Positions 1 through 43,320 of a stretch of DNA of 43,320 bases are shown here, piece after piece; position 1 is the first letter of the stretch; each line of letters opens with the position of its first letter. Origin of the DNA: Microthrixaceae bacterium. GTDB lineage: Bacteria; Actinomycetota; Acidimicrobiia; Acidimicrobiales; Microtrichaceae. The notes under the pieces are model-generated. The model saw only the letters and a list, made by a program, of their open reading frames with translations, did not search any database and was not told the origin of the DNA. Location: positions 1-43,320 of the forward strand of contig JAHRAZ010000033.1 in the NCBI GenBank assembly GCA_020027475.1, given 5' to 3'. The position numbers were made by a program, and so were the translations under genes.

Positions 1-60
1 GAGCAACGCCAAGGCAATGCCCATGACCACCAGCATCGCCCGAAGGGGCTTCTGCTTCAC
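1..60 (-). CDS. secD: SecD, N-terminal fragment (cut by window edge)
   Basis: Only the first 20 codons are in the window. They start at GTG (58-60) and read VKQKPLRAMLVVMGIALALL, a short basic stretch followed by a hydrophobic segment. This fits the first membrane helix of SecD, the protein-export subunit that works with SecF and SecYEG. The stop of yajC lies 4 bp upstream, and yajC-secD is the usual actinobacterial order. The call rests on this position and on the N-terminal pattern only; the body of the protein is outside the window. Confidence 0.7.
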   Translation of the reverse strand, partial: MKQKPLRAMLVVMGIALALL

Positions 61-64
61 GGAA

Positions 65-484
65 TCAGCTCTCGTCTGACTTCGCGCCACCACCGAAGAG
101 TGATGACCAACCCGACTTGGCGCCCGAGGATTTGGCATCGCCGCCTTCAGGTGTGGTCTTCCCGCTCAGGGCTGACTTGGAGAAACGTATGACCACATCG
201 TCGTCGACCTCGAGGTGGGCCTCATCACCTTCCAGGAAATTGATGGTGCCGATAATGCCCCCGATGGTGACCACCTCATCACCTACGGAGAGGTTTGCGG
301 CCAACTCGGCCTGCTTCTTGCGTTGTTTTCTCTGCGGAATGACCGTGAGGTAGATGATCGCTGCGACGGGGAGCAGCAGGATGAGTAGGCCGAAGGGATT
401 GCCGCCCTCCTGGGCCAGAAATCCGCTCCCGAGGAAACTTAGGTAGCTCACAATCGGGAAATGATAGGACCCGACGGGGATCAA
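65..484 (-). CDS. yajC: YajC, Sec translocase auxiliary subunit
   Basis: A 139-residue protein with one membrane helix near residues 30-48, followed by the basic patch PQRKQRKKQ and the YajC core (LSVGDEVVTIGGIIGTI). YajC associates with SecDF in the cytoplasmic membrane. The C-terminal 35 residues are a Gly/Ser/Lys-rich hydrophilic tail, which varies widely in this family. The first ATG is used; the N-terminus before the helix is longer than usual (about 28 residues), so a later start is possible. It lies 18 bp downstream of tgt and 4 bp upstream of secD, so the three genes are probably co-transcribed. Confidence 0.9.
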   Translation of the reverse strand: MIPVGSYHFPIVSYLSFLGSGFLAQEGGNPFGLLILLLPVAAIIYLTVIPQRKQRKKQAELAANLSVGDEVVTIGGIIGTINFLEGDEAHLEVDDDVVIRFSKSALSGKTTPEGGDAKSSGAKSGWSSLFGGGAKSDES

Positions 485-502
485 CGGGAATCGGGCGCTG
501 TA

Positions 503-1636
503 TCAGCCCCCCGGAGCGAGGGATGCGTGGGAGATCTCGAGTTCGGCGGCCAGTTCCGAAATTCGTTGCTCCGCAATCGCGAGGCGGAGGCGAACCATCA
601 GATCCATCATCCAGGTGAGGTTGTGAATCGTGCACAAGGTTGCTCCGGCGGGTTCGCCGACTGCCATGAGATGCCGCAGGTATCCACGGCTGTAGTTCCC
701 GCACGTCGCACATCCGCATCTGGTCGACACGGGCTCGTCACTCACGGCAAACTCGGACCTTTTGATGTTCAAGCGACCATCGTCGACGAGCAGTGTGCCG
801 TGCCTCCCAAGCCGGGTCGGCAACACACAATCGAACATGTCCACCCCGCGCATGACTGCTGAGACCATCGAGACCGGGTCCCCCACCCCCATCAGATAGC
901 GCGGCTGGGAGGCGGGAAGCACCGAAAGAGCAGCGTCGAGAGCCGGCATCATTTCTTCGCGAGTTTCTCCAACCGAGAGTCCGCCCACCGCATATCCGTC
1001 AAAATCCAGGGCCACGGTCAGTTCCGCTGATCGAACACGCAGATCATGATCGGTTCCACCCTGGACGATCCCGAACAGAGCCTGGTCCCCTGTTCGGCCA
1101 TGACTCATTCTTGCGCGTTCAGCCCAGCGAGCCGTGCGATCCACCGCCGCTGCGAGGATCTCCCTGCCGGCCGGCAGCGCTGCGCACACGTCGAGGACCA
1201 TCTGGATGTCGGCGCCAAGCAACTCCTGGGTGTGCACTGCCGATTCCGGTGTGAGGAGATGACGGGATCCGTCGTAAGTGGATTTGAACTCGGCGCCCTC
1301 ATCGGTCACCGAAGGGTCCAGCGAAAAGACCTGATAACCGCCGGAGTCGGTCAACATGTTGCGATCCCAACCGGTGAACGCGTGGAGTCCTCCGAGTTCG
1401 GCCACACGTTCGGCACCCGGTCGAAGCATCAGGTGATAGGTGTTTGCGAGCATCACGTCGGCACCGGAACCGTCGGCGGCGCGCAGCCCGGAGAGTTCAT
1501 GGGTGCTGAGAGCTCGGATTGTTCCCCTGGTTCCCACGGGCATGAAGGCGGGAACAGCGATTATTCCCCGGGATGTCCGCACGGTGCCCACCCGGGCCGC
1601 ACCATCAGTGGCTTCCACATCCACGCGGAGTTTCAC
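503..1636 (-). CDS. tgt: tRNA-guanine transglycosylase
   Basis: Queuine/preQ1 tRNA-guanine transglycosylase, which exchanges guanine-34 of GUN-anticodon tRNAs. The protein has 377 residues. Family signatures are TDSGGYQVFSL, the GADIQMVLDVC segment carrying an active-site Asp, GIVQGGT, GLSVGE, YLMGVGDP and PTRLGRHG. The zinc site is the CGCATC cluster with a following histidine (TIHN). I chose GTG at 1636 rather than the far upstream ATG because homology begins there, an AGGGGG ribosome site sits about 7 nt upstream, and the start overlaps the queA stop by 4 bp (GTGA). Together with queA it forms a queuosine-modification pair. Confidence 0.95.
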   Translation of the reverse strand: MKLRVDVEATDGAARVGTVRTSRGIIAVPAFMPVGTRGTIRALSTHELSGLRAADGSGADVMLANTYHLMLRPGAERVAELGGLHAFTGWDRNMLTDSGGYQVFSLDPSVTDEGAEFKSTYDGSRHLLTPESAVHTQELLGADIQMVLDVCAALPAGREILAAAVDRTARWAERARMSHGRTGDQALFGIVQGGTDHDLRVRSAELTVALDFDGYAVGGLSVGETREEMMPALDAALSVLPASQPRYLMGVGDPVSMVSAVMRGVDMFDCVLPTRLGRHGTLLVDDGRLNIKRSEFAVSDEPVSTRCGCATCGNYSRGYLRHLMAVGEPAGATLCTIHNLTWMMDLMVRLRLAIAEQRISELAAELEISHASLAPGG

Positions 1637-2763
1637 TGTTGGTCCCCCTGCTGCTCGTCTCGCCCGTGCGGATTCCGTGCCCGATCGAATACCGCCCGAT
1701 CCAATATCGGGGCGCGATCCAGCAACATCGCGTCTCCGAAACTCAAGAATCGATACTGCTCCTGTGCTGCCGCGGCGTACAGATCCCTCCATGCCGGTCC
1801 GTGGAAGGCTTCCACCAGAGCGAGGAGCGACGAACGAGGCAGGTGGAAGTTGGTCAACATCAGGTCCACGATGGCGAAACGGTAACCGGGGGTGATGAAG
1901 AGATCCGTTCGACCTGACAGCGCGGAAACTCCATCTTCGCAGGCATCACCGGCACCGGAACCACCCTTTTTTGCCGCCACAGACTCCAGGGCGCGCACCG
2001 TGGTGGTTCCCACTGCCACCACTCGGCCGCCCGCTGCAGTGGTCGCGCAACACCGCTGCCAGGTCTCGGCGGATACTGCAAAGCGTTCGGTGTGGATCAC
2101 GTGATCCTCGAGCACATCGGTGACCACCGGCCGGAAGGTGTCAAGTCCCACCACAAGCTCCACTTCAGCGATCCCGATCCCTTTCGATGCGAGACTTGCC
2201 AGGAGTCCTTCGGTGATGTGGAGCCCCGCAGTGGGTGCAGCGGCCGAGCGGGCATCGCGCGAGTAGGTGGTCTGGTAGCGCTCGGGGTCAACAAGACGCT
2301 CGTGGACATACGGTGGGAGTGGCATCTCGCCGGCCGTCGAAAGCCTGGCAAGCAGTTCTCCACGGTTCGACACCTCGGGACGCACAAGGCGTCGACCGGC
2401 ACCGAGGTCCTCTCCGACCACAAACCGCAACTCACCATTCGTAGAATGAACGGTGTCGCCAACCGCGAGCTTCCTGGATGGCCGGCACAATGCCTCCCAG
2501 ACTCCGTCACCTCGTTCCTCGAGAAGCAGGATCTCGCCGGCTCCACCTGTATGCCGTTGCACTGCAACTCGCGCCGGAATCACCCTTGTGTTGTTGAAAA
2601 CCACAAGATCCCCGGGAAGAAGGAGCTCACCGAGGTCACTCACCCGCCGGTGGCTGAGCTCACCGCCAACCGCCACGAGAAGTTTCGCGGCGTCTCGCGG
2701 TTGCACGGGATGCTGGGCGATGAGGGAAGGCTCGAGCGGATACTCGAGCGAATCTGTCCTCAC
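1633..2763 (-). CDS. queA: S-adenosylmethionine:tRNA ribosyltransferase-isomerase
   Basis: QueA transfers and isomerises the ribosyl part of SAM onto preQ1-modified tRNA to give epoxyqueuosine. The 376-residue product carries LIAQHPVQPRDAAKLLV at the N-terminus, GDLVVFNNTRVIPARV, PPYVHERL, the AAPTAGLHIT region and LTNFHLPRSSLL near the C-terminus, all typical of the family. The start is GTG. A TAGTCT hexamer on the minus strand lies 6 nt before this GTG, so a leaderless transcript is possible, but no good -35 box was seen. It overlaps tgt by 4 bp. The epoxyqueuosine reductase and preQ1 biosynthesis genes are not in the window. Confidence 0.95.
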   Translation of the reverse strand: MRTDSLEYPLEPSLIAQHPVQPRDAAKLLVAVGGELSHRRVSDLGELLLPGDLVVFNNTRVIPARVAVQRHTGGAGEILLLEERGDGVWEALCRPSRKLAVGDTVHSTNGELRFVVGEDLGAGRRLVRPEVSNRGELLARLSTAGEMPLPPYVHERLVDPERYQTTYSRDARSAAAPTAGLHITEGLLASLASKGIGIAEVELVVGLDTFRPVVTDVLEDHVIHTERFAVSAETWQRCCATTAAGGRVVAVGTTTVRALESVAAKKGGSGAGDACEDGVSALSGRTDLFITPGYRFAIVDLMLTNFHLPRSSLLALVEAFHGPAWRDLYAAAAQEQYRFLSFGDAMLLDRAPILDRAVFDRARNPHGRDEQQGDQQ

Positions 2764-2840
2764 CGTCCCAGACTAAACACCGCTGGAGCGACCCATCGGA
2801 TCCGTTGCAACGAATGAGGCCCGGCTGTGCCTTTCGGCGA

Positions 2841-3908
2841 TCACGGCGGGGAAAGAGGACCTGTGCCGGTAACGAGAACCACCTTGCCGGCGTGTCCGCT
2901 GCGCTCGAGTATCTTGTGGGCGCGGGCGGCCTCGGCCAAGGGGATGCGCTCGGCCACGACCGGCTTGATCCTGCCAGCGGCCAGCAAAGCGAGGAGCTCC
3001 GTCAGCGTCTCGCGATACCACTCGTTGTGTGCCTTGGCGAACGTGCCCAGAGTCGGGCATGTCGGCACCTGCTTGCCGTCGGGAACCAGCTTGAGCAGAA
3101 ACGTGATCAGCAGGCTGAGCGGGCCGACCACCAGGCCCTTCTCGTTCGTCGCGGCCGAGCCCAACCACACCAGCCGACCTCCTTTGCCCAGGACCCGATA
3201 TGAACGCCAGAGGTGTCTTGCGCCGCCGACCGGGTCGATCACGACATCCACACCATCGCCGGTCAGACTGTGGATGCGCTCGACAAAGTCCTCGGTGCGG
3301 TAGTCGATCGGCGTCGCCCCGAGTGCGGACACAAGCTCGTGATTGTGTCGAGACGCCGTGCCGTACATCTCCAGCCCGGCCAGCTTGCCGAGCTGCAGCA
3401 GTGCGGTCCCCACACCACCCGCCGCACCGTGAACGAGGACGCGCTCGCCGCTGCGCACACCGCCTATCCGATTCAAGTGCAGATGAGCGGTGAGGTAGTT
3501 CACCACAACACTGACGACCTCGCCGGGATCCAGGCCCACGGGGACGGGCACCAGCTCTTTCGCTGGCAGGCACACGTAATCCGCGTAGCCGCCGCCGACA
3601 CCTTGTGCCCACGTCCCGCCGGTGACCTCCTGCCCCGGCTCAAGCGATGACACTCCCCTGCCGAGCTTGTCAACTGTGCCGGCGACGTCCTCGCCCAAGG
3701 CGAACGGCACTCGCGGACTCCCGGGGAGCCGGCGCCAGCGTCGGTAAATCAGGTCGAAGGCGGAGACCCCGGCTGCCTTGACCTTCACCCGGACTTCGCC
3801 GACGTCGGGTTCGGGCGGATCCACCCGGATCACCGTCAACACCTCCGGCCCGCCGTGCCGCGATACAACGACGCGACGGTTGTTGTCGTCGTTTTGGGCC
3901 TCGTTCAT
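2841..3908 (-). CDS. MDR-family NADPH:quinone oxidoreductase-like protein
   Basis: A 355-residue zinc-independent medium-chain dehydrogenase/reductase. The N-terminal GroES-like domain contains PFALGEDVAGTV and GGYADYVCLPA. The nucleotide-binding domain has GAAGGVGTALLQLGK, then DVVIDPVGG and GGRLVWLGS. The structural-zinc cysteine cluster of alcohol dehydrogenases is absent, which favours a quinone/enone reductase using NADPH. ATG at 3908 is chosen because homology starts soon after it; the upstream open frame is only a shadow of the neighbouring gene. It stands alone between 77- and 113-bp gaps inside an otherwise conserved housekeeping block, so it looks like an insertion. The substrate cannot be told from sequence. 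Confidence 0.85.
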   Translation of the reverse strand: MNEAQNDDNNRRVVVSRHGGPEVLTVIRVDPPEPDVGEVRVKVKAAGVSAFDLIYRRWRRLPGSPRVPFALGEDVAGTVDKLGRGVSSLEPGQEVTGGTWAQGVGGGYADYVCLPAKELVPVPVGLDPGEVVSVVVNYLTAHLHLNRIGGVRSGERVLVHGAAGGVGTALLQLGKLAGLEMYGTASRHNHELVSALGATPIDYRTEDFVERIHSLTGDGVDVVIDPVGGARHLWRSYRVLGKGGRLVWLGSAATNEKGLVVGPLSLLITFLLKLVPDGKQVPTCPTLGTFAKAHNEWYRETLTELLALLAAGRIKPVVAERIPLAEAARAHKILERSGHAGKVVLVTGTGPLSPP

Positions 3909-4021
3909 GCAGACTCCACCGGGCGGGCAGGTCCGGTTCCACACAAGCGGCGACCCCGTGGTGTCGAACGCCCGGCCCCGGCACCTGCAGTGATCAGATC
4001 CTATTCGGGCGGATGATCCCG

Positions 4022-5170
4022 CTACACCCCCATGGAGCGACCGATGATCTCCTTCATGATCTCGGTTGTCCCGGCATAGATCGTGCTCCCGCGAGCATCG
4101 GTGAATGCGCGGGCAATGGGGTATTCGTTCATGTAGCCGTATCCACCGTGCAGCTGCACGCACTCGGTCGCCACTCGGCCCTGGAGTTCGGTGCACCACC
4201 ACTTGGCCATCGACGCCTCTTCGGCATTCAGTTCGCCGGCGTTGAGGGCCACGATGCAGCGGTCGATGAAACTCTCGGCGATCGTGATCTCGGTTTCCAT
4301 CTCGGCCAGTTTGAATCGACTGTTCTGAAAGCTACCAATCGGTTGACCAAACGCTTGGCGTTCCTTGGCGTACTGGAGGGTCATGTCGAGCATCACGCGG
4401 GCGTGCGCCACTGCGGCCATGGCCACCGACATACGTTCCTGGGGAAGGTTCTTCACGAGCAGCGAGAAACCTTCCCCTTCGTTTCCAAGAATGTTCTCCA
4501 CCGGAACACGCATGTCGGTGAAGAACATCTCCGCTGTGTCCTGTGAATGCATGCCGACCTTGTCGAGGTTGCGACCTCGCTCGAAACCTTCGGTGTCGGT
4601 CTCCACCACGAGAAGGGACATTCCCTTGTGCTTCTGCGCGGGATCGGTCTTCACCGCCAGGATAAGCAGATCGCAGTTGATCCCGTTGGTGATGAAGGTC
4701 TTGGAACCATTCACCACATACATATCACCGTCGCGAATCGCAGTGGTCCCCATCGACGCCAGGTCCGATCCAATTCCAGGCTCCGTCATGGCGATGGCTG
4801 TGATCAGCTCACCATTCGCGATCCCGGGCAACCAGCGCCGCTTCTGCTCCTCGTTGCACCAGTCATTGAAGTACGGCAGGCAGATATCGGTGTGAAGCGT
4901 CAGGCCCAGGCCTGCGGCGTAGAGGTCCGCCTTGCAGAGCTCTTCCACAACCACGTTGTTGTATCGAAAATCATCCACTCCGGAGCCGCCGTATTCCTCA
5001 GGAACAGCCATGGCCAGGAATCCACTCTCACCGGCCTTGGCAAATACCGAGCGATCCATGATCCCGGAGGATTCCCAGCGGTCATGGTTGGGGACCAGTT
5101 CCCGCTCCAGAAAGGTTCGGTAGGCCTCCCGGAACATTTCGTGTTCTTCGGTGTAGATGTCGCGCTTCAT
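4022..5170 (-). CDS. Acyl-CoA dehydrogenase (LCAD/IVD-like catalytic base position)
   Basis: An FAD-dependent acyl-CoA dehydrogenase of 382 residues that catalyses alpha,beta-dehydrogenation of an acyl-CoA. Visible signatures are ITAIAMTEPGIGSDLA (flavin and substrate binding), KTFITNG, the QAFGQPIGSFQ helix, and QLHGGYGYMNEYPIAR near the C-terminus. The C-terminal motif reads IYAGTTEI, with Ala where MCAD-type enzymes carry the catalytic Glu. A Glu in NLPQERMS (about residue 245) matches the base position of long-chain and isovaleryl-CoA dehydrogenases. The start is ATG at 5170, although an in-frame TTG lies two codons upstream. No beta-oxidation partner genes are adjacent, so the substrate is open. 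Confidence 0.92.
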   Translation of the reverse strand: MKRDIYTEEHEMFREAYRTFLERELVPNHDRWESSGIMDRSVFAKAGESGFLAMAVPEEYGGSGVDDFRYNNVVVEELCKADLYAAGLGLTLHTDICLPYFNDWCNEEQKRRWLPGIANGELITAIAMTEPGIGSDLASMGTTAIRDGDMYVVNGSKTFITNGINCDLLILAVKTDPAQKHKGMSLLVVETDTEGFERGRNLDKVGMHSQDTAEMFFTDMRVPVENILGNEGEGFSLLVKNLPQERMSVAMAAVAHARVMLDMTLQYAKERQAFGQPIGSFQNSRFKLAEMETEITIAESFIDRCIVALNAGELNAEEASMAKWWCTELQGRVATECVQLHGGYGYMNEYPIARAFTDARGSTIYAGTTEIMKEIIGRSMGV

Positions 5171-5275
5171 CGCCAAGAATGGTGACCGTCAACAGTGGTG
5201 ACTGCAAATGCCCAGTGACGGCAACCAGACGAGTTTCTCCAGGGGATCCGCGACACCGAGGGGTGCGCCCCAAGG

Positions 5276-6391
5276 TCATTCACGGAAGTCGAACAGGGCC
5301 GCTTCACCCGCGGGAATCGAGGAGGCGGGCGGGATGTGGCCCAGATGGCGCCACGCTGCCGCGGTGGCCATTCGGCCGCGCGGAGTTCGCTGAAGCAGTC
5401 CGTTCTGGATCAGGTAAGGCTCGTAGACCTCTTCCACGGTTTCGGTTGGTTCCGAAACTGCGATCGCCAAGGTGGACAGTCCGACCGGTCCCCCACCGAA
5501 GTGCTCACAGATCGCCTTGAGGATCGACCTGTCGACCTTGTCGAGACCTTTGTCGTCGATTCCGAACAACTCGAGGCCTTCGCGAGCCTCCGCCGCGCCT
5601 ATCGAACCATCGCCTTGCACCTCCGCGACGTCGCGAACCCTTCGCAGCAAGCGGTTGGCTATCCGAGGTGTTCCCCTGGATCGCCCAGCGATCTCGTCGG
5701 CTCCCTCCGAATCGATGTCGGCTCCGATGATCTCCGCCGCGCGCACCACGATGGAACAAAGGTCGTCGGTTTCGTAGTACTCGAGCCTGGCCACCATGCC
5801 GAAGCGGTCACGCAACGGCCCTGTGATGAGACCCGTTCGTGTGGTGGCACCGACCAGACAGAATCGGGGGAGATCGAGTCGGATCGAACGGGCCGCCGGA
5901 CCCTTGCCCAAAACGATGTCGAGTTCGAAGTCCTCGAGAGCCGGGTACAGGACTTCTTCCACCGACCGCGACAATCGATGTATCTCGTCGATGAAGAGAA
6001 CGTCGCCTTCGCCGAGTTTGGTCAGGATGGCCGCCAGGTCCCCCGGTCGCTCCAGGGCCGGTCCGGAAGTGATCTGGAGTTCGGCGTCCATCTCCGCTGC
6101 CACGATTCCGGCCAGGGACGTCTTGCCGAGTCCGGGAGGACCGGCAAACAGGAAATGGTCCGGAGGCTGACCACGGCGCCGCGCTGCTTCGAGGATGACT
6201 CCCAGCCGGGCTTTGATTTCCGATTGGCCGATGAACTCGTGGAGGTTCCGCGGCCGAAGCGACAGCACAGGGCCCGCGGGGGGATCCTCCGCGTTGGTGC
6301 CCGCTGGTTCGGTTCGGTTCGCCCGGGAAGGTTCTGCTTCGTTGCCCTCGGAGAGCGACGGCGTGGGATCAAGCAGTTCGTCGCGTGCCAT
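5276..6391 (-). CDS. ruvB: Holliday junction helicase subunit RuvB
   Basis: The AAA+ motor that drives branch migration with RuvA. The 371-residue protein has Walker [10 protein letters not shown], Walker [10 protein letters not shown], sensor 1 GATTRTG, the arginine-finger segment GPLRDRFG, and a winged-helix C-terminal domain with [12 protein letters not shown]. The N-terminal 40 residues are acidic and proline-rich, longer than in most homologues, and include a GGTTC triplet repeat at DNA level (6306-6320). The ATG overlaps the ruvA stop by one base (TGATG), indicating translational coupling within ruvC-ruvA-ruvB. Confidence 0.97.
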
Positions 6392-6984
6392 CAGGCCGCC
6401 GCCAGAATCTGCAGTGCTTGTCGAATCATGTCCCCGGAATCATCTTCGCGATTCAACTTCGGCAGCACCGTGGTGATTTCATCGGTACCGTAGCCGAGCC
6501 CGGTGAGGGCTTCCCTGACATCCTGGAGCGCCGAGGAAAGTGCCGGCTCACCGTCGGTGGAGAGACTGGCAAGATCGATCTCACCCACGTCGAGGCGGGA
6601 CTTCAACTCGATCAGCAATCGGGTGGCGGTCTTCTTGCCCACGCCCGGAACCAGGCAGAGTGCGCCCACATCGTCGGTGGCGACAGCCTCGGCCAACTGA
6701 TTCGGATCGTGCACAGCCATTATTGCCAATCCCAGCGATGGTCCGACGCCATGTGTCCCGATCAAGGTCTCGAACACCCGGCGGTGATCAACCGAAGGGA
6801 ACCCGTACAACACCTGAGCATCCTCGCGCTGGTGATGATGGGTATGGATGAAGATCTCCTCGCCGGCGCGAGTGTTGCCGATCGCATCCGGAGTGGCCTG
6901 GATCCGGTAGCCGATACCGCCAACCTCCACCAGCAACTCTCCATCTCGGCGATCAAGGAGCTCACCTCGCAACGAACCGATCAC
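6391..6984 (-). CDS. ruvA: Holliday junction DNA-binding subunit RuvA
   Basis: RuvA forms a tetramer that holds the four-way junction and loads RuvB. The protein has 197 residues, the usual size. The OB-fold domain opens with [10 protein letters not shown] and contains [10 protein letters not shown]. Helix-hairpin-helix motifs are [14 protein letters not shown] and [13 protein letters not shown]. The C-terminal domain III, which contacts RuvB, contains [11 protein letters not shown]. The start overlaps the ruvC stop by 4 bp (ATGA). Confidence 0.96.
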
Positions 6985-7505
6985 CGCAGCACCGCCCGAA
7001 CTCGCGGGGCGGCCATCGCGATGTGTGTGATTGCAACCGCTGCCGCATCCGCGGCATCTGCAGGTTTGGGAGGATCGGGCAATTCCAGGAGGGTCTGAAC
7101 CATGATCTGAACCTGTTCCTTGTCGGCGCCGCCGTAGCCGGCGACCGCACCCTTGACCTCGTTGGGAGAATATTCGGCCACATCCAGGCCGCGACCAGCC
7201 GCTTCGGACATCACCACTCCGGCCGCCTGAGCCACACCAATGGCGGTGGAGACATTGACTTGGAACAGAACCCGTTCGATCGCGACTGCCTGTGGCGAAA
7301 ACTCGTCGATGATCTCGCGAATGTCATGAGACAATTCCGCCAACCTTTGCGGCACAGCATCGTCGACAGCAGTGCGGATCACTCCGAGAGCCACCGCGGT
7401 GCTGCGACGGCCATCGGTTCTGAGGACGCAATAGCCACACCGGGAAAGGCCCGGGTCCACACCCAATACGAACACAGGTTCGACTGTACTCGGCCCTGAA
7501 CGCAC
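6981..7505 (-). CDS. ruvC: Holliday junction resolvase RuvC
   Basis: An endonuclease that resolves Holliday junctions. The RNase H-like fold is visible: VLGVDPGLSRCG (first catalytic Asp), AIERVLFQVN (catalytic Glu), and ADAADAAAVAITH (two catalytic Asp). The GTG at 7505 gives 174 residues. An in-frame GTG ten codons downstream (7475) would begin right at VFVLGVDPG and matches the N-terminus of most homologues, so the true start could be there. It is the first gene of a coupled ruvCAB unit and lies 46 bp downstream of yebC. Confidence 0.95.
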   Translation of the reverse strand: MRSGPSTVEPVFVLGVDPGLSRCGYCVLRTDGRRSTAVALGVIRTAVDDAVPQRLAELSHDIREIIDEFSPQAVAIERVLFQVNVSTAIGVAQAAGVVMSEAAGRGLDVAEYSPNEVKGAVAGYGGADKEQVQIMVQTLLELPDPPKPADAADAAAVAITHIAMAAPRVRAVLR

Positions 7506-7551
7506 CGCTGGTGGATACCCCGGGTCGGTGCTGCCCGGCCCCTGGTGTGGA

Positions 7552-8304
7552 TCAATCCTGGAGATCGGCCATCACGTCATCGGCGATGTCGGCATTCATG
7601 TGAACATGCTGGACGTCATCAAGATCATCGAGGGCCTCCAGCAGCCGAATCACGGGTTTGGCGTCTTCAGCACTGGTCAGTTCCACGGTCGAGGTGGCCA
7701 CCATCGTGAGATCAGATGACTCCACCGGCATCCCGGCCCCCTCCAGTGCCTCGCGGACAGAGTTGAGCTCGGCTGGTTCGCACGTGACGCTCCACAAGTC
7801 CCCATCACCACCAGAGACGTCCTCGGCGCCGGCTTCCAGGGCCGCCTCCATCACATCGTCCTCCGACACCGACGCCCCCAGGAGTACCAGCCCGCGGCGC
7901 TCAAACTGCCACGCGACCGCACCGGGCTCTGCGAGGGAACCACCGAGCTTGGAGAATGTGGAGCGAACGTCTGAGCCAGTGCGATTCCGGTTGTCGGTGA
8001 GGGCTTCCACAAACAGGGCGACTCCCGCGGATCCGTATCCCTCGTAGGTGACTTCTTCGTAGTTGACACCCTCCAGCTCTCCGGTTCCTCGCTTGACGGC
8101 GCGGTCAATGGTGTCGAGCGGCACTGACGCATCGCGAGCCTTCTGGTACATGGTTCGAAGCGTGGCGTTGGAATCGAGGTCTCCTCCACCGTTGCGGGCA
8201 GCCACCTCCACCTGACGGATGAGCTTGGCAAAGAGCTTCCCGCGCTTCGCGTCGGCAGCACCCTTCTTGTGCTTGATGGTTGCCCATTTGGAATGTCCGG
8301 ACAT
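7552..8304 (-). CDS. yebC: YebC/PmpR-family protein (TACO1-like)
   Basis: A 250-residue YebC family protein. The N-terminus SGHSKWATIKHKKGAADAKR is a clear family signature, followed by TYEGYGSAGVALFVEALTDN and the acidic C-terminus. Members have been described as transcription regulators and, more recently, as ribosome-associated factors that help translate difficult sequences. ATG at 8304 is chosen over a GTG one codon upstream because it overlaps the pdxT stop by one base (TGATG). The position between pdxT and ruvC is conserved in actinobacteria. Confidence 0.95.
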   Translation of the reverse strand: MSGHSKWATIKHKKGAADAKRGKLFAKLIRQVEVAARNGGGDLDSNATLRTMYQKARDASVPLDTIDRAVKRGTGELEGVNYEEVTYEGYGSAGVALFVEALTDNRNRTGSDVRSTFSKLGGSLAEPGAVAWQFERRGLVLLGASVSEDDVMEAALEAGAEDVSGGDGDLWSVTCEPAELNSVREALEGAGMPVESSDLTMVATSTVELTSAEDAKPVIRLLEALDDLDDVQHVHMNADIADDVMADLQD

Positions 8305-8879
8305 CACTTACCTCTGGGTATCGCGAGAAACATCTCGTGCAGTCTGGAGTCGGCTGAGAGTTCGGGGTGGAACGTGGAAACCAGAACCGACCCGGACCGT
8401 ACCAGCGCCGGACTGCCCTCGAGCGCAGCCAGCGTCTCCACAGACGCACCGCGAGCCGTGATTCGTGGAGCACGGATGAACACAGCATGAAATGGGGAAT
8501 CGAGGCCAGCGATCTCGAGGTCTTCAGAAAAGGATTCCCGCTGGGTACCGAATGCATTGCGTTCCACGGTGATGTCGAGGGCGTCCAGAACATGCTGATC
8601 TGCTCGTCCCCCCTCGATACAACGAGCGAGGAGTATCGCTCCTGCGCAAGTACCGAACACGGGTTTGCCCGAATTCAGATACTCCTTGAGCGGAGCGAGC
8701 AAATCATTGGTCTCGGCCAACAGCGACATCGTGGTGGATTCGCCACCGGGAATGATCAGGCGGTCGGTCTCGCCGAGATCCTGCGCACCACGAACCTCGA
8801 TTGCGGCAGCCCCCAGGGAGTCGAGAACCCGGCCATGGGCGGCGAATGCACCCTGAAGTGCCAAGATCCCGACTTTCAT
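8304..8879 (-). CDS. pdxT: Pyridoxal 5'-phosphate synthase glutaminase subunit PdxT
   Basis: A class I glutaminase that supplies ammonia to PdxS for vitamin B6 synthesis. The 191-residue protein starts at MKVGILALQGAFAAH. It has the GGEST loop, the nucleophile cysteine in FGTCAGAILLA, and the catalytic His/Glu pair in STFHPELS. ATG at 8879 is preferred over an in-frame start 13 codons upstream because family homology begins there. It lies about 105 bp downstream of pdxS, with a hairpin in the gap, and overlaps yebC by one base. Confidence 0.95.
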   Translation of the reverse strand: MKVGILALQGAFAAHGRVLDSLGAAAIEVRGAQDLGETDRLIIPGGESTTMSLLAETNDLLAPLKEYLNSGKPVFGTCAGAILLARCIEGGRADQHVLDALDITVERNAFGTQRESFSEDLEIAGLDSPFHAVFIRAPRITARGASVETLAALEGSPALVRSGSVLVSTFHPELSADSRLHEMFLAIPRGK

Positions 8880-8924
8880 CCAGGACCTGCGAAGTTCCGG
8901 CGCGTCCGGTGACCCCACACGCTT

Positions 8925-8967
8925 GGCAGCTGTGTGTGCGAAACTGCGTTGTTCAACACAGCGTGCC
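8925..8967 (-). other. Inverted repeat between pdxS and pdxT
   Basis: GGCAGCTGTGT at 8925-8935 can pair with ACACAGC-G-TGCC at 8956-8967, giving 11 base pairs with one bulged G and a 20-nt loop. In the transcribed strand it lies after the pdxS stop and before pdxT. There is no T-run after it, so a classical intrinsic terminator is unlikely. It could be an RNA-processing or stabilising hairpin that sets the PdxS to PdxT ratio. The function is inference. Confidence 0.35.
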
Positions 8968-8984
8968 GCCAGGCCACGCCGGGT

Positions 8985-9884
8985 TCACCAGCCGCGATCG
9001 GCATAGGTCACTTTGGCCTCGTCCATTCCGATTCCGGTCATCGGTGTACCCAGTCCCCTGCTCACCTTTGCGAGAATCTGCGGATCTTCGAAATGCGTTG
9101 TGGCCTCCACGATTGCCTTTGCACGCGGAGCGGGATCATCGGACTTGAAGATTCCGGAACCCACGAAAACCGATTCGGCACCGAGCTGCATCGCCAGGGC
9201 GGCATCAGCGGGTGTGGCGAGTCCACCGGCGCAGAACAGCGGCACCGGCAACCGGCCCGTCTCGGCAACCTCCTGCACAAGCGGCAACGGCGCCTGAAGC
9301 CGCTTCGCCCATTCGAACAGTTCAGCGGAATCGGATTGACCGATGCGTCGAACGTCGCCGGTGATCGAACGAAGGTGCCGAACCGCTTCGATCACGTTTC
9401 CCGTACCTGCTTCACCCTTGGAGCGAATCATGCAAGCCCCCTCCGAAATGCGCCGGAGTGCTTCACCGAGGTTCGTGGCTCCGCATACGAACGGCACCGT
9501 GAAGGCCCACTTGTCGATGTGATGGGCCTCGTCCGCAGGGCTCAGAACCTCAGACTCGTCCACATAGTCCACACCCAGGGCTTCAAGGATCTGGGCTTCC
9601 ACGAAATGACCGATCCGGGCCTTGGCCATCACCGGAATGGTCACTTCGTCCTGAATCCCTTCGATCATGATCGGGTCGCTCATTCGGGCAACTCCGCCAT
9701 CGACGCGAATGTCGGCCGGAACTCGTTCGAGGGCCATCACCGCCACAGCACCGGCGTCCTCGGCGATTTTGGCCTGATCGGCTGTGACCACATCCATGAT
9801 CACACCCCCCTTGAGCATCTCTGCCAGACCACGTTTGACGAGTTGGGTACCGGTGGAGCGTGAGGCTTCGGACATGTCCGTCAT
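8985..9884 (-). CDS. pdxS: Pyridoxal 5'-phosphate synthase lyase subunit PdxS
   Basis: PdxS condenses ribose 5-phosphate, glyceraldehyde 3-phosphate and ammonia from PdxT into PLP. About 299 residues. Signatures are [39 protein letters not shown] (Schiff-base Lys), [13 protein letters not shown] (second Lys), and [17 protein letters not shown] use the ATG at 9884; a second ATG three codons later (9875) is equally possible and the longer frame to 9935 has no homology. It is the upstream gene of the pdxS-pdxT-yebC-ruvCAB string, and its promoter probably lies in 9885-9985. Confidence 0.95.
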
Positions 9885-9985
9885 TGTAAATGAACTGTTG
9901 ACGGCGACGGGTATCCCTTTGCCGGCCGGGACCATACCCCTTGCGCCCCCGGAGCGACCCCGCCGCTCGACGCCTTTGCCGGGGT

Positions 9986-11134
9986 TCAGGGATGCTCTGG
10001 CGCCGGAAGCGACGCAACCTGCTCGGCAGACAAGATGGTGGGCGGTTCGACCGCCAGCACCATCCAGGCCGTGCCCGGCTCGAGAGTCATCGGGTTTCCG
10101 TTCGGGTCACGGAGCTCCCACGGATCGGTTCGGCTGGGTCGACTCCAGGTTCCGGCCCCGGCACGCCCGTCGCTGAATACCCAGGCGTCACCAGATCCCA
10201 CAGTGATCGCCTCTGGGGAAGTTGCATCGGCTGAGGACTGGACGTACTCGGTCTCCACAACAATCACGTTGGTCGGCGCGATTTGATCGCCCTCCAGATC
10301 GAGTTCGGGCACACCGTGTGCCCAGCGGGACCAGGCGCGGCGCTCCTCGTCCCAGGCGAAGGTTGCTCCCGAACCCACCCGGGCGAAAAGGCCGGCCACC
10401 GGCAGCCCCGACGAGTGCGCACCCGCCTCGCGGTAGGGAAACACCGCAGTCGGGCGAACCACGGGGGATTGAGCCAGATCCCAGAGGCCATCCGCCTTGG
10501 CAAGCAGGTTGTGGGGGCGTTGTTTGCGGGGAGTCCGGAAGTACTCGCCGGGCGCAACGTCGAAGGACGCCAGTTGGAACCCACCCGCCTCATCGAGCGC
10601 CGCCTTCGTACCCTCGTTGTACCCGGAGATCACGAAGAGGGGCGTTCCGAATGCCGGAAGCAGATCGGCATCGGAGACCCGGGCTGACCGGATGGGACCG
10701 ATGTCATCGACGTCCTCGGAGTGGAAGATCGCCATGTATCGACTGATTCCTTCCACCTGAATCTCGATGACCAGATCCGCCCGCTCCAGTCCGACATATG
10801 GATTGGCCTCGGATGCGGCATCAACCTTGGCGATCAAGGCCGGCCGATCCAGGAGATGTCCCTTGTCGGTGGATACCGCCATACCGGTCAGCGGGGCGAT
10901 GCGGTCTCCCTCGTCGGGGACCGAGGTGGAAGTGGAGATCGCCTTGGTGCCCGTGTCGGAATTGTTCCGCCATGGACCCCACCAGGCGATCAGACCAACC
11001 AGAAGCGTCGCCACCGCTGCGACGACCGCAACAATTCGAGCCCCGCGAGCCGCGTGACCTTCCGTGTCATCCCCTGCATCATCACTGCGGCCACCGTCGC
11101 TGTCGGCGACAGACGCGTCGCCGGGATCGCTCAC
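9986..11134 (-). CDS. Membrane-anchored DUF3048 (YerB-like) protein
   Basis: A 382-residue protein with an acidic cytoplasmic N-terminus, one membrane helix near residues 33-50, and an extracellular region matching DUF3048. The family pattern is seen in APLTGM, the [12 protein letters not shown] region, [32 protein letters not shown], and a C-terminal half with [13 protein letters not shown]. Members such as Bacillus YerB are surface proteins of unknown biochemical role. The GTG start overlaps the stop of the upstream peptidase-like gene by 4 bp (GTGA), so the two products may act together at the membrane. Confidence 0.88.
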
Positions 11135-11922
11135 AGTTCGCTCAGAAGCGCCATCCTGTAGGAGACCGGCTGGATCGCAGTGTCGAGCAGCGGATCCCGA
11201 CCACTCGCCGACTCAACGGCGGGAGCCAGCCAAAGCGGAGCGGTTACCGGCTGTGCACCCTTCACGATCGTTCCGTTTTCGCCCATCCTTGCCAGCGTGG
11301 AGATCAGCGCCGGCGGATATCGCGTGATGGAAAGAGCCTCGAGGTCGGCTCGAGCCGAACGCTGGTCTCCAAGCATTGACGCCATCTGCGCTGCACTCGC
11401 CCCGGTGATCGACTTCAGCAATCCGGGAATGGCAGCGCAGATTGTCAGGTATTCGGCCGAGCCATCGCGCAACCGGCACAGGAGTTCCGCTGAAACCGAC
11501 TCCAGCTCAGCAGGACCCGACTCCTTGATCAGAGCCGAGGTCACCACCAGCGCCGATTGGTCGCCAGAGGATGTGGCGAGGGCATTCGCAGCGTCCGATG
11601 AGATGAGGCGCACATCCGGGAGTGACACTCCGGTCATCACGCCCACGCCCTCCACGGCGTTCACCAGCGCCTCCACGGTCGAACCGCCCTCCACAAAGGC
11701 GGAACTGCTGGAACCGACCATCCGGTCCACGGCTCCGCCAAACAGGCTTCGAGTCCAGAGGTACCAGGCACCGGCACCCACCACGAGCACCACAATCCCC
11801 ACCGCGAACCCCCACAGGAGCACGGCGACCAGACCCACGAACGCTGCCCCGACCAAGCCAACCACAAGCATGCGGGAGCGAACGGCACTGGTGGCCTCTG
11901 CGAAGTGATCCTGAGTGGGCAT
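11131..11922 (-). CDS. M48/HtpX-like membrane protein lacking all zinc ligands (pseudopeptidase)
   Basis: A 263-residue protein with two membrane helices (about residues 18-38 and 40-57), then a domain that aligns with HtpX-type M48 peptidases: ALVNAVEGVGVMTGVSLPDV, ANALATSSGDQSALVVTSAL, and a C-terminal PLLDTAIQPVSYRMALL in place of the usual THPP-ERI segment. Where M48 enzymes carry HExxH this protein has AELLC (about residues 145-149). The downstream E-A-D zinc motif reads R-A-D (191-193). It therefore cannot bind zinc in the usual way. I infer a scaffold or binding role, perhaps with the DUF3048 partner it overlaps. It lies 10 bp downstream of pimA. The fold assignment is by eye and should be checked. 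Confidence 0.65.
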   Translation of the reverse strand: MPTQDHFAEATSAVRSRMLVVGLVGAAFVGLVAVLLWGFAVGIVVLVVGAGAWYLWTRSLFGGAVDRMVGSSSSAFVEGGSTVEALVNAVEGVGVMTGVSLPDVRLISSDAANALATSSGDQSALVVTSALIKESGPAELESVSAELLCRLRDGSAEYLTICAAIPGLLKSITGASAAQMASMLGDQRSARADLEALSITRYPPALISTLARMGENGTIVKGAQPVTAPLWLAPAVESASGRDPLLDTAIQPVSYRMALLSEL

Positions 11923-11932
11923 CACCGAGAAG

Positions 11933-13078
11933 TTACTCCCCTGCGTCCGGATCTCGGGAATCTCGAGACGCAATGGCCCTTGCATACAACTCCAGATATC
12001 TGGCACACAGAGCGTCGAGATCGAACTGTCCGGCGCGTTCGAGGCCCGCAACAACCAATTCTTCGCGACGGACGGAATCGGACAGCACGGCATTGAGCGA
12101 AGCTGCCAGCGACGCCGGGTCATCCGGCCTCGCCAACTCGGCGCAGGGCCGTTGCGGCAACGCACCGTCGGGAGATGGACCCGTTGCGACGTTTTCGTAA
12201 CCGGGGATGGCGCTGGCCACCACGGCGGTACCCGCAGCCATGGCTTCCAGAAGAATGATGCCGAAGGATTCCCCACCCAGGGACGGGGCACAGAAAACCG
12301 TGGCGGTAGCCATCAGCCTGTCTCTTTCGTCATCTGTGACACGGCCGAGCCACTCGATTCGCGGGCTCGGATAACGGCGTTTCAGTTCTTCGGTGGATTC
12401 GCCTTCGCCCGCCACCAGGATCCGGGTCCCCACGCGGAGTTCGGGTTCTGCTCGCAACAGGATCTCCAGTCCCTTGCGGGGTTCGTGGCGGCCGAGGAAG
12501 AACACGGTCTGATCAGGCATCGAGGCTTCGTCTGCGGTGCGTTCACGATGCGCCCCTGGCGCGCCCGAGGCATCCACGCCGTTGAACAGCACGGTCCAGT
12601 CGCCGCCGATGTGGGGTTCTGCCATTGCGAGCGCATCTTCGGACACCGCCACGCGCTCATCAAAACGGCTCGCAATCCAACGCCCGAGCGGCGCCAGCAC
12701 GGAATAGGCCGGCTGGTGGCCTGCGGCGTGGAACGTTGCCACCAGCGGAGCGGGCTTTATCAGTGCTGCGGTGAGTGTCGGCCCGGGAACGAATGGCTCG
12801 TGAAGGTGGATCACGTCAAAGGATTCGTCCCACAGGGCACGCACGGTCCGGAACTGGGCAGAGGGATCGGGGGCCATGGGAGCAATGGAACCGTTGGAGG
12901 GATTCATGACACTGCTGCCAACCGGCGTCACGAATGTTGCCGGGGGTGGCCCATCACAAGGCGCCAGAACCCGCGCAGTGTGACCGCGCCGAGCCAAGGC
13001 CCGGGCCAGACCCATCACCTGATTCTGGACGCCACCGGGAACGGACAGGCTGTAGGGGCAGATAAGTCCCACACGCAT
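11933..13078 (-). CDS. pimA: Phosphatidylinositol mannosyltransferase PimA-like GT4 glycosyltransferase
   Basis: A 381-residue GT-B glycosyltransferase of family GT4. It opens with MRVGLICPYSLSVPGGVQNQV, matching PimA, which transfers mannose from GDP-mannose to the inositol ring of phosphatidylinositol on the inner face of the membrane. Other signatures are HLHEPFVPGP, FHAAG, FLGRHEPRKGLEILL, and the donor-binding ESFGIILLEAMAAGTAVVAS with the E-x7-E pattern. It follows patA and pgsA in one transcription unit (28-bp gap), the same order as in mycobacteria. That context makes PimA more likely than another GT4 enzyme such as MshA. Confidence 0.88.
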   Translation of the reverse strand: MRVGLICPYSLSVPGGVQNQVMGLARALARRGHTARVLAPCDGPPPATFVTPVGSSVMNPSNGSIAPMAPDPSAQFRTVRALWDESFDVIHLHEPFVPGPTLTAALIKPAPLVATFHAAGHQPAYSVLAPLGRWIASRFDERVAVSEDALAMAEPHIGGDWTVLFNGVDASGAPGAHRERTADEASMPDQTVFFLGRHEPRKGLEILLRAEPELRVGTRILVAGEGESTEELKRRYPSPRIEWLGRVTDDERDRLMATATVFCAPSLGGESFGIILLEAMAAGTAVVASAIPGYENVATGPSPDGALPQRPCAELARPDDPASLAASLNAVLSDSVRREELVVAGLERAGQFDLDALCARYLELYARAIASRDSRDPDAGE

Positions 13079-13106
13079 TGTCCGCAGCGTATGGCATCAC
13101 CGCCCC

Positions 13107-14000
13107 TCAGGCAGGGTCCAGCCCCAAAGCTTCATAATCGCTCGGCCAGTTGGGCTGGAGAAGGTGCCACTGATATGGATCCCGACGGATGAGAATCTCC
13201 AGCTCGCGAGCCAGATCCTGGGTGATCCGGGTGACGTCATCGCGCAATCGTCCTCGTCGCGTGGTGTCGAGCGGTTCACGCATGACCGCGCGGACTCCGC
13301 GACCCTCGATGTAGATCGCGCCGGCAATAAGTGGTGCTCCCGTGCGCAGCGCCATCAATGCCGGTCCACCCGGAAGCCTCGTCACCTCACCGAAGAACTC
13401 GACCTCTATTCCGGCTCCCGAAAGGTCCCGGTCGCACACGAGACAAACGAGGTCACCCCGCTTCAATGCCGCAGCAACATTGTTCCCGGCACCTCGATCG
13501 AGCGGAATCACGTTGACTCCCATGCTCTCGCGAAAATCACGAAACCATTCGGACAGCCCAGGGGAATCCAGGTCTTCGACCACGGCGGAGACACCGTGGC
13601 CACGGTCCGATAGCCAGCGGGTGGCCCACTCCCAACTACCCAGATGAGGTAGTCCGACGATGGGAGCGCCATCGCCCTCCAAGGCGTTGGAGATGTTCTC
13701 ATATCCCTCGATCTTGAACCTGCGAGTGATCGCTTCGTCACTCATGTCGGGGAGCCTGAAAACATCCAGCCAATACTGGGCATAGGAGTCGAACACCTTC
13801 TGGACATCCCGCTCGCGCAGAATTCTGTTCGGCTGGTCGCCTCGAACCCGGCTCAGATGTCGAGCGACAACGCGGCGCGATTCCGGCGAAGCTCGAGCAG
13901 CCGCGAAAGCCAAGCCACGAGCCATGCTTCGGGCCACCGGTTCGGGAGCACGCTTGACCACGGATGACGCGGCCTCCAGGCCGGACACCGTGAGATCCAT
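13107..14000 (-). CDS. patA: PIM acyltransferase (PatA-like, LpxL/HtrB superfamily)
   Basis: A 297-residue acyltransferase of the LpxL/HtrB superfamily. The catalytic H-x4-E-like motif is seen in LPHLGSWEWA (about residues 118-123). Also present are GVNVIPLDRG, LVCLVCDRDLSG, and a C-terminal PYQWHLLQPNW. In mycobacteria the enzyme at this locus acylates the mannose of phosphatidylinositol mannosides. It lies 11 bp downstream of pgsA and 28 bp upstream of pimA, which supports that role over lipid A acylation. The protein is probably a peripheral protein of the inner membrane leaflet. Confidence 0.88.
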   Translation of the reverse strand: MDLTVSGLEAASSVVKRAPEPVARSMARGLAFAAARASPESRRVVARHLSRVRGDQPNRILRERDVQKVFDSYAQYWLDVFRLPDMSDEAITRRFKIEGYENISNALEGDGAPIVGLPHLGSWEWATRWLSDRGHGVSAVVEDLDSPGLSEWFRDFRESMGVNVIPLDRGAGNNVAAALKRGDLVCLVCDRDLSGAGIEVEFFGEVTRLPGGPALMALRTGAPLIAGAIYIEGRGVRAVMREPLDTTRRGRLRDDVTRITQDLARELEILIRRDPYQWHLLQPNWPSDYEALGLDPA

Positions 14001-14011
14001 CAGGGGATCAG

Positions 14012-14740
14012 TCAGTTCACAGGCTTGGAGCGAGAATTGCGCGAAGCTCCCTCGGCCCTGCGACGAGCACGCAGCTTTGAGCGACGCTCAGCAGAGGAAC
14101 TACCCGTGCGTGCCGAGCGACGCCTCTTCGGCTGACGCTGGAGTTCCGGTGCTTCGTCGGTCGCCTGCCTCCAGACAACGACAAAACGTTGACCAGCCGT
14201 GATCAGGTTCAGAACCACGATCGACCCGAGTATCCAGACCAGCACGGACCCACCGAACAGCAGGCCAATGCCCAGAAGTATCAGTCGTTCGGCGCGCTCG
14301 ACCATTCCCACATGTGCGTCGTAACCGAGCGCATCCGCCTTTGCACGAATGTAGGAAACCACTGATGCGGTCAGGTAGGCGAGCATCGGAAGAGTGACCA
14401 TCCAGGCAGGTTCTCCGGTGTTGGCGTAGTAGTACACAACTCCCGTGAACAGGATGCCGTCTGTGAATCGATCGGACACCGAGTCGAAGAATGCGCCTCG
14501 GCGACTGGAGCGGCCGGTGGCCTTTGCCACGGCGCCATCGAGAAGATCCGGCACGGCTGCCAGAACCATCAGCAACAGTCCCAGGTTCAGCGCGCCCATT
14601 CCAATGGCCACAGCCGCGCCCACCGACATGATCACGCCAGAAGCGGTGATCATGTCTGCAGTGATTCCCACCTTCGCAACGCCACGCCCGATGGGCTTCA
14701 TGGCGGCATCCACCTGGCTGCGCCAGCGGTCGTCAAACAT
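14012..14740 (-). CDS. pgsA: CDP-alcohol phosphatidyltransferase, probable phosphatidylinositol-phosphate synthase
   Basis: A 242-residue multi-pass membrane protein with the CDP-alcohol phosphotransferase signature in PDLLDGAVAKATGRSSRRG followed by FFDSVSDR. The DG, G and two D positions of the motif are kept, while the common AR is AK. By neighbours (HIT protein and thrS upstream, patA and pimA downstream) it should be the PgsA1-type enzyme that makes phosphatidylinositol phosphate from CDP-diacylglycerol and inositol phosphate. The last 45 residues are Arg/Lys/Ser-rich and cytoplasmic, unusual in the core family. The start is supported by GAGGAG eight bases upstream. Confidence 0.88.
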   Translation of the reverse strand: MFDDRWRSQVDAAMKPIGRGVAKVGITADMITASGVIMSVGAAVAIGMGALNLGLLLMVLAAVPDLLDGAVAKATGRSSRRGAFFDSVSDRFTDGILFTGVVYYYANTGEPAWMVTLPMLAYLTASVVSYIRAKADALGYDAHVGMVERAERLILLGIGLLFGGSVLVWILGSIVVLNLITAGQRFVVVWRQATDEAPELQRQPKRRRSARTGSSSAERRSKLRARRRAEGASRNSRSKPVN

Positions 14741-14867
14741 CTGCGGGACTCCTCGATCTTTCGCTGCGACGCGTGCGCCACCAACGGTGACGTGTGGTTC
14801 TTCGCGCGCTTGCTGTAGTTAGCAGTCTAGGGGTTGTAAGCCCAGAAAGGAAGCTTCATGGGCAAGT

Positions 14868-15410
14868 TCACTCAGAAACAGTCTCGGTTCCCGAAGCTGG
14901 GGCCGCGTCCTCGAGGTCACCCCAGTCCTCTGGATTCTCCTCGACGAACCATTCAATGACGTCACCCGACACACCGTCGAGAAGCACGATTCCCCTGCGG
15001 TTTGGGGGATTCTCCGCCGAGTAGAGCAGGATTCGCCAGCTGGGTCTCGACAACCAGCCCCGCCAGACCATCTGTGCGGATGCGTGACCCACGGCGAAAC
15101 CCACCTGCCTGGATGCCGTCACCAATGCCTCTGTCTCGTCGACATTCAAGGTCCAGCCCGCAACCATGCCGTAGATGCCGAACGCCGTGAGACCCAGGCC
15201 GGCGGCCAGGATGCCACCGTTGACCAGGGCCGAGGTGTCGGAGTAAACGAGCCAGAACCCGATGCACACCAGACCGATGACGATGTAGATGGCCGCGGGA
15301 ACCCGGCGCCGATTGTTGTTCGGAAAGGTGTGGGGGCCGACGTACTCAGAGACGTTCAAGTCCTCGGGGAGCTCATCAACGTACTCGCCGTCTGTCGAAT
15401 CTTCGCTCAC
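14868..15410 (-). CDS. Conserved-looking two-helix membrane protein, function unknown
   Basis: I do not recognise a named family. The 180-residue protein has an acidic N-terminus (about 35 residues), two membrane helices (about 38-57 and 63-85), a globular part with ASRQVGFAVGHASAQMVWRG and RPSWRILLYSAE, and an acidic C-terminus. It starts at GTG. It is inserted between the HIT gene and pgsA, where mycobacteria have no such gene. The 127-bp gap downstream toward pgsA suggests pgsA may also have its own promoter. A role in lipid metabolism is possible from context only. Confidence 0.75.
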   Translation of the reverse strand: MSEDSTDGEYVDELPEDLNVSEYVGPHTFPNNNRRRVPAAIYIVIGLVCIGFWLVYSDTSALVNGGILAAGLGLTAFGIYGMVAGWTLNVDETEALVTASRQVGFAVGHASAQMVWRGWLSRPSWRILLYSAENPPNRRGIVLLDGVSGDVIEWFVEENPEDWGDLEDAAPASGTETVSE

Positions 15411-15452
15411 GGCACCGAGAGTACCGCACCCGATATCGGGGTATCCAAGCGG

Positions 15453-15986
15453 CTACTCCCGGGGCCACGCACCACGGATCATGTTCCAGGCCTCGTCGAG
15501 ACTCAAGGGCAGCACACGCGTTTCACCTGCCACAGTCATGAAGTTCACGTCACCCTCCCATCGCGGAACAACGTGCACGTGCAGATGATCGGCCTGTGAT
15601 CCTCCCGCCACGATGCCAAGGTTCATTCCCACGTTCACGCCATCGCAGGCCATACCCACCTTGAGCGCCACCACTGCATCGCGAACGAGTTGCCAGAGCT
15701 GATCCTGTTCCGCGGCGGTCAGATCCTCGAGGGCGGCCACAGCCCGATTCGGCAGCACCATCGAATGGCCGGCCGTGTAGGGGAATCGGTTGAGCATCAC
15801 GAAACACTCCGAATCCCGCCGCACGATATAGGTCTCGGTATCCGGCAGTCCGGAGTGCAGAATCCTCTCGAACAAGGTCTGACCCGAATCCGTGATGCCA
15901 TCGGATCCTGAATCCTCCTCGCGCATCTGCTCGATACCTTGCACGTACTCGGAGCGCCACGTAGCCCAGAGGTGATTGAACGGCAC
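15453..15986 (-). CDS. HIT-family nucleotide phosphorylase/hydrolase (Rv2613c-like)
   Basis: A 177-residue histidine-triad protein. The active site is HLHVHVVPRW. NLGIVAGGSQADHLH and FPYTAGHSMVLPNRAV are typical of the branch containing mycobacterial Rv2613c, described as an Ap4A phosphorylase. An N-terminal extension (MPFNHLWATWRSEYV) also matches that branch. The GTG start lies 4 bp after the thrS stop, so it is co-translated with thrS. The linkage thrS-HIT-pgsA is the same as in mycobacteria. One idea is that it removes Ap4A made by aminoacyl-tRNA synthetases; this is inference. Confidence 0.92.
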   Translation of the reverse strand: MPFNHLWATWRSEYVQGIEQMREEDSGSDGITDSGQTLFERILHSGLPDTETYIVRRDSECFVMLNRFPYTAGHSMVLPNRAVAALEDLTAAEQDQLWQLVRDAVVALKVGMACDGVNVGMNLGIVAGGSQADHLHVHVVPRWEGDVNFMTVAGETRVLPLSLDEAWNMIRGAWPRE

Positions 15987-15990
15987 GGAA

Positions 15991-17973
15991 TCAGACCTTC
16001 CGCTTCGCGGCCACTTCGCCGCTCAACCGGTCGACAAATCCGGAGAGCGGAACGTTTCGCTCCACTTCGCCGCCACGAGGGTTCACACCAACGGTTCCGT
16101 GCGCCACGTCATCGTCGCCAACCACGAGCACATGGGGCAGTTTCTGGCCCTTGGCGCGCCTGATTCGTTTTCCCAGGGTTTCGTCCGCTTCGGACACGTC
16201 CACCCGGAAACCATGGCCCCGCAGCTCGGCTGCCACCTCGTGTGCGTAGTCGCTGTGCACCTGCGCCACTGGCAATATCTCAACCTGGACCGGAGCCAGC
16301 CAGGCCGGGAAAGCACCCGCGTAGTGCTCGACAAGCACTCCGAAGAACCGCTCAACCGACCCGAACAGGGCGCGGTGAATCATTATCGGACGATGCCGGT
16401 TGCCGTCGGGTCCGATGTATTCGAGACCGAACCGCTGGGGCAACTGGAAGTCCACCTGGATCGTGGACATCTGCCAGGTGCGGCCGATGGCATCTTTGGT
16501 CTGCACGGAGATCTTGGGTCCGTAGAAGGCCCCACCACCTTCATCCATGACCAGATCCAGGTCCATCGCCTCCGCAGCGGAGCGCAGCGTGGCCGTTGCC
16601 TCGTCCCATTCGACGTCGCTGCCAACGGCCTTCTCCGTGGGTTTGGTCGACAGTTCCAGATAGAAGTCGTCGAGCCCATAGTCACGCAACAGATCCAGGA
16701 CAAAGCTGAGGATCGACGTGAGTTCGTCTCCCATCTGCTCCGTGGTGGTGAAGATGTGAGCGTCATCCTGGGTCATTCCACGAACGCGGGTGAGTCCGTG
16801 GATCACCCCTGACTTCTCATAGCGGTACACCGACCCGAACTCGAACATTCGCAGGGGCAGCTCCCGGTAGGAACGCTGATGACTGCGATATATCAGTATG
16901 TGGAACGGGCAGTTCATGGGCTTCAGGTAGTAGCTGGCGTCGTCGCCACTGCCGTCCTGATCGAGCTCCATGGGTGGGAACATTGCATCTGCGAACCACT
17001 CGAGGTGACCCGAGGTCTCGAACAGGCCCGACTTGGAGATATGGGGCGAGTAGACGAACTCGTAACCGGCGGCCTCATGTCGCTCCCGGGAGTAGTCCTC
17101 CATGAGGCGGCGAATGATGCCGCCCTTGGGATGAAACACGGCGAGTCCGGACCCGATCTCCTCGGGGAAGCTGAACAGGTCCAGTTCGACTCCCAACTTG
17201 CGGTGATCCCGTTTGGCCGCTTCTTCCAGGCGGTTCAGGTGGTCGTCCAAGTCGGCCTTCGAGGCCCAGGCGGTGGCATAAATGCGCTGAAGCATCGGAT
17301 TCTTCTCGTCACCGCGGAAATACGCACCACCGTGACGAGTCAGTTTGAAATGCTTGAGCCGGCCCGTTGAGGGAACGTGCGGGCCACGGCACATGTCCAC
17401 GAACTCATCGCTGTTGCGGTAGAAGCTGATGCTCGCTCCGCTTCCCACCTCACCGTCGGCCTCATGATCTCCCTCGGCGGCCAGTTCCATGTATGCCTGC
17501 TTGTAGGGATGATCCGCCATCAGTTCCCTGGCCTCTGCCAGAGGAAGTTCAAAACGTTCGAAGGACTGATCTTCGGAAATGATCTCGCGCATCTTCGCAT
17601 CAATGCGCTCGAGGTCCTCGTCAGTGAATCCGGACTTGTCCGGCAACTCGAAGTCGTAATAGAAGCCGTCGTCGATTGGTGGTCCGCCGGCGAAGGTGGC
17701 ACCGGGCCACAACTCGAGCACGGCCTGTGCCAGTACGTGGGCGGTGGAATGACGCAGATGCTCGAGGGCATCGGAATCCTTCTGCGTCACGATACGCACG
17801 GTGGATCCGTCGCGGAGGGGGGCGGACAGATCGGTCGGTTCTCCATCCACCTCCAGGACCACGGCGTCCTTGGCAAGACGCGGTCCAATCGAGGCGGCCA
17901 GGTCAGCCCCGGAAGCGCCCTCCGCAAGGGTGCGCGCCGAGCCGTCGGGAAGATTCACTGTGATATCGGACAT
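15991..17973 (-). CDS. thrS: Threonyl-tRNA synthetase
   Basis: A 660-residue class II synthetase. Domains in order are an N-terminal TGS domain (ITVNLPDGSARTL), the editing domain with HSTAHVLAQAV and CRGPHVPSTG, the catalytic core with MNCPFHILIY (zinc Cys) and HGLTRVRGMTQDDAHIF, and the anticodon-binding domain beginning near PVQVEILPV. ATG at 17973 is preferred over an in-frame start three codons upstream. It is the first gene of a run that continues to at least pimA. No T-box leader was recognised in the 81-bp upstream gap. Confidence 0.97.
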   Translation of the reverse strand: MSDITVNLPDGSARTLAEGASGADLAASIGPRLAKDAVVLEVDGEPTDLSAPLRDGSTVRIVTQKDSDALEHLRHSTAHVLAQAVLELWPGATFAGGPPIDDGFYYDFELPDKSGFTDEDLERIDAKMREIISEDQSFERFELPLAEARELMADHPYKQAYMELAAEGDHEADGEVGSGASISFYRNSDEFVDMCRGPHVPSTGRLKHFKLTRHGGAYFRGDEKNPMLQRIYATAWASKADLDDHLNRLEEAAKRDHRKLGVELDLFSFPEEIGSGLAVFHPKGGIIRRLMEDYSRERHEAAGYEFVYSPHISKSGLFETSGHLEWFADAMFPPMELDQDGSGDDASYYLKPMNCPFHILIYRSHQRSYRELPLRMFEFGSVYRYEKSGVIHGLTRVRGMTQDDAHIFTTTEQMGDELTSILSFVLDLLRDYGLDDFYLELSTKPTEKAVGSDVEWDEATATLRSAAEAMDLDLVMDEGGGAFYGPKISVQTKDAIGRTWQMSTIQVDFQLPQRFGLEYIGPDGNRHRPIMIHRALFGSVERFFGVLVEHYAGAFPAWLAPVQVEILPVAQVHSDYAHEVAAELRGHGFRVDVSEADETLGKRIRRAKGQKLPHVLVVGDDDVAHGTVGVNPRGGEVERNVPLSGFVDRLSGEVAAKRKV

Positions 17974-18054
17974 CAGCGCCAAGAGTATCGGCCGCTCCGC
18001 CGGGAACTGAACCCGGATTCCGCCGTGAGCCGAGCTGGTTCACACCGGGATGCA

Positions 18055-19026
18055 CTATGCAGGTTCGAGCGGGCGAACCTTGAGCACGGAAGCCGAGGAG
18101 CGCCGCTCGTCCCCTTCGAGGCCTCGGCGCACCAATGGGCGATCCTCGCCGAGGACACTCACCGCTGAAGGGGAGAACGCGGACACCGGAATCCCGGTCC
18201 CCGCTGTAGTGTCCGGAATCCCGACCTCGGCTGGAGTGGCCCGTGTCGGCAACTGTATGACCGGAGCAATCCCCGGTTCGGTTTCTGGCACCACAGGTTC
18301 GGGTACACGATCTGGTTCCGGGATGGTTTCGGGCCCCACAGCAGGTTTCGAAGGCTTGGTGGCATAGGAGTCCACATACTCCTGACCCGACAGGTTCCTG
18401 ATTTCGTACATCACCTCATCCGCGATCTGGCGAAGAATCAGGCGATCCCCGGCACGATCCTGATACCGCGAGACATCGATGGGACGACCGAAGCGAAGAT
18501 GCATGCGACCAAATGGTTTCGGAACCACGGAGCCGGGTGGCTGCACATCGGCGCTGCCGATGATCCCGACTGGAATGATCGGAGCATTTGTGCGCAGTGC
18601 GAGTCGGGCCACTCCGGTGTGGCCCTTGTGAAGCTCTCCGGAACGCGAACGAGTGCCCTCGGGATATATGCAGAACAGTTCCCCGAACTCGAGAACCCTC
18701 GCTGCGGTGTCGAGAGCCGCCTGAGCGGAGTCACCACCGGATCGATCGATCGGAACCATGCCCATTGCAGGGAACAACCAGCGGGTCTTCCAGTCGTCCA
18801 TGTACTCAGCCTTGCCCACATATGTGATGCGCCTGGGAATCGTCAACGGAATGACGAACGAGTCGATGACCGACACGTGGTTGGGAGCGATGATCGCACC
18901 GCCGGTGGAGGGGACGTTTTCAAGGCCCTCGGTGGACACGTTCCAGAACAATCGGAACGGCGGAGTCAACAGGGAACGAAATACGCCCTGCCTGTTCCCG
19001 GCTCGTTGCCTTGATTCCGTTTCCAC
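18055..19026 (-). CDS. 1-acyl-glycerol-3-phosphate acyltransferase (PlsC-like) with disordered C-terminal tail
   Basis: A 323-residue protein. The PlsC domain (about residues 25-210) has motif I NHVSVID, motif II-like GMVPIDRSG, motif III YPEGTRS and motif IV PIIPVGIIG, so it should acylate lysophosphatidate or a related lipid at the membrane. The last 100 residues are rich in Pro, Glu and Val (for example PEPDRVPEPVVPETEPG) and look disordered; most PlsC proteins end before this. The start is GTG. Location beside a PIM/phospholipid block supports a phospholipid role. The substrate is not certain. Confidence 0.88.
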   Translation of the reverse strand: METESRQRAGNRQGVFRSLLTPPFRLFWNVSTEGLENVPSTGGAIIAPNHVSVIDSFVIPLTIPRRITYVGKAEYMDDWKTRWLFPAMGMVPIDRSGGDSAQAALDTAARVLEFGELFCIYPEGTRSRSGELHKGHTGVARLALRTNAPIIPVGIIGSADVQPPGSVVPKPFGRMHLRFGRPIDVSRYQDRAGDRLILRQIADEVMYEIRNLSGQEYVDSYATKPSKPAVGPETIPEPDRVPEPVVPETEPGIAPVIQLPTRATPAEVGIPDTTAGTGIPVSAFSPSAVSVLGEDRPLVRRGLEGDERRSSASVLKVRPLEPA

Positions 19027-19092
19027 CGCCAGATCCTAACCCGGCGCCCGCGGTCACAGACGGTGCATTTGAACGATTCGGTGTGGAGAATC

Positions 19093-20238
19093 TCAGTGTC
19101 GCGGAATCGGCTCCTGTGGTCGATCCAGGGACACCCCCACCAAGGCGGCAGCAGAGCTGACTCCCACTCCCGCCTCCGCAGCGCGGTCGATCGCCTCCAC
19201 GGCCGAGGGAGTGTCGAGATCATCGTCGAGGGCCGCCCGCACTTCCTCCAGGGCACCCTCTCCATTTCCGGCATCCAGCCAGAGCTGAAGCCGGTCGGCG
19301 GCGGTACCCATCAGGTTGCCGTGCCACTCCCAGGAGTCACGGTAGTGATGCGATACACACACCAGCCGGATAGTACGGGGATCCCAGAGCATCGAAAGAT
19401 CGCTCACGAACACCAGATTGCCCAGGGACTTGGACATTTTCTCCCCATCCATGCACACCATTGCCTGATGCATCCAGTGGCGGACCAACGGCTCACCAGT
19501 GGCGGCTTCGGACTGGGCTGCTTCACATTCGTGGTGGGGAAAGATGAGGTCAGTTCCACCGCCGTGCAGATCAATGGTGGTGCCAAGCTCGCGCAATGCG
19601 AGCGCAGAGCACTCGATGTGCCAGCCGGGCCGGCCCGGTCCCCACAGCGAATCCCACGCCGGCTCATCCGGACGCGATGGCTGCCAGAGGACGAAGTCCA
19701 GGGGATCGCGCTTGTTCTTGTCGTCCACATTGCCGCCGCGTTCCGCGGCGAGGTCGATCATCTCGGGTCGGCTGTATCCGCTGACCGCCCCGAACTTCGG
19801 AAATTTGGCTACCTCGAAGTACACCGCGCCACCCGATTCATATGCGTATCCCCGGTCGAGAACCATGCCGATGAAACCGCGAATGTCCGCAATCGCCGAA
19901 GTCGCCCGAGGCTCGGACCACGCAGGAATCAGTTCCAGGAGTTCCATGTCGGCGTTGAAACGGGCCATTTCCGCCGCCGCAAGATCCAGGTAGTGGACCC
20001 CCAACTCGCGGGCCTTGGGCAAGATCGAGTCGTCCACATCAGTGATGTTTCGGACGCACCGGGTCTCGTAACCCAAGTCGCGCAGGCGGCGCTGAAGGAC
20101 GTCATAGGTGAGATAAGTGGCGGCGTGTCCGAGGTGGGTCGAGTCGTACGGCGTGATGCCACAGGTGTACATCGTGACCACGTTGTCCGCCGGCTCGAAC
20201 GGAATCACCTCACGCTTGGCGGTGTCATAGAGACGCAC
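19093..20238 (-). CDS. mshC: L-cysteine:1D-myo-inosityl 2-amino-2-deoxy-glucopyranoside ligase (mycothiol ligase)
   Basis: A CysRS-like enzyme of 381 residues that joins cysteine to GlcN-inositol in mycothiol synthesis. Signatures are MYTCGITPYDSTHLGHAATY (CGIT and HLGH), NITDVDD, the zinc ligands Cys26, Cys210 and the FPHHE histidine, and GEKMSKSLGNLVFVS. The CGITPYDxTHLGHAATY pattern and the short C-terminus without an anticodon-binding domain favour MshC over CysS (usually 450 or more residues). It lies 11 bp upstream of... no gene on its own strand but follows npdG closely, so the two are probably co-transcribed. A possible MshB-type deacetylase lies nearby at 21055. Confidence 0.88.
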   Translation of the reverse strand: MRLYDTAKREVIPFEPADNVVTMYTCGITPYDSTHLGHAATYLTYDVLQRRLRDLGYETRCVRNITDVDDSILPKARELGVHYLDLAAAEMARFNADMELLELIPAWSEPRATSAIADIRGFIGMVLDRGYAYESGGAVYFEVAKFPKFGAVSGYSRPEMIDLAAERGGNVDDKNKRDPLDFVLWQPSRPDEPAWDSLWGPGRPGWHIECSALALRELGTTIDLHGGGTDLIFPHHECEAAQSEAATGEPLVRHWMHQAMVCMDGEKMSKSLGNLVFVSDLSMLWDPRTIRLVCVSHHYRDSWEWHGNLMGTAADRLQLWLDAGNGEGALEEVRAALDDDLDTPSAVEAIDRAAEAGVGVSSAAALVGVSLDRPQEPIPRH

Positions 20239-20249
20239 TGGAACTCAAT

Positions 20250-20909
20250 CTATTCAGGCAACCCCGTGAACTTCACCGCAACCCGGGTCTTGTATTTCAC
20301 ATTGACCTGGAGCAGCACAGCCGCGAACGCCTCAATCGGTGCCGCGTTGGACAATTGACCCGCGTCCACAGCCCTGAGGTCCGGGATTCTCGAGACGATG
20401 TCGATGGTGGTCCTGGTTGCCTCCAGATGGTCCGAACATACAAGTACATCCGATATGACTGGCTCCGACAGGTCCCCCAGTTCCTTCGCCGGCACATGGT
20501 GGAACGAGGCGGAGACCAATGACTTCGGAACGGCTGCCTGCACTGATGCGGCCACGGAGCCACGCGGCGGCACGAGAGGTTGAAACTCGTTGCCGACCTT
20601 CGCCAGCGCGTTGGCCATCGAGATCACGACCTTGCCGCGCAGCGACTGTGAACACTTGGATGCGGTGGCGGCCGCGGCGTCCCATGGAGTGGCGATAACG
20701 GCCACATCTGCTTCTGCGCAGGCTTCGGAGTTTTCGTCGGCCGAGATGTCGAGGTCGATTTCGGGCCAAGTCGCCACGAGCTTGTCCCGCACCTCCATCG
20801 CCCGATATTTCGAACGGGATCCAATCACCACCTCGAATCCCACTGATGCGAGGCGGGCGGCTAGCCCACTCCCCGCCGGGCCGGTAGCTCCTAGTACGGC
20901 AATCCTCAT
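20250..20909 (-). CDS. npdG: F420-dependent NADP oxidoreductase
   Basis: A 219-residue NADPH:F420 oxidoreductase. It opens with MRIAVLGATGPAGSGLA (dinucleotide-binding fold) and GSRSKYRA, which can read the NADP 2'-phosphate. SFHHVPAKELGDL, DVLVCSD and a C-terminal LQVNVKYKTRVAVKFTG are typical of NpdG. It moves hydride between NADPH and the deazaflavin F420, so the organism should make F420. ATG at 20909 is chosen over an upstream GTG; GTGGGGG just before it may be the ribosome site. It lies 11 bp before mshC. Confidence 0.88.
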   Translation of the reverse strand: MRIAVLGATGPAGSGLAARLASVGFEVVIGSRSKYRAMEVRDKLVATWPEIDLDISADENSEACAEADVAVIATPWDAAAATASKCSQSLRGKVVISMANALAKVGNEFQPLVPPRGSVAASVQAAVPKSLVSASFHHVPAKELGDLSEPVISDVLVCSDHLEATRTTIDIVSRIPDLRAVDAGQLSNAAPIEAFAAVLLQVNVKYKTRVAVKFTGLPE

Positions 20910-20941
20910 GACCCCCACTTTGCTACCCGACGGTAACTTCC

Positions 20942-20964
20942 CGCAACCGGCGACCGCCGTTGCG
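20942..20964 (-). terminator. GC-rich hairpin after the PIG-L gene, possible terminator
   Basis: CGCAAC-C-GGC / GACC / GCC-GTTGCG can form a nine-pair stem with one bulged C and a 4-nt loop. It lies in the 145-bp gap after the PIG-L stop and before npdG, the only sizeable gap between these genes. No T-run follows on the minus strand, which is common for actinobacterial terminators, so the call is tentative. It may separate the CNNM/APH/PIG-L operon from npdG-mshC. Confidence 0.35.
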
Positions 20965-21054
20965 CTCCGAATCGCACGTTCATGGACAATCTCGGGAGAT
21001 ATTCAATCACCCGGACACCACGTGACCCGGCACGCCAATCCGCTCCCTGAACCG

Positions 21055-21756
21055 CTACCGGGATGCAACCCAGACCCGTTCGCAAAGAGATCGCCTCAGG
21101 TCCATGTTCTGGGCATCAACGAAGTAGGGATCCATCTGTGACCGGTAGATACGCCTGACCACAGCCTGAGTTGCCCCCTGGATCGGTCCGGATACATCCC
21201 GGCTGCCAAGCTCCAGATTCAACACCGACAATTGCTCCGCCAGTTCGGCGTCGCTCAGGTAGCTGACATACGGCCGATCTTCATAGAACGTGAAGTTCGC
21301 CTTGCCCGCCACGGTGAGGTCTGCTGCTGCGGTGGCAATCAGCCGGTGATCGATGTGTTCGCCGAGACCTGCCGGAACCCAGATGTTGTCGTGTTGAGCA
21401 CCCAGCACGCGTAGATGATCACGAATCTGGCCGAACAACGGGTCAGAGCGCGGTTCGGTCCCGCCGCGAAATGTCTCGGGATCCAGCGAGCCCCGCCGCA
21501 GTATCACCTCTTCGAAACTGTCGACCTTGAGGGAGTATCCGAATCGTCTTGCGGCAAGTCGCTCCTCCAACTCCCTCCAGCGTGAGATCACACTCGCCCT
21601 GCGCGCTGTGGGATGCATCTGCACGGACCAGTTGGTTCGCCCGAAGGCCACGCGCACCGAGACGGACCTTCCCGCCAACTCTCCATCGAGGAGGCTTTGA
21701 CCGAGAGACAGGGGCACATCGTCAAAGTGGGGAGAAATGATCAGTACGTCGCTCAT
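21055..21756 (-). CDS. PIG-L family (LmbE/MshB-like) zinc deacetylase
   Basis: A 233-residue N-acetyl-sugar deacetylase family protein. The zinc-binding start SPHFDDVPLSLG corresponds to the usual PHPDD motif, and the later GEHIDHRL supplies the distal histidines. The usual Glu after DD is Val here. It is shorter than typical MshB (about 300 residues). MshB function in mycothiol synthesis is attractive because mshC is only 1 kb away, but deacetylation of another sugar conjugate is as likely. The ATG overlaps the stop of the upstream kinase gene by 4 bp (ATGA). Confidence 0.8.
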   Translation of the reverse strand: MSDVLIISPHFDDVPLSLGQSLLDGELAGRSVSVRVAFGRTNWSVQMHPTARRASVISRWRELEERLAARRFGYSLKVDSFEEVILRRGSLDPETFRGGTEPRSDPLFGQIRDHLRVLGAQHDNIWVPAGLGEHIDHRLIATAAADLTVAGKANFTFYEDRPYVSYLSDAELAEQLSVLNLELGSRDVSGPIQGATQAVVRRIYRSQMDPYFVDAQNMDLRRSLCERVWVASR

Positions 21757-23192
21757 GAATCCGGCTCGAGGTGACCCGGATTCGACACTGCGAGAGCATC
21801 CCTGACCGATTCCCTCACGAGTCGACCCAATTCTTCATGTTCGGCATCGAGGGATTCTTCACGGATTCGGGTAGCCAGTTCAATGTCATCGGCTACGCCC
21901 AGCGATTCAAGCCGACAGCGGTGAGCCTCCGGGTAATCGGGTGCGGCCAGAATCTCCCTGCGGACAGTTCGCAGAATGTTTGCGGACACCCGCATTTGAT
22001 ACCTCTGCGCACCCGACATCGTGGATCGCAGTTCCTCCAGATGCTCCGAGACCGCTTCGAGCAGGTCGGGAGCGCTCGGAACAGTGGCGCTTGGTGGTGC
22101 CTTGATCGACGGTGCCGAAGGTTGATACATCGATGATCCCTGGGTGATCTCCAGCAGATCCTCTTCACACTCGATGGCCCTCCGCCCGATTGCGGCGAGT
22201 TCGGGACTCCGGTGTTTTCCCGAAAGGTGTGTGTTGGCCTGCAGGAGGCAGATGAGGCCCCAGCGAAGGGTGCCATAGGCCTCCCACCAGCGGATCTCAT
22301 CCGCGGTGGGTGCCGAACCGTGGACCTCGGCATAACCGGAGCGCAGGGTCTCCACACTCCCAACTCCCCCGGCAGTCAACGGGGAGCCAAAACGCCAGGA
22401 GCGCACGCAGAACCAGCCGAGATCCTCCGCGCCACATCCCCGGTGAGCGAGTTCCCAATCGAGCACACCGGTGATTCCTGCTGAATCAACGAGGAGGTTG
22501 CCGAGACGGAAGTCGCCGTGAACCACCACGTCCTCTCCGGGTGGCGGCCGGTTCTCATCCAACCATTTGAGTCCGAGTTCGAATGCAGGATGACCCCTGC
22601 CGAGCACATCGGTCAGGATGGTCAGGGATTCCACCGGATCACTCGCCGGAGGAGCCAATCCGGCAGCGGGCATGGCATGAATCCGGGCCATCTCCATTCC
22701 CGCCTGCCGCGCCAGTCTGGAGCGAGCCAAGCTGTACTGCGGTCCGTGCAGGACCTCCTTGGGCAAGGCCGTGCCATCCACGCGCTCCAGGATCACCCAT
22801 GCCGGACCCTGATCCGCAGTGGATGCCCCGAGAACAGCCGGTACCGAGACACCGTTTCGGGTGGCCAGTTCCATCAAGGCCACCTGTGATCGCATCGACA
22901 AGGCATGGCCAAGCGATCCCGGCCGTTCGACCTGACACACGACGTCGGGCACCGGTCCGCTCAGCGAAACCAGCCAGGTGAGTCGCGAGGCTCCGCCTGA
23001 CAGGCGTGTCACGGCGGAGATCCCGCGGTGACCTCCGGACTCTCCTCCCAAGGCATTCAGGGCGCGTTGCAGGTCCTCGGGCAGACTCTCTGCTCGGCCC
23101 CCTTCGGTACGGTCCCCTGCTGCCCGGCCCGCTTCTGCACGTTCCTCTTCTGTACGGTCCGCTTCTCCACGGTCCCCGGATCGCCCGTTCAA
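21753..23192 (-). CDS. APH-like phosphotransferase fused to a DUF6285-like domain
   Basis: A 479-residue protein. Residues 1-36 are a pentapeptide repeat region rich in Arg, Glu and Gly. Residues about 55-350 are an aminoglycoside/choline kinase-like fold, with VVHGDFRLGNLL (catalytic Asp and Asn) and GVLDWELA (metal-binding Asp), close to the kinase part of ACAD10/11-type proteins. Residues about 365-475 (DLLEAVSEHLEEL, RVSANILRTVRREI, AVSNPGHL) resemble DUF6285, which in many actinobacteria is a separate gene next to such kinases. TTG at 23192 is the only start in this frame that fits; it overlaps the CNNM stop (TTGA). The substrate is unknown. Confidence 0.78.
   Translation of the reverse strand: MNGRSGDRGEADRTEEERAEAGRAAGDRTEGGRAESLPEDLQRALNALGGESGGHRGISAVTRLSGGASRLTWLVSLSGPVPDVVCQVERPGSLGHALSMRSQVALMELATRNGVSVPAVLGASTADQGPAWVILERVDGTALPKEVLHGPQYSLARSRLARQAGMEMARIHAMPAAGLAPPASDPVESLTILTDVLGRGHPAFELGLKWLDENRPPPGEDVVVHGDFRLGNLLVDSAGITGVLDWELAHRGCGAEDLGWFCVRSWRFGSPLTAGGVGSVETLRSGYAEVHGSAPTADEIRWWEAYGTLRWGLICLLQANTHLSGKHRSPELAAIGRRAIECEEDLLEITQGSSMYQPSAPSIKAPPSATVPSAPDLLEAVSEHLEELRSTMSGAQRYQMRVSANILRTVRREILAAPDYPEAHRCRLESLGVADDIELATRIREESLDAEHEELGRLVRESVRDALAVSNPGHLEPDS
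23095..23184 (-). repeat. Six-unit 15-bp tandem repeat in the N-terminus of the APH-DUF6285 gene
   Basis: Six adjacent 15-bp units start with CGG or CGT (23095, 23110, 23125, 23140, 23155, 23170), for example CGGCCCGCTTCTGCA and CGGTCCGCTTCTCCA. They are degenerate but keep the period exactly. Translated, they give six five-residue units of the form xxRxE. The array stays in frame and lies before the kinase fold. Confidence 0.8.
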
Positions 23193-24235
23193 GACTCCAG
23201 CCGATCTGTTTCATCCCTGATCTCGCCGACGATCGCTTCCAGCAGGTCCTCCAATGTGATCAGCCCCTGAACTTCACCGTCGTGCACCACCACCGCCACA
23301 TGTCGGCGGGCATGGCGCATCTTGGGCAGGACCTCGGCGAGCGGATCACCGGGCGCGACATTCTGGGCCACGCGCACGAGGCCATCCGGCAATGGATCCG
23401 CGGCGGGCCGGTCACCGAATTCCAGAAGATCCTTCGCATGCAGGAATCCGATGACGTCGCTGCCGTCAGGGGTGGTCACGAGCACCCGCGAGTGTCCGGA
23501 CTGATGAATCAGATCTTCCGCCTGTCCAAGGGTGGCGCCGGACGAAACGGTAACGAGCTCGGCCCGCTCGGCCATCACATCTGCCACCGTCACCCGCAGG
23601 AACCCCAAGGCCCCCGACAGCAGGTCGAGTTCGCCTTGTTCCAACTCGCCGACTGCAGCGGATTCCGCCAACATTCCTGCAAGTTCAGCGGCGGTACGGG
23701 CCTCAACGAGTTCATCCGTGGGTTCAACCCCAAGCAGTTTCGTACCCCAGTTGGCTATACTGTTCAGCACCGCCACAACCGGCTTCAGGATCTTCGTGAT
23801 CACCCGGTGGGTGGGAGCCAGCATGAGCAGCGTCGCCTCAGGGGAACTCAGGGCAAGCGACTTGGGCACCATCTCCCCGAGCACCATGTGGAAGAAGGAT
23901 ACAATCAGCAGGGCGATGGCAACTCCCATGAACGCCGACAACGCATGGGGAAGCTGTGTCTCCCCCAGCCTGCCTTCGATCGCTCCCCCCACAACCGGCT
24001 CCACGAGGAAACCCAGCAACAGCGACATCACGGTGATACCAAGCTGAGAGGTGGCAAGCTGAACGTTCAGCTTGCTCATCCCCGCCAGGGCCGAGGCGGC
24101 ACCCATACGCCCCTCTTGTGCGGCCTGCTCGACTCGTCCCCGGCGGGCTGCAAGGATCGCGAACTCCATGGCCACGAAGAACCCGTTGGCTGCCACCAGC
24201 AGGATTGCGATCACAAGGACCCACGCTGCGCTCAC
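23189..24235 (-). CDS. CNNM (DUF21)/CBS-domain membrane protein, first copy
   Basis: A 348-residue protein with an N-terminal CNNM/DUF21 domain of three to four membrane helices (VAANGFFVAMEFAILAARR, QLATSQLGITVMSLLLG, VLGEMVPKSLAL) and a C-terminal CBS pair (VMAERAELVTV to LITLEDLLEAIVGEI). The family includes CorC/MpfA-like magnesium or cobalt exporters. It ends after the CBS pair and lacks the C-terminal CorC_HlyC domain that its neighbour has. The GTG start overlaps the stop of the second copy by 4 bp, so the two are probably made in equal amounts and may form a heterodimer. Confidence 0.92.
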   Translation of the reverse strand: MSAAWVLVIAILLVAANGFFVAMEFAILAARRGRVEQAAQEGRMGAASALAGMSKLNVQLATSQLGITVMSLLLGFLVEPVVGGAIEGRLGETQLPHALSAFMGVAIALLIVSFFHMVLGEMVPKSLALSSPEATLLMLAPTHRVITKILKPVVAVLNSIANWGTKLLGVEPTDELVEARTAAELAGMLAESAAVGELEQGELDLLSGALGFLRVTVADVMAERAELVTVSSGATLGQAEDLIHQSGHSRVLVTTPDGSDVIGFLHAKDLLEFGDRPAADPLPDGLVRVAQNVAPGDPLAEVLPKMRHARRHVAVVVHDGEVQGLITLEDLLEAIVGEIRDETDRLES

Positions 24236-25554
24236 TGGAGTTCCTCCTCCTCGGCCTCAGTGGGAGGTGGTGCCACCAGCTGCACCCTGGCGACCCGTTT
24301 GCCGTCCATGTCCACCACTCTCACGGCCCAACCATCGGCCATGAAGGAGTCACCAATGCTGGGTATCCGTCCGAGGCTGTCGAGTACGAACCCGGCCAGA
24401 GTCTCGTAGCGCCCTTCGGGCACCTCGAACCCGCATGCTTCCCGCACCTCATCGGGATGCAGCAACCCGGTCAACAGGTGCGCACCTCGCCAGGCTCGCG
24501 TGCGGTGAATCGCGTCGGGCGGATCATGTTCATCGGCAATGTCGCCAACGATCTCCTCCACCAGGTCTTCGATCGTCACCACGCCGGCAGTGCCGCCATA
24601 CTCATCCAGGACGACCGCCAGATGAGCGGCGGCCTCCCGGAGCTCCACCATCAGATCATCCAGCAGCTTCGACTCCGGGACCATCGCAACCGGACTGACG
24701 AGTACAGACAGCGGCTGGCCTCGCCGGTTCTCGCGGGGAATACCGAACACGTCCTTCACATGCACTACCCCCAGAATGTGATCAAGGTCTCCGTCGTGTA
24801 CGGGAAACCGGGACAAACCCGTTTCCGCTGAGAGGTCCAGCAGGTCCGACACCGATGAGTCGAGCGGGAGGGCAACAATCGAGACCCTGGGTGTGAGCGC
24901 ATCGGCAGCCACCTTTTCCCCAAAAGAGAAACTGCGTTCCAGCAGGCGGACGGTTTGGGGCATGAGGGTTCCGCTCTCGGAACTCATGCGGACCACTCGG
25001 CGAAGATCGTCCCTCGACTGAACCGCGGAGAGTTCCTCGGCCGGCTCCACTCCGCCGAGTCGAAGGATTCCGTTGGCTGAGACGTTGCAGACCCAGATGA
25101 CCGGTTTCGCCGCCAGAGCGAACATGCGGAAGGCCGGCGCATACCGCAGAGTGGTCCGCAGTGGCTTCGCGATCGCCACTGATTTGGGAATCAACTCGCC
25201 AACCACCATCTGCACCACCGTGGTCAGCGCCAGAGCGATCACAATGGATACTCCGAGGGCGGAGGCGTCGCCAACCACCGCTCCGACCAGTGGCTCGAGC
25301 GCGGTCGCCACTACCGGCTCGGACAACAATCCCAGCGCCAGCGAGGTAATCGTGATCCCGAGCTGGGCACCGGAAAGGTTGAACGAGAGTTTGCGCAGTA
25401 CCGAAAGGGATACCGATGCCGAACGGGATCCTTCCGCTGCGAGAAGCTTCAGCCGTGTGGGATCCACGGCGACAAGACCGAATTCGACCGCCACGAAGAA
25501 CGCGTTTGCCATCACCAGCGCGAATGCGACCAGTAGGCCCAGGGCAAGATTCAC
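24232..25554 (-). CDS. CNNM (DUF21)/CBS/CorC_HlyC membrane protein, second copy
   Basis: A 440-residue protein with the full family layout: CNNM membrane domain (MANAFFVAVEFGLVAVD, GAQLGITITSLALG, VVGELIPKSVAI), CBS pair with LTPRVSIVALP, LSRFPVHDGDLDHILGVVHV and EYGGTAGVVTIEDLVEEIVG, and the C-terminal CorC_HlyC domain (GRYETLAGFVLDSLGRIP). Such proteins are linked to magnesium/cobalt efflux. It is the first gene of a coupled unit that continues with the shorter copy, the APH-DUF6285 kinase and the PIG-L gene. It is divergent from marR. Confidence 0.93.
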   Translation of the reverse strand: MNLALGLLVAFALVMANAFFVAVEFGLVAVDPTRLKLLAAEGSRSASVSLSVLRKLSFNLSGAQLGITITSLALGLLSEPVVATALEPLVGAVVGDASALGVSIVIALALTTVVQMVVGELIPKSVAIAKPLRTTLRYAPAFRMFALAAKPVIWVCNVSANGILRLGGVEPAEELSAVQSRDDLRRVVRMSSESGTLMPQTVRLLERSFSFGEKVAADALTPRVSIVALPLDSSVSDLLDLSAETGLSRFPVHDGDLDHILGVVHVKDVFGIPRENRRGQPLSVLVSPVAMVPESKLLDDLMVELREAAAHLAVVLDEYGGTAGVVTIEDLVEEIVGDIADEHDPPDAIHRTRAWRGAHLLTGLLHPDEVREACGFEVPEGRYETLAGFVLDSLGRIPSIGDSFMADGWAVRVVDMDGKRVARVQLVAPPPTEAEEEELQ

Positions 25555-25623
25555 TTGCTGGCGTTCTCCGGCACGTCAGCAATCGTAGTTACCCCACCCG
25601 ACACAGTTTCCCCGCTAGTCCCC

Positions 25624-25686
25624 GGATAGTCCTCCGCAAGTGCTGAGTTTGTTTCGACTCCCGAAACAATTGACTATCCTGCGGAG
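25624..25686 (+). promoter_or_regulatory. Divergent regulatory region: MarR operator-like palindrome, -10 box and two extra inverted repeats
   Basis: A perfect palindrome TTGTTTCG-ACTCC-CGAAACAA lies at 25649-25669, the size and place expected for a MarR dimer site. TATCCT (25675-25680) fits a -10 element; the start point predicted 6-7 nt later is the A of the marR ATG, so the mRNA may be leaderless. Two more pairs surround it: GGATAGTC (25624-25631) with GACTATCC (25672-25679), and CTCCGCA (25632-25638) with TGCGGAG (25680-25686). These pairs lie in the order A-B-A'-B', so their hairpins exclude each other. Autoregulation by the MarR protein is inference. Confidence 0.55.
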
Positions 25687-26160
25687 ATGCCAGGTCAAGA
25701 GACCACTCCACCCACCGAACGTCGCGCTGATGCGGTCAGGGCGGCTGCCCGCCTGGCCCGTGTGGCCGGTACCGCTCTCGGAGAGGCCGACCTGACACTC
25801 CCCCAGTACCGGGTTCTGGTGTTTCTGGACTCCGGCAAACGACCTGCAACCGACGTGGCTTCGTTGCTCGATGTGACTCCTTCCACGGTCACTTCGGTGG
25901 TCGACGGCCTTGTCTCCCGTGAACTCGTGCAACGCGGCGAAGACGAGAATGATCGACGCAGGGTGATTCTGAGCCTCACCGATGCAGGTCGTGACGCCTT
26001 GCGCAGTGGCGACCGGGTGGTTTCGGAACGCCTCGGTCGACTGCTGCACCGGATGGATTCCGACCAGTCGGAGACGGTATTGAGCGGTCTGGAACTCCTC
26101 AACGCGGCAATGAACGAATACCTGCTCGAGAAGTACGGCTCACCCGAGGACAACACTTGA
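25687..26160 (+). CDS. MarR-family transcriptional regulator
   Basis: A 157-residue winged-helix repressor. The recognition region LLDVTPSTVTSVVDGLVSRE and the wing EDENDRRRVILSLTDAGRDAL are typical MarR. Helices at both ends form the dimer interface. It is the first gene of an operon with two ABC half-transporters and an ABC ATPase, each overlapping the next by 4 bp. It most likely represses this operon from the palindrome at 25649-25669 and is released by a transported compound, as in many drug-efflux operons. The ligand is unknown. The GCGGAG before the ATG is too close to act as a normal ribosome site. Confidence 0.93.
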   Translation: MPGQETTPPTERRADAVRAAARLARVAGTALGEADLTLPQYRVLVFLDSGKRPATDVASLLDVTPSTVTSVVDGLVSRELVQRGEDENDRRRVILSLTDAGRDALRSGDRVVSERLGRLLHRMDSDQSETVLSGLELLNAAMNEYLLEKYGSPEDNT

Positions 26161-27992
26161 CCCTTTCCGGGCTCCCGGATCAGGCTTCGTTGCCGCCCGG
26201 CCCGACGCGTCTGGAATTGGGCTGGCTGAGGCGCATCTGGCCGATCCTGCGGCCGCACACAGCGTCGGTGATCTTCTCTTTCTCCGTTGGTGTGGTGGCA
26301 CTGGTGCTCCAGGTGGCCGTGCCGGCCATCGTGGGCACGACGATCGACGAGTCGATAGCCAGCGACAACCAGCCGTTGCAAGGCTTTCTGATTGCCCTTG
26401 CCGTGATCGGCATGGCCAGGGGAGTCCTGCTGGTCATCTACCGCTACGGGCTGTACCGGATGGCCTATTCGGTCGAGGCGGACCTTCGCCAGACAATGTT
26501 CCGGCACTACACCACCCTCTCGCACTCCTTTTACGACCGGATGCAGTCCGGCCAACTGATCAGCCGTGCGCAGTCGGATGTGCGCGCCGTTCAACTCTTC
26601 TTTGCCGTCGCACCGCTGATTCTGACCGCTGTCCTCAGCTTCTTCATCGCCATGACCGTGATGCTGCGCACCAACGTTCTCCTCACCCTCGTGGCCGTGG
26701 CTCCCCTGCCGTTTGTGTACGTGGTGGGAATACTGCTGCGGAACCGACTGTTTCCGCTGAGCTGGATCATCCAGGGGCGCCAGGCGGAGGTGGCCACGGT
26801 CACCGAGGAAAGCATCGCCGGCGTGAGAGTGGTTCAGTCGTTTGCCGCCGAAGGCTCCCGGGTGACCGAGATGGCCAAGGCGGCCCGCGGCTTGCGGTGG
26901 GCAAACGTCCAACAGGGTGATGTGCGGGCCCGGTTCGCTCCGCTGCTCGAGAATCTCCCCCGACTCGGATCCCTCGCAGTGCTGGTCTATGGCGGCTGGT
27001 TGGTGATCGACGGCCAGCTGGAGATCGGGGCGATCATCCAGTTCAACGCCTACATCCTGATGTTGCAGATTCCCTTCCGGTTCCTGGGTTTCTTCTTGAT
27101 CCTCGGCCAACGGGCAAGGGCCAGTTCCGAACGCATTTTCGAAGTTCTCGACGAGACTCCGGAGATCACCGACCCGGAGCAACCGGTGGATCTGCCGGTC
27201 CCAAAGGGTCGCGTGGAGATGAGCGGTGTCCAATTCGGATACGGCTCGGGTCCCGACGTTCTGCGGGATCTGGATCTGGTGATCTCCGCCGGTGAGACAG
27301 TCGCCATTGTCGGAGGAACCGGAAGCGGCAAGTCCACGGTGGGCCGACTGCTGTCCAGGTTCTATGACCCTCGCGACGGCACGATCACACTGGACGGAGT
27401 CAACATCGCGGACCTGAAGGTGAGCCGCCTGCGCGAACTGATCGTGGTGGCCCCTGATGAACCATTCCTGTTCTCGGTTCCGGTCCGCGACAACCTCGCC
27501 TTTGGCCGGCCCGGCGTGGATCAGGCCGAGATCGAGGCCGCGGCACGGGCGGTCGATGCCCACGAGTTCATTCTCAACCTCGAACACGGCTACTCCACGG
27601 TGGTCGGCGAACGCGGATACACGCTCTCAGGCGGGCAGAGACAGCGAATCGCACTGGGGCGAGCGCTCCTGGTGGATCCCGCCGTGCTCGTATTGGACGA
27701 TGCCACCAGCGCGATCGACGTGGAAGTCGAAGCCAGAATCCACGATGCACTTCGCGTGAGGCGCGATGGTCGCACCACGATCCTCGTTGCGCACCGCTTG
27801 TCCACAATCGGCTTGGCAGACCGCGTCATCTTCCTCGTCGACGGGTCGGTGAAGGCCACGGGAACCCACGCAGAACTGCTGCGACGGGTTCCCGAATACG
27901 CCACAGTCCTCGCCCACGACATCGATCTCACCCCCGACACCGATCTCACCCCCGACACCGAATTGGCCGGCACCGAGGGGAGTCAAGAGTGA
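26157..27992 (+). CDS. ABC exporter half-transporter with degenerate ATP site
   Basis: A 611-residue type I exporter: six membrane helices (about 35-320) and a nucleotide-binding domain. Walker A is GGTGSGKST (386-394), the signature is LSGGQ (490-494), and the H-loop is AHRLST. Two catalytic positions are changed: the Q-loop reads APDEPFLF with Asp434 for Gln, and Walker B reads LVLDDATSAID with Asp515 for the catalytic Glu. This pattern is known from the degenerate half of heterodimeric exporters such as TM287/288. The C-terminus carries an 18-bp repeat (DLTPDT twice). Start is TTG overlapping the marR stop. Confidence 0.93.
   Translation: MTLSGLPDQASLPPGPTRLELGWLRRIWPILRPHTASVIFSFSVGVVALVLQVAVPAIVGTTIDESIASDNQPLQGFLIALAVIGMARGVLLVIYRYGLYRMAYSVEADLRQTMFRHYTTLSHSFYDRMQSGQLISRAQSDVRAVQLFFAVAPLILTAVLSFFIAMTVMLRTNVLLTLVAVAPLPFVYVVGILLRNRLFPLSWIIQGRQAEVATVTEESIAGVRVVQSFAAEGSRVTEMAKAARGLRWANVQQGDVRARFAPLLENLPRLGSLAVLVYGGWLVIDGQLEIGAIIQFNAYILMLQIPFRFLGFFLILGQRARASSERIFEVLDETPEITDPEQPVDLPVPKGRVEMSGVQFGYGSGPDVLRDLDLVISAGETVAIVGGTGSGKSTVGRLLSRFYDPRDGTITLDGVNIADLKVSRLRELIVVAPDEPFLFSVPVRDNLAFGRPGVDQAEIEAAARAVDAHEFILNLEHGYSTVVGERGYTLSGGQRQRIALGRALLVDPAVLVLDDATSAIDVEVEARIHDALRVRRDGRTTILVAHRLSTIGLADRVIFLVDGSVKATGTHAELLRRVPEYATVLAHDIDLTPDTDLTPDTELAGTEGSQE
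27923..27958 (+). repeat. Perfect 18-bp tandem duplication in the ABC exporter C-terminus
   Basis: CGATCTCACCCCCGACAC occurs at 27923-27940 and again at 27941-27958 without a mismatch. It encodes the six residues DLTPDT twice in the disordered tail after the ATPase domain. The repeat is in frame and recent by its identity. Confidence 0.9.
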
Positions 27993-30004
27993 GTTTCGCG
28001 CCTCCCCCCGGTTCTCCCTTCGGCGGTCCCACGGCCTCTGGTACCCCGTATGCAGGTATTCCGCCTGAGCTGGCCGAACGAGCCCAGAAACTGCTCGAGA
28101 AGGAGCCAGAGCACACGGTTGTCGTACCCGAGTTCACCCACGACGTCCCGGCTGAGCCAACCTTCACGATCCGAAGGTTTCTGGCGCCAAGCCGTTGGCC
28201 ACTGGTGTTCGCGTTCGTTCTCGTGGCACTCGAAACGGTCACGCTCCTCGCCGGTCCCCTCCTGGTCCAGTTGGGAGTGGACGAAGGCATCACGGTGGGC
28301 AACACCGATGTCCTGGTAAAGGTGGGATTTGCCTTTCTGGCGGTCATCATCGTCAACACCCTGCTGGGCTGGGCCCGAGGCACTTGGACCACGCGTGTGG
28401 GTGAGTCGATCATGGAACGGCTCCGGATGCGGGTGTTCACACACCTCCAGCGGCTTTCCCTGAGCTTCTACGAACGCGAGAAGGCCGGCGTGATCCTCAC
28501 CCGGATGACATCTGATGTGGAGAATCTGACGCAACTGTTCCAGGAGGGTCTGGTGCAGATGGTGGTGCAGGGCCTGACCGTGGTCGCCATCGCCGTGATC
28601 ATGGCGATCGCCGACATCCGACTCACGGCGGTCATCTTCGGTCTGCTGGTCCCGATCCTGGTGATCGCAACCGTCTGGTATCGCAGAGAATCAAAGGATG
28701 CCTACGACGACGTCCGTGATCGCGTGTCGGATGTCCTTGGTGACCTCACCGAGACCCTGTCCGGAATCCGGACGGTAACCGCCCACAACCGCGCCGAGCA
28801 CAATGTGGAACACCATGAGACGTTGGTGGCCGAGTACCGGTCGGCCAATCTGGTGACCGCCCGAATCGGCGCCCTGTTCGGTTCAATCGGTGACACGGTG
28901 GGAATCTTCGGCCAGATCGTGGTCCTGGGTGTCGGCGGATTGCTGGTGCGCGACGGCCAGATGTCGCTGGGAACGCTGTTCGCATTCCTGTTGTACCTGA
29001 ATCTGCTCTTCGCCCCGGTTCAGCAACTGGTCCAGCTCTACACGACCTACCAGCAGGGTCAGTCCTCGGTGACGAAGCTGGCCGAACTGCTCGACCTGAT
29101 GCCCGCCGTGGTGGAGTCACCGAGTGCCGTCGAACTTCCACCCATCGAAGGGCACATCGAACTGGACTCGGTGGACTTCAGCTACCGCGACTCCGAAGGC
29201 AGGCCGGGACGACCGGTTCTGAGCGGTTTGAACCTCTCCGTGAGGCGATCGGAGACCCTTGTGGTGGTTGGCCCGACGGGAGCCGGCAAGTCCACAGTGG
29301 CCAAGCTGATCGCCCGGTTCTACGACCCGGTGTCCGGTGCGGTTCGCATCGACGGAGTGGACCTGCGCGATGTCACCCTTCACTCGCTCCGCACCCAACT
29401 CGGTGTGGTTCCCCAGGAGCCGTTCCTTTTCCACGGGACCGTTCGTGACAACCTTCTGTTTGCCAGCCCCAATGCCACCGATGAAGAACTGCTTGATGCC
29501 TGTGATGCGGTTGGGGTCAGCGACCTCGTGAACCGCCTTCCACACGGGCTGGACACTGCCGTGCACGAGCGGGGTGTCTCGCTGTCGGCCGGCGAACGCC
29601 AGCTTCTTTCACTTGGGCGCGCCTTCTTGGCGAAACCCCGCGTGCTCATCCTGGACGAAGCCACATCCAACATTGATCCTGCTACTGAAGCCAAGGTGGA
29701 GCACGCTCTGGACTTGCTGCTCGAAGGACGAACTGCCGTGGTTGTTGCACACAGGCTGGCAACTGCGGCTCGAGCAGACCGGATCGCAGTGATCGACCGC
29801 GAACCCGGCAGGGACCCTGAAACCACCGGGGCAAAGGTCCTGGAACTCGGCACCCACGACGAGTTGATCGCACTCGGCGGTCGCTATGCAGAGATGTTCG
29901 CAACCTGGGAACAACACATCACTCGCCCCCCGGAAACAGCGACCCCTGATTCCACGAATGCCCAAACCGGGTCAACGGGCTCCCGATCCGGGCCTCAGGC
30001 GTGA
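27989..30004 (+). CDS. ABC exporter half-transporter with intact catalytic Glu
   Basis: A 671-residue partner of the preceding gene. A proline-rich N-terminus of about 60 residues precedes six membrane helices (about 70-345) and the nucleotide-binding domain. Walker A is GPTGAGKST (428-436), the Q-loop is VPQEPFLF (Gln476), Walker B is LILDEATSNID (Glu557), and the H-loop is AHRLAT. The signature is LSAGE, not LSGGQ. Paired with the first subunit this gives one full ATP site (its own Walker motifs with the partner LSGGQ) and one degenerate site. GTG start overlaps by 4 bp. Export of drugs or lipids is likely; the substrate is unknown. Confidence 0.93.
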   Translation: MSFAPPPGSPFGGPTASGTPYAGIPPELAERAQKLLEKEPEHTVVVPEFTHDVPAEPTFTIRRFLAPSRWPLVFAFVLVALETVTLLAGPLLVQLGVDEGITVGNTDVLVKVGFAFLAVIIVNTLLGWARGTWTTRVGESIMERLRMRVFTHLQRLSLSFYEREKAGVILTRMTSDVENLTQLFQEGLVQMVVQGLTVVAIAVIMAIADIRLTAVIFGLLVPILVIATVWYRRESKDAYDDVRDRVSDVLGDLTETLSGIRTVTAHNRAEHNVEHHETLVAEYRSANLVTARIGALFGSIGDTVGIFGQIVVLGVGGLLVRDGQMSLGTLFAFLLYLNLLFAPVQQLVQLYTTYQQGQSSVTKLAELLDLMPAVVESPSAVELPPIEGHIELDSVDFSYRDSEGRPGRPVLSGLNLSVRRSETLVVVGPTGAGKSTVAKLIARFYDPVSGAVRIDGVDLRDVTLHSLRTQLGVVPQEPFLFHGTVRDNLLFASPNATDEELLDACDAVGVSDLVNRLPHGLDTAVHERGVSLSAGERQLLSLGRAFLAKPRVLILDEATSNIDPATEAKVEHALDLLLEGRTAVVVAHRLATAARADRIAVIDREPGRDPETTGAKVLELGTHDELIALGGRYAEMFATWEQHITRPPETATPDSTNAQTGSTGSRSGPQA

Positions 30005-30813
30005 CTCAGCTCGAAGCCGACGAACTGATTCGCATGGACGACGTCTCGTTTGTTCGGAACGATCGACCGATTCTGTCGGGAATCAACTGGAGCCTGCGGC
30101 GCGACGAAAGCTACGTCGTCATGGGCCCCAACGGGTGCGGCAAGACGACGCTCGCAAGGATCGCTGCACTCCAGGTTCACCCATCCGCCGGGATGCTTCG
30201 CGTGAACGGCGATGAACTGGGAACATTCGATGTTCGACGACGGCGCCGGCGGTTGGCGTTCGTCAGCTCGGCCATGGCCGATGACATCCGTGGGGGCCTC
30301 GAGGCACAGGACGTGGTCATGTGCGCCAAGTTCGCCGCACTGGAACCTTGGTGGCATTCCTATACCGACGAGGACCGCGCCCGCGCCCGCGAGCTCCTGG
30401 GCGACCAGGGAATCGGTGATCGAGCCGGCCAGCCATTCGCACGGCTGTCCTCGGGGGAACGCCAGCGTTGCCTGCTGGCCCGGTCCCTCATGGTTGAACC
30501 CGACCTGCTGGTTCTTGATGAGCCGAACGCCGGGCTGGACTTGGCCGGACGCGAGGACCTGATCGCCTCGCTGGAGGACCTTGTTGCTTCGCCACATCCT
30601 CCGGCCGTGATTCTGGTGACCCACCATGTGGAGGAAATCCCGCCCTCCTTCACCAACCTCCTGGCCATGAAGGAGGGTGCAATCATCGCCGACGGGCCGC
30701 TTCGCCCCACTCTCACCGGCGAATTGCTGAGTGAATGTTTCAACCTGCCGCTGAAGCTCATCCGCTCCGACGCCAAAGGGAAACTCCGGTGGTCTGCACT
30801 CTCCGAAGGCTGA
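30001..30813 (+). CDS. ModF-like soluble ABC ATPase
   Basis: A 270-residue ABC ATPase without membrane segments. Walker A is GPNGCGKTT (42-50), the signature is LSSGERQR (149-156), Walker B is LLVLDEPNAGLD, and the H-loop is VTHHVEEI. The Q-loop region reads FVSSAMA, with Ser in place of Gln, a feature of the COG1119 (ModF/YlmA-like) group. It is coupled to the exporter genes (GTGA), yet the exporter already has two ATPase domains and no permease follows. It may be regulatory or translational rather than part of a transporter. Confidence 0.85.
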   Translation: MTQLEADELIRMDDVSFVRNDRPILSGINWSLRRDESYVVMGPNGCGKTTLARIAALQVHPSAGMLRVNGDELGTFDVRRRRRRLAFVSSAMADDIRGGLEAQDVVMCAKFAALEPWWHSYTDEDRARARELLGDQGIGDRAGQPFARLSSGERQRCLLARSLMVEPDLLVLDEPNAGLDLAGREDLIASLEDLVASPHPPAVILVTHHVEEIPPSFTNLLAMKEGAIIADGPLRPTLTGELLSECFNLPLKLIRSDAKGKLRWSALSEG

Positions 30814-30840
30814 GCAGAACACCGAGATGCCCCGGCGAAG

Positions 30841-31305
30841 TCAGGTGTCCGGGTTGGACTCCACCAACGCCGCGAGTCGAGGTTTCGAGTTGCGGATCTC
30901 ATCCGCCAGAATTCGGTCAAGCATCGGAATCCACAGGGCACCGCCGTAGTGCATGTGCACCGTCACGATGGAGCCGTCCTCAGCTTGTGAGTCCGCCGGC
31001 CGCACTTCCACGGTGAGGCTCCACAGACTGTTGTTTCGATCCTCCAGTTCGCGCCGCACGAATCGGACACGGTGTGGTGGATCCAGCTCGGACCGAACAA
31101 TCCGAAGACGTTTTGAGCGACGAAGTGGTCCCAGTTGCGCCCGCAGGTCAACCATCCAGGCGTCGCCGGGATCGTCGGCATCCCCGGCGGCTGGCTGAGC
31201 ACGGGACACGATGTCCAACCACTTCGGGTAGTTGTCGAGCCGTTCTAGTTGGGCGAAAACCGCATCAACGGATGCGCTTGTCTCCAATTCGGCTCTGGCA
31301 TCCAC
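30841..31305 (-). CDS. SRPBCC/polyketide cyclase-like lipid-binding fold protein
   Basis: A 154-residue START/SRPBCC fold protein. The pattern ASVDAVFAQLERLDNYPKWLD at the N-terminus, a central run of beta strands (RVRFVRRELEDRNNSLWSLTVEV), and a C-terminal helix (MLDRILADEIRNSKPRLAALV) match the polyketide cyclase/dehydrase group. These proteins bind hydrophobic ligands; no catalytic residues can be named. The start is GTG at 31305. It is convergent with the ABC operon (27-bp gap) and lies 45 bp downstream of the M23 peptidase gene, so it may be expressed with it. Confidence 0.82.
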   Translation of the reverse strand: MDARAELETSASVDAVFAQLERLDNYPKWLDIVSRAQPAAGDADDPGDAWMVDLRAQLGPLRRSKRLRIVRSELDPPHRVRFVRRELEDRNNSLWSLTVEVRPADSQAEDGSIVTVHMHYGGALWIPMLDRILADEIRNSKPRLAALVESNPDT

Positions 31306-31350
31306 ATCACCATTGTCGTGGATGCAAGACCGCTGGTGTGCAACCAGAGC

Positions 31351-32751
31351 TCAGGGGCCGCTGGTCGCCGGAGGAACGGCGACTGGCGCAGGTACTTTCG
31401 CAGGGATCTCGACCGCTGGTTCTGAGACGAACGCCGGCTCTGGCGCCAACACGATCTCAACCATGGGTTTGGTCCCATAGGTCGCCTTGAGCAACGGATA
31501 CGGATTGATCGGTGAACCCCCCGTGTGCACTTCGAAGTGCAAATGAGGAGGAGTGCCCCGTGCGTTGCCGCTGTCTCCTACATAACCCACGACGTCGCCC
31601 ACGTTGACTCGTTTCCCATTGACGACTCCATCGGCAATGGCAGAGAGATGTGCGTAGTAGTACTCCGTACCGGAATCGCCGCGAATCCAGAGCTTGGTTC
31701 CACCAAGCGAGGCCTGACCGACCTTGAAGAGCACTCCGCTCTCAGCCGCAACCAAAGGAGTGCCGTATTTGGCGAACACATCAGAGCCCTGATGCCAGTG
31801 CTGCGATGACGTTCCCATCATGCGGGGGAATCCCCAGGAATCTATGAATTCTGCGTCGCCTGCAATGGGGAAAACGAAACCACGGACATAGATCTGGGAT
31901 CCACTCTCGTAGGCCTTGATGGCATCGGCGGCGTCCGCTATTGCAGCGTGTCCGATGTCGTACAAGTCTTCGGTCTCACTCAGGTCAGCGCGGGCCTCGG
32001 CAAGGCTCGAGGCCTTGGCCTCCTGTCCTGCGGCAAGTTTCTCGCGAGCCTCATTGTACTTGCGGACCACATCTTCGTCGGCCTGCACGACGGAACCGAG
32101 CATCTCGCGCGCAACTCCGAGCTGGACCGGGTCATCGAAGCGAACGAGCGACAAGCGGCCATCGGTGTCGCCGTTGATGAATGCTTCCACTGTGTGCGAT
32201 CGCAGCTCCTCCTCGGCGCGGACCGCGTCGACGATACTGCGCTTCACATCTCCGTCGAGGGTCTCGAGCTCGGCTGTCAATCTGTCAACAATTCCGCGTT
32301 GACGAGTCAGGCGGCCTTCGAGGCCGAGAAGCGTGGCCTGCCTCTCGCCCAGTTCTGACTGAAACTCCGCAACCTTCTGCTGGAGGATTCCGTTGCCGAC
32401 ATGGTCAAACTGGATCTGGTGCAGAGGCACTTCCCCGCCGTCGTTCCCACCGGGATTGAGCAACACCGGAGCACGGGAATCACCGATCAGTTCCGGTGGA
32501 ACTGTCACATCCGGAAGCTCGGGAAGAGCTTCTGAAATGGTGGTGGTTGTGACCGTGGTCGAGGACTCGGTGGGATCCGTAGTCGTAGTCGTGGTTGTGG
32601 AGGTGGATGTGCTCGAGGTGGTGTCCGCTGAATCTGTTTGCGTTGGCAAATCTGCCTGCCCGACCTCGTCCACCGCAAAAGCAGGCGGTGCCAACCAAGC
32701 TGTCATGCCAACGACGGTCGCGCCCACGACCGCAAAGCGACGAATCAACAT
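31351..32751 (-). CDS. Secreted M23 metallopeptidase with coiled coil (EnvC/NlpD-like layout)
   Basis: A 466-residue exported protein. Residues 1-28 are a signal peptide (MLIRRFAVVGATVVGMTAW, then APPAFA). A Thr/Ser-rich linker follows (about 35-75), then a long coiled coil (about 115-285) and the M23 domain (about 300-425) with zinc ligands in WHQGSDVFA and HLHFEVH, both intact. The tail is Pro/Val/Ala-rich. The protein probably cuts peptidoglycan cross-links, with the coiled coil controlling access, as in cell-division hydrolases with this layout. ATG at 32751 is chosen because it gives a proper signal peptide. Confidence 0.9.
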   Translation of the reverse strand: MLIRRFAVVGATVVGMTAWLAPPAFAVDEVGQADLPTQTDSADTTSSTSTSTTTTTTTDPTESSTTVTTTTISEALPELPDVTVPPELIGDSRAPVLLNPGGNDGGEVPLHQIQFDHVGNGILQQKVAEFQSELGERQATLLGLEGRLTRQRGIVDRLTAELETLDGDVKRSIVDAVRAEEELRSHTVEAFINGDTDGRLSLVRFDDPVQLGVAREMLGSVVQADEDVVRKYNEAREKLAAGQEAKASSLAEARADLSETEDLYDIGHAAIADAADAIKAYESGSQIYVRGFVFPIAGDAEFIDSWGFPRMMGTSSQHWHQGSDVFAKYGTPLVAAESGVLFKVGQASLGGTKLWIRGDSGTEYYYAHLSAIADGVVNGKRVNVGDVVGYVGDSGNARGTPPHLHFEVHTGGSPINPYPLLKATYGTKPMVEIVLAPEPAFVSEPAVEIPAKVPAPVAVPPATSGP

Positions 32752-32862
32752 TCTCCCCACACCGATCTCGAACCGCAGCGGCAACCCGCGTCAACCGCCA
32801 TCGGGGACCATCGTAGCGAGGCAATCCCGCAAACGCAGATCGGATTGGCCGGCCAGCTTGGG

Positions 32863-34494
32863 TTATTCTCCCAGCGACACCCCGGAGGACGACCCTGCTG
32901 CCCAGTCGATCACCCAGATGATCACCGAACAGACCAAGCCGAGCAAGCACGCTAGAACCATCGCCTGGCCGATTCCGGCCTGGCCGGGGCGGGACATCAG
33001 GCGTTCAATCGCCACGGGCATGGTGGGCTCGCCCAGACGCGCAACGAACACCGTGGCACCGAACTCACCCAAGGCGATGACCACCGCCAGTCCCGCCGAT
33101 GCCATCACCGCGGCCCGAATCAGGGGGAACTCGATCTTGCGCCAGATCAGACCTGCCGGGGCTCCGGCGAGCTCAGCGGCTTCACCGAGCGCTGGAGGCA
33201 ACGACCGGATGGCCGGTGCCACGGATCGCACAACAACCGGGAGGGCCACCAACGTCTGAGCCAGCACCACCAGGACGGAGGAACTCCTGAGGTCGACCGG
33301 ACCACGGGTGGACAGCAACAACAGTCCGAGTCCAACCGTGGTGGCCGAGATGGCCAGTGGCAACAACAACACCCGCGAACCGAAGCCATTGGGTTTGTAT
33401 GCCACCGCGCGGGCCGCCGGAATCCCCAGAGCCAGCGCAAGAAACGAAGCCGGAATGGCCGCGCGCAGCGAGGCGAGGATCGCTGCAGTCGGTGAGATCC
33501 GAAGACCGGTCCCTTCCGTGGCGGACCCGACCGAACGCCAATGCGCCAGCGAGTAGCCCTCTCCCACGAGCAGCGATCGCTCCAGGATGGCCAACAGTGG
33601 AAGCACAGAGATCATGAACACAGCCAGAATGGCCGCCGACACCGCTGCCCATTGTTTCGCGGATCCTGGAATATGCGCCCGTGAAATTGCCGACCGAGCG
33701 GATCGCGGACGTCCCACCGGCGACCGAAACGACAACACGATCACCACGGTCAACGCCTGGACACCAGCCAGGACCGCGGCGCCCGAGAGATCAAACTGCC
33801 TGGTGGCCCTGGTCCAGATCTCCACCTCGATCGTGGTCACCGCTCCCCCACCCAGCAACACGATCACACCGAAGCTGGTGAGGCTGTAGAGAAAGATGAT
33901 CACCGCTGCCGAATGGATTGCGGGAGCCACGGTGGGCATCGTGATGTGCCGAAGCGTTCGCAGACGTGAGGCACCCAACAGCATCGCCGACTCCTCCAGC
34001 GAGGAATCGACAGAGGAAAACGCACTGCCCACGACCCGCAGGACCACAGCAAGGTTGAAACACACGTGGGCCGCGAATATGGCCCACCAGGTGCCCCGCA
34101 GGTCCACGACTCCCCGCGGGCCGAGGATCGTGGCGAACGCCACACCGATCACTACTGACGGAAGCACGAACGGAACCATGGCAGCGGTCTGTACGAGCTT
34201 CCTGCCCGGGAAGCGGAATCTCGAGAGGATCCAGGCGACCGGCAACCCGACTGCGAGGGTGAGTACGGAACTTGCGACGGCCTGACCGACTGTGAGGGCC
34301 AGAATCCGCCATGTCCGCGACGAACCCAGAATGCGGGAGATCGACTCAGTGGTGAACGATCCGTCGATCCAGAATGACCGGATCAGCACCGCCAGGAGGG
34401 GTAATGCAACAGCGAGAACCACCACAAACACCGCAATGATGTTCGCTCCCCCGCTGCGGCCTACTCCATGACTTCTCGCCACTGCTCGATCCAT
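32863..34494 (-). CDS. thiP: Thiamine-type ABC transporter permease (ThiP-like, two fused MetI domains)
   Basis: A 543-residue permease with about 12 membrane helices in two halves. Each half has an EAA loop for the ATPase: EESAMLLGASRLRTLRHI and GEAAELAGAPAGLIWRKIEF. The fused two-domain form is typical of ThiP and FbpB-type iron permeases. It follows thiB and the kinase gene under a TPP riboswitch, which decides for thiamine. The start (ATG at 34494) lies inside the end of thiB, giving a 34-bp overlap; GGAGAG is 11 nt upstream. A GTG at 34482 is an alternative. No ThiQ ATPase gene lies next to it. Confidence 0.88.
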   Translation of the reverse strand: MDRAVARSHGVGRSGGANIIAVFVVVLAVALPLLAVLIRSFWIDGSFTTESISRILGSSRTWRILALTVGQAVASSVLTLAVGLPVAWILSRFRFPGRKLVQTAAMVPFVLPSVVIGVAFATILGPRGVVDLRGTWWAIFAAHVCFNLAVVLRVVGSAFSSVDSSLEESAMLLGASRLRTLRHITMPTVAPAIHSAAVIIFLYSLTSFGVIVLLGGGAVTTIEVEIWTRATRQFDLSGAAVLAGVQALTVVIVLSFRSPVGRPRSARSAISRAHIPGSAKQWAAVSAAILAVFMISVLPLLAILERSLLVGEGYSLAHWRSVGSATEGTGLRISPTAAILASLRAAIPASFLALALGIPAARAVAYKPNGFGSRVLLLPLAISATTVGLGLLLLSTRGPVDLRSSSVLVVLAQTLVALPVVVRSVAPAIRSLPPALGEAAELAGAPAGLIWRKIEFPLIRAAVMASAGLAVVIALGEFGATVFVARLGEPTMPVAIERLMSRPGQAGIGQAMVLACLLGLVCSVIIWVIDWAAGSSSGVSLGE

Positions 34495-35570
34495 GCGTTG
34501 CGGTTCTCTCCGGCGACCACGGCGTCAACGATGATCGGCGACTCGGGGCGGGGCGCCCACTGGACAAAGGACTCCGGCAGGTCAACCTCGGTTACCGGGT
34601 ACACGAAGTTGGCTTCGGGCAAGGCTGACTGCCAGTCCTCGGCGAGCATGAAGTCGATGAGCTCCCGACCCAGTTCGGGATTGGCTGCTCCGGCGAGCAC
34701 ACCGGCATATTCCACCTGGGCCACGCACGTGTCGAGCGCTACCTCCGAGGCAGGTTCGGTTCGCTCGCCCTCGCTGAACACCACCTCGGCCGGCGGACTG
34801 CTCGCGTAACTCACCACGATCGGGCGGTCTCCGCCGCTCACCGAGTAGTCGTTGTAGTAGGCGTCATCCCAGCTGGGAGCCACCTTCACACCGTGAGTCT
34901 TCAGCTCACCCCAGTAGTCGAGCCACCCATCCTCACCGAACTCATCGATTGTTCCGAGCATGAAGGCCATCCCGGGGGAAGAGTTGACGGGATTCTCCAC
35001 AACCAGCAATGACGCGTACTCCTTGGAGGCCAGCTGTTCAAAGGTCGCCGGCGGGTCGAGATCGGGATTCTCGGCAAACCACTGCGTGTCGACGTTCACA
35101 CACACGTCGCCAGTATCGATCGGAGTGAGCAAGCTGCCGAGTTCGGAATCGAGGGCCACACCTTCGCGGACTCCATCCAGGCCAACTGCTTCGTATGGCT
35201 CCAGCAATCCCTCGTCGAGGACCTCGGTGGCCGTGGTGTTGTCGATTCCGAAGATCACGTCACCATCGGGCGAGCCGGCAGTCAGCAACGATCCCGCCAG
35301 CATTGCGCCGGAGTCTCCGGCGGCCACGACCTTGATGGTTGCCCCGGATTCCGCCTCGAAGGCCTCCGCTGCCCCTTCAGGCAGGGCGAAGGAGTCGTAC
35401 GTCACGAGAACCACCTCGGCCCCCTCGGTGGAATCACCGTCTGCGGGGTCCTGTGAGGCATCGTTGCCCTCTGATCCGCAGGCACCCGCCACGATCACAG
35501 TCGTTGCCATGAGCGCCACGACTACTCGATGCCCTCTGGGATGCCTCAAGTAGTCAGAAATACGCTTCAT
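34461..35570 (-). CDS. thiB: Thiamine-binding lipoprotein ThiB
   Basis: A 369-residue periplasmic-type binding protein. The signal ends in the lipobox VAGAC (Cys31), so it is anchored to the outer face of the membrane. The mature start has VVLVTYDSFALPEGAAEAF, very similar to ThiB/TbpA, followed by VVAAGDSGAMLAGSLL and DVIFGIDNT. Later parts show WAPRPESPIIVDAVVAG. It overlaps the upstream kinase gene by 4 bp (ATGA) and the permease downstream by 34 bp. Repression by TPP through the upstream riboswitch is expected. Confidence 0.92.
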   Translation of the reverse strand: MKRISDYLRHPRGHRVVVALMATTVIVAGACGSEGNDASQDPADGDSTEGAEVVLVTYDSFALPEGAAEAFEAESGATIKVVAAGDSGAMLAGSLLTAGSPDGDVIFGIDNTTATEVLDEGLLEPYEAVGLDGVREGVALDSELGSLLTPIDTGDVCVNVDTQWFAENPDLDPPATFEQLASKEYASLLVVENPVNSSPGMAFMLGTIDEFGEDGWLDYWGELKTHGVKVAPSWDDAYYNDYSVSGGDRPIVVSYASSPPAEVVFSEGERTEPASEVALDTCVAQVEYAGVLAGAANPELGRELIDFMLAEDWQSALPEANFVYPVTEVDLPESFVQWAPRPESPIIVDAVVAGENRNAWIEQWREVME

Positions 35571-36355
35571 TTCTTCTCCGGCCAGTCATGTTGGTGTTCT
35601 GAGTCATGTTGGTGTTCTGGCGGTATCACCACGGCCACCACACCTGAATCGACCTCCACGGATGCGGTTCCGGTTTCGAACTCGTTGGACACGCCCAGTG
35701 ACGAGGCGCTCCGAAGTGTCTGGTGATTCAAATCCCAGCGCAGACCTCGGGTAGTCACTCCGCGAGCGTCACCGTGTTCGGCGAACAGCGACACTGTGGC
35801 GCCCGGTGTCCCGCGAAACACGCGGGAGTCGAAGACCGGAAGAACAACCGTTGAGCCGAGCCAGGCCGTCACGGCGATCCCCCTGAGTCGCGGGGAGGAC
35901 ACCAGACGGGTCCAGCCAATCAGGTGATCCAGTCGTCCCGAAGGACTTCCCACCACCACCAACTCATCCGGTTCGCTTTCCAGAGCAACGTCGATGGCCA
36001 GTTCAAGGTCCGTTTCGTCTTTTCCCACCGGAAACTGCAGGACCTCCGCACCACGTTGCCGAACGAGACGGAGTTGATCTTCATCAACCGAATCCATGTC
36101 GCCCACGACCCCGTCAACATCGAATCCCGCTTCCAGGGCAATCCCGAGTCCCGAGTCTGCCGCGATCACAAGGTCGGGCCGATCCGGCCCAGGGTGATCC
36201 GGCCCAGGGTGATCCAGGCCAGTGTCAGCCAGGCCAGTGTCATCCAGGGCAGTGCCATCCAGGGCGGAGGTGACCCGCGAGCGGAGATCAACTCGGGCGC
36301 GGGAACGATCCAGGTCTTGTGGACCGCCGGTGAAGATCACCACACGCATTCCCAT
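35567..36355 (-). CDS. Thiamine pyrophosphokinase with two in-frame repeat insertions
   Basis: A 262-residue kinase that makes TPP from thiamine. Motifs are LVIAADSG, VVGDMDSVDE, GKDETDLELA, SGRLDHLIG, and the C-terminal GVSNEF. A segment made of six five-residue repeats (about residues 31-60) separates the first beta strand from the core and makes this loop about twice the usual length. The C-terminus ends with a His-rich duplication (EHQHD twice). ATG at 36355 is used because GGAGGA is 4 nt upstream; a second ATG two codons later is possible. The frame continues upstream through the riboswitch but that part is not expected to be translated. Confidence 0.9.
   Translation of the reverse strand: MGMRVVIFTGGPQDLDRSRARVDLRSRVTSALDGTALDDTGLADTGLDHPGPDHPGPDRPDLVIAADSGLGIALEAGFDVDGVVGDMDSVDEDQLRLVRQRGAEVLQFPVGKDETDLELAIDVALESEPDELVVVGSPSGRLDHLIGWTRLVSSPRLRGIAVTAWLGSTVVLPVFDSRVFRGTPGATVSLFAEHGDARGVTTRGLRWDLNHQTLRSASSLGVSNEFETGTASVEVDSGVVAVVIPPEHQHDSEHQHDWPEKK
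35584..35619 (-). repeat. Perfect 18-bp tandem duplication at the kinase C-terminus
   Basis: AGTCATGTTGGTGTTCTG at 35584-35601 is repeated without change at 35602-35619. On the coding strand it yields the His-rich unit twice, ending the thiamine pyrophosphokinase. It is in frame and lies outside the conserved fold. Confidence 0.92.
36181..36270 (-). repeat. Six-unit 15-bp tandem array inside the thiamine pyrophosphokinase gene
   Basis: Units start at 36181, 36196, 36211, 36226, 36241 and 36256. The first two are identical (GATCCGGCCCAGGGT); the others differ by a few bases (GATCCAGGCCAGTGT, CAGCCAGGCCAGTGT, CATCCAGGGCAGTGC, CATCCAGGGCGGAGG). The gradient of divergence suggests growth from one end. 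The array encodes five-residue units rich in Asp, Gly, Pro, Leu and Thr. Confidence 0.93.
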
Positions 36356-36359
36356 CGAT

Positions 36360-36472
36360 TCCTCCGCTGGCATTACCCAGATCAGGTTGCGGGTCGGCGG
36401 CATGGCTCGGGAGGCATCCCTGCCTCTGGCGCATCCGCCCTCTCAGCCCGGTTTCACCGAGCTCCCCGTGAC
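36360..36472 (-). promoter_or_regulatory. TPP riboswitch (THI element)
   Basis: The minus strand shows the conserved core: CGGGG (P2, near 36464-36468), a P3 stem CTCGGT-GAA-ACCGGG, GGCTGAGAGG (36439-36448), a P3a extension with GGCGG/CCGCC and an inner GAGGCA/TGCCTC hairpin, ACCCG closing P2, and ACCTGATCTGGGTAATGCC with AGCG. The ribosome site GGAGGA (36360-36365) lies at the 3' border of the element, 4 nt before the start codon, so ligand binding may block translation. TACAGT at 36483-36488 is a weak -10 candidate placing the RNA start just before the element. I could not define a strong P1. Confidence 0.93.
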
Positions 36473-36569
36473 GTACCGGCCCACTGTAGTTCAGGCCGCT
36501 GCCGCCGGAACACCGCTGCGGCCGGGACACCGCTGGTGCCGATCGGACCTGCGCGCGGTCCAGCCATAC

Positions 36570-37718
36570 TCAGTCCGACCCGATGCCGTTCATGCGGGCC
36601 AGCGTCCGCAGCATCACCTCGTCGGCTCCGCCACCGATCGACCAAAGGCGGGTATCGCGATAGAAGCGGGCAGGCCAGTTCTCCTCCACGTAACCCATTC
36701 CGCCGTGGAACTGAACAGCCAGGTCGGCCATCTGGCGAGCCAACCGAGCCGAAGTCAGCTTGGCGACCGTTGCGTGCCGGGTGATGTCCTCACCTCGAGA
36801 AGCCGCTTCGGCAGCGGCCCAGTTGTGGTGCCGATTGATGTCCAGCATCGCAGCGACCTCAGCCAATTCGTACTGGATGTACTGATTGGCGATCAGGGGA
36901 GCACCAAAGGCCATCCGCTCATTGAGGTACGCCACGGTGCGCTCCATCGCCAGCTCCACCGCTCCCACCATCTGGTAGGCGGCGACCATGCGTTCATCCT
37001 GGAACTGGGCCATCTGCTGCTGGAACCCGCGGCCGACCACCCCAATCGTGTTCGACACCGGAATCCGGAGGTCGGTGAAGGTCAGCTCAGCAGTGTCGGA
37101 GCCACGCATTCCCAACTTGTCGAGCCTGCGACTGACTGCGAATCCATCGGTGTTCGTGGGGAGCACCATCTGGGACATGCCCCGGTATCCACCCTCATCC
37201 GAGGTTCGAGCGAGGAGACACAACCAGTCGGCTTGGGTGCCGCTGGTGATCCACATCTTTGAACCGTTGATCACCCATTCGTCGCCATCGCGAACGGCAC
37301 GGGTGCGAATGCCAGCCACATCAGAACCTGCGTCGGGTTCGGAAACCGCGATCGAAGCCACCATCGACCCTTCGATCGCAGGCCGCAGATAGTTCGCCTT
37401 CAACTCGTCGCTGCCGAACCGATTCAGGGCGGGGGTCGCCATGTCTGTTTGAACACCGATTGCCATCGCCACACCGAGACTGGCACTCCTGCCCAGTTCC
37501 TCGGCGAGGATCATCGTGTAGATGGCGTCAGCATCCCCGCCACCCCATTCGGAGTCATAGGTCAGACCCAGCAGGCCGAGGTCGCCCATCTTGGAAAAGA
37601 GCTCATGGGCGGGAAACGTGCCCGCGGCCTCCCACTCGTCGGCATGTGGATTGATCTCGTTGGACACGAACTCACGAACTGTCCTTCTGAACATCTCGTG
37701 ATCATCGCTGAACTGCAT
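36570..37718 (-). CDS. Acyl-CoA dehydrogenase, second copy
   Basis: A 382-residue flavin-dependent acyl-CoA dehydrogenase. It has VASIAVSEPDAGSDVAG, KMWITSGTQADW, LGMRGSDTAELTF, MAFGAPLIANQY and QFHGGMGYVEENWPARFYRD. The position of the MCAD base is Gly (IGGGADEV), while a Glu in QDERMVAA fits the base position of isovaleryl-CoA and long-chain enzymes. ATG at 37718 is supported by AAGGGAG six to eight bases upstream. It is clearly different from the copy at 4022, so it probably acts on another acyl-CoA. No pathway neighbours are visible. Confidence 0.92.
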   Translation of the reverse strand: MQFSDDHEMFRRTVREFVSNEINPHADEWEAAGTFPAHELFSKMGDLGLLGLTYDSEWGGGDADAIYTMILAEELGRSASLGVAMAIGVQTDMATPALNRFGSDELKANYLRPAIEGSMVASIAVSEPDAGSDVAGIRTRAVRDGDEWVINGSKMWITSGTQADWLCLLARTSDEGGYRGMSQMVLPTNTDGFAVSRRLDKLGMRGSDTAELTFTDLRIPVSNTIGVVGRGFQQQMAQFQDERMVAAYQMVGAVELAMERTVAYLNERMAFGAPLIANQYIQYELAEVAAMLDINRHHNWAAAEAASRGEDITRHATVAKLTSARLARQMADLAVQFHGGMGYVEENWPARFYRDTRLWSIGGGADEVMLRTLARMNGIGSD

Positions 37719-37783
37719 TGCTCGCTCCCTTGGCGGTGAACCGTCCACCGTAGTGATAGTTCATCCATCCCCGATTGGGTGAT

Positions 37784-39601
37784 TCAGCGGGGCGAGTCCA
37801 TGACATCTTCGGCGGTGCTCTGCGGGGCCAAAGGGAATCTCGGTGCTCCCACGACACACACGTCGGCCAGTTCGGTTGCCACCTCCAGATCCCGGGATTC
37901 AGCCGGCTGATCAAGAAGCACCTTCTGACCCAGAGCGTGCGCCACCTGCGCGATCGCCGAGAGTTTCGACCGGCGAATGGAACAGCTTGCCAACCCGCCC
38001 ACAATCTCCCGATCCACCCAGACGGCCTCGAATGGATGCGACTCCAGAAGCGACAGAGAGGCTGCACCGGCACCGAATCTTCCCACTGCCGACCTGATGC
38101 CTGACCTGGCGAGATCGAGAATCCCCTGACGCAACTCGTTCTGTTCGAACGCCATCTCATCGACCACCAGCACCAGGTTCCTCGTGATGTCTGAATCCAG
38201 GTCAAGAGAGGACACCGCTGAGCCGTGGTCTGCCACCAGGGCCACACCCGGAACCCTGATCAGGGTGTTCAGTGACGCCACCCGGGGAGAACGAGGGGTT
38301 TCAAGGAGTCGAAAGAGACTCCACTTGAACAGGCTGAGCTCGCTGCCCGAGTCGGATGCCACGCAAACTGGTGACTTGTCGGGGAAGGGGCGGATCAGCT
38401 CCTCGGGAGCCTGACCCCAGCTGGGCCGATGGAAGTGCCCGGTCACAACAGATCGCGACGACTGCACAATCGGGTGGGTTTCCAGTCTCAACAGATCCCG
38501 GCGGATGCCCTCGGTGAGCACTTCGGACGCATGGGCCATGCGTGCAGCCCGCTGATCGAGTTGAGCGCCGTATCGGACCACCGCTCTGAAATTGTCGTTC
38601 TTCGCCGAATACAGGGCATCATCGGCTCGCGCTACCAGGTCGGGACCTGACTCCCCGGTGCGATGGATGGCGATGCCCACACTCACCGTCATGTGCAGGC
38701 TTCGGCCGTCAAATGAGACAGGTTCGCGGAAGTTGTCCACGATCCGCTCGGCCACTTCGGCCGCCAATTCTTCGATCGGGGACGCGGCGCTGAGCATCAC
38801 CACGAACTCATCGCCACCGAGGCGGATCACCAGATCCGAGCCGCGCACAGCGCTGCGGAGTCTCGATGCAGTTTCGGTCAACACAGCATCACCCGCAGCG
38901 TGGCCGTGATTGTCGTTGACTGCCTTGAATCGATTCAGATCTATGTAGAGGGCGGCCACCGATTGGCCGCTGCCGGCAGCCAGGATACGCGGAACCTCGG
39001 TTTCCAGGGCGGTCCTCGTGGCCAGACCGGTGAGGGGATCGGAGTTGCTGCTGATCAAACGGGATCCGGAGGCTCGACGGTACATGGCTGACAACACGGC
39101 GCGTTCCAGAGCGGCGCTGGTCAGCTTGGTTCCTCCCAATACTTCCTCTGCCCCGGAATCAAGTGCTTCAAGACACTCCTCGGCGCTGTCGGCGGCAATG
39201 GCAACAAGAGGTGTGGGCCCGGCCAGCTTGGCGGTCTCCCTCACGGCATCGAGACAGTGTTGTTTGCCCACCGGTTGATTGCCCAGCGGTACGACCAGCG
39301 CCGCTGGACGCTCAGCTCCCGCGTTGTTGAAGATCCCCGGGAGTTCATGTTGGCCGACGAGTTCAACGTCGAAGCGTTGGACTCGTCGGAGTCTTCGCCA
39401 CACGGCCAGTTCGGCCTCGTTGAGATCTGCCTTCTTGAGTTCTGCCTCGGAGACCCGATCCACTCCGGAAGCGCCAAAGGTATCTGTGGCACCCGGCACG
39501 TGTGACGTGCGTTCTGAACCCTCCTGGGACCGGCCACACACAAGCACCACCCGATGATGGCGATCCCGCGAGAACAGTCGTAACTGCTGCACACTCCCCA
39601 T
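37784..39601 (-). CDS. Diguanylate cyclase with receiver-like N-terminus and dead EAL-like domain
   Basis: A 605-residue soluble protein. Residues 1-175 look like a degenerate receiver domain (ALDSGAEEVLGGTKLTSAAL) without a clear phosphorylation site. Residues 185-345 are a GGDEF domain: SDPLTGLATRTALE, YIDLNRFKAVNDNHGH, and LGGDEFVVML with the active site intact at 262-266; an inhibitory RxxD lies at 253-256. Residues 360-600 align with EAL domains, but EAL reads GHF, DDFG reads VGRFG, and AEGVE reads LDQPAE, so it should not hydrolyse c-di-GMP. It probably makes c-di-GMP, with the C-terminal part as a binding or control domain. ATG at 39601 is used. Confidence 0.88.
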   Translation of the reverse strand: MGSVQQLRLFSRDRHHRVVLVCGRSQEGSERTSHVPGATDTFGASGVDRVSEAELKKADLNEAELAVWRRLRRVQRFDVELVGQHELPGIFNNAGAERPAALVVPLGNQPVGKQHCLDAVRETAKLAGPTPLVAIAADSAEECLEALDSGAEEVLGGTKLTSAALERAVLSAMYRRASGSRLISSNSDPLTGLATRTALETEVPRILAAGSGQSVAALYIDLNRFKAVNDNHGHAAGDAVLTETASRLRSAVRGSDLVIRLGGDEFVVMLSAASPIEELAAEVAERIVDNFREPVSFDGRSLHMTVSVGIAIHRTGESGPDLVARADDALYSAKNDNFRAVVRYGAQLDQRAARMAHASEVLTEGIRRDLLRLETHPIVQSSRSVVTGHFHRPSWGQAPEELIRPFPDKSPVCVASDSGSELSLFKWSLFRLLETPRSPRVASLNTLIRVPGVALVADHGSAVSSLDLDSDITRNLVLVVDEMAFEQNELRQGILDLARSGIRSAVGRFGAGAASLSLLESHPFEAVWVDREIVGGLASCSIRRSKLSAIAQVAHALGQKVLLDQPAESRDLEVATELADVCVVGAPRFPLAPQSTAEDVMDSPR

Positions 39602-39660
39602 TCGACCGACTCGACGACGTAATGAGGGAAAACCTGTAGTGAGGTGAAGCGGTGGTGAAC

Positions 39661-41649
39661 TCAGTCGTCGGACGGGACTGCACGCAAAACTTCGCCGAAC
39701 AGAGGTGTTCCCCATCCCGTAGTCAGGTCATAACCGACTTCGGCGCTGCAACAGCCAAGTCCGGCCAGATCGTTGGTGCCCGAGATCACATCGGAGAATC
39801 CACTCCGGCCCGTGGCGGCGGATAGGTACACCAAGGGTGTGGTCAGACCCATCCGGCGCTCGAATCCTGCCGCCGGGTCACCTGATCTTCGGGGCGTTGC
39901 TTGGGTTGTTGTGGATCGCGCTGTTGTGGATCGCGTGGTTGCGGGCGGCGTTGTGGACTGTGTCGTCGCTGAAGGGATGGCTGTGGCCTGTATGAGTGCC
40001 AGGGCGCCAGCGACCGATGGTGCCGACAGGCTGGTGCCACCCACCAGATCCCAATAACAGTCACCACTGCTGTTGCACACGCTGATTGATCCGATCATCT
40101 CCGGCTCCGCCAGCAATGCCAGATCCGGCACAGTTCGCCCGGCAACGGCTTCGGGACCTTCATCGGCTCGTTCGCCATCACGTGAGCGGTCACCGCCCGC
40201 TCGGCCATCGTCCGATCTGCCTACCGGGGATTGGTCCCCATTCGATTGGCTCTCACCCGATGTCCGGGTCGCTGCGGACACCTGATACCAGGGAGAGTCG
40301 AAAACTGTGCTTGTACCGCCGCCGCTCGCATTCACGTCACCCTTCCCGGTTCGATTCCAGACGGTTCCGACAGCCGCGGGATCGTCTGGATTCAATTGTG
40401 TTCCACCCACCGCCAGCACATTCGGGCTGCTCGCCGGATAGGTCACGGCGGCGCCCTCATCGACGCCACAACCCTGCGAACCCAGATCCCCGGATGCGGC
40501 GACCGTGGACGTGCCCGTGGCCGCCAGGACTGCCAGGAGCCATTCGACGCCATCCATCTCCGATTCGCGAAAAGAAGTCTCGCAATACACCAACGAGATC
40601 GAAAGGATGTCCAAGCCCGAACTCTCCACAACCCTTGCCAGCGGGAACAGGATCGAGGAGGCCTCGTCGAACTGGACCATTTCCACCTTCTCGATCCCGG
40701 CAGCGATGGCCACCATCGCAGTGGAATCGAGCACACTCTCGGGATTGGTCGATCCCCCGGAACCGTTCACGAGCGTGGTCTCGATCGCTGGCACCGAATC
40801 CGCGTTGGTGCACTCAGCCCACACATCCAGGGAACGCTGGTCGATCGGATCGGCGGACAGGAATCCGAGTCGCACCCCACGCCAGTTCGCGGTGGCGGGG
40901 TCGGGCAATCCGTGTCGTTCCCGAAAGGTCGCTGCGTCCATGGATCCCTTCGAATGCTGCGAGCAATCGGGTTGATCGGCGCTGAAAACCGTGCGTTCCC
41001 TCGGGGCTGAATCTGCACTGGGAGCAATCGGGACCGAGCTGCTCAATCCGATCACCGACGTGATGGCCCCCGAGCCCAGGAAAGGATCGACATTCGGGTC
41101 GACTGGTTCCAGGATGTCCACCCCGGTTGAGCCCGCGACAACCCGCATCTCTGTGTCGAAAGTCTCCTCCACCTCAACGGCGGTCATCGTGGCAAATGCC
41201 AAGCCGCCGCTGGGGTCAATCGCACCAGAGACTCCTGCCTCCGCCAGAGTGGACAGAGCCTCTTGGCGGGTTTCCGCCGTTGCACCGAATCGTGCTGCGG
41301 CCTCGTCCACCGTGAGGAACTCCCTGAAGGAATCCGACTGCGGATCGGAAACGGAATCAACGTATTCCTGCAGACCAGCTTGGTCCCGGGCGAGGGAAAA
41401 GCCCACTGACACCTCGGTCTCGCCGAACTGGGATGCCGATTCACCGGATTGATCATCCGGGCCTGCGCACGCCGAAACCAACAATGAGATGGTCCCCATC
41501 AACAACAGAGCGCGAAACACCGGCAGAGCGCGAAACAACCGAACGCGACACACCAGCAGAGCGCTGAACACCGGCAGAGCGCGAAACGGCTGAACGCGAA
41601 ACGGCTGAACGCGAAACGCCGGCCGGTGAAAGGCCGGAGCCACCATCAT
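39661..41649 (-). CDS. S53 (sedolisin/kumamolisin-like) serine-carboxyl peptidase, predicted lipoprotein
   Basis: A 662-residue protein if started at ATG 41649. A lipobox LVSAC lies near residue 61. A prokumamolisin-type prodomain follows (about 75-210), then the catalytic domain with Glu304 and Asp308 in NPESVLDS, oxyanion Asp388 in AASGDLGSQG, Ser540 in VGGTSLSAP, and a calcium site from FSDVISGTND and GYDLTTGWGTP. All catalytic residues are present. Two low-complexity insertions (about 462-502, 558-590) interrupt the fold. The N-terminus before the lipobox is made of tandem repeats; GTG at 41520 would give a compact 18-residue signal and may be the real start. Confidence 0.87.
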   Translation of the reverse strand: MMVAPAFHRPAFRVQPFRVQPFRALPVFSALLVCRVRLFRALPVFRALLLMGTISLLVSACAGPDDQSGESASQFGETEVSVGFSLARDQAGLQEYVDSVSDPQSDSFREFLTVDEAAARFGATAETRQEALSTLAEAGVSGAIDPSGGLAFATMTAVEVEETFDTEMRVVAGSTGVDILEPVDPNVDPFLGSGAITSVIGLSSSVPIAPSADSAPRERTVFSADQPDCSQHSKGSMDAATFRERHGLPDPATANWRGVRLGFLSADPIDQRSLDVWAECTNADSVPAIETTLVNGSGGSTNPESVLDSTAMVAIAAGIEKVEMVQFDEASSILFPLARVVESSGLDILSISLVYCETSFRESEMDGVEWLLAVLAATGTSTVAASGDLGSQGCGVDEGAAVTYPASSPNVLAVGGTQLNPDDPAAVGTVWNRTGKGDVNASGGGTSTVFDSPWYQVSAATRTSGESQSNGDQSPVGRSDDGRAGGDRSRDGERADEGPEAVAGRTVPDLALLAEPEMIGSISVCNSSGDCYWDLVGGTSLSAPSVAGALALIQATAIPSATTQSTTPPATTRSTTARSTTTQATPRRSGDPAAGFERRMGLTTPLVYLSAATGRSGFSDVISGTNDLAGLGCCSAEVGYDLTTGWGTPLFGEVLRAVPSDD
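39906..39950 (-). repeat. 15-bp repeats coding for a Thr-rich insertion in the S53 peptidase
   Basis: TTGTTGTGGATCGCG (39906-39920) and CTGTTGTGGATCGCG (39921-39935) differ by one base, and a more diverged unit follows to 39950. The coding strand gives Thr/Ser-rich pentapeptides after the catalytic serine helix. The repeats stay in frame. Confidence 0.75.
41506..41622 (-). repeat. Mixed 18/15-bp tandem repeats in the N-terminus of the S53 gene
   Basis: Seven units: 18 bp at 41506, 41524, 41557 and 41575 (type CAGAGCGCGAAACACCGG), and 15 bp at 41542, 41593 and 41608 (type AACGCGAAACGGCTG). All lengths are multiples of three. If translated they give a cationic, hydrophobic segment (FRVQPF, FRALPVF) before the lipoprotein signal. 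If the start is the GTG at 41520 most of the array is untranslated leader. Confidence 0.88.
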
Positions 41650-41686
41650 GCGATCCACAGCTTCGGGGCCCGAGTCGCCAGCTGCG

Positions 41687-42040
41687 TCAGATCGCGTCGA
41701 ATGGCCGACCCCAGTAGGTGGTGGGCCACAGAGTTGGCTGATCCACCATGTCGCCGAAGTCCCCGAATGCGTCGACATGGCGGAACTCGCAGGTTTTGAT
41801 CAGGTCGGGCCCGACGTCGCCAAAGACAGGACCATGGACGTGGTCATCGAGGGCATCCAGGGAGTCGTACGCCTCGTACAGCCGGGCTTCGCCCGTTTCT
41901 TCGTTCAGGTACCAGTCGTAGATCAGGGTGCCGGGCTCATCGCGGCTGATCCGCACGCATCGACCCACGGCGGTTTTGAAGCCGGGGACGTCGTGAACAT
42001 GAAGCTGGATCACGAATCTGACGGTCGAATCGCTGGACAT
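41687..42040 (-). CDS. ABM-domain (antibiotic biosynthesis monooxygenase fold) small protein
   Basis: A 117-residue protein with the ferredoxin-like ABM fold: VRFVIQLHVHDVPGFKTAVG, then RISRDEPGTLIYDWYLNEETG, RLYEAYDSLDALDDHV. Such proteins include cofactor-free monooxygenases and heme-degrading enzymes, but many have no known reaction. The first ATG is used. It lies 37 bp upstream of the S53 start and 44 bp downstream of the coiled-coil membrane protein gene, so all may be on one transcript. No evidence for an antibiotic pathway is nearby. Confidence 0.82.
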   Translation of the reverse strand: MSSDSTVRFVIQLHVHDVPGFKTAVGRCVRISRDEPGTLIYDWYLNEETGEARLYEAYDSLDALDDHVHGPVFGDVGPDLIKTCEFRHVDAFGDFGDMVDQPTLWPTTYWGRPFDAI

Positions 42041-42084
42041 AATCCGAACCTACCGCTCCTTGGCGGGTGAGTGAGCGGAGTCGC

Positions 42085-42393
42085 CTACGGCGGGGGCGGG
42101 CTGCCGGCCGGCTCGCCCTGCAGCGGCTCTTCAACCTGTGAGGCCTGCCTCGACTGGCGGACCTTCCTCACGATCACCGCAGCCAGCACCAGCAGGACTC
42201 CGATGAGCAGAATCCTGGGGAGCCACCTCCTGGTTTCCCGCTCGATCTCTTTGACCGACTCACGGGCCTCCTCAACGCTTTCCGCGATGTCGCCAACCGT
42301 TTCGAGTACCGACTCCACTGTCTGAAGGTCGTGTTCGAGGCGTGTCGTGGCAGCCTGTGCTGCGCGGATCCGCTCAAGATTGGTTGTTCCCAT
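42085..42393 (-). CDS. Small membrane protein with coiled coil, function unknown
   Basis: A 102-residue protein I do not recognise. Residues about 5-52 form a heptad-rich helix (RLEHDLQTVESVLETVGDIA and on), followed by one membrane helix (about 56-73, ILLIGVLLVLAAVIV), a basic patch and a Pro/Gly-rich end. ATG at 42393 is set by AGGAG seven bases upstream, although the frame is open for almost 300 bp further. It is probably a membrane-anchored coiled-coil protein that oligomerises or tethers a partner. Confidence 0.78.
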   Translation of the reverse strand: MGTTNLERIRAAQAATTRLEHDLQTVESVLETVGDIAESVEEARESVKEIERETRRWLPRILLIGVLLVLAAVIVRKVRQSRQASQVEEPLQGEPAGSPPPP

Positions 42394-42401
42394 TGTTTCT
42401 C

Positions 42402-42466
42402 CTGGGCTGTGGGTTGGTCTGGGCTGTCTCAGTCTGGGCTGTGTTCGTCTGGGTCGCGGTGTTGGT
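42402..42466 (+). repeat. Intergenic CTGGGCTGT-type repeats (15-18 bp period)
   Basis: Units CTGGGCTGTGGGTTGGT (42402), CTGGGCTGTCTCAGT (42419), CTGGGCTGTGTTCGT (42434) and CTGGGTCGCGGTGTTGGT (42449) follow each other. They fill most of the 89-bp gap between the hydrolase stop and the ribosome site of the small membrane protein. The period is like that of the coding arrays elsewhere in the window, and the minus-strand frame is open through it. The promoter of the small gene, if it has one, must lie in or beyond these repeats. Confidence 0.75.
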
Positions 42467-42482
42467 CGGGTCGGTGCAATCC

Positions 42483-43235
42483 TCAGTCCAGCAGACCCAG
42501 ACCACGCGCAACGGCTGCACCCGTCTTCGCGTTGTTCAGATAGGGCTCGGGATTGTGGGCTCGGTACCCGTTGTCCACGAGGTGATCCTCGACTCTGGGG
42601 CCGAACTTCTCGGCCAGACGACTCACCGATGCGGCCTTGTCGCCCACGGCCGCCACATTGACCCAGTTCCGGGCTCCACCCGGCCACTGTCCGACTCCAT
42701 CGGCTGGGGGCGGTTCAAGTGCGGGAAACACCATCGAGGATCCGAGTGGTGAACCCAGGGTGATCAGCATGTCGATCTCGATGCCGGGGTTCGCGGCCAG
42801 AGCCTGATGCGAGATGACCGTTCCCAGGGAATGGGCAACGATCACGTCCGTGTCGGTCCCGACCGCCTCAAGGAACCGCGCACGTGTTTTGTCCCGAATG
42901 TCCGGGTCTTCGTTCATCACCGTGACCATGTCTATGGTGCGCTCATACGCGGCCGTGCCGGCAGCCTGGCTCAGGAATCCCAACGCCTCCTCACCTCCGA
43001 CTTCATCCAGCATTTCGGCCGCGCCTTCTCGCGCTGCCTCCCATTCGTCTGGATCCACCTTCTCCGCGTCGTGTCGGAACAGGTCGCCATAGAAGCAGAC
43101 GGCAACGTCGTCGGGATCAACCGAGAGTCCGTGGCGCCAGAGGCCGTCCTGCAGTGCCGGCAACCACCGGTCCTTCAGTTGATGTGGTCCCCACAGTTCG
43201 TGGAACGCGCCGTGCACCATCACAATTCGAGCCAT
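42483..43235 (-). CDS. Alpha/beta-hydrolase fold protein
   Basis: A 250-residue hydrolase. It starts with ARIVMVHGAFHELWGP (oxyanion region), has the nucleophile elbow VIVAHSLGTVISH, an acidic residue in VAAVGDKAAS and a histidine in YRAHNPEPYL, which together could form the triad. It resembles lipase/esterase or PGAP1-like serine hydrolases, without a signal peptide. ATG at 43235 is preferred to a GTG one codon earlier. The substrate is unknown. Confidence 0.85.
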   Translation of the reverse strand: MARIVMVHGAFHELWGPHQLKDRWLPALQDGLWRHGLSVDPDDVAVCFYGDLFRHDAEKVDPDEWEAAREGAAEMLDEVGGEEALGFLSQAAGTAAYERTIDMVTVMNEDPDIRDKTRARFLEAVGTDTDVIVAHSLGTVISHQALAANPGIEIDMLITLGSPLGSSMVFPALEPPPADGVGQWPGGARNWVNVAAVGDKAASVSRLAEKFGPRVEDHLVDNGYRAHNPEPYLNNAKTGAAVARGLGLLD

Positions 43236-43247
43236 CACCGGACCTTA

Positions 43248-43273
43248 CATCCCCACCCCACATCCCCACCCCA
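43248..43273 (+). repeat. Perfect 13-bp tandem duplication upstream of the hydrolase gene
   Basis: CATCCCCACCCCA occurs at 43248-43260 and 43261-43273. It lies in the 5' region of the hydrolase gene, on the minus strand a G-rich tract. No gene is seen from 43236 to the window end. Confidence 0.85.
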
Positions 43274-43320
43274 GCCCCCTCCCCTACGGGTCGTTCTGTG
43301 TTGGTCTGGTCGCGCATTTG

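Follow-up and report, generated by a model that had tools for sequence, protein, structure and literature searches.

Membrane pseudoproteases are best known from the rhomboids of eukaryotes, and the gene of the M48 protease HtpX commonly occurs in other genomes as a pair with lemA. The adjacent tags SPD_1138 and SPD_1139 stand for HtpX and LemA in PMC8546594, and the HtpX domain is placed in the cytosol in PMC9263693. For YqgP, a bacterial membrane protease, PMC7231995 describes a role as FtsH adaptor that is independent of its own activity. In the PMC literature searched, we found no description of an inactive HtpX/M48 homologue, whether from actinobacteria or elsewhere. Here we analyze an M48-like gene in the window (the whole stretch of DNA that was analyzed, 43,320 nucleotides from a Microthrixaceae bacterium) together with its relatives. 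What is new is the occurrence of intact, intermediate, and zinc-less forms of HtpX at one locus adjoining pimA.

The gene and its neighbors

The minus strand of 11922..11131 is one open frame of 263 amino acids that fills the whole interval named by an earlier sequence-only reading; read on the plus strand, 11131-11922 is interrupted by stops. An antisense frame of 242 amino acids (11180-11908, plus strand) overlaps the gene and is probably a high-GC artefact. Downstream, the gene shares the 4-bp stop/start overlap GTGA (11131..11134, minus strand), already noticed in that reading, with a gene for a DUF3048 protein of 382 amino acids (9986..11134, minus strand; Pfam PF11258 and PF17479). Beyond it lies a putative pdxS-like gene (8985..9935, minus strand), which in relatives anchors the locus on its downstream side.

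Upstream, across a 10-bp gap, is a pimA-like GT4 glycosyltransferase gene (11933..13078, minus strand), named from its position and its GT4 Pfam matches. It is followed by a phosphatidylinositol mannoside acyltransferase (patA-like; 13107..14000, minus strand; above the NCBIfam cut-off) and a CDP-alcohol phosphatidyltransferase resembling PIP synthase (pgsA; 14012..14740, minus strand; Pfam and NCBIfam). The pgsA, patA, pimA, and M48-like genes are packed closely on one strand, with 10-28 bp between neighbors. The place of the gene next to pimA is thus as first read, and it is very stable among relatives; the link to envelope lipids that had been drawn from it is one of position. Between the HIT gene and pgsA, window positions 14868-15410 (minus strand) encode a membrane protein of 180 amino acids without a Pfam match, whose place is kept in many Acidimicrobiia loci.

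Descent from an M48 protease

No Pfam family matches the window protein, and PF01435 is matched by two of 17 close relatives. Seven HtpX models of NCBIfam match the protein, all far under their curated cut-offs, the best being NF003425 (E 2.1e-14; 53 bits against a cut-off of 355). When the 17-row family was aligned by hhalign with the classical HtpX of the same genome, the match (97%, E 2.5e-11, 185 columns) covered residues 74-261. An AlphaFold model built on the 17-row alignment (pLDDT 88.7, pTM 0.87) has two long hydrophobic N-terminal helices (residues 3-37 and 39-62), with a further helix at the C terminus (253-262). Its best PDB rows in Foldseek are M48 proteases, with a modest E of 4.5e-3. 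In a second structure comparison, all 20 of the best entries are metallopeptidases, among them Ste24p and BepA (Z 11.6 each) and the HtpX domain 3cqb (Z 9.6; 96 residues superposed at rmsd 2.3). Unrelated entries begin at Z 6.7. Together, the NCBIfam, hhalign, AlphaFold, and two structure-comparison results support M48 descent well. The HtpX/M48 layout that the sequence-only reading had recognized, with two membrane helices, NAVEG, NALAT, and a terminal helix, is present in all its parts, and its assignment to M48 holds at the level of both profile and fold.

Loss of the zinc site

The zinc site of this protein is gone. The whole 263-residue sequence contains no HExxH and has a single His, at residue 6. 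In the phmmer alignment to HtpX 3cqb, as in the family alignment, the HExxH column is E146-L147-L148-C149-R150, so that the motif reads ELLCR (residues 146-150; 11473..11487, minus strand; here and below, motif coordinates were converted manually from residue positions, with 11922 as the start). The loss of HExxH had been seen correctly; its reading as AELLC is one residue off, and because HExxH aligns one residue later, the Glu in AELLC does not correspond to the catalytic one. The third ligand, the Glu of ExxAD, is Ser189 and not Arg as had been claimed; it lies in SARAD (residues 189-193; 11344..11358, minus strand), in which Asp193 is kept. Every metal ligand is therefore lost from an intact frame, as that reading had maintained. 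Compared with HtpX and long relatives, the protein also lacks THPP and the TM3-4 hairpin that separates one ligand motif from the other.

R150, G154, A156, G185, Q187, and D193 are invariant in the 22-member clade that contains the window protein, and each of them, with the exception of D193, departs from the residue most often found at its position in long intact copies. Since R150, G154, A156, G185, and Q187 are newly invariant at or next to the former ligand motifs, the dead site is conserved anew. A second set of residues is kept in dead and live forms alike: N113, T128, E141, D193, RYPP, W231, and R256.

Three forms of HtpX at one locus

In many related genomes, the pimA-lemA-htpX-DUF3048-pdxS locus holds an intact HtpX. 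We compared 162 distinct related proteins, drawn from named contigs (the best 80 of 406 relatives), loci collected earlier, and 60 same-order regions, with seven duplicates between collections removed. Known non-locus M48 copies were set aside before counting, five of them among the 60 regions (L184, L195, L197, L219, and L220); L136-L164, L001, L055, L081, L114, L123, L051, and L054 were also left out of the count. Of the 162 that remained, 161 have a locus anchor, either pimA upstream or DUF3048, pdxS, or yebC downstream. Two of the copies set aside, L114 and L123, are on contigs titled Candidatus Micrarchaeota and are HtpX with TRYPPGL outside a pimA locus. Four other contigs (L063, L076, L097, and L101) are titled Bifidobacterium breve and carry a locus of the Acidimicrobiia type; these titles are probably wrong.

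The proteins fall into three forms. Seventy-three are intact and long, having the zinc site and a spacer of 60-82 residues between the positions of the second His and the third ligand, the region in which HtpX carries its second hydrophobic hairpin (L192, from G181, is long by alignment). Seventeen are intact and short, keeping the zinc site with a spacer of 30-40 residues and no hairpin. The other 72 lack at least one residue of the zinc site, and every one has a short spacer (26-56 residues) and no TM3-4 hairpin; no zinc-less protein with a long spacer was found among the 162. The presence of lemA upstream follows the same division: 65 of the 66 intact-long loci with pimA in view have it, against three of 12 intact-short and five of 65 zinc-less loci. 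Here the lemA frame is the one between pimA and the M48 gene, that of L085 being assigned by eye and backed by a Pfam LemA match in G296. The window locus has no lemA, and the only LemA match of its genome is on contig C106.

In one genome, G345, three genes stand in tandem before pdxS (L227, 1-2400, plus strand): lemA, an intact HtpX of the long form, and an intact M48 gene of the short form; the short form may therefore stem from a tandem duplicate rather than from a deletion in the original copy. Short proteins of this kind are also found in another Actinomycetota group (f56; L233-L241), in which all nine that were fetched lack the full zinc set and mostly read HCRGD. Seven of these nine have a pimA-like gene upstream in the same orientation, evidence that is weaker than in the main set because the gene was called from BLAST to a common glycosyltransferase fold.

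Within the family of the window genome, 30 of 33 genomes have a match to the M48-like gene, and zinc residues are missing in 29 of these 30 (one of them, L051, was assigned solely from the HExxH position, its contig ending before the third ligand). The exception, G296, has lemA next to an M48 gene at this locus that still encodes HELSH, ESLAD, and THPP. The sequence-only reading had counted same-locus homologues with HExxH as a refutation, and taken literally such homologues exist, in G296 and in many related genomes. We take an intact HtpX at the same locus in relatives to indicate descent from an active protease and not to refute pseudoprotease status, which stands for the window copy. That reading had also raised the matter of an active HtpX elsewhere, and an active-looking copy, judged by its motifs HELAH, EYEAD, and THPP, is present in the same genome (L001, G000:C134), the pseudoprotease being on contig C132. 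Across the family, a second M48 protein is matched by PF01435 in 29 of 33 genomes, and HExxH with an ExxAD-like motif is readable in 27 of the 29 second-M48 loci fetched.

Probable repeated loss of the zinc site

The zinc site was probably lost more than once. For the tree, the alignment was freed of 18 named loci (same-species near-duplicates and truncated or partial copies), of rows under 200 amino acids, and of identical rows; dropping rows at ≥75% identity then reduced it from 132 to 85 rows, with the window and L032 both kept. On this 85-row tree, the zinc label changes at least four times, while supported branches alone force one change; a 73-row tree gives seven changes for zinc loss and two for hairpin loss, all of these counts being soft because zinc-less rows have long branches. 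A single origin, with all zinc-less rows held together, is rejected (P = 0.0068, AU test), a result to which the caveat of long branches also applies.

Apart from any tree, the residues themselves point to a complete ancestral site. Zinc-less proteins retain the first His in L009, L010, and L015, the catalytic Glu in L104 and L118, the second His in L013, L222, and L223, and the third-ligand Glu in L008, L012, L052, L053, and L185. Every one of the four is thus still present in at least one zinc-less protein, and the simplest common ancestor is one with the full set. The order of events would be that the hairpin, and usually lemA, was lost first and the zinc site later, probably in several lineages.

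Selection and a possible role without cutting

Between the window and the same-genus locus L056, dN/dS is 0.23 for the M48-like gene, compared with 0.135 for pimA, 0.16 for patA, 0.09 for pgsA, 0.30 for HIT, and 0.315 for DUF3048. Ten pairs from genus g152 give values of 0.08-0.13, of which those with L037 (four pairs, dS >1.3) are unsure. At 0.08-0.23, the gene is selected like its neighbors and is not decaying. Its maintenance by selection after loss of the zinc site suggests a job that does not require cutting. The non-enzymatic role put forward in the sequence-only reading is reasonable in light of the zinc loss shared by 29 of the 30 same-family matches, the intact HtpX elsewhere in the genome, and purifying selection.

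We regard the protein as very probably a membrane pseudoprotease of M48 descent. Its ancestor would be an HtpX-type M48 protease of a pimA-lemA-htpX-(DUF3048)-pdxS locus. The M48-fold domain would be cytosolic, as in HtpX, and held to the membrane by TM1-2, where it may still bind a polypeptide or membrane-protein client of the kind bound by HtpX, leaving it uncut. Binding of client or partner would use the parts of the scaffold common to dead and live forms (those running from N113 to R256 above). As an adaptor, the protein could present clients to a real protease, either the other HtpX copy or FtsH; as a regulator, it could shield or tune the PI/PIM enzymes encoded in the same cluster. The non-catalytic adaptor role on its own, the likeliest of the functions considered here, is something we put forward tentatively, as a serious possibility. 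The statement as a whole, that a membrane pseudoprotease derived from the locus HtpX acts as a non-catalytic, client-binding adaptor or regulator, seems to us somewhat probable.

Another proposal is that the protein is an inactive partner of the classical HtpX whose gene lies elsewhere in the genome, joining it in a hetero-oligomer and modulating its activity. The window genome has such an HtpX, and among the 73 genomes with an assigned locus copy (out of 80 surveyed of 89 same-order genomes; G055, G102, G130, G141, G165, G265, G279, G287, and G293 were left out), another HtpX-like protein of at least 100 bits occurs in 35 of 36 with a zinc-less locus and in 27 of 37 with an intact one (P = 0.0066, Fisher's test). 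The difference is larger when genomes are divided by the hairpin (44 of 45 hairpin-less, 18 of 28 hairpin-bearing; P = 0.00017, Fisher's test). However, the rows of these tests are related genomes, and an independent-pairs test had almost no informative pairs; in addition, the zinc-less G217 has no other match of at least 100 bits, and in the window genome the two genes are on different contigs. We consider this proposal unlikely. Compensation for the lost activity by the second HtpX is not claimed, the association being a raw one and the phylogenetic pairs test uninformative.

The protein might instead serve specifically to regulate or scaffold the PI/PIM enzymes PgsA, PatA, and PimA. The close same-strand packing of these genes and the retention of the locus in 161 of 162 proteins fit such a role, but the adjacency may simply be inherited from the lemA-htpX ancestor, and we think the role improbable.

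A new chemistry built on the newly fixed residues R150, D153, and Q187 is far less credible. The 22-member clade shows little or no variation at these residues, but other zinc-less lineages lack the full set, the window protein has its single His near the N terminus, and we know of no catalytic arrangement of the R150/D153/Q187 type.

The sequence-only reading had named the DUF3048 protein as the likely partner, on the strength of the 4-bp overlap, and DUF3048 is indeed downstream in many loci. Of the 30 same-family genomes with the M48 gene, however, 11 lack DUF3048, and in these pdxS follows the pseudoprotease whenever the downstream flank is in view. In G256, DUF3048 is on another contig than the M48 gene, and among relatives it also adjoins intact HtpX copies. 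We therefore reject DUF3048 as an obligate partner, and a pairing of the two proteins is very doubtful. Least credible is a decaying gene, since the losses of zinc site, hairpin, and lemA are set against intact frames, newly invariant residues, retention in 30 of 33 family genomes, and dN/dS values (0.08-0.23) that speak against it.

Comparison with known systems

Protease, two-TM intermediates, and dead descendants occupy one syntenic position, so that the order of events is directly testable. The same series also allows selection after catalysis to be tested, that is, what stays selected once cutting is lost. It points to TRYPPGL, the conserved Trp, Asp193, and Arg256 as elements whose importance to the M48 scaffold does not depend on catalysis.

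The closest relative in this comparison is the locus HtpX/M48 protein of Acidimicrobiia (PF01435; lemA and pimA as neighbors). It shares with the window protein the fold, TM1-2, the N(A) strand motif, TRYPPGL, the Asp of ExxAD, the conserved Trp, the terminal Arg, and the locus itself; in contrast to it, the window protein lacks HExxH, the third-ligand Glu, the TM3-4 hairpin, and THPP, and zinc-less copies usually lack lemA. The classical HtpX of the same genome is homologous over the M48 domain (residues 74-261) and, unlike the window protein, has kept all three of its motifs.

Farther away are the rhomboid pseudoproteases iRhom and Derlin, and with them the FtsH adaptor YqgP, which likewise put a membrane protease scaffold to non-catalytic use on clients. 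They differ in having the serine-protease fold of rhomboids and a function that was tested, whereas here the scaffold is M48 and the function is one that we infer. It is conceivable, though we would not call it probable, that HtpX has repeatedly been turned into a non-cutting membrane adaptor at a fixed position next to the PI-mannoside genes, in two or more separate groups of Actinomycetota and always in a hairpin-less form, which would make these proteins a bacterial M48 counterpart of iRhom and Derlin.
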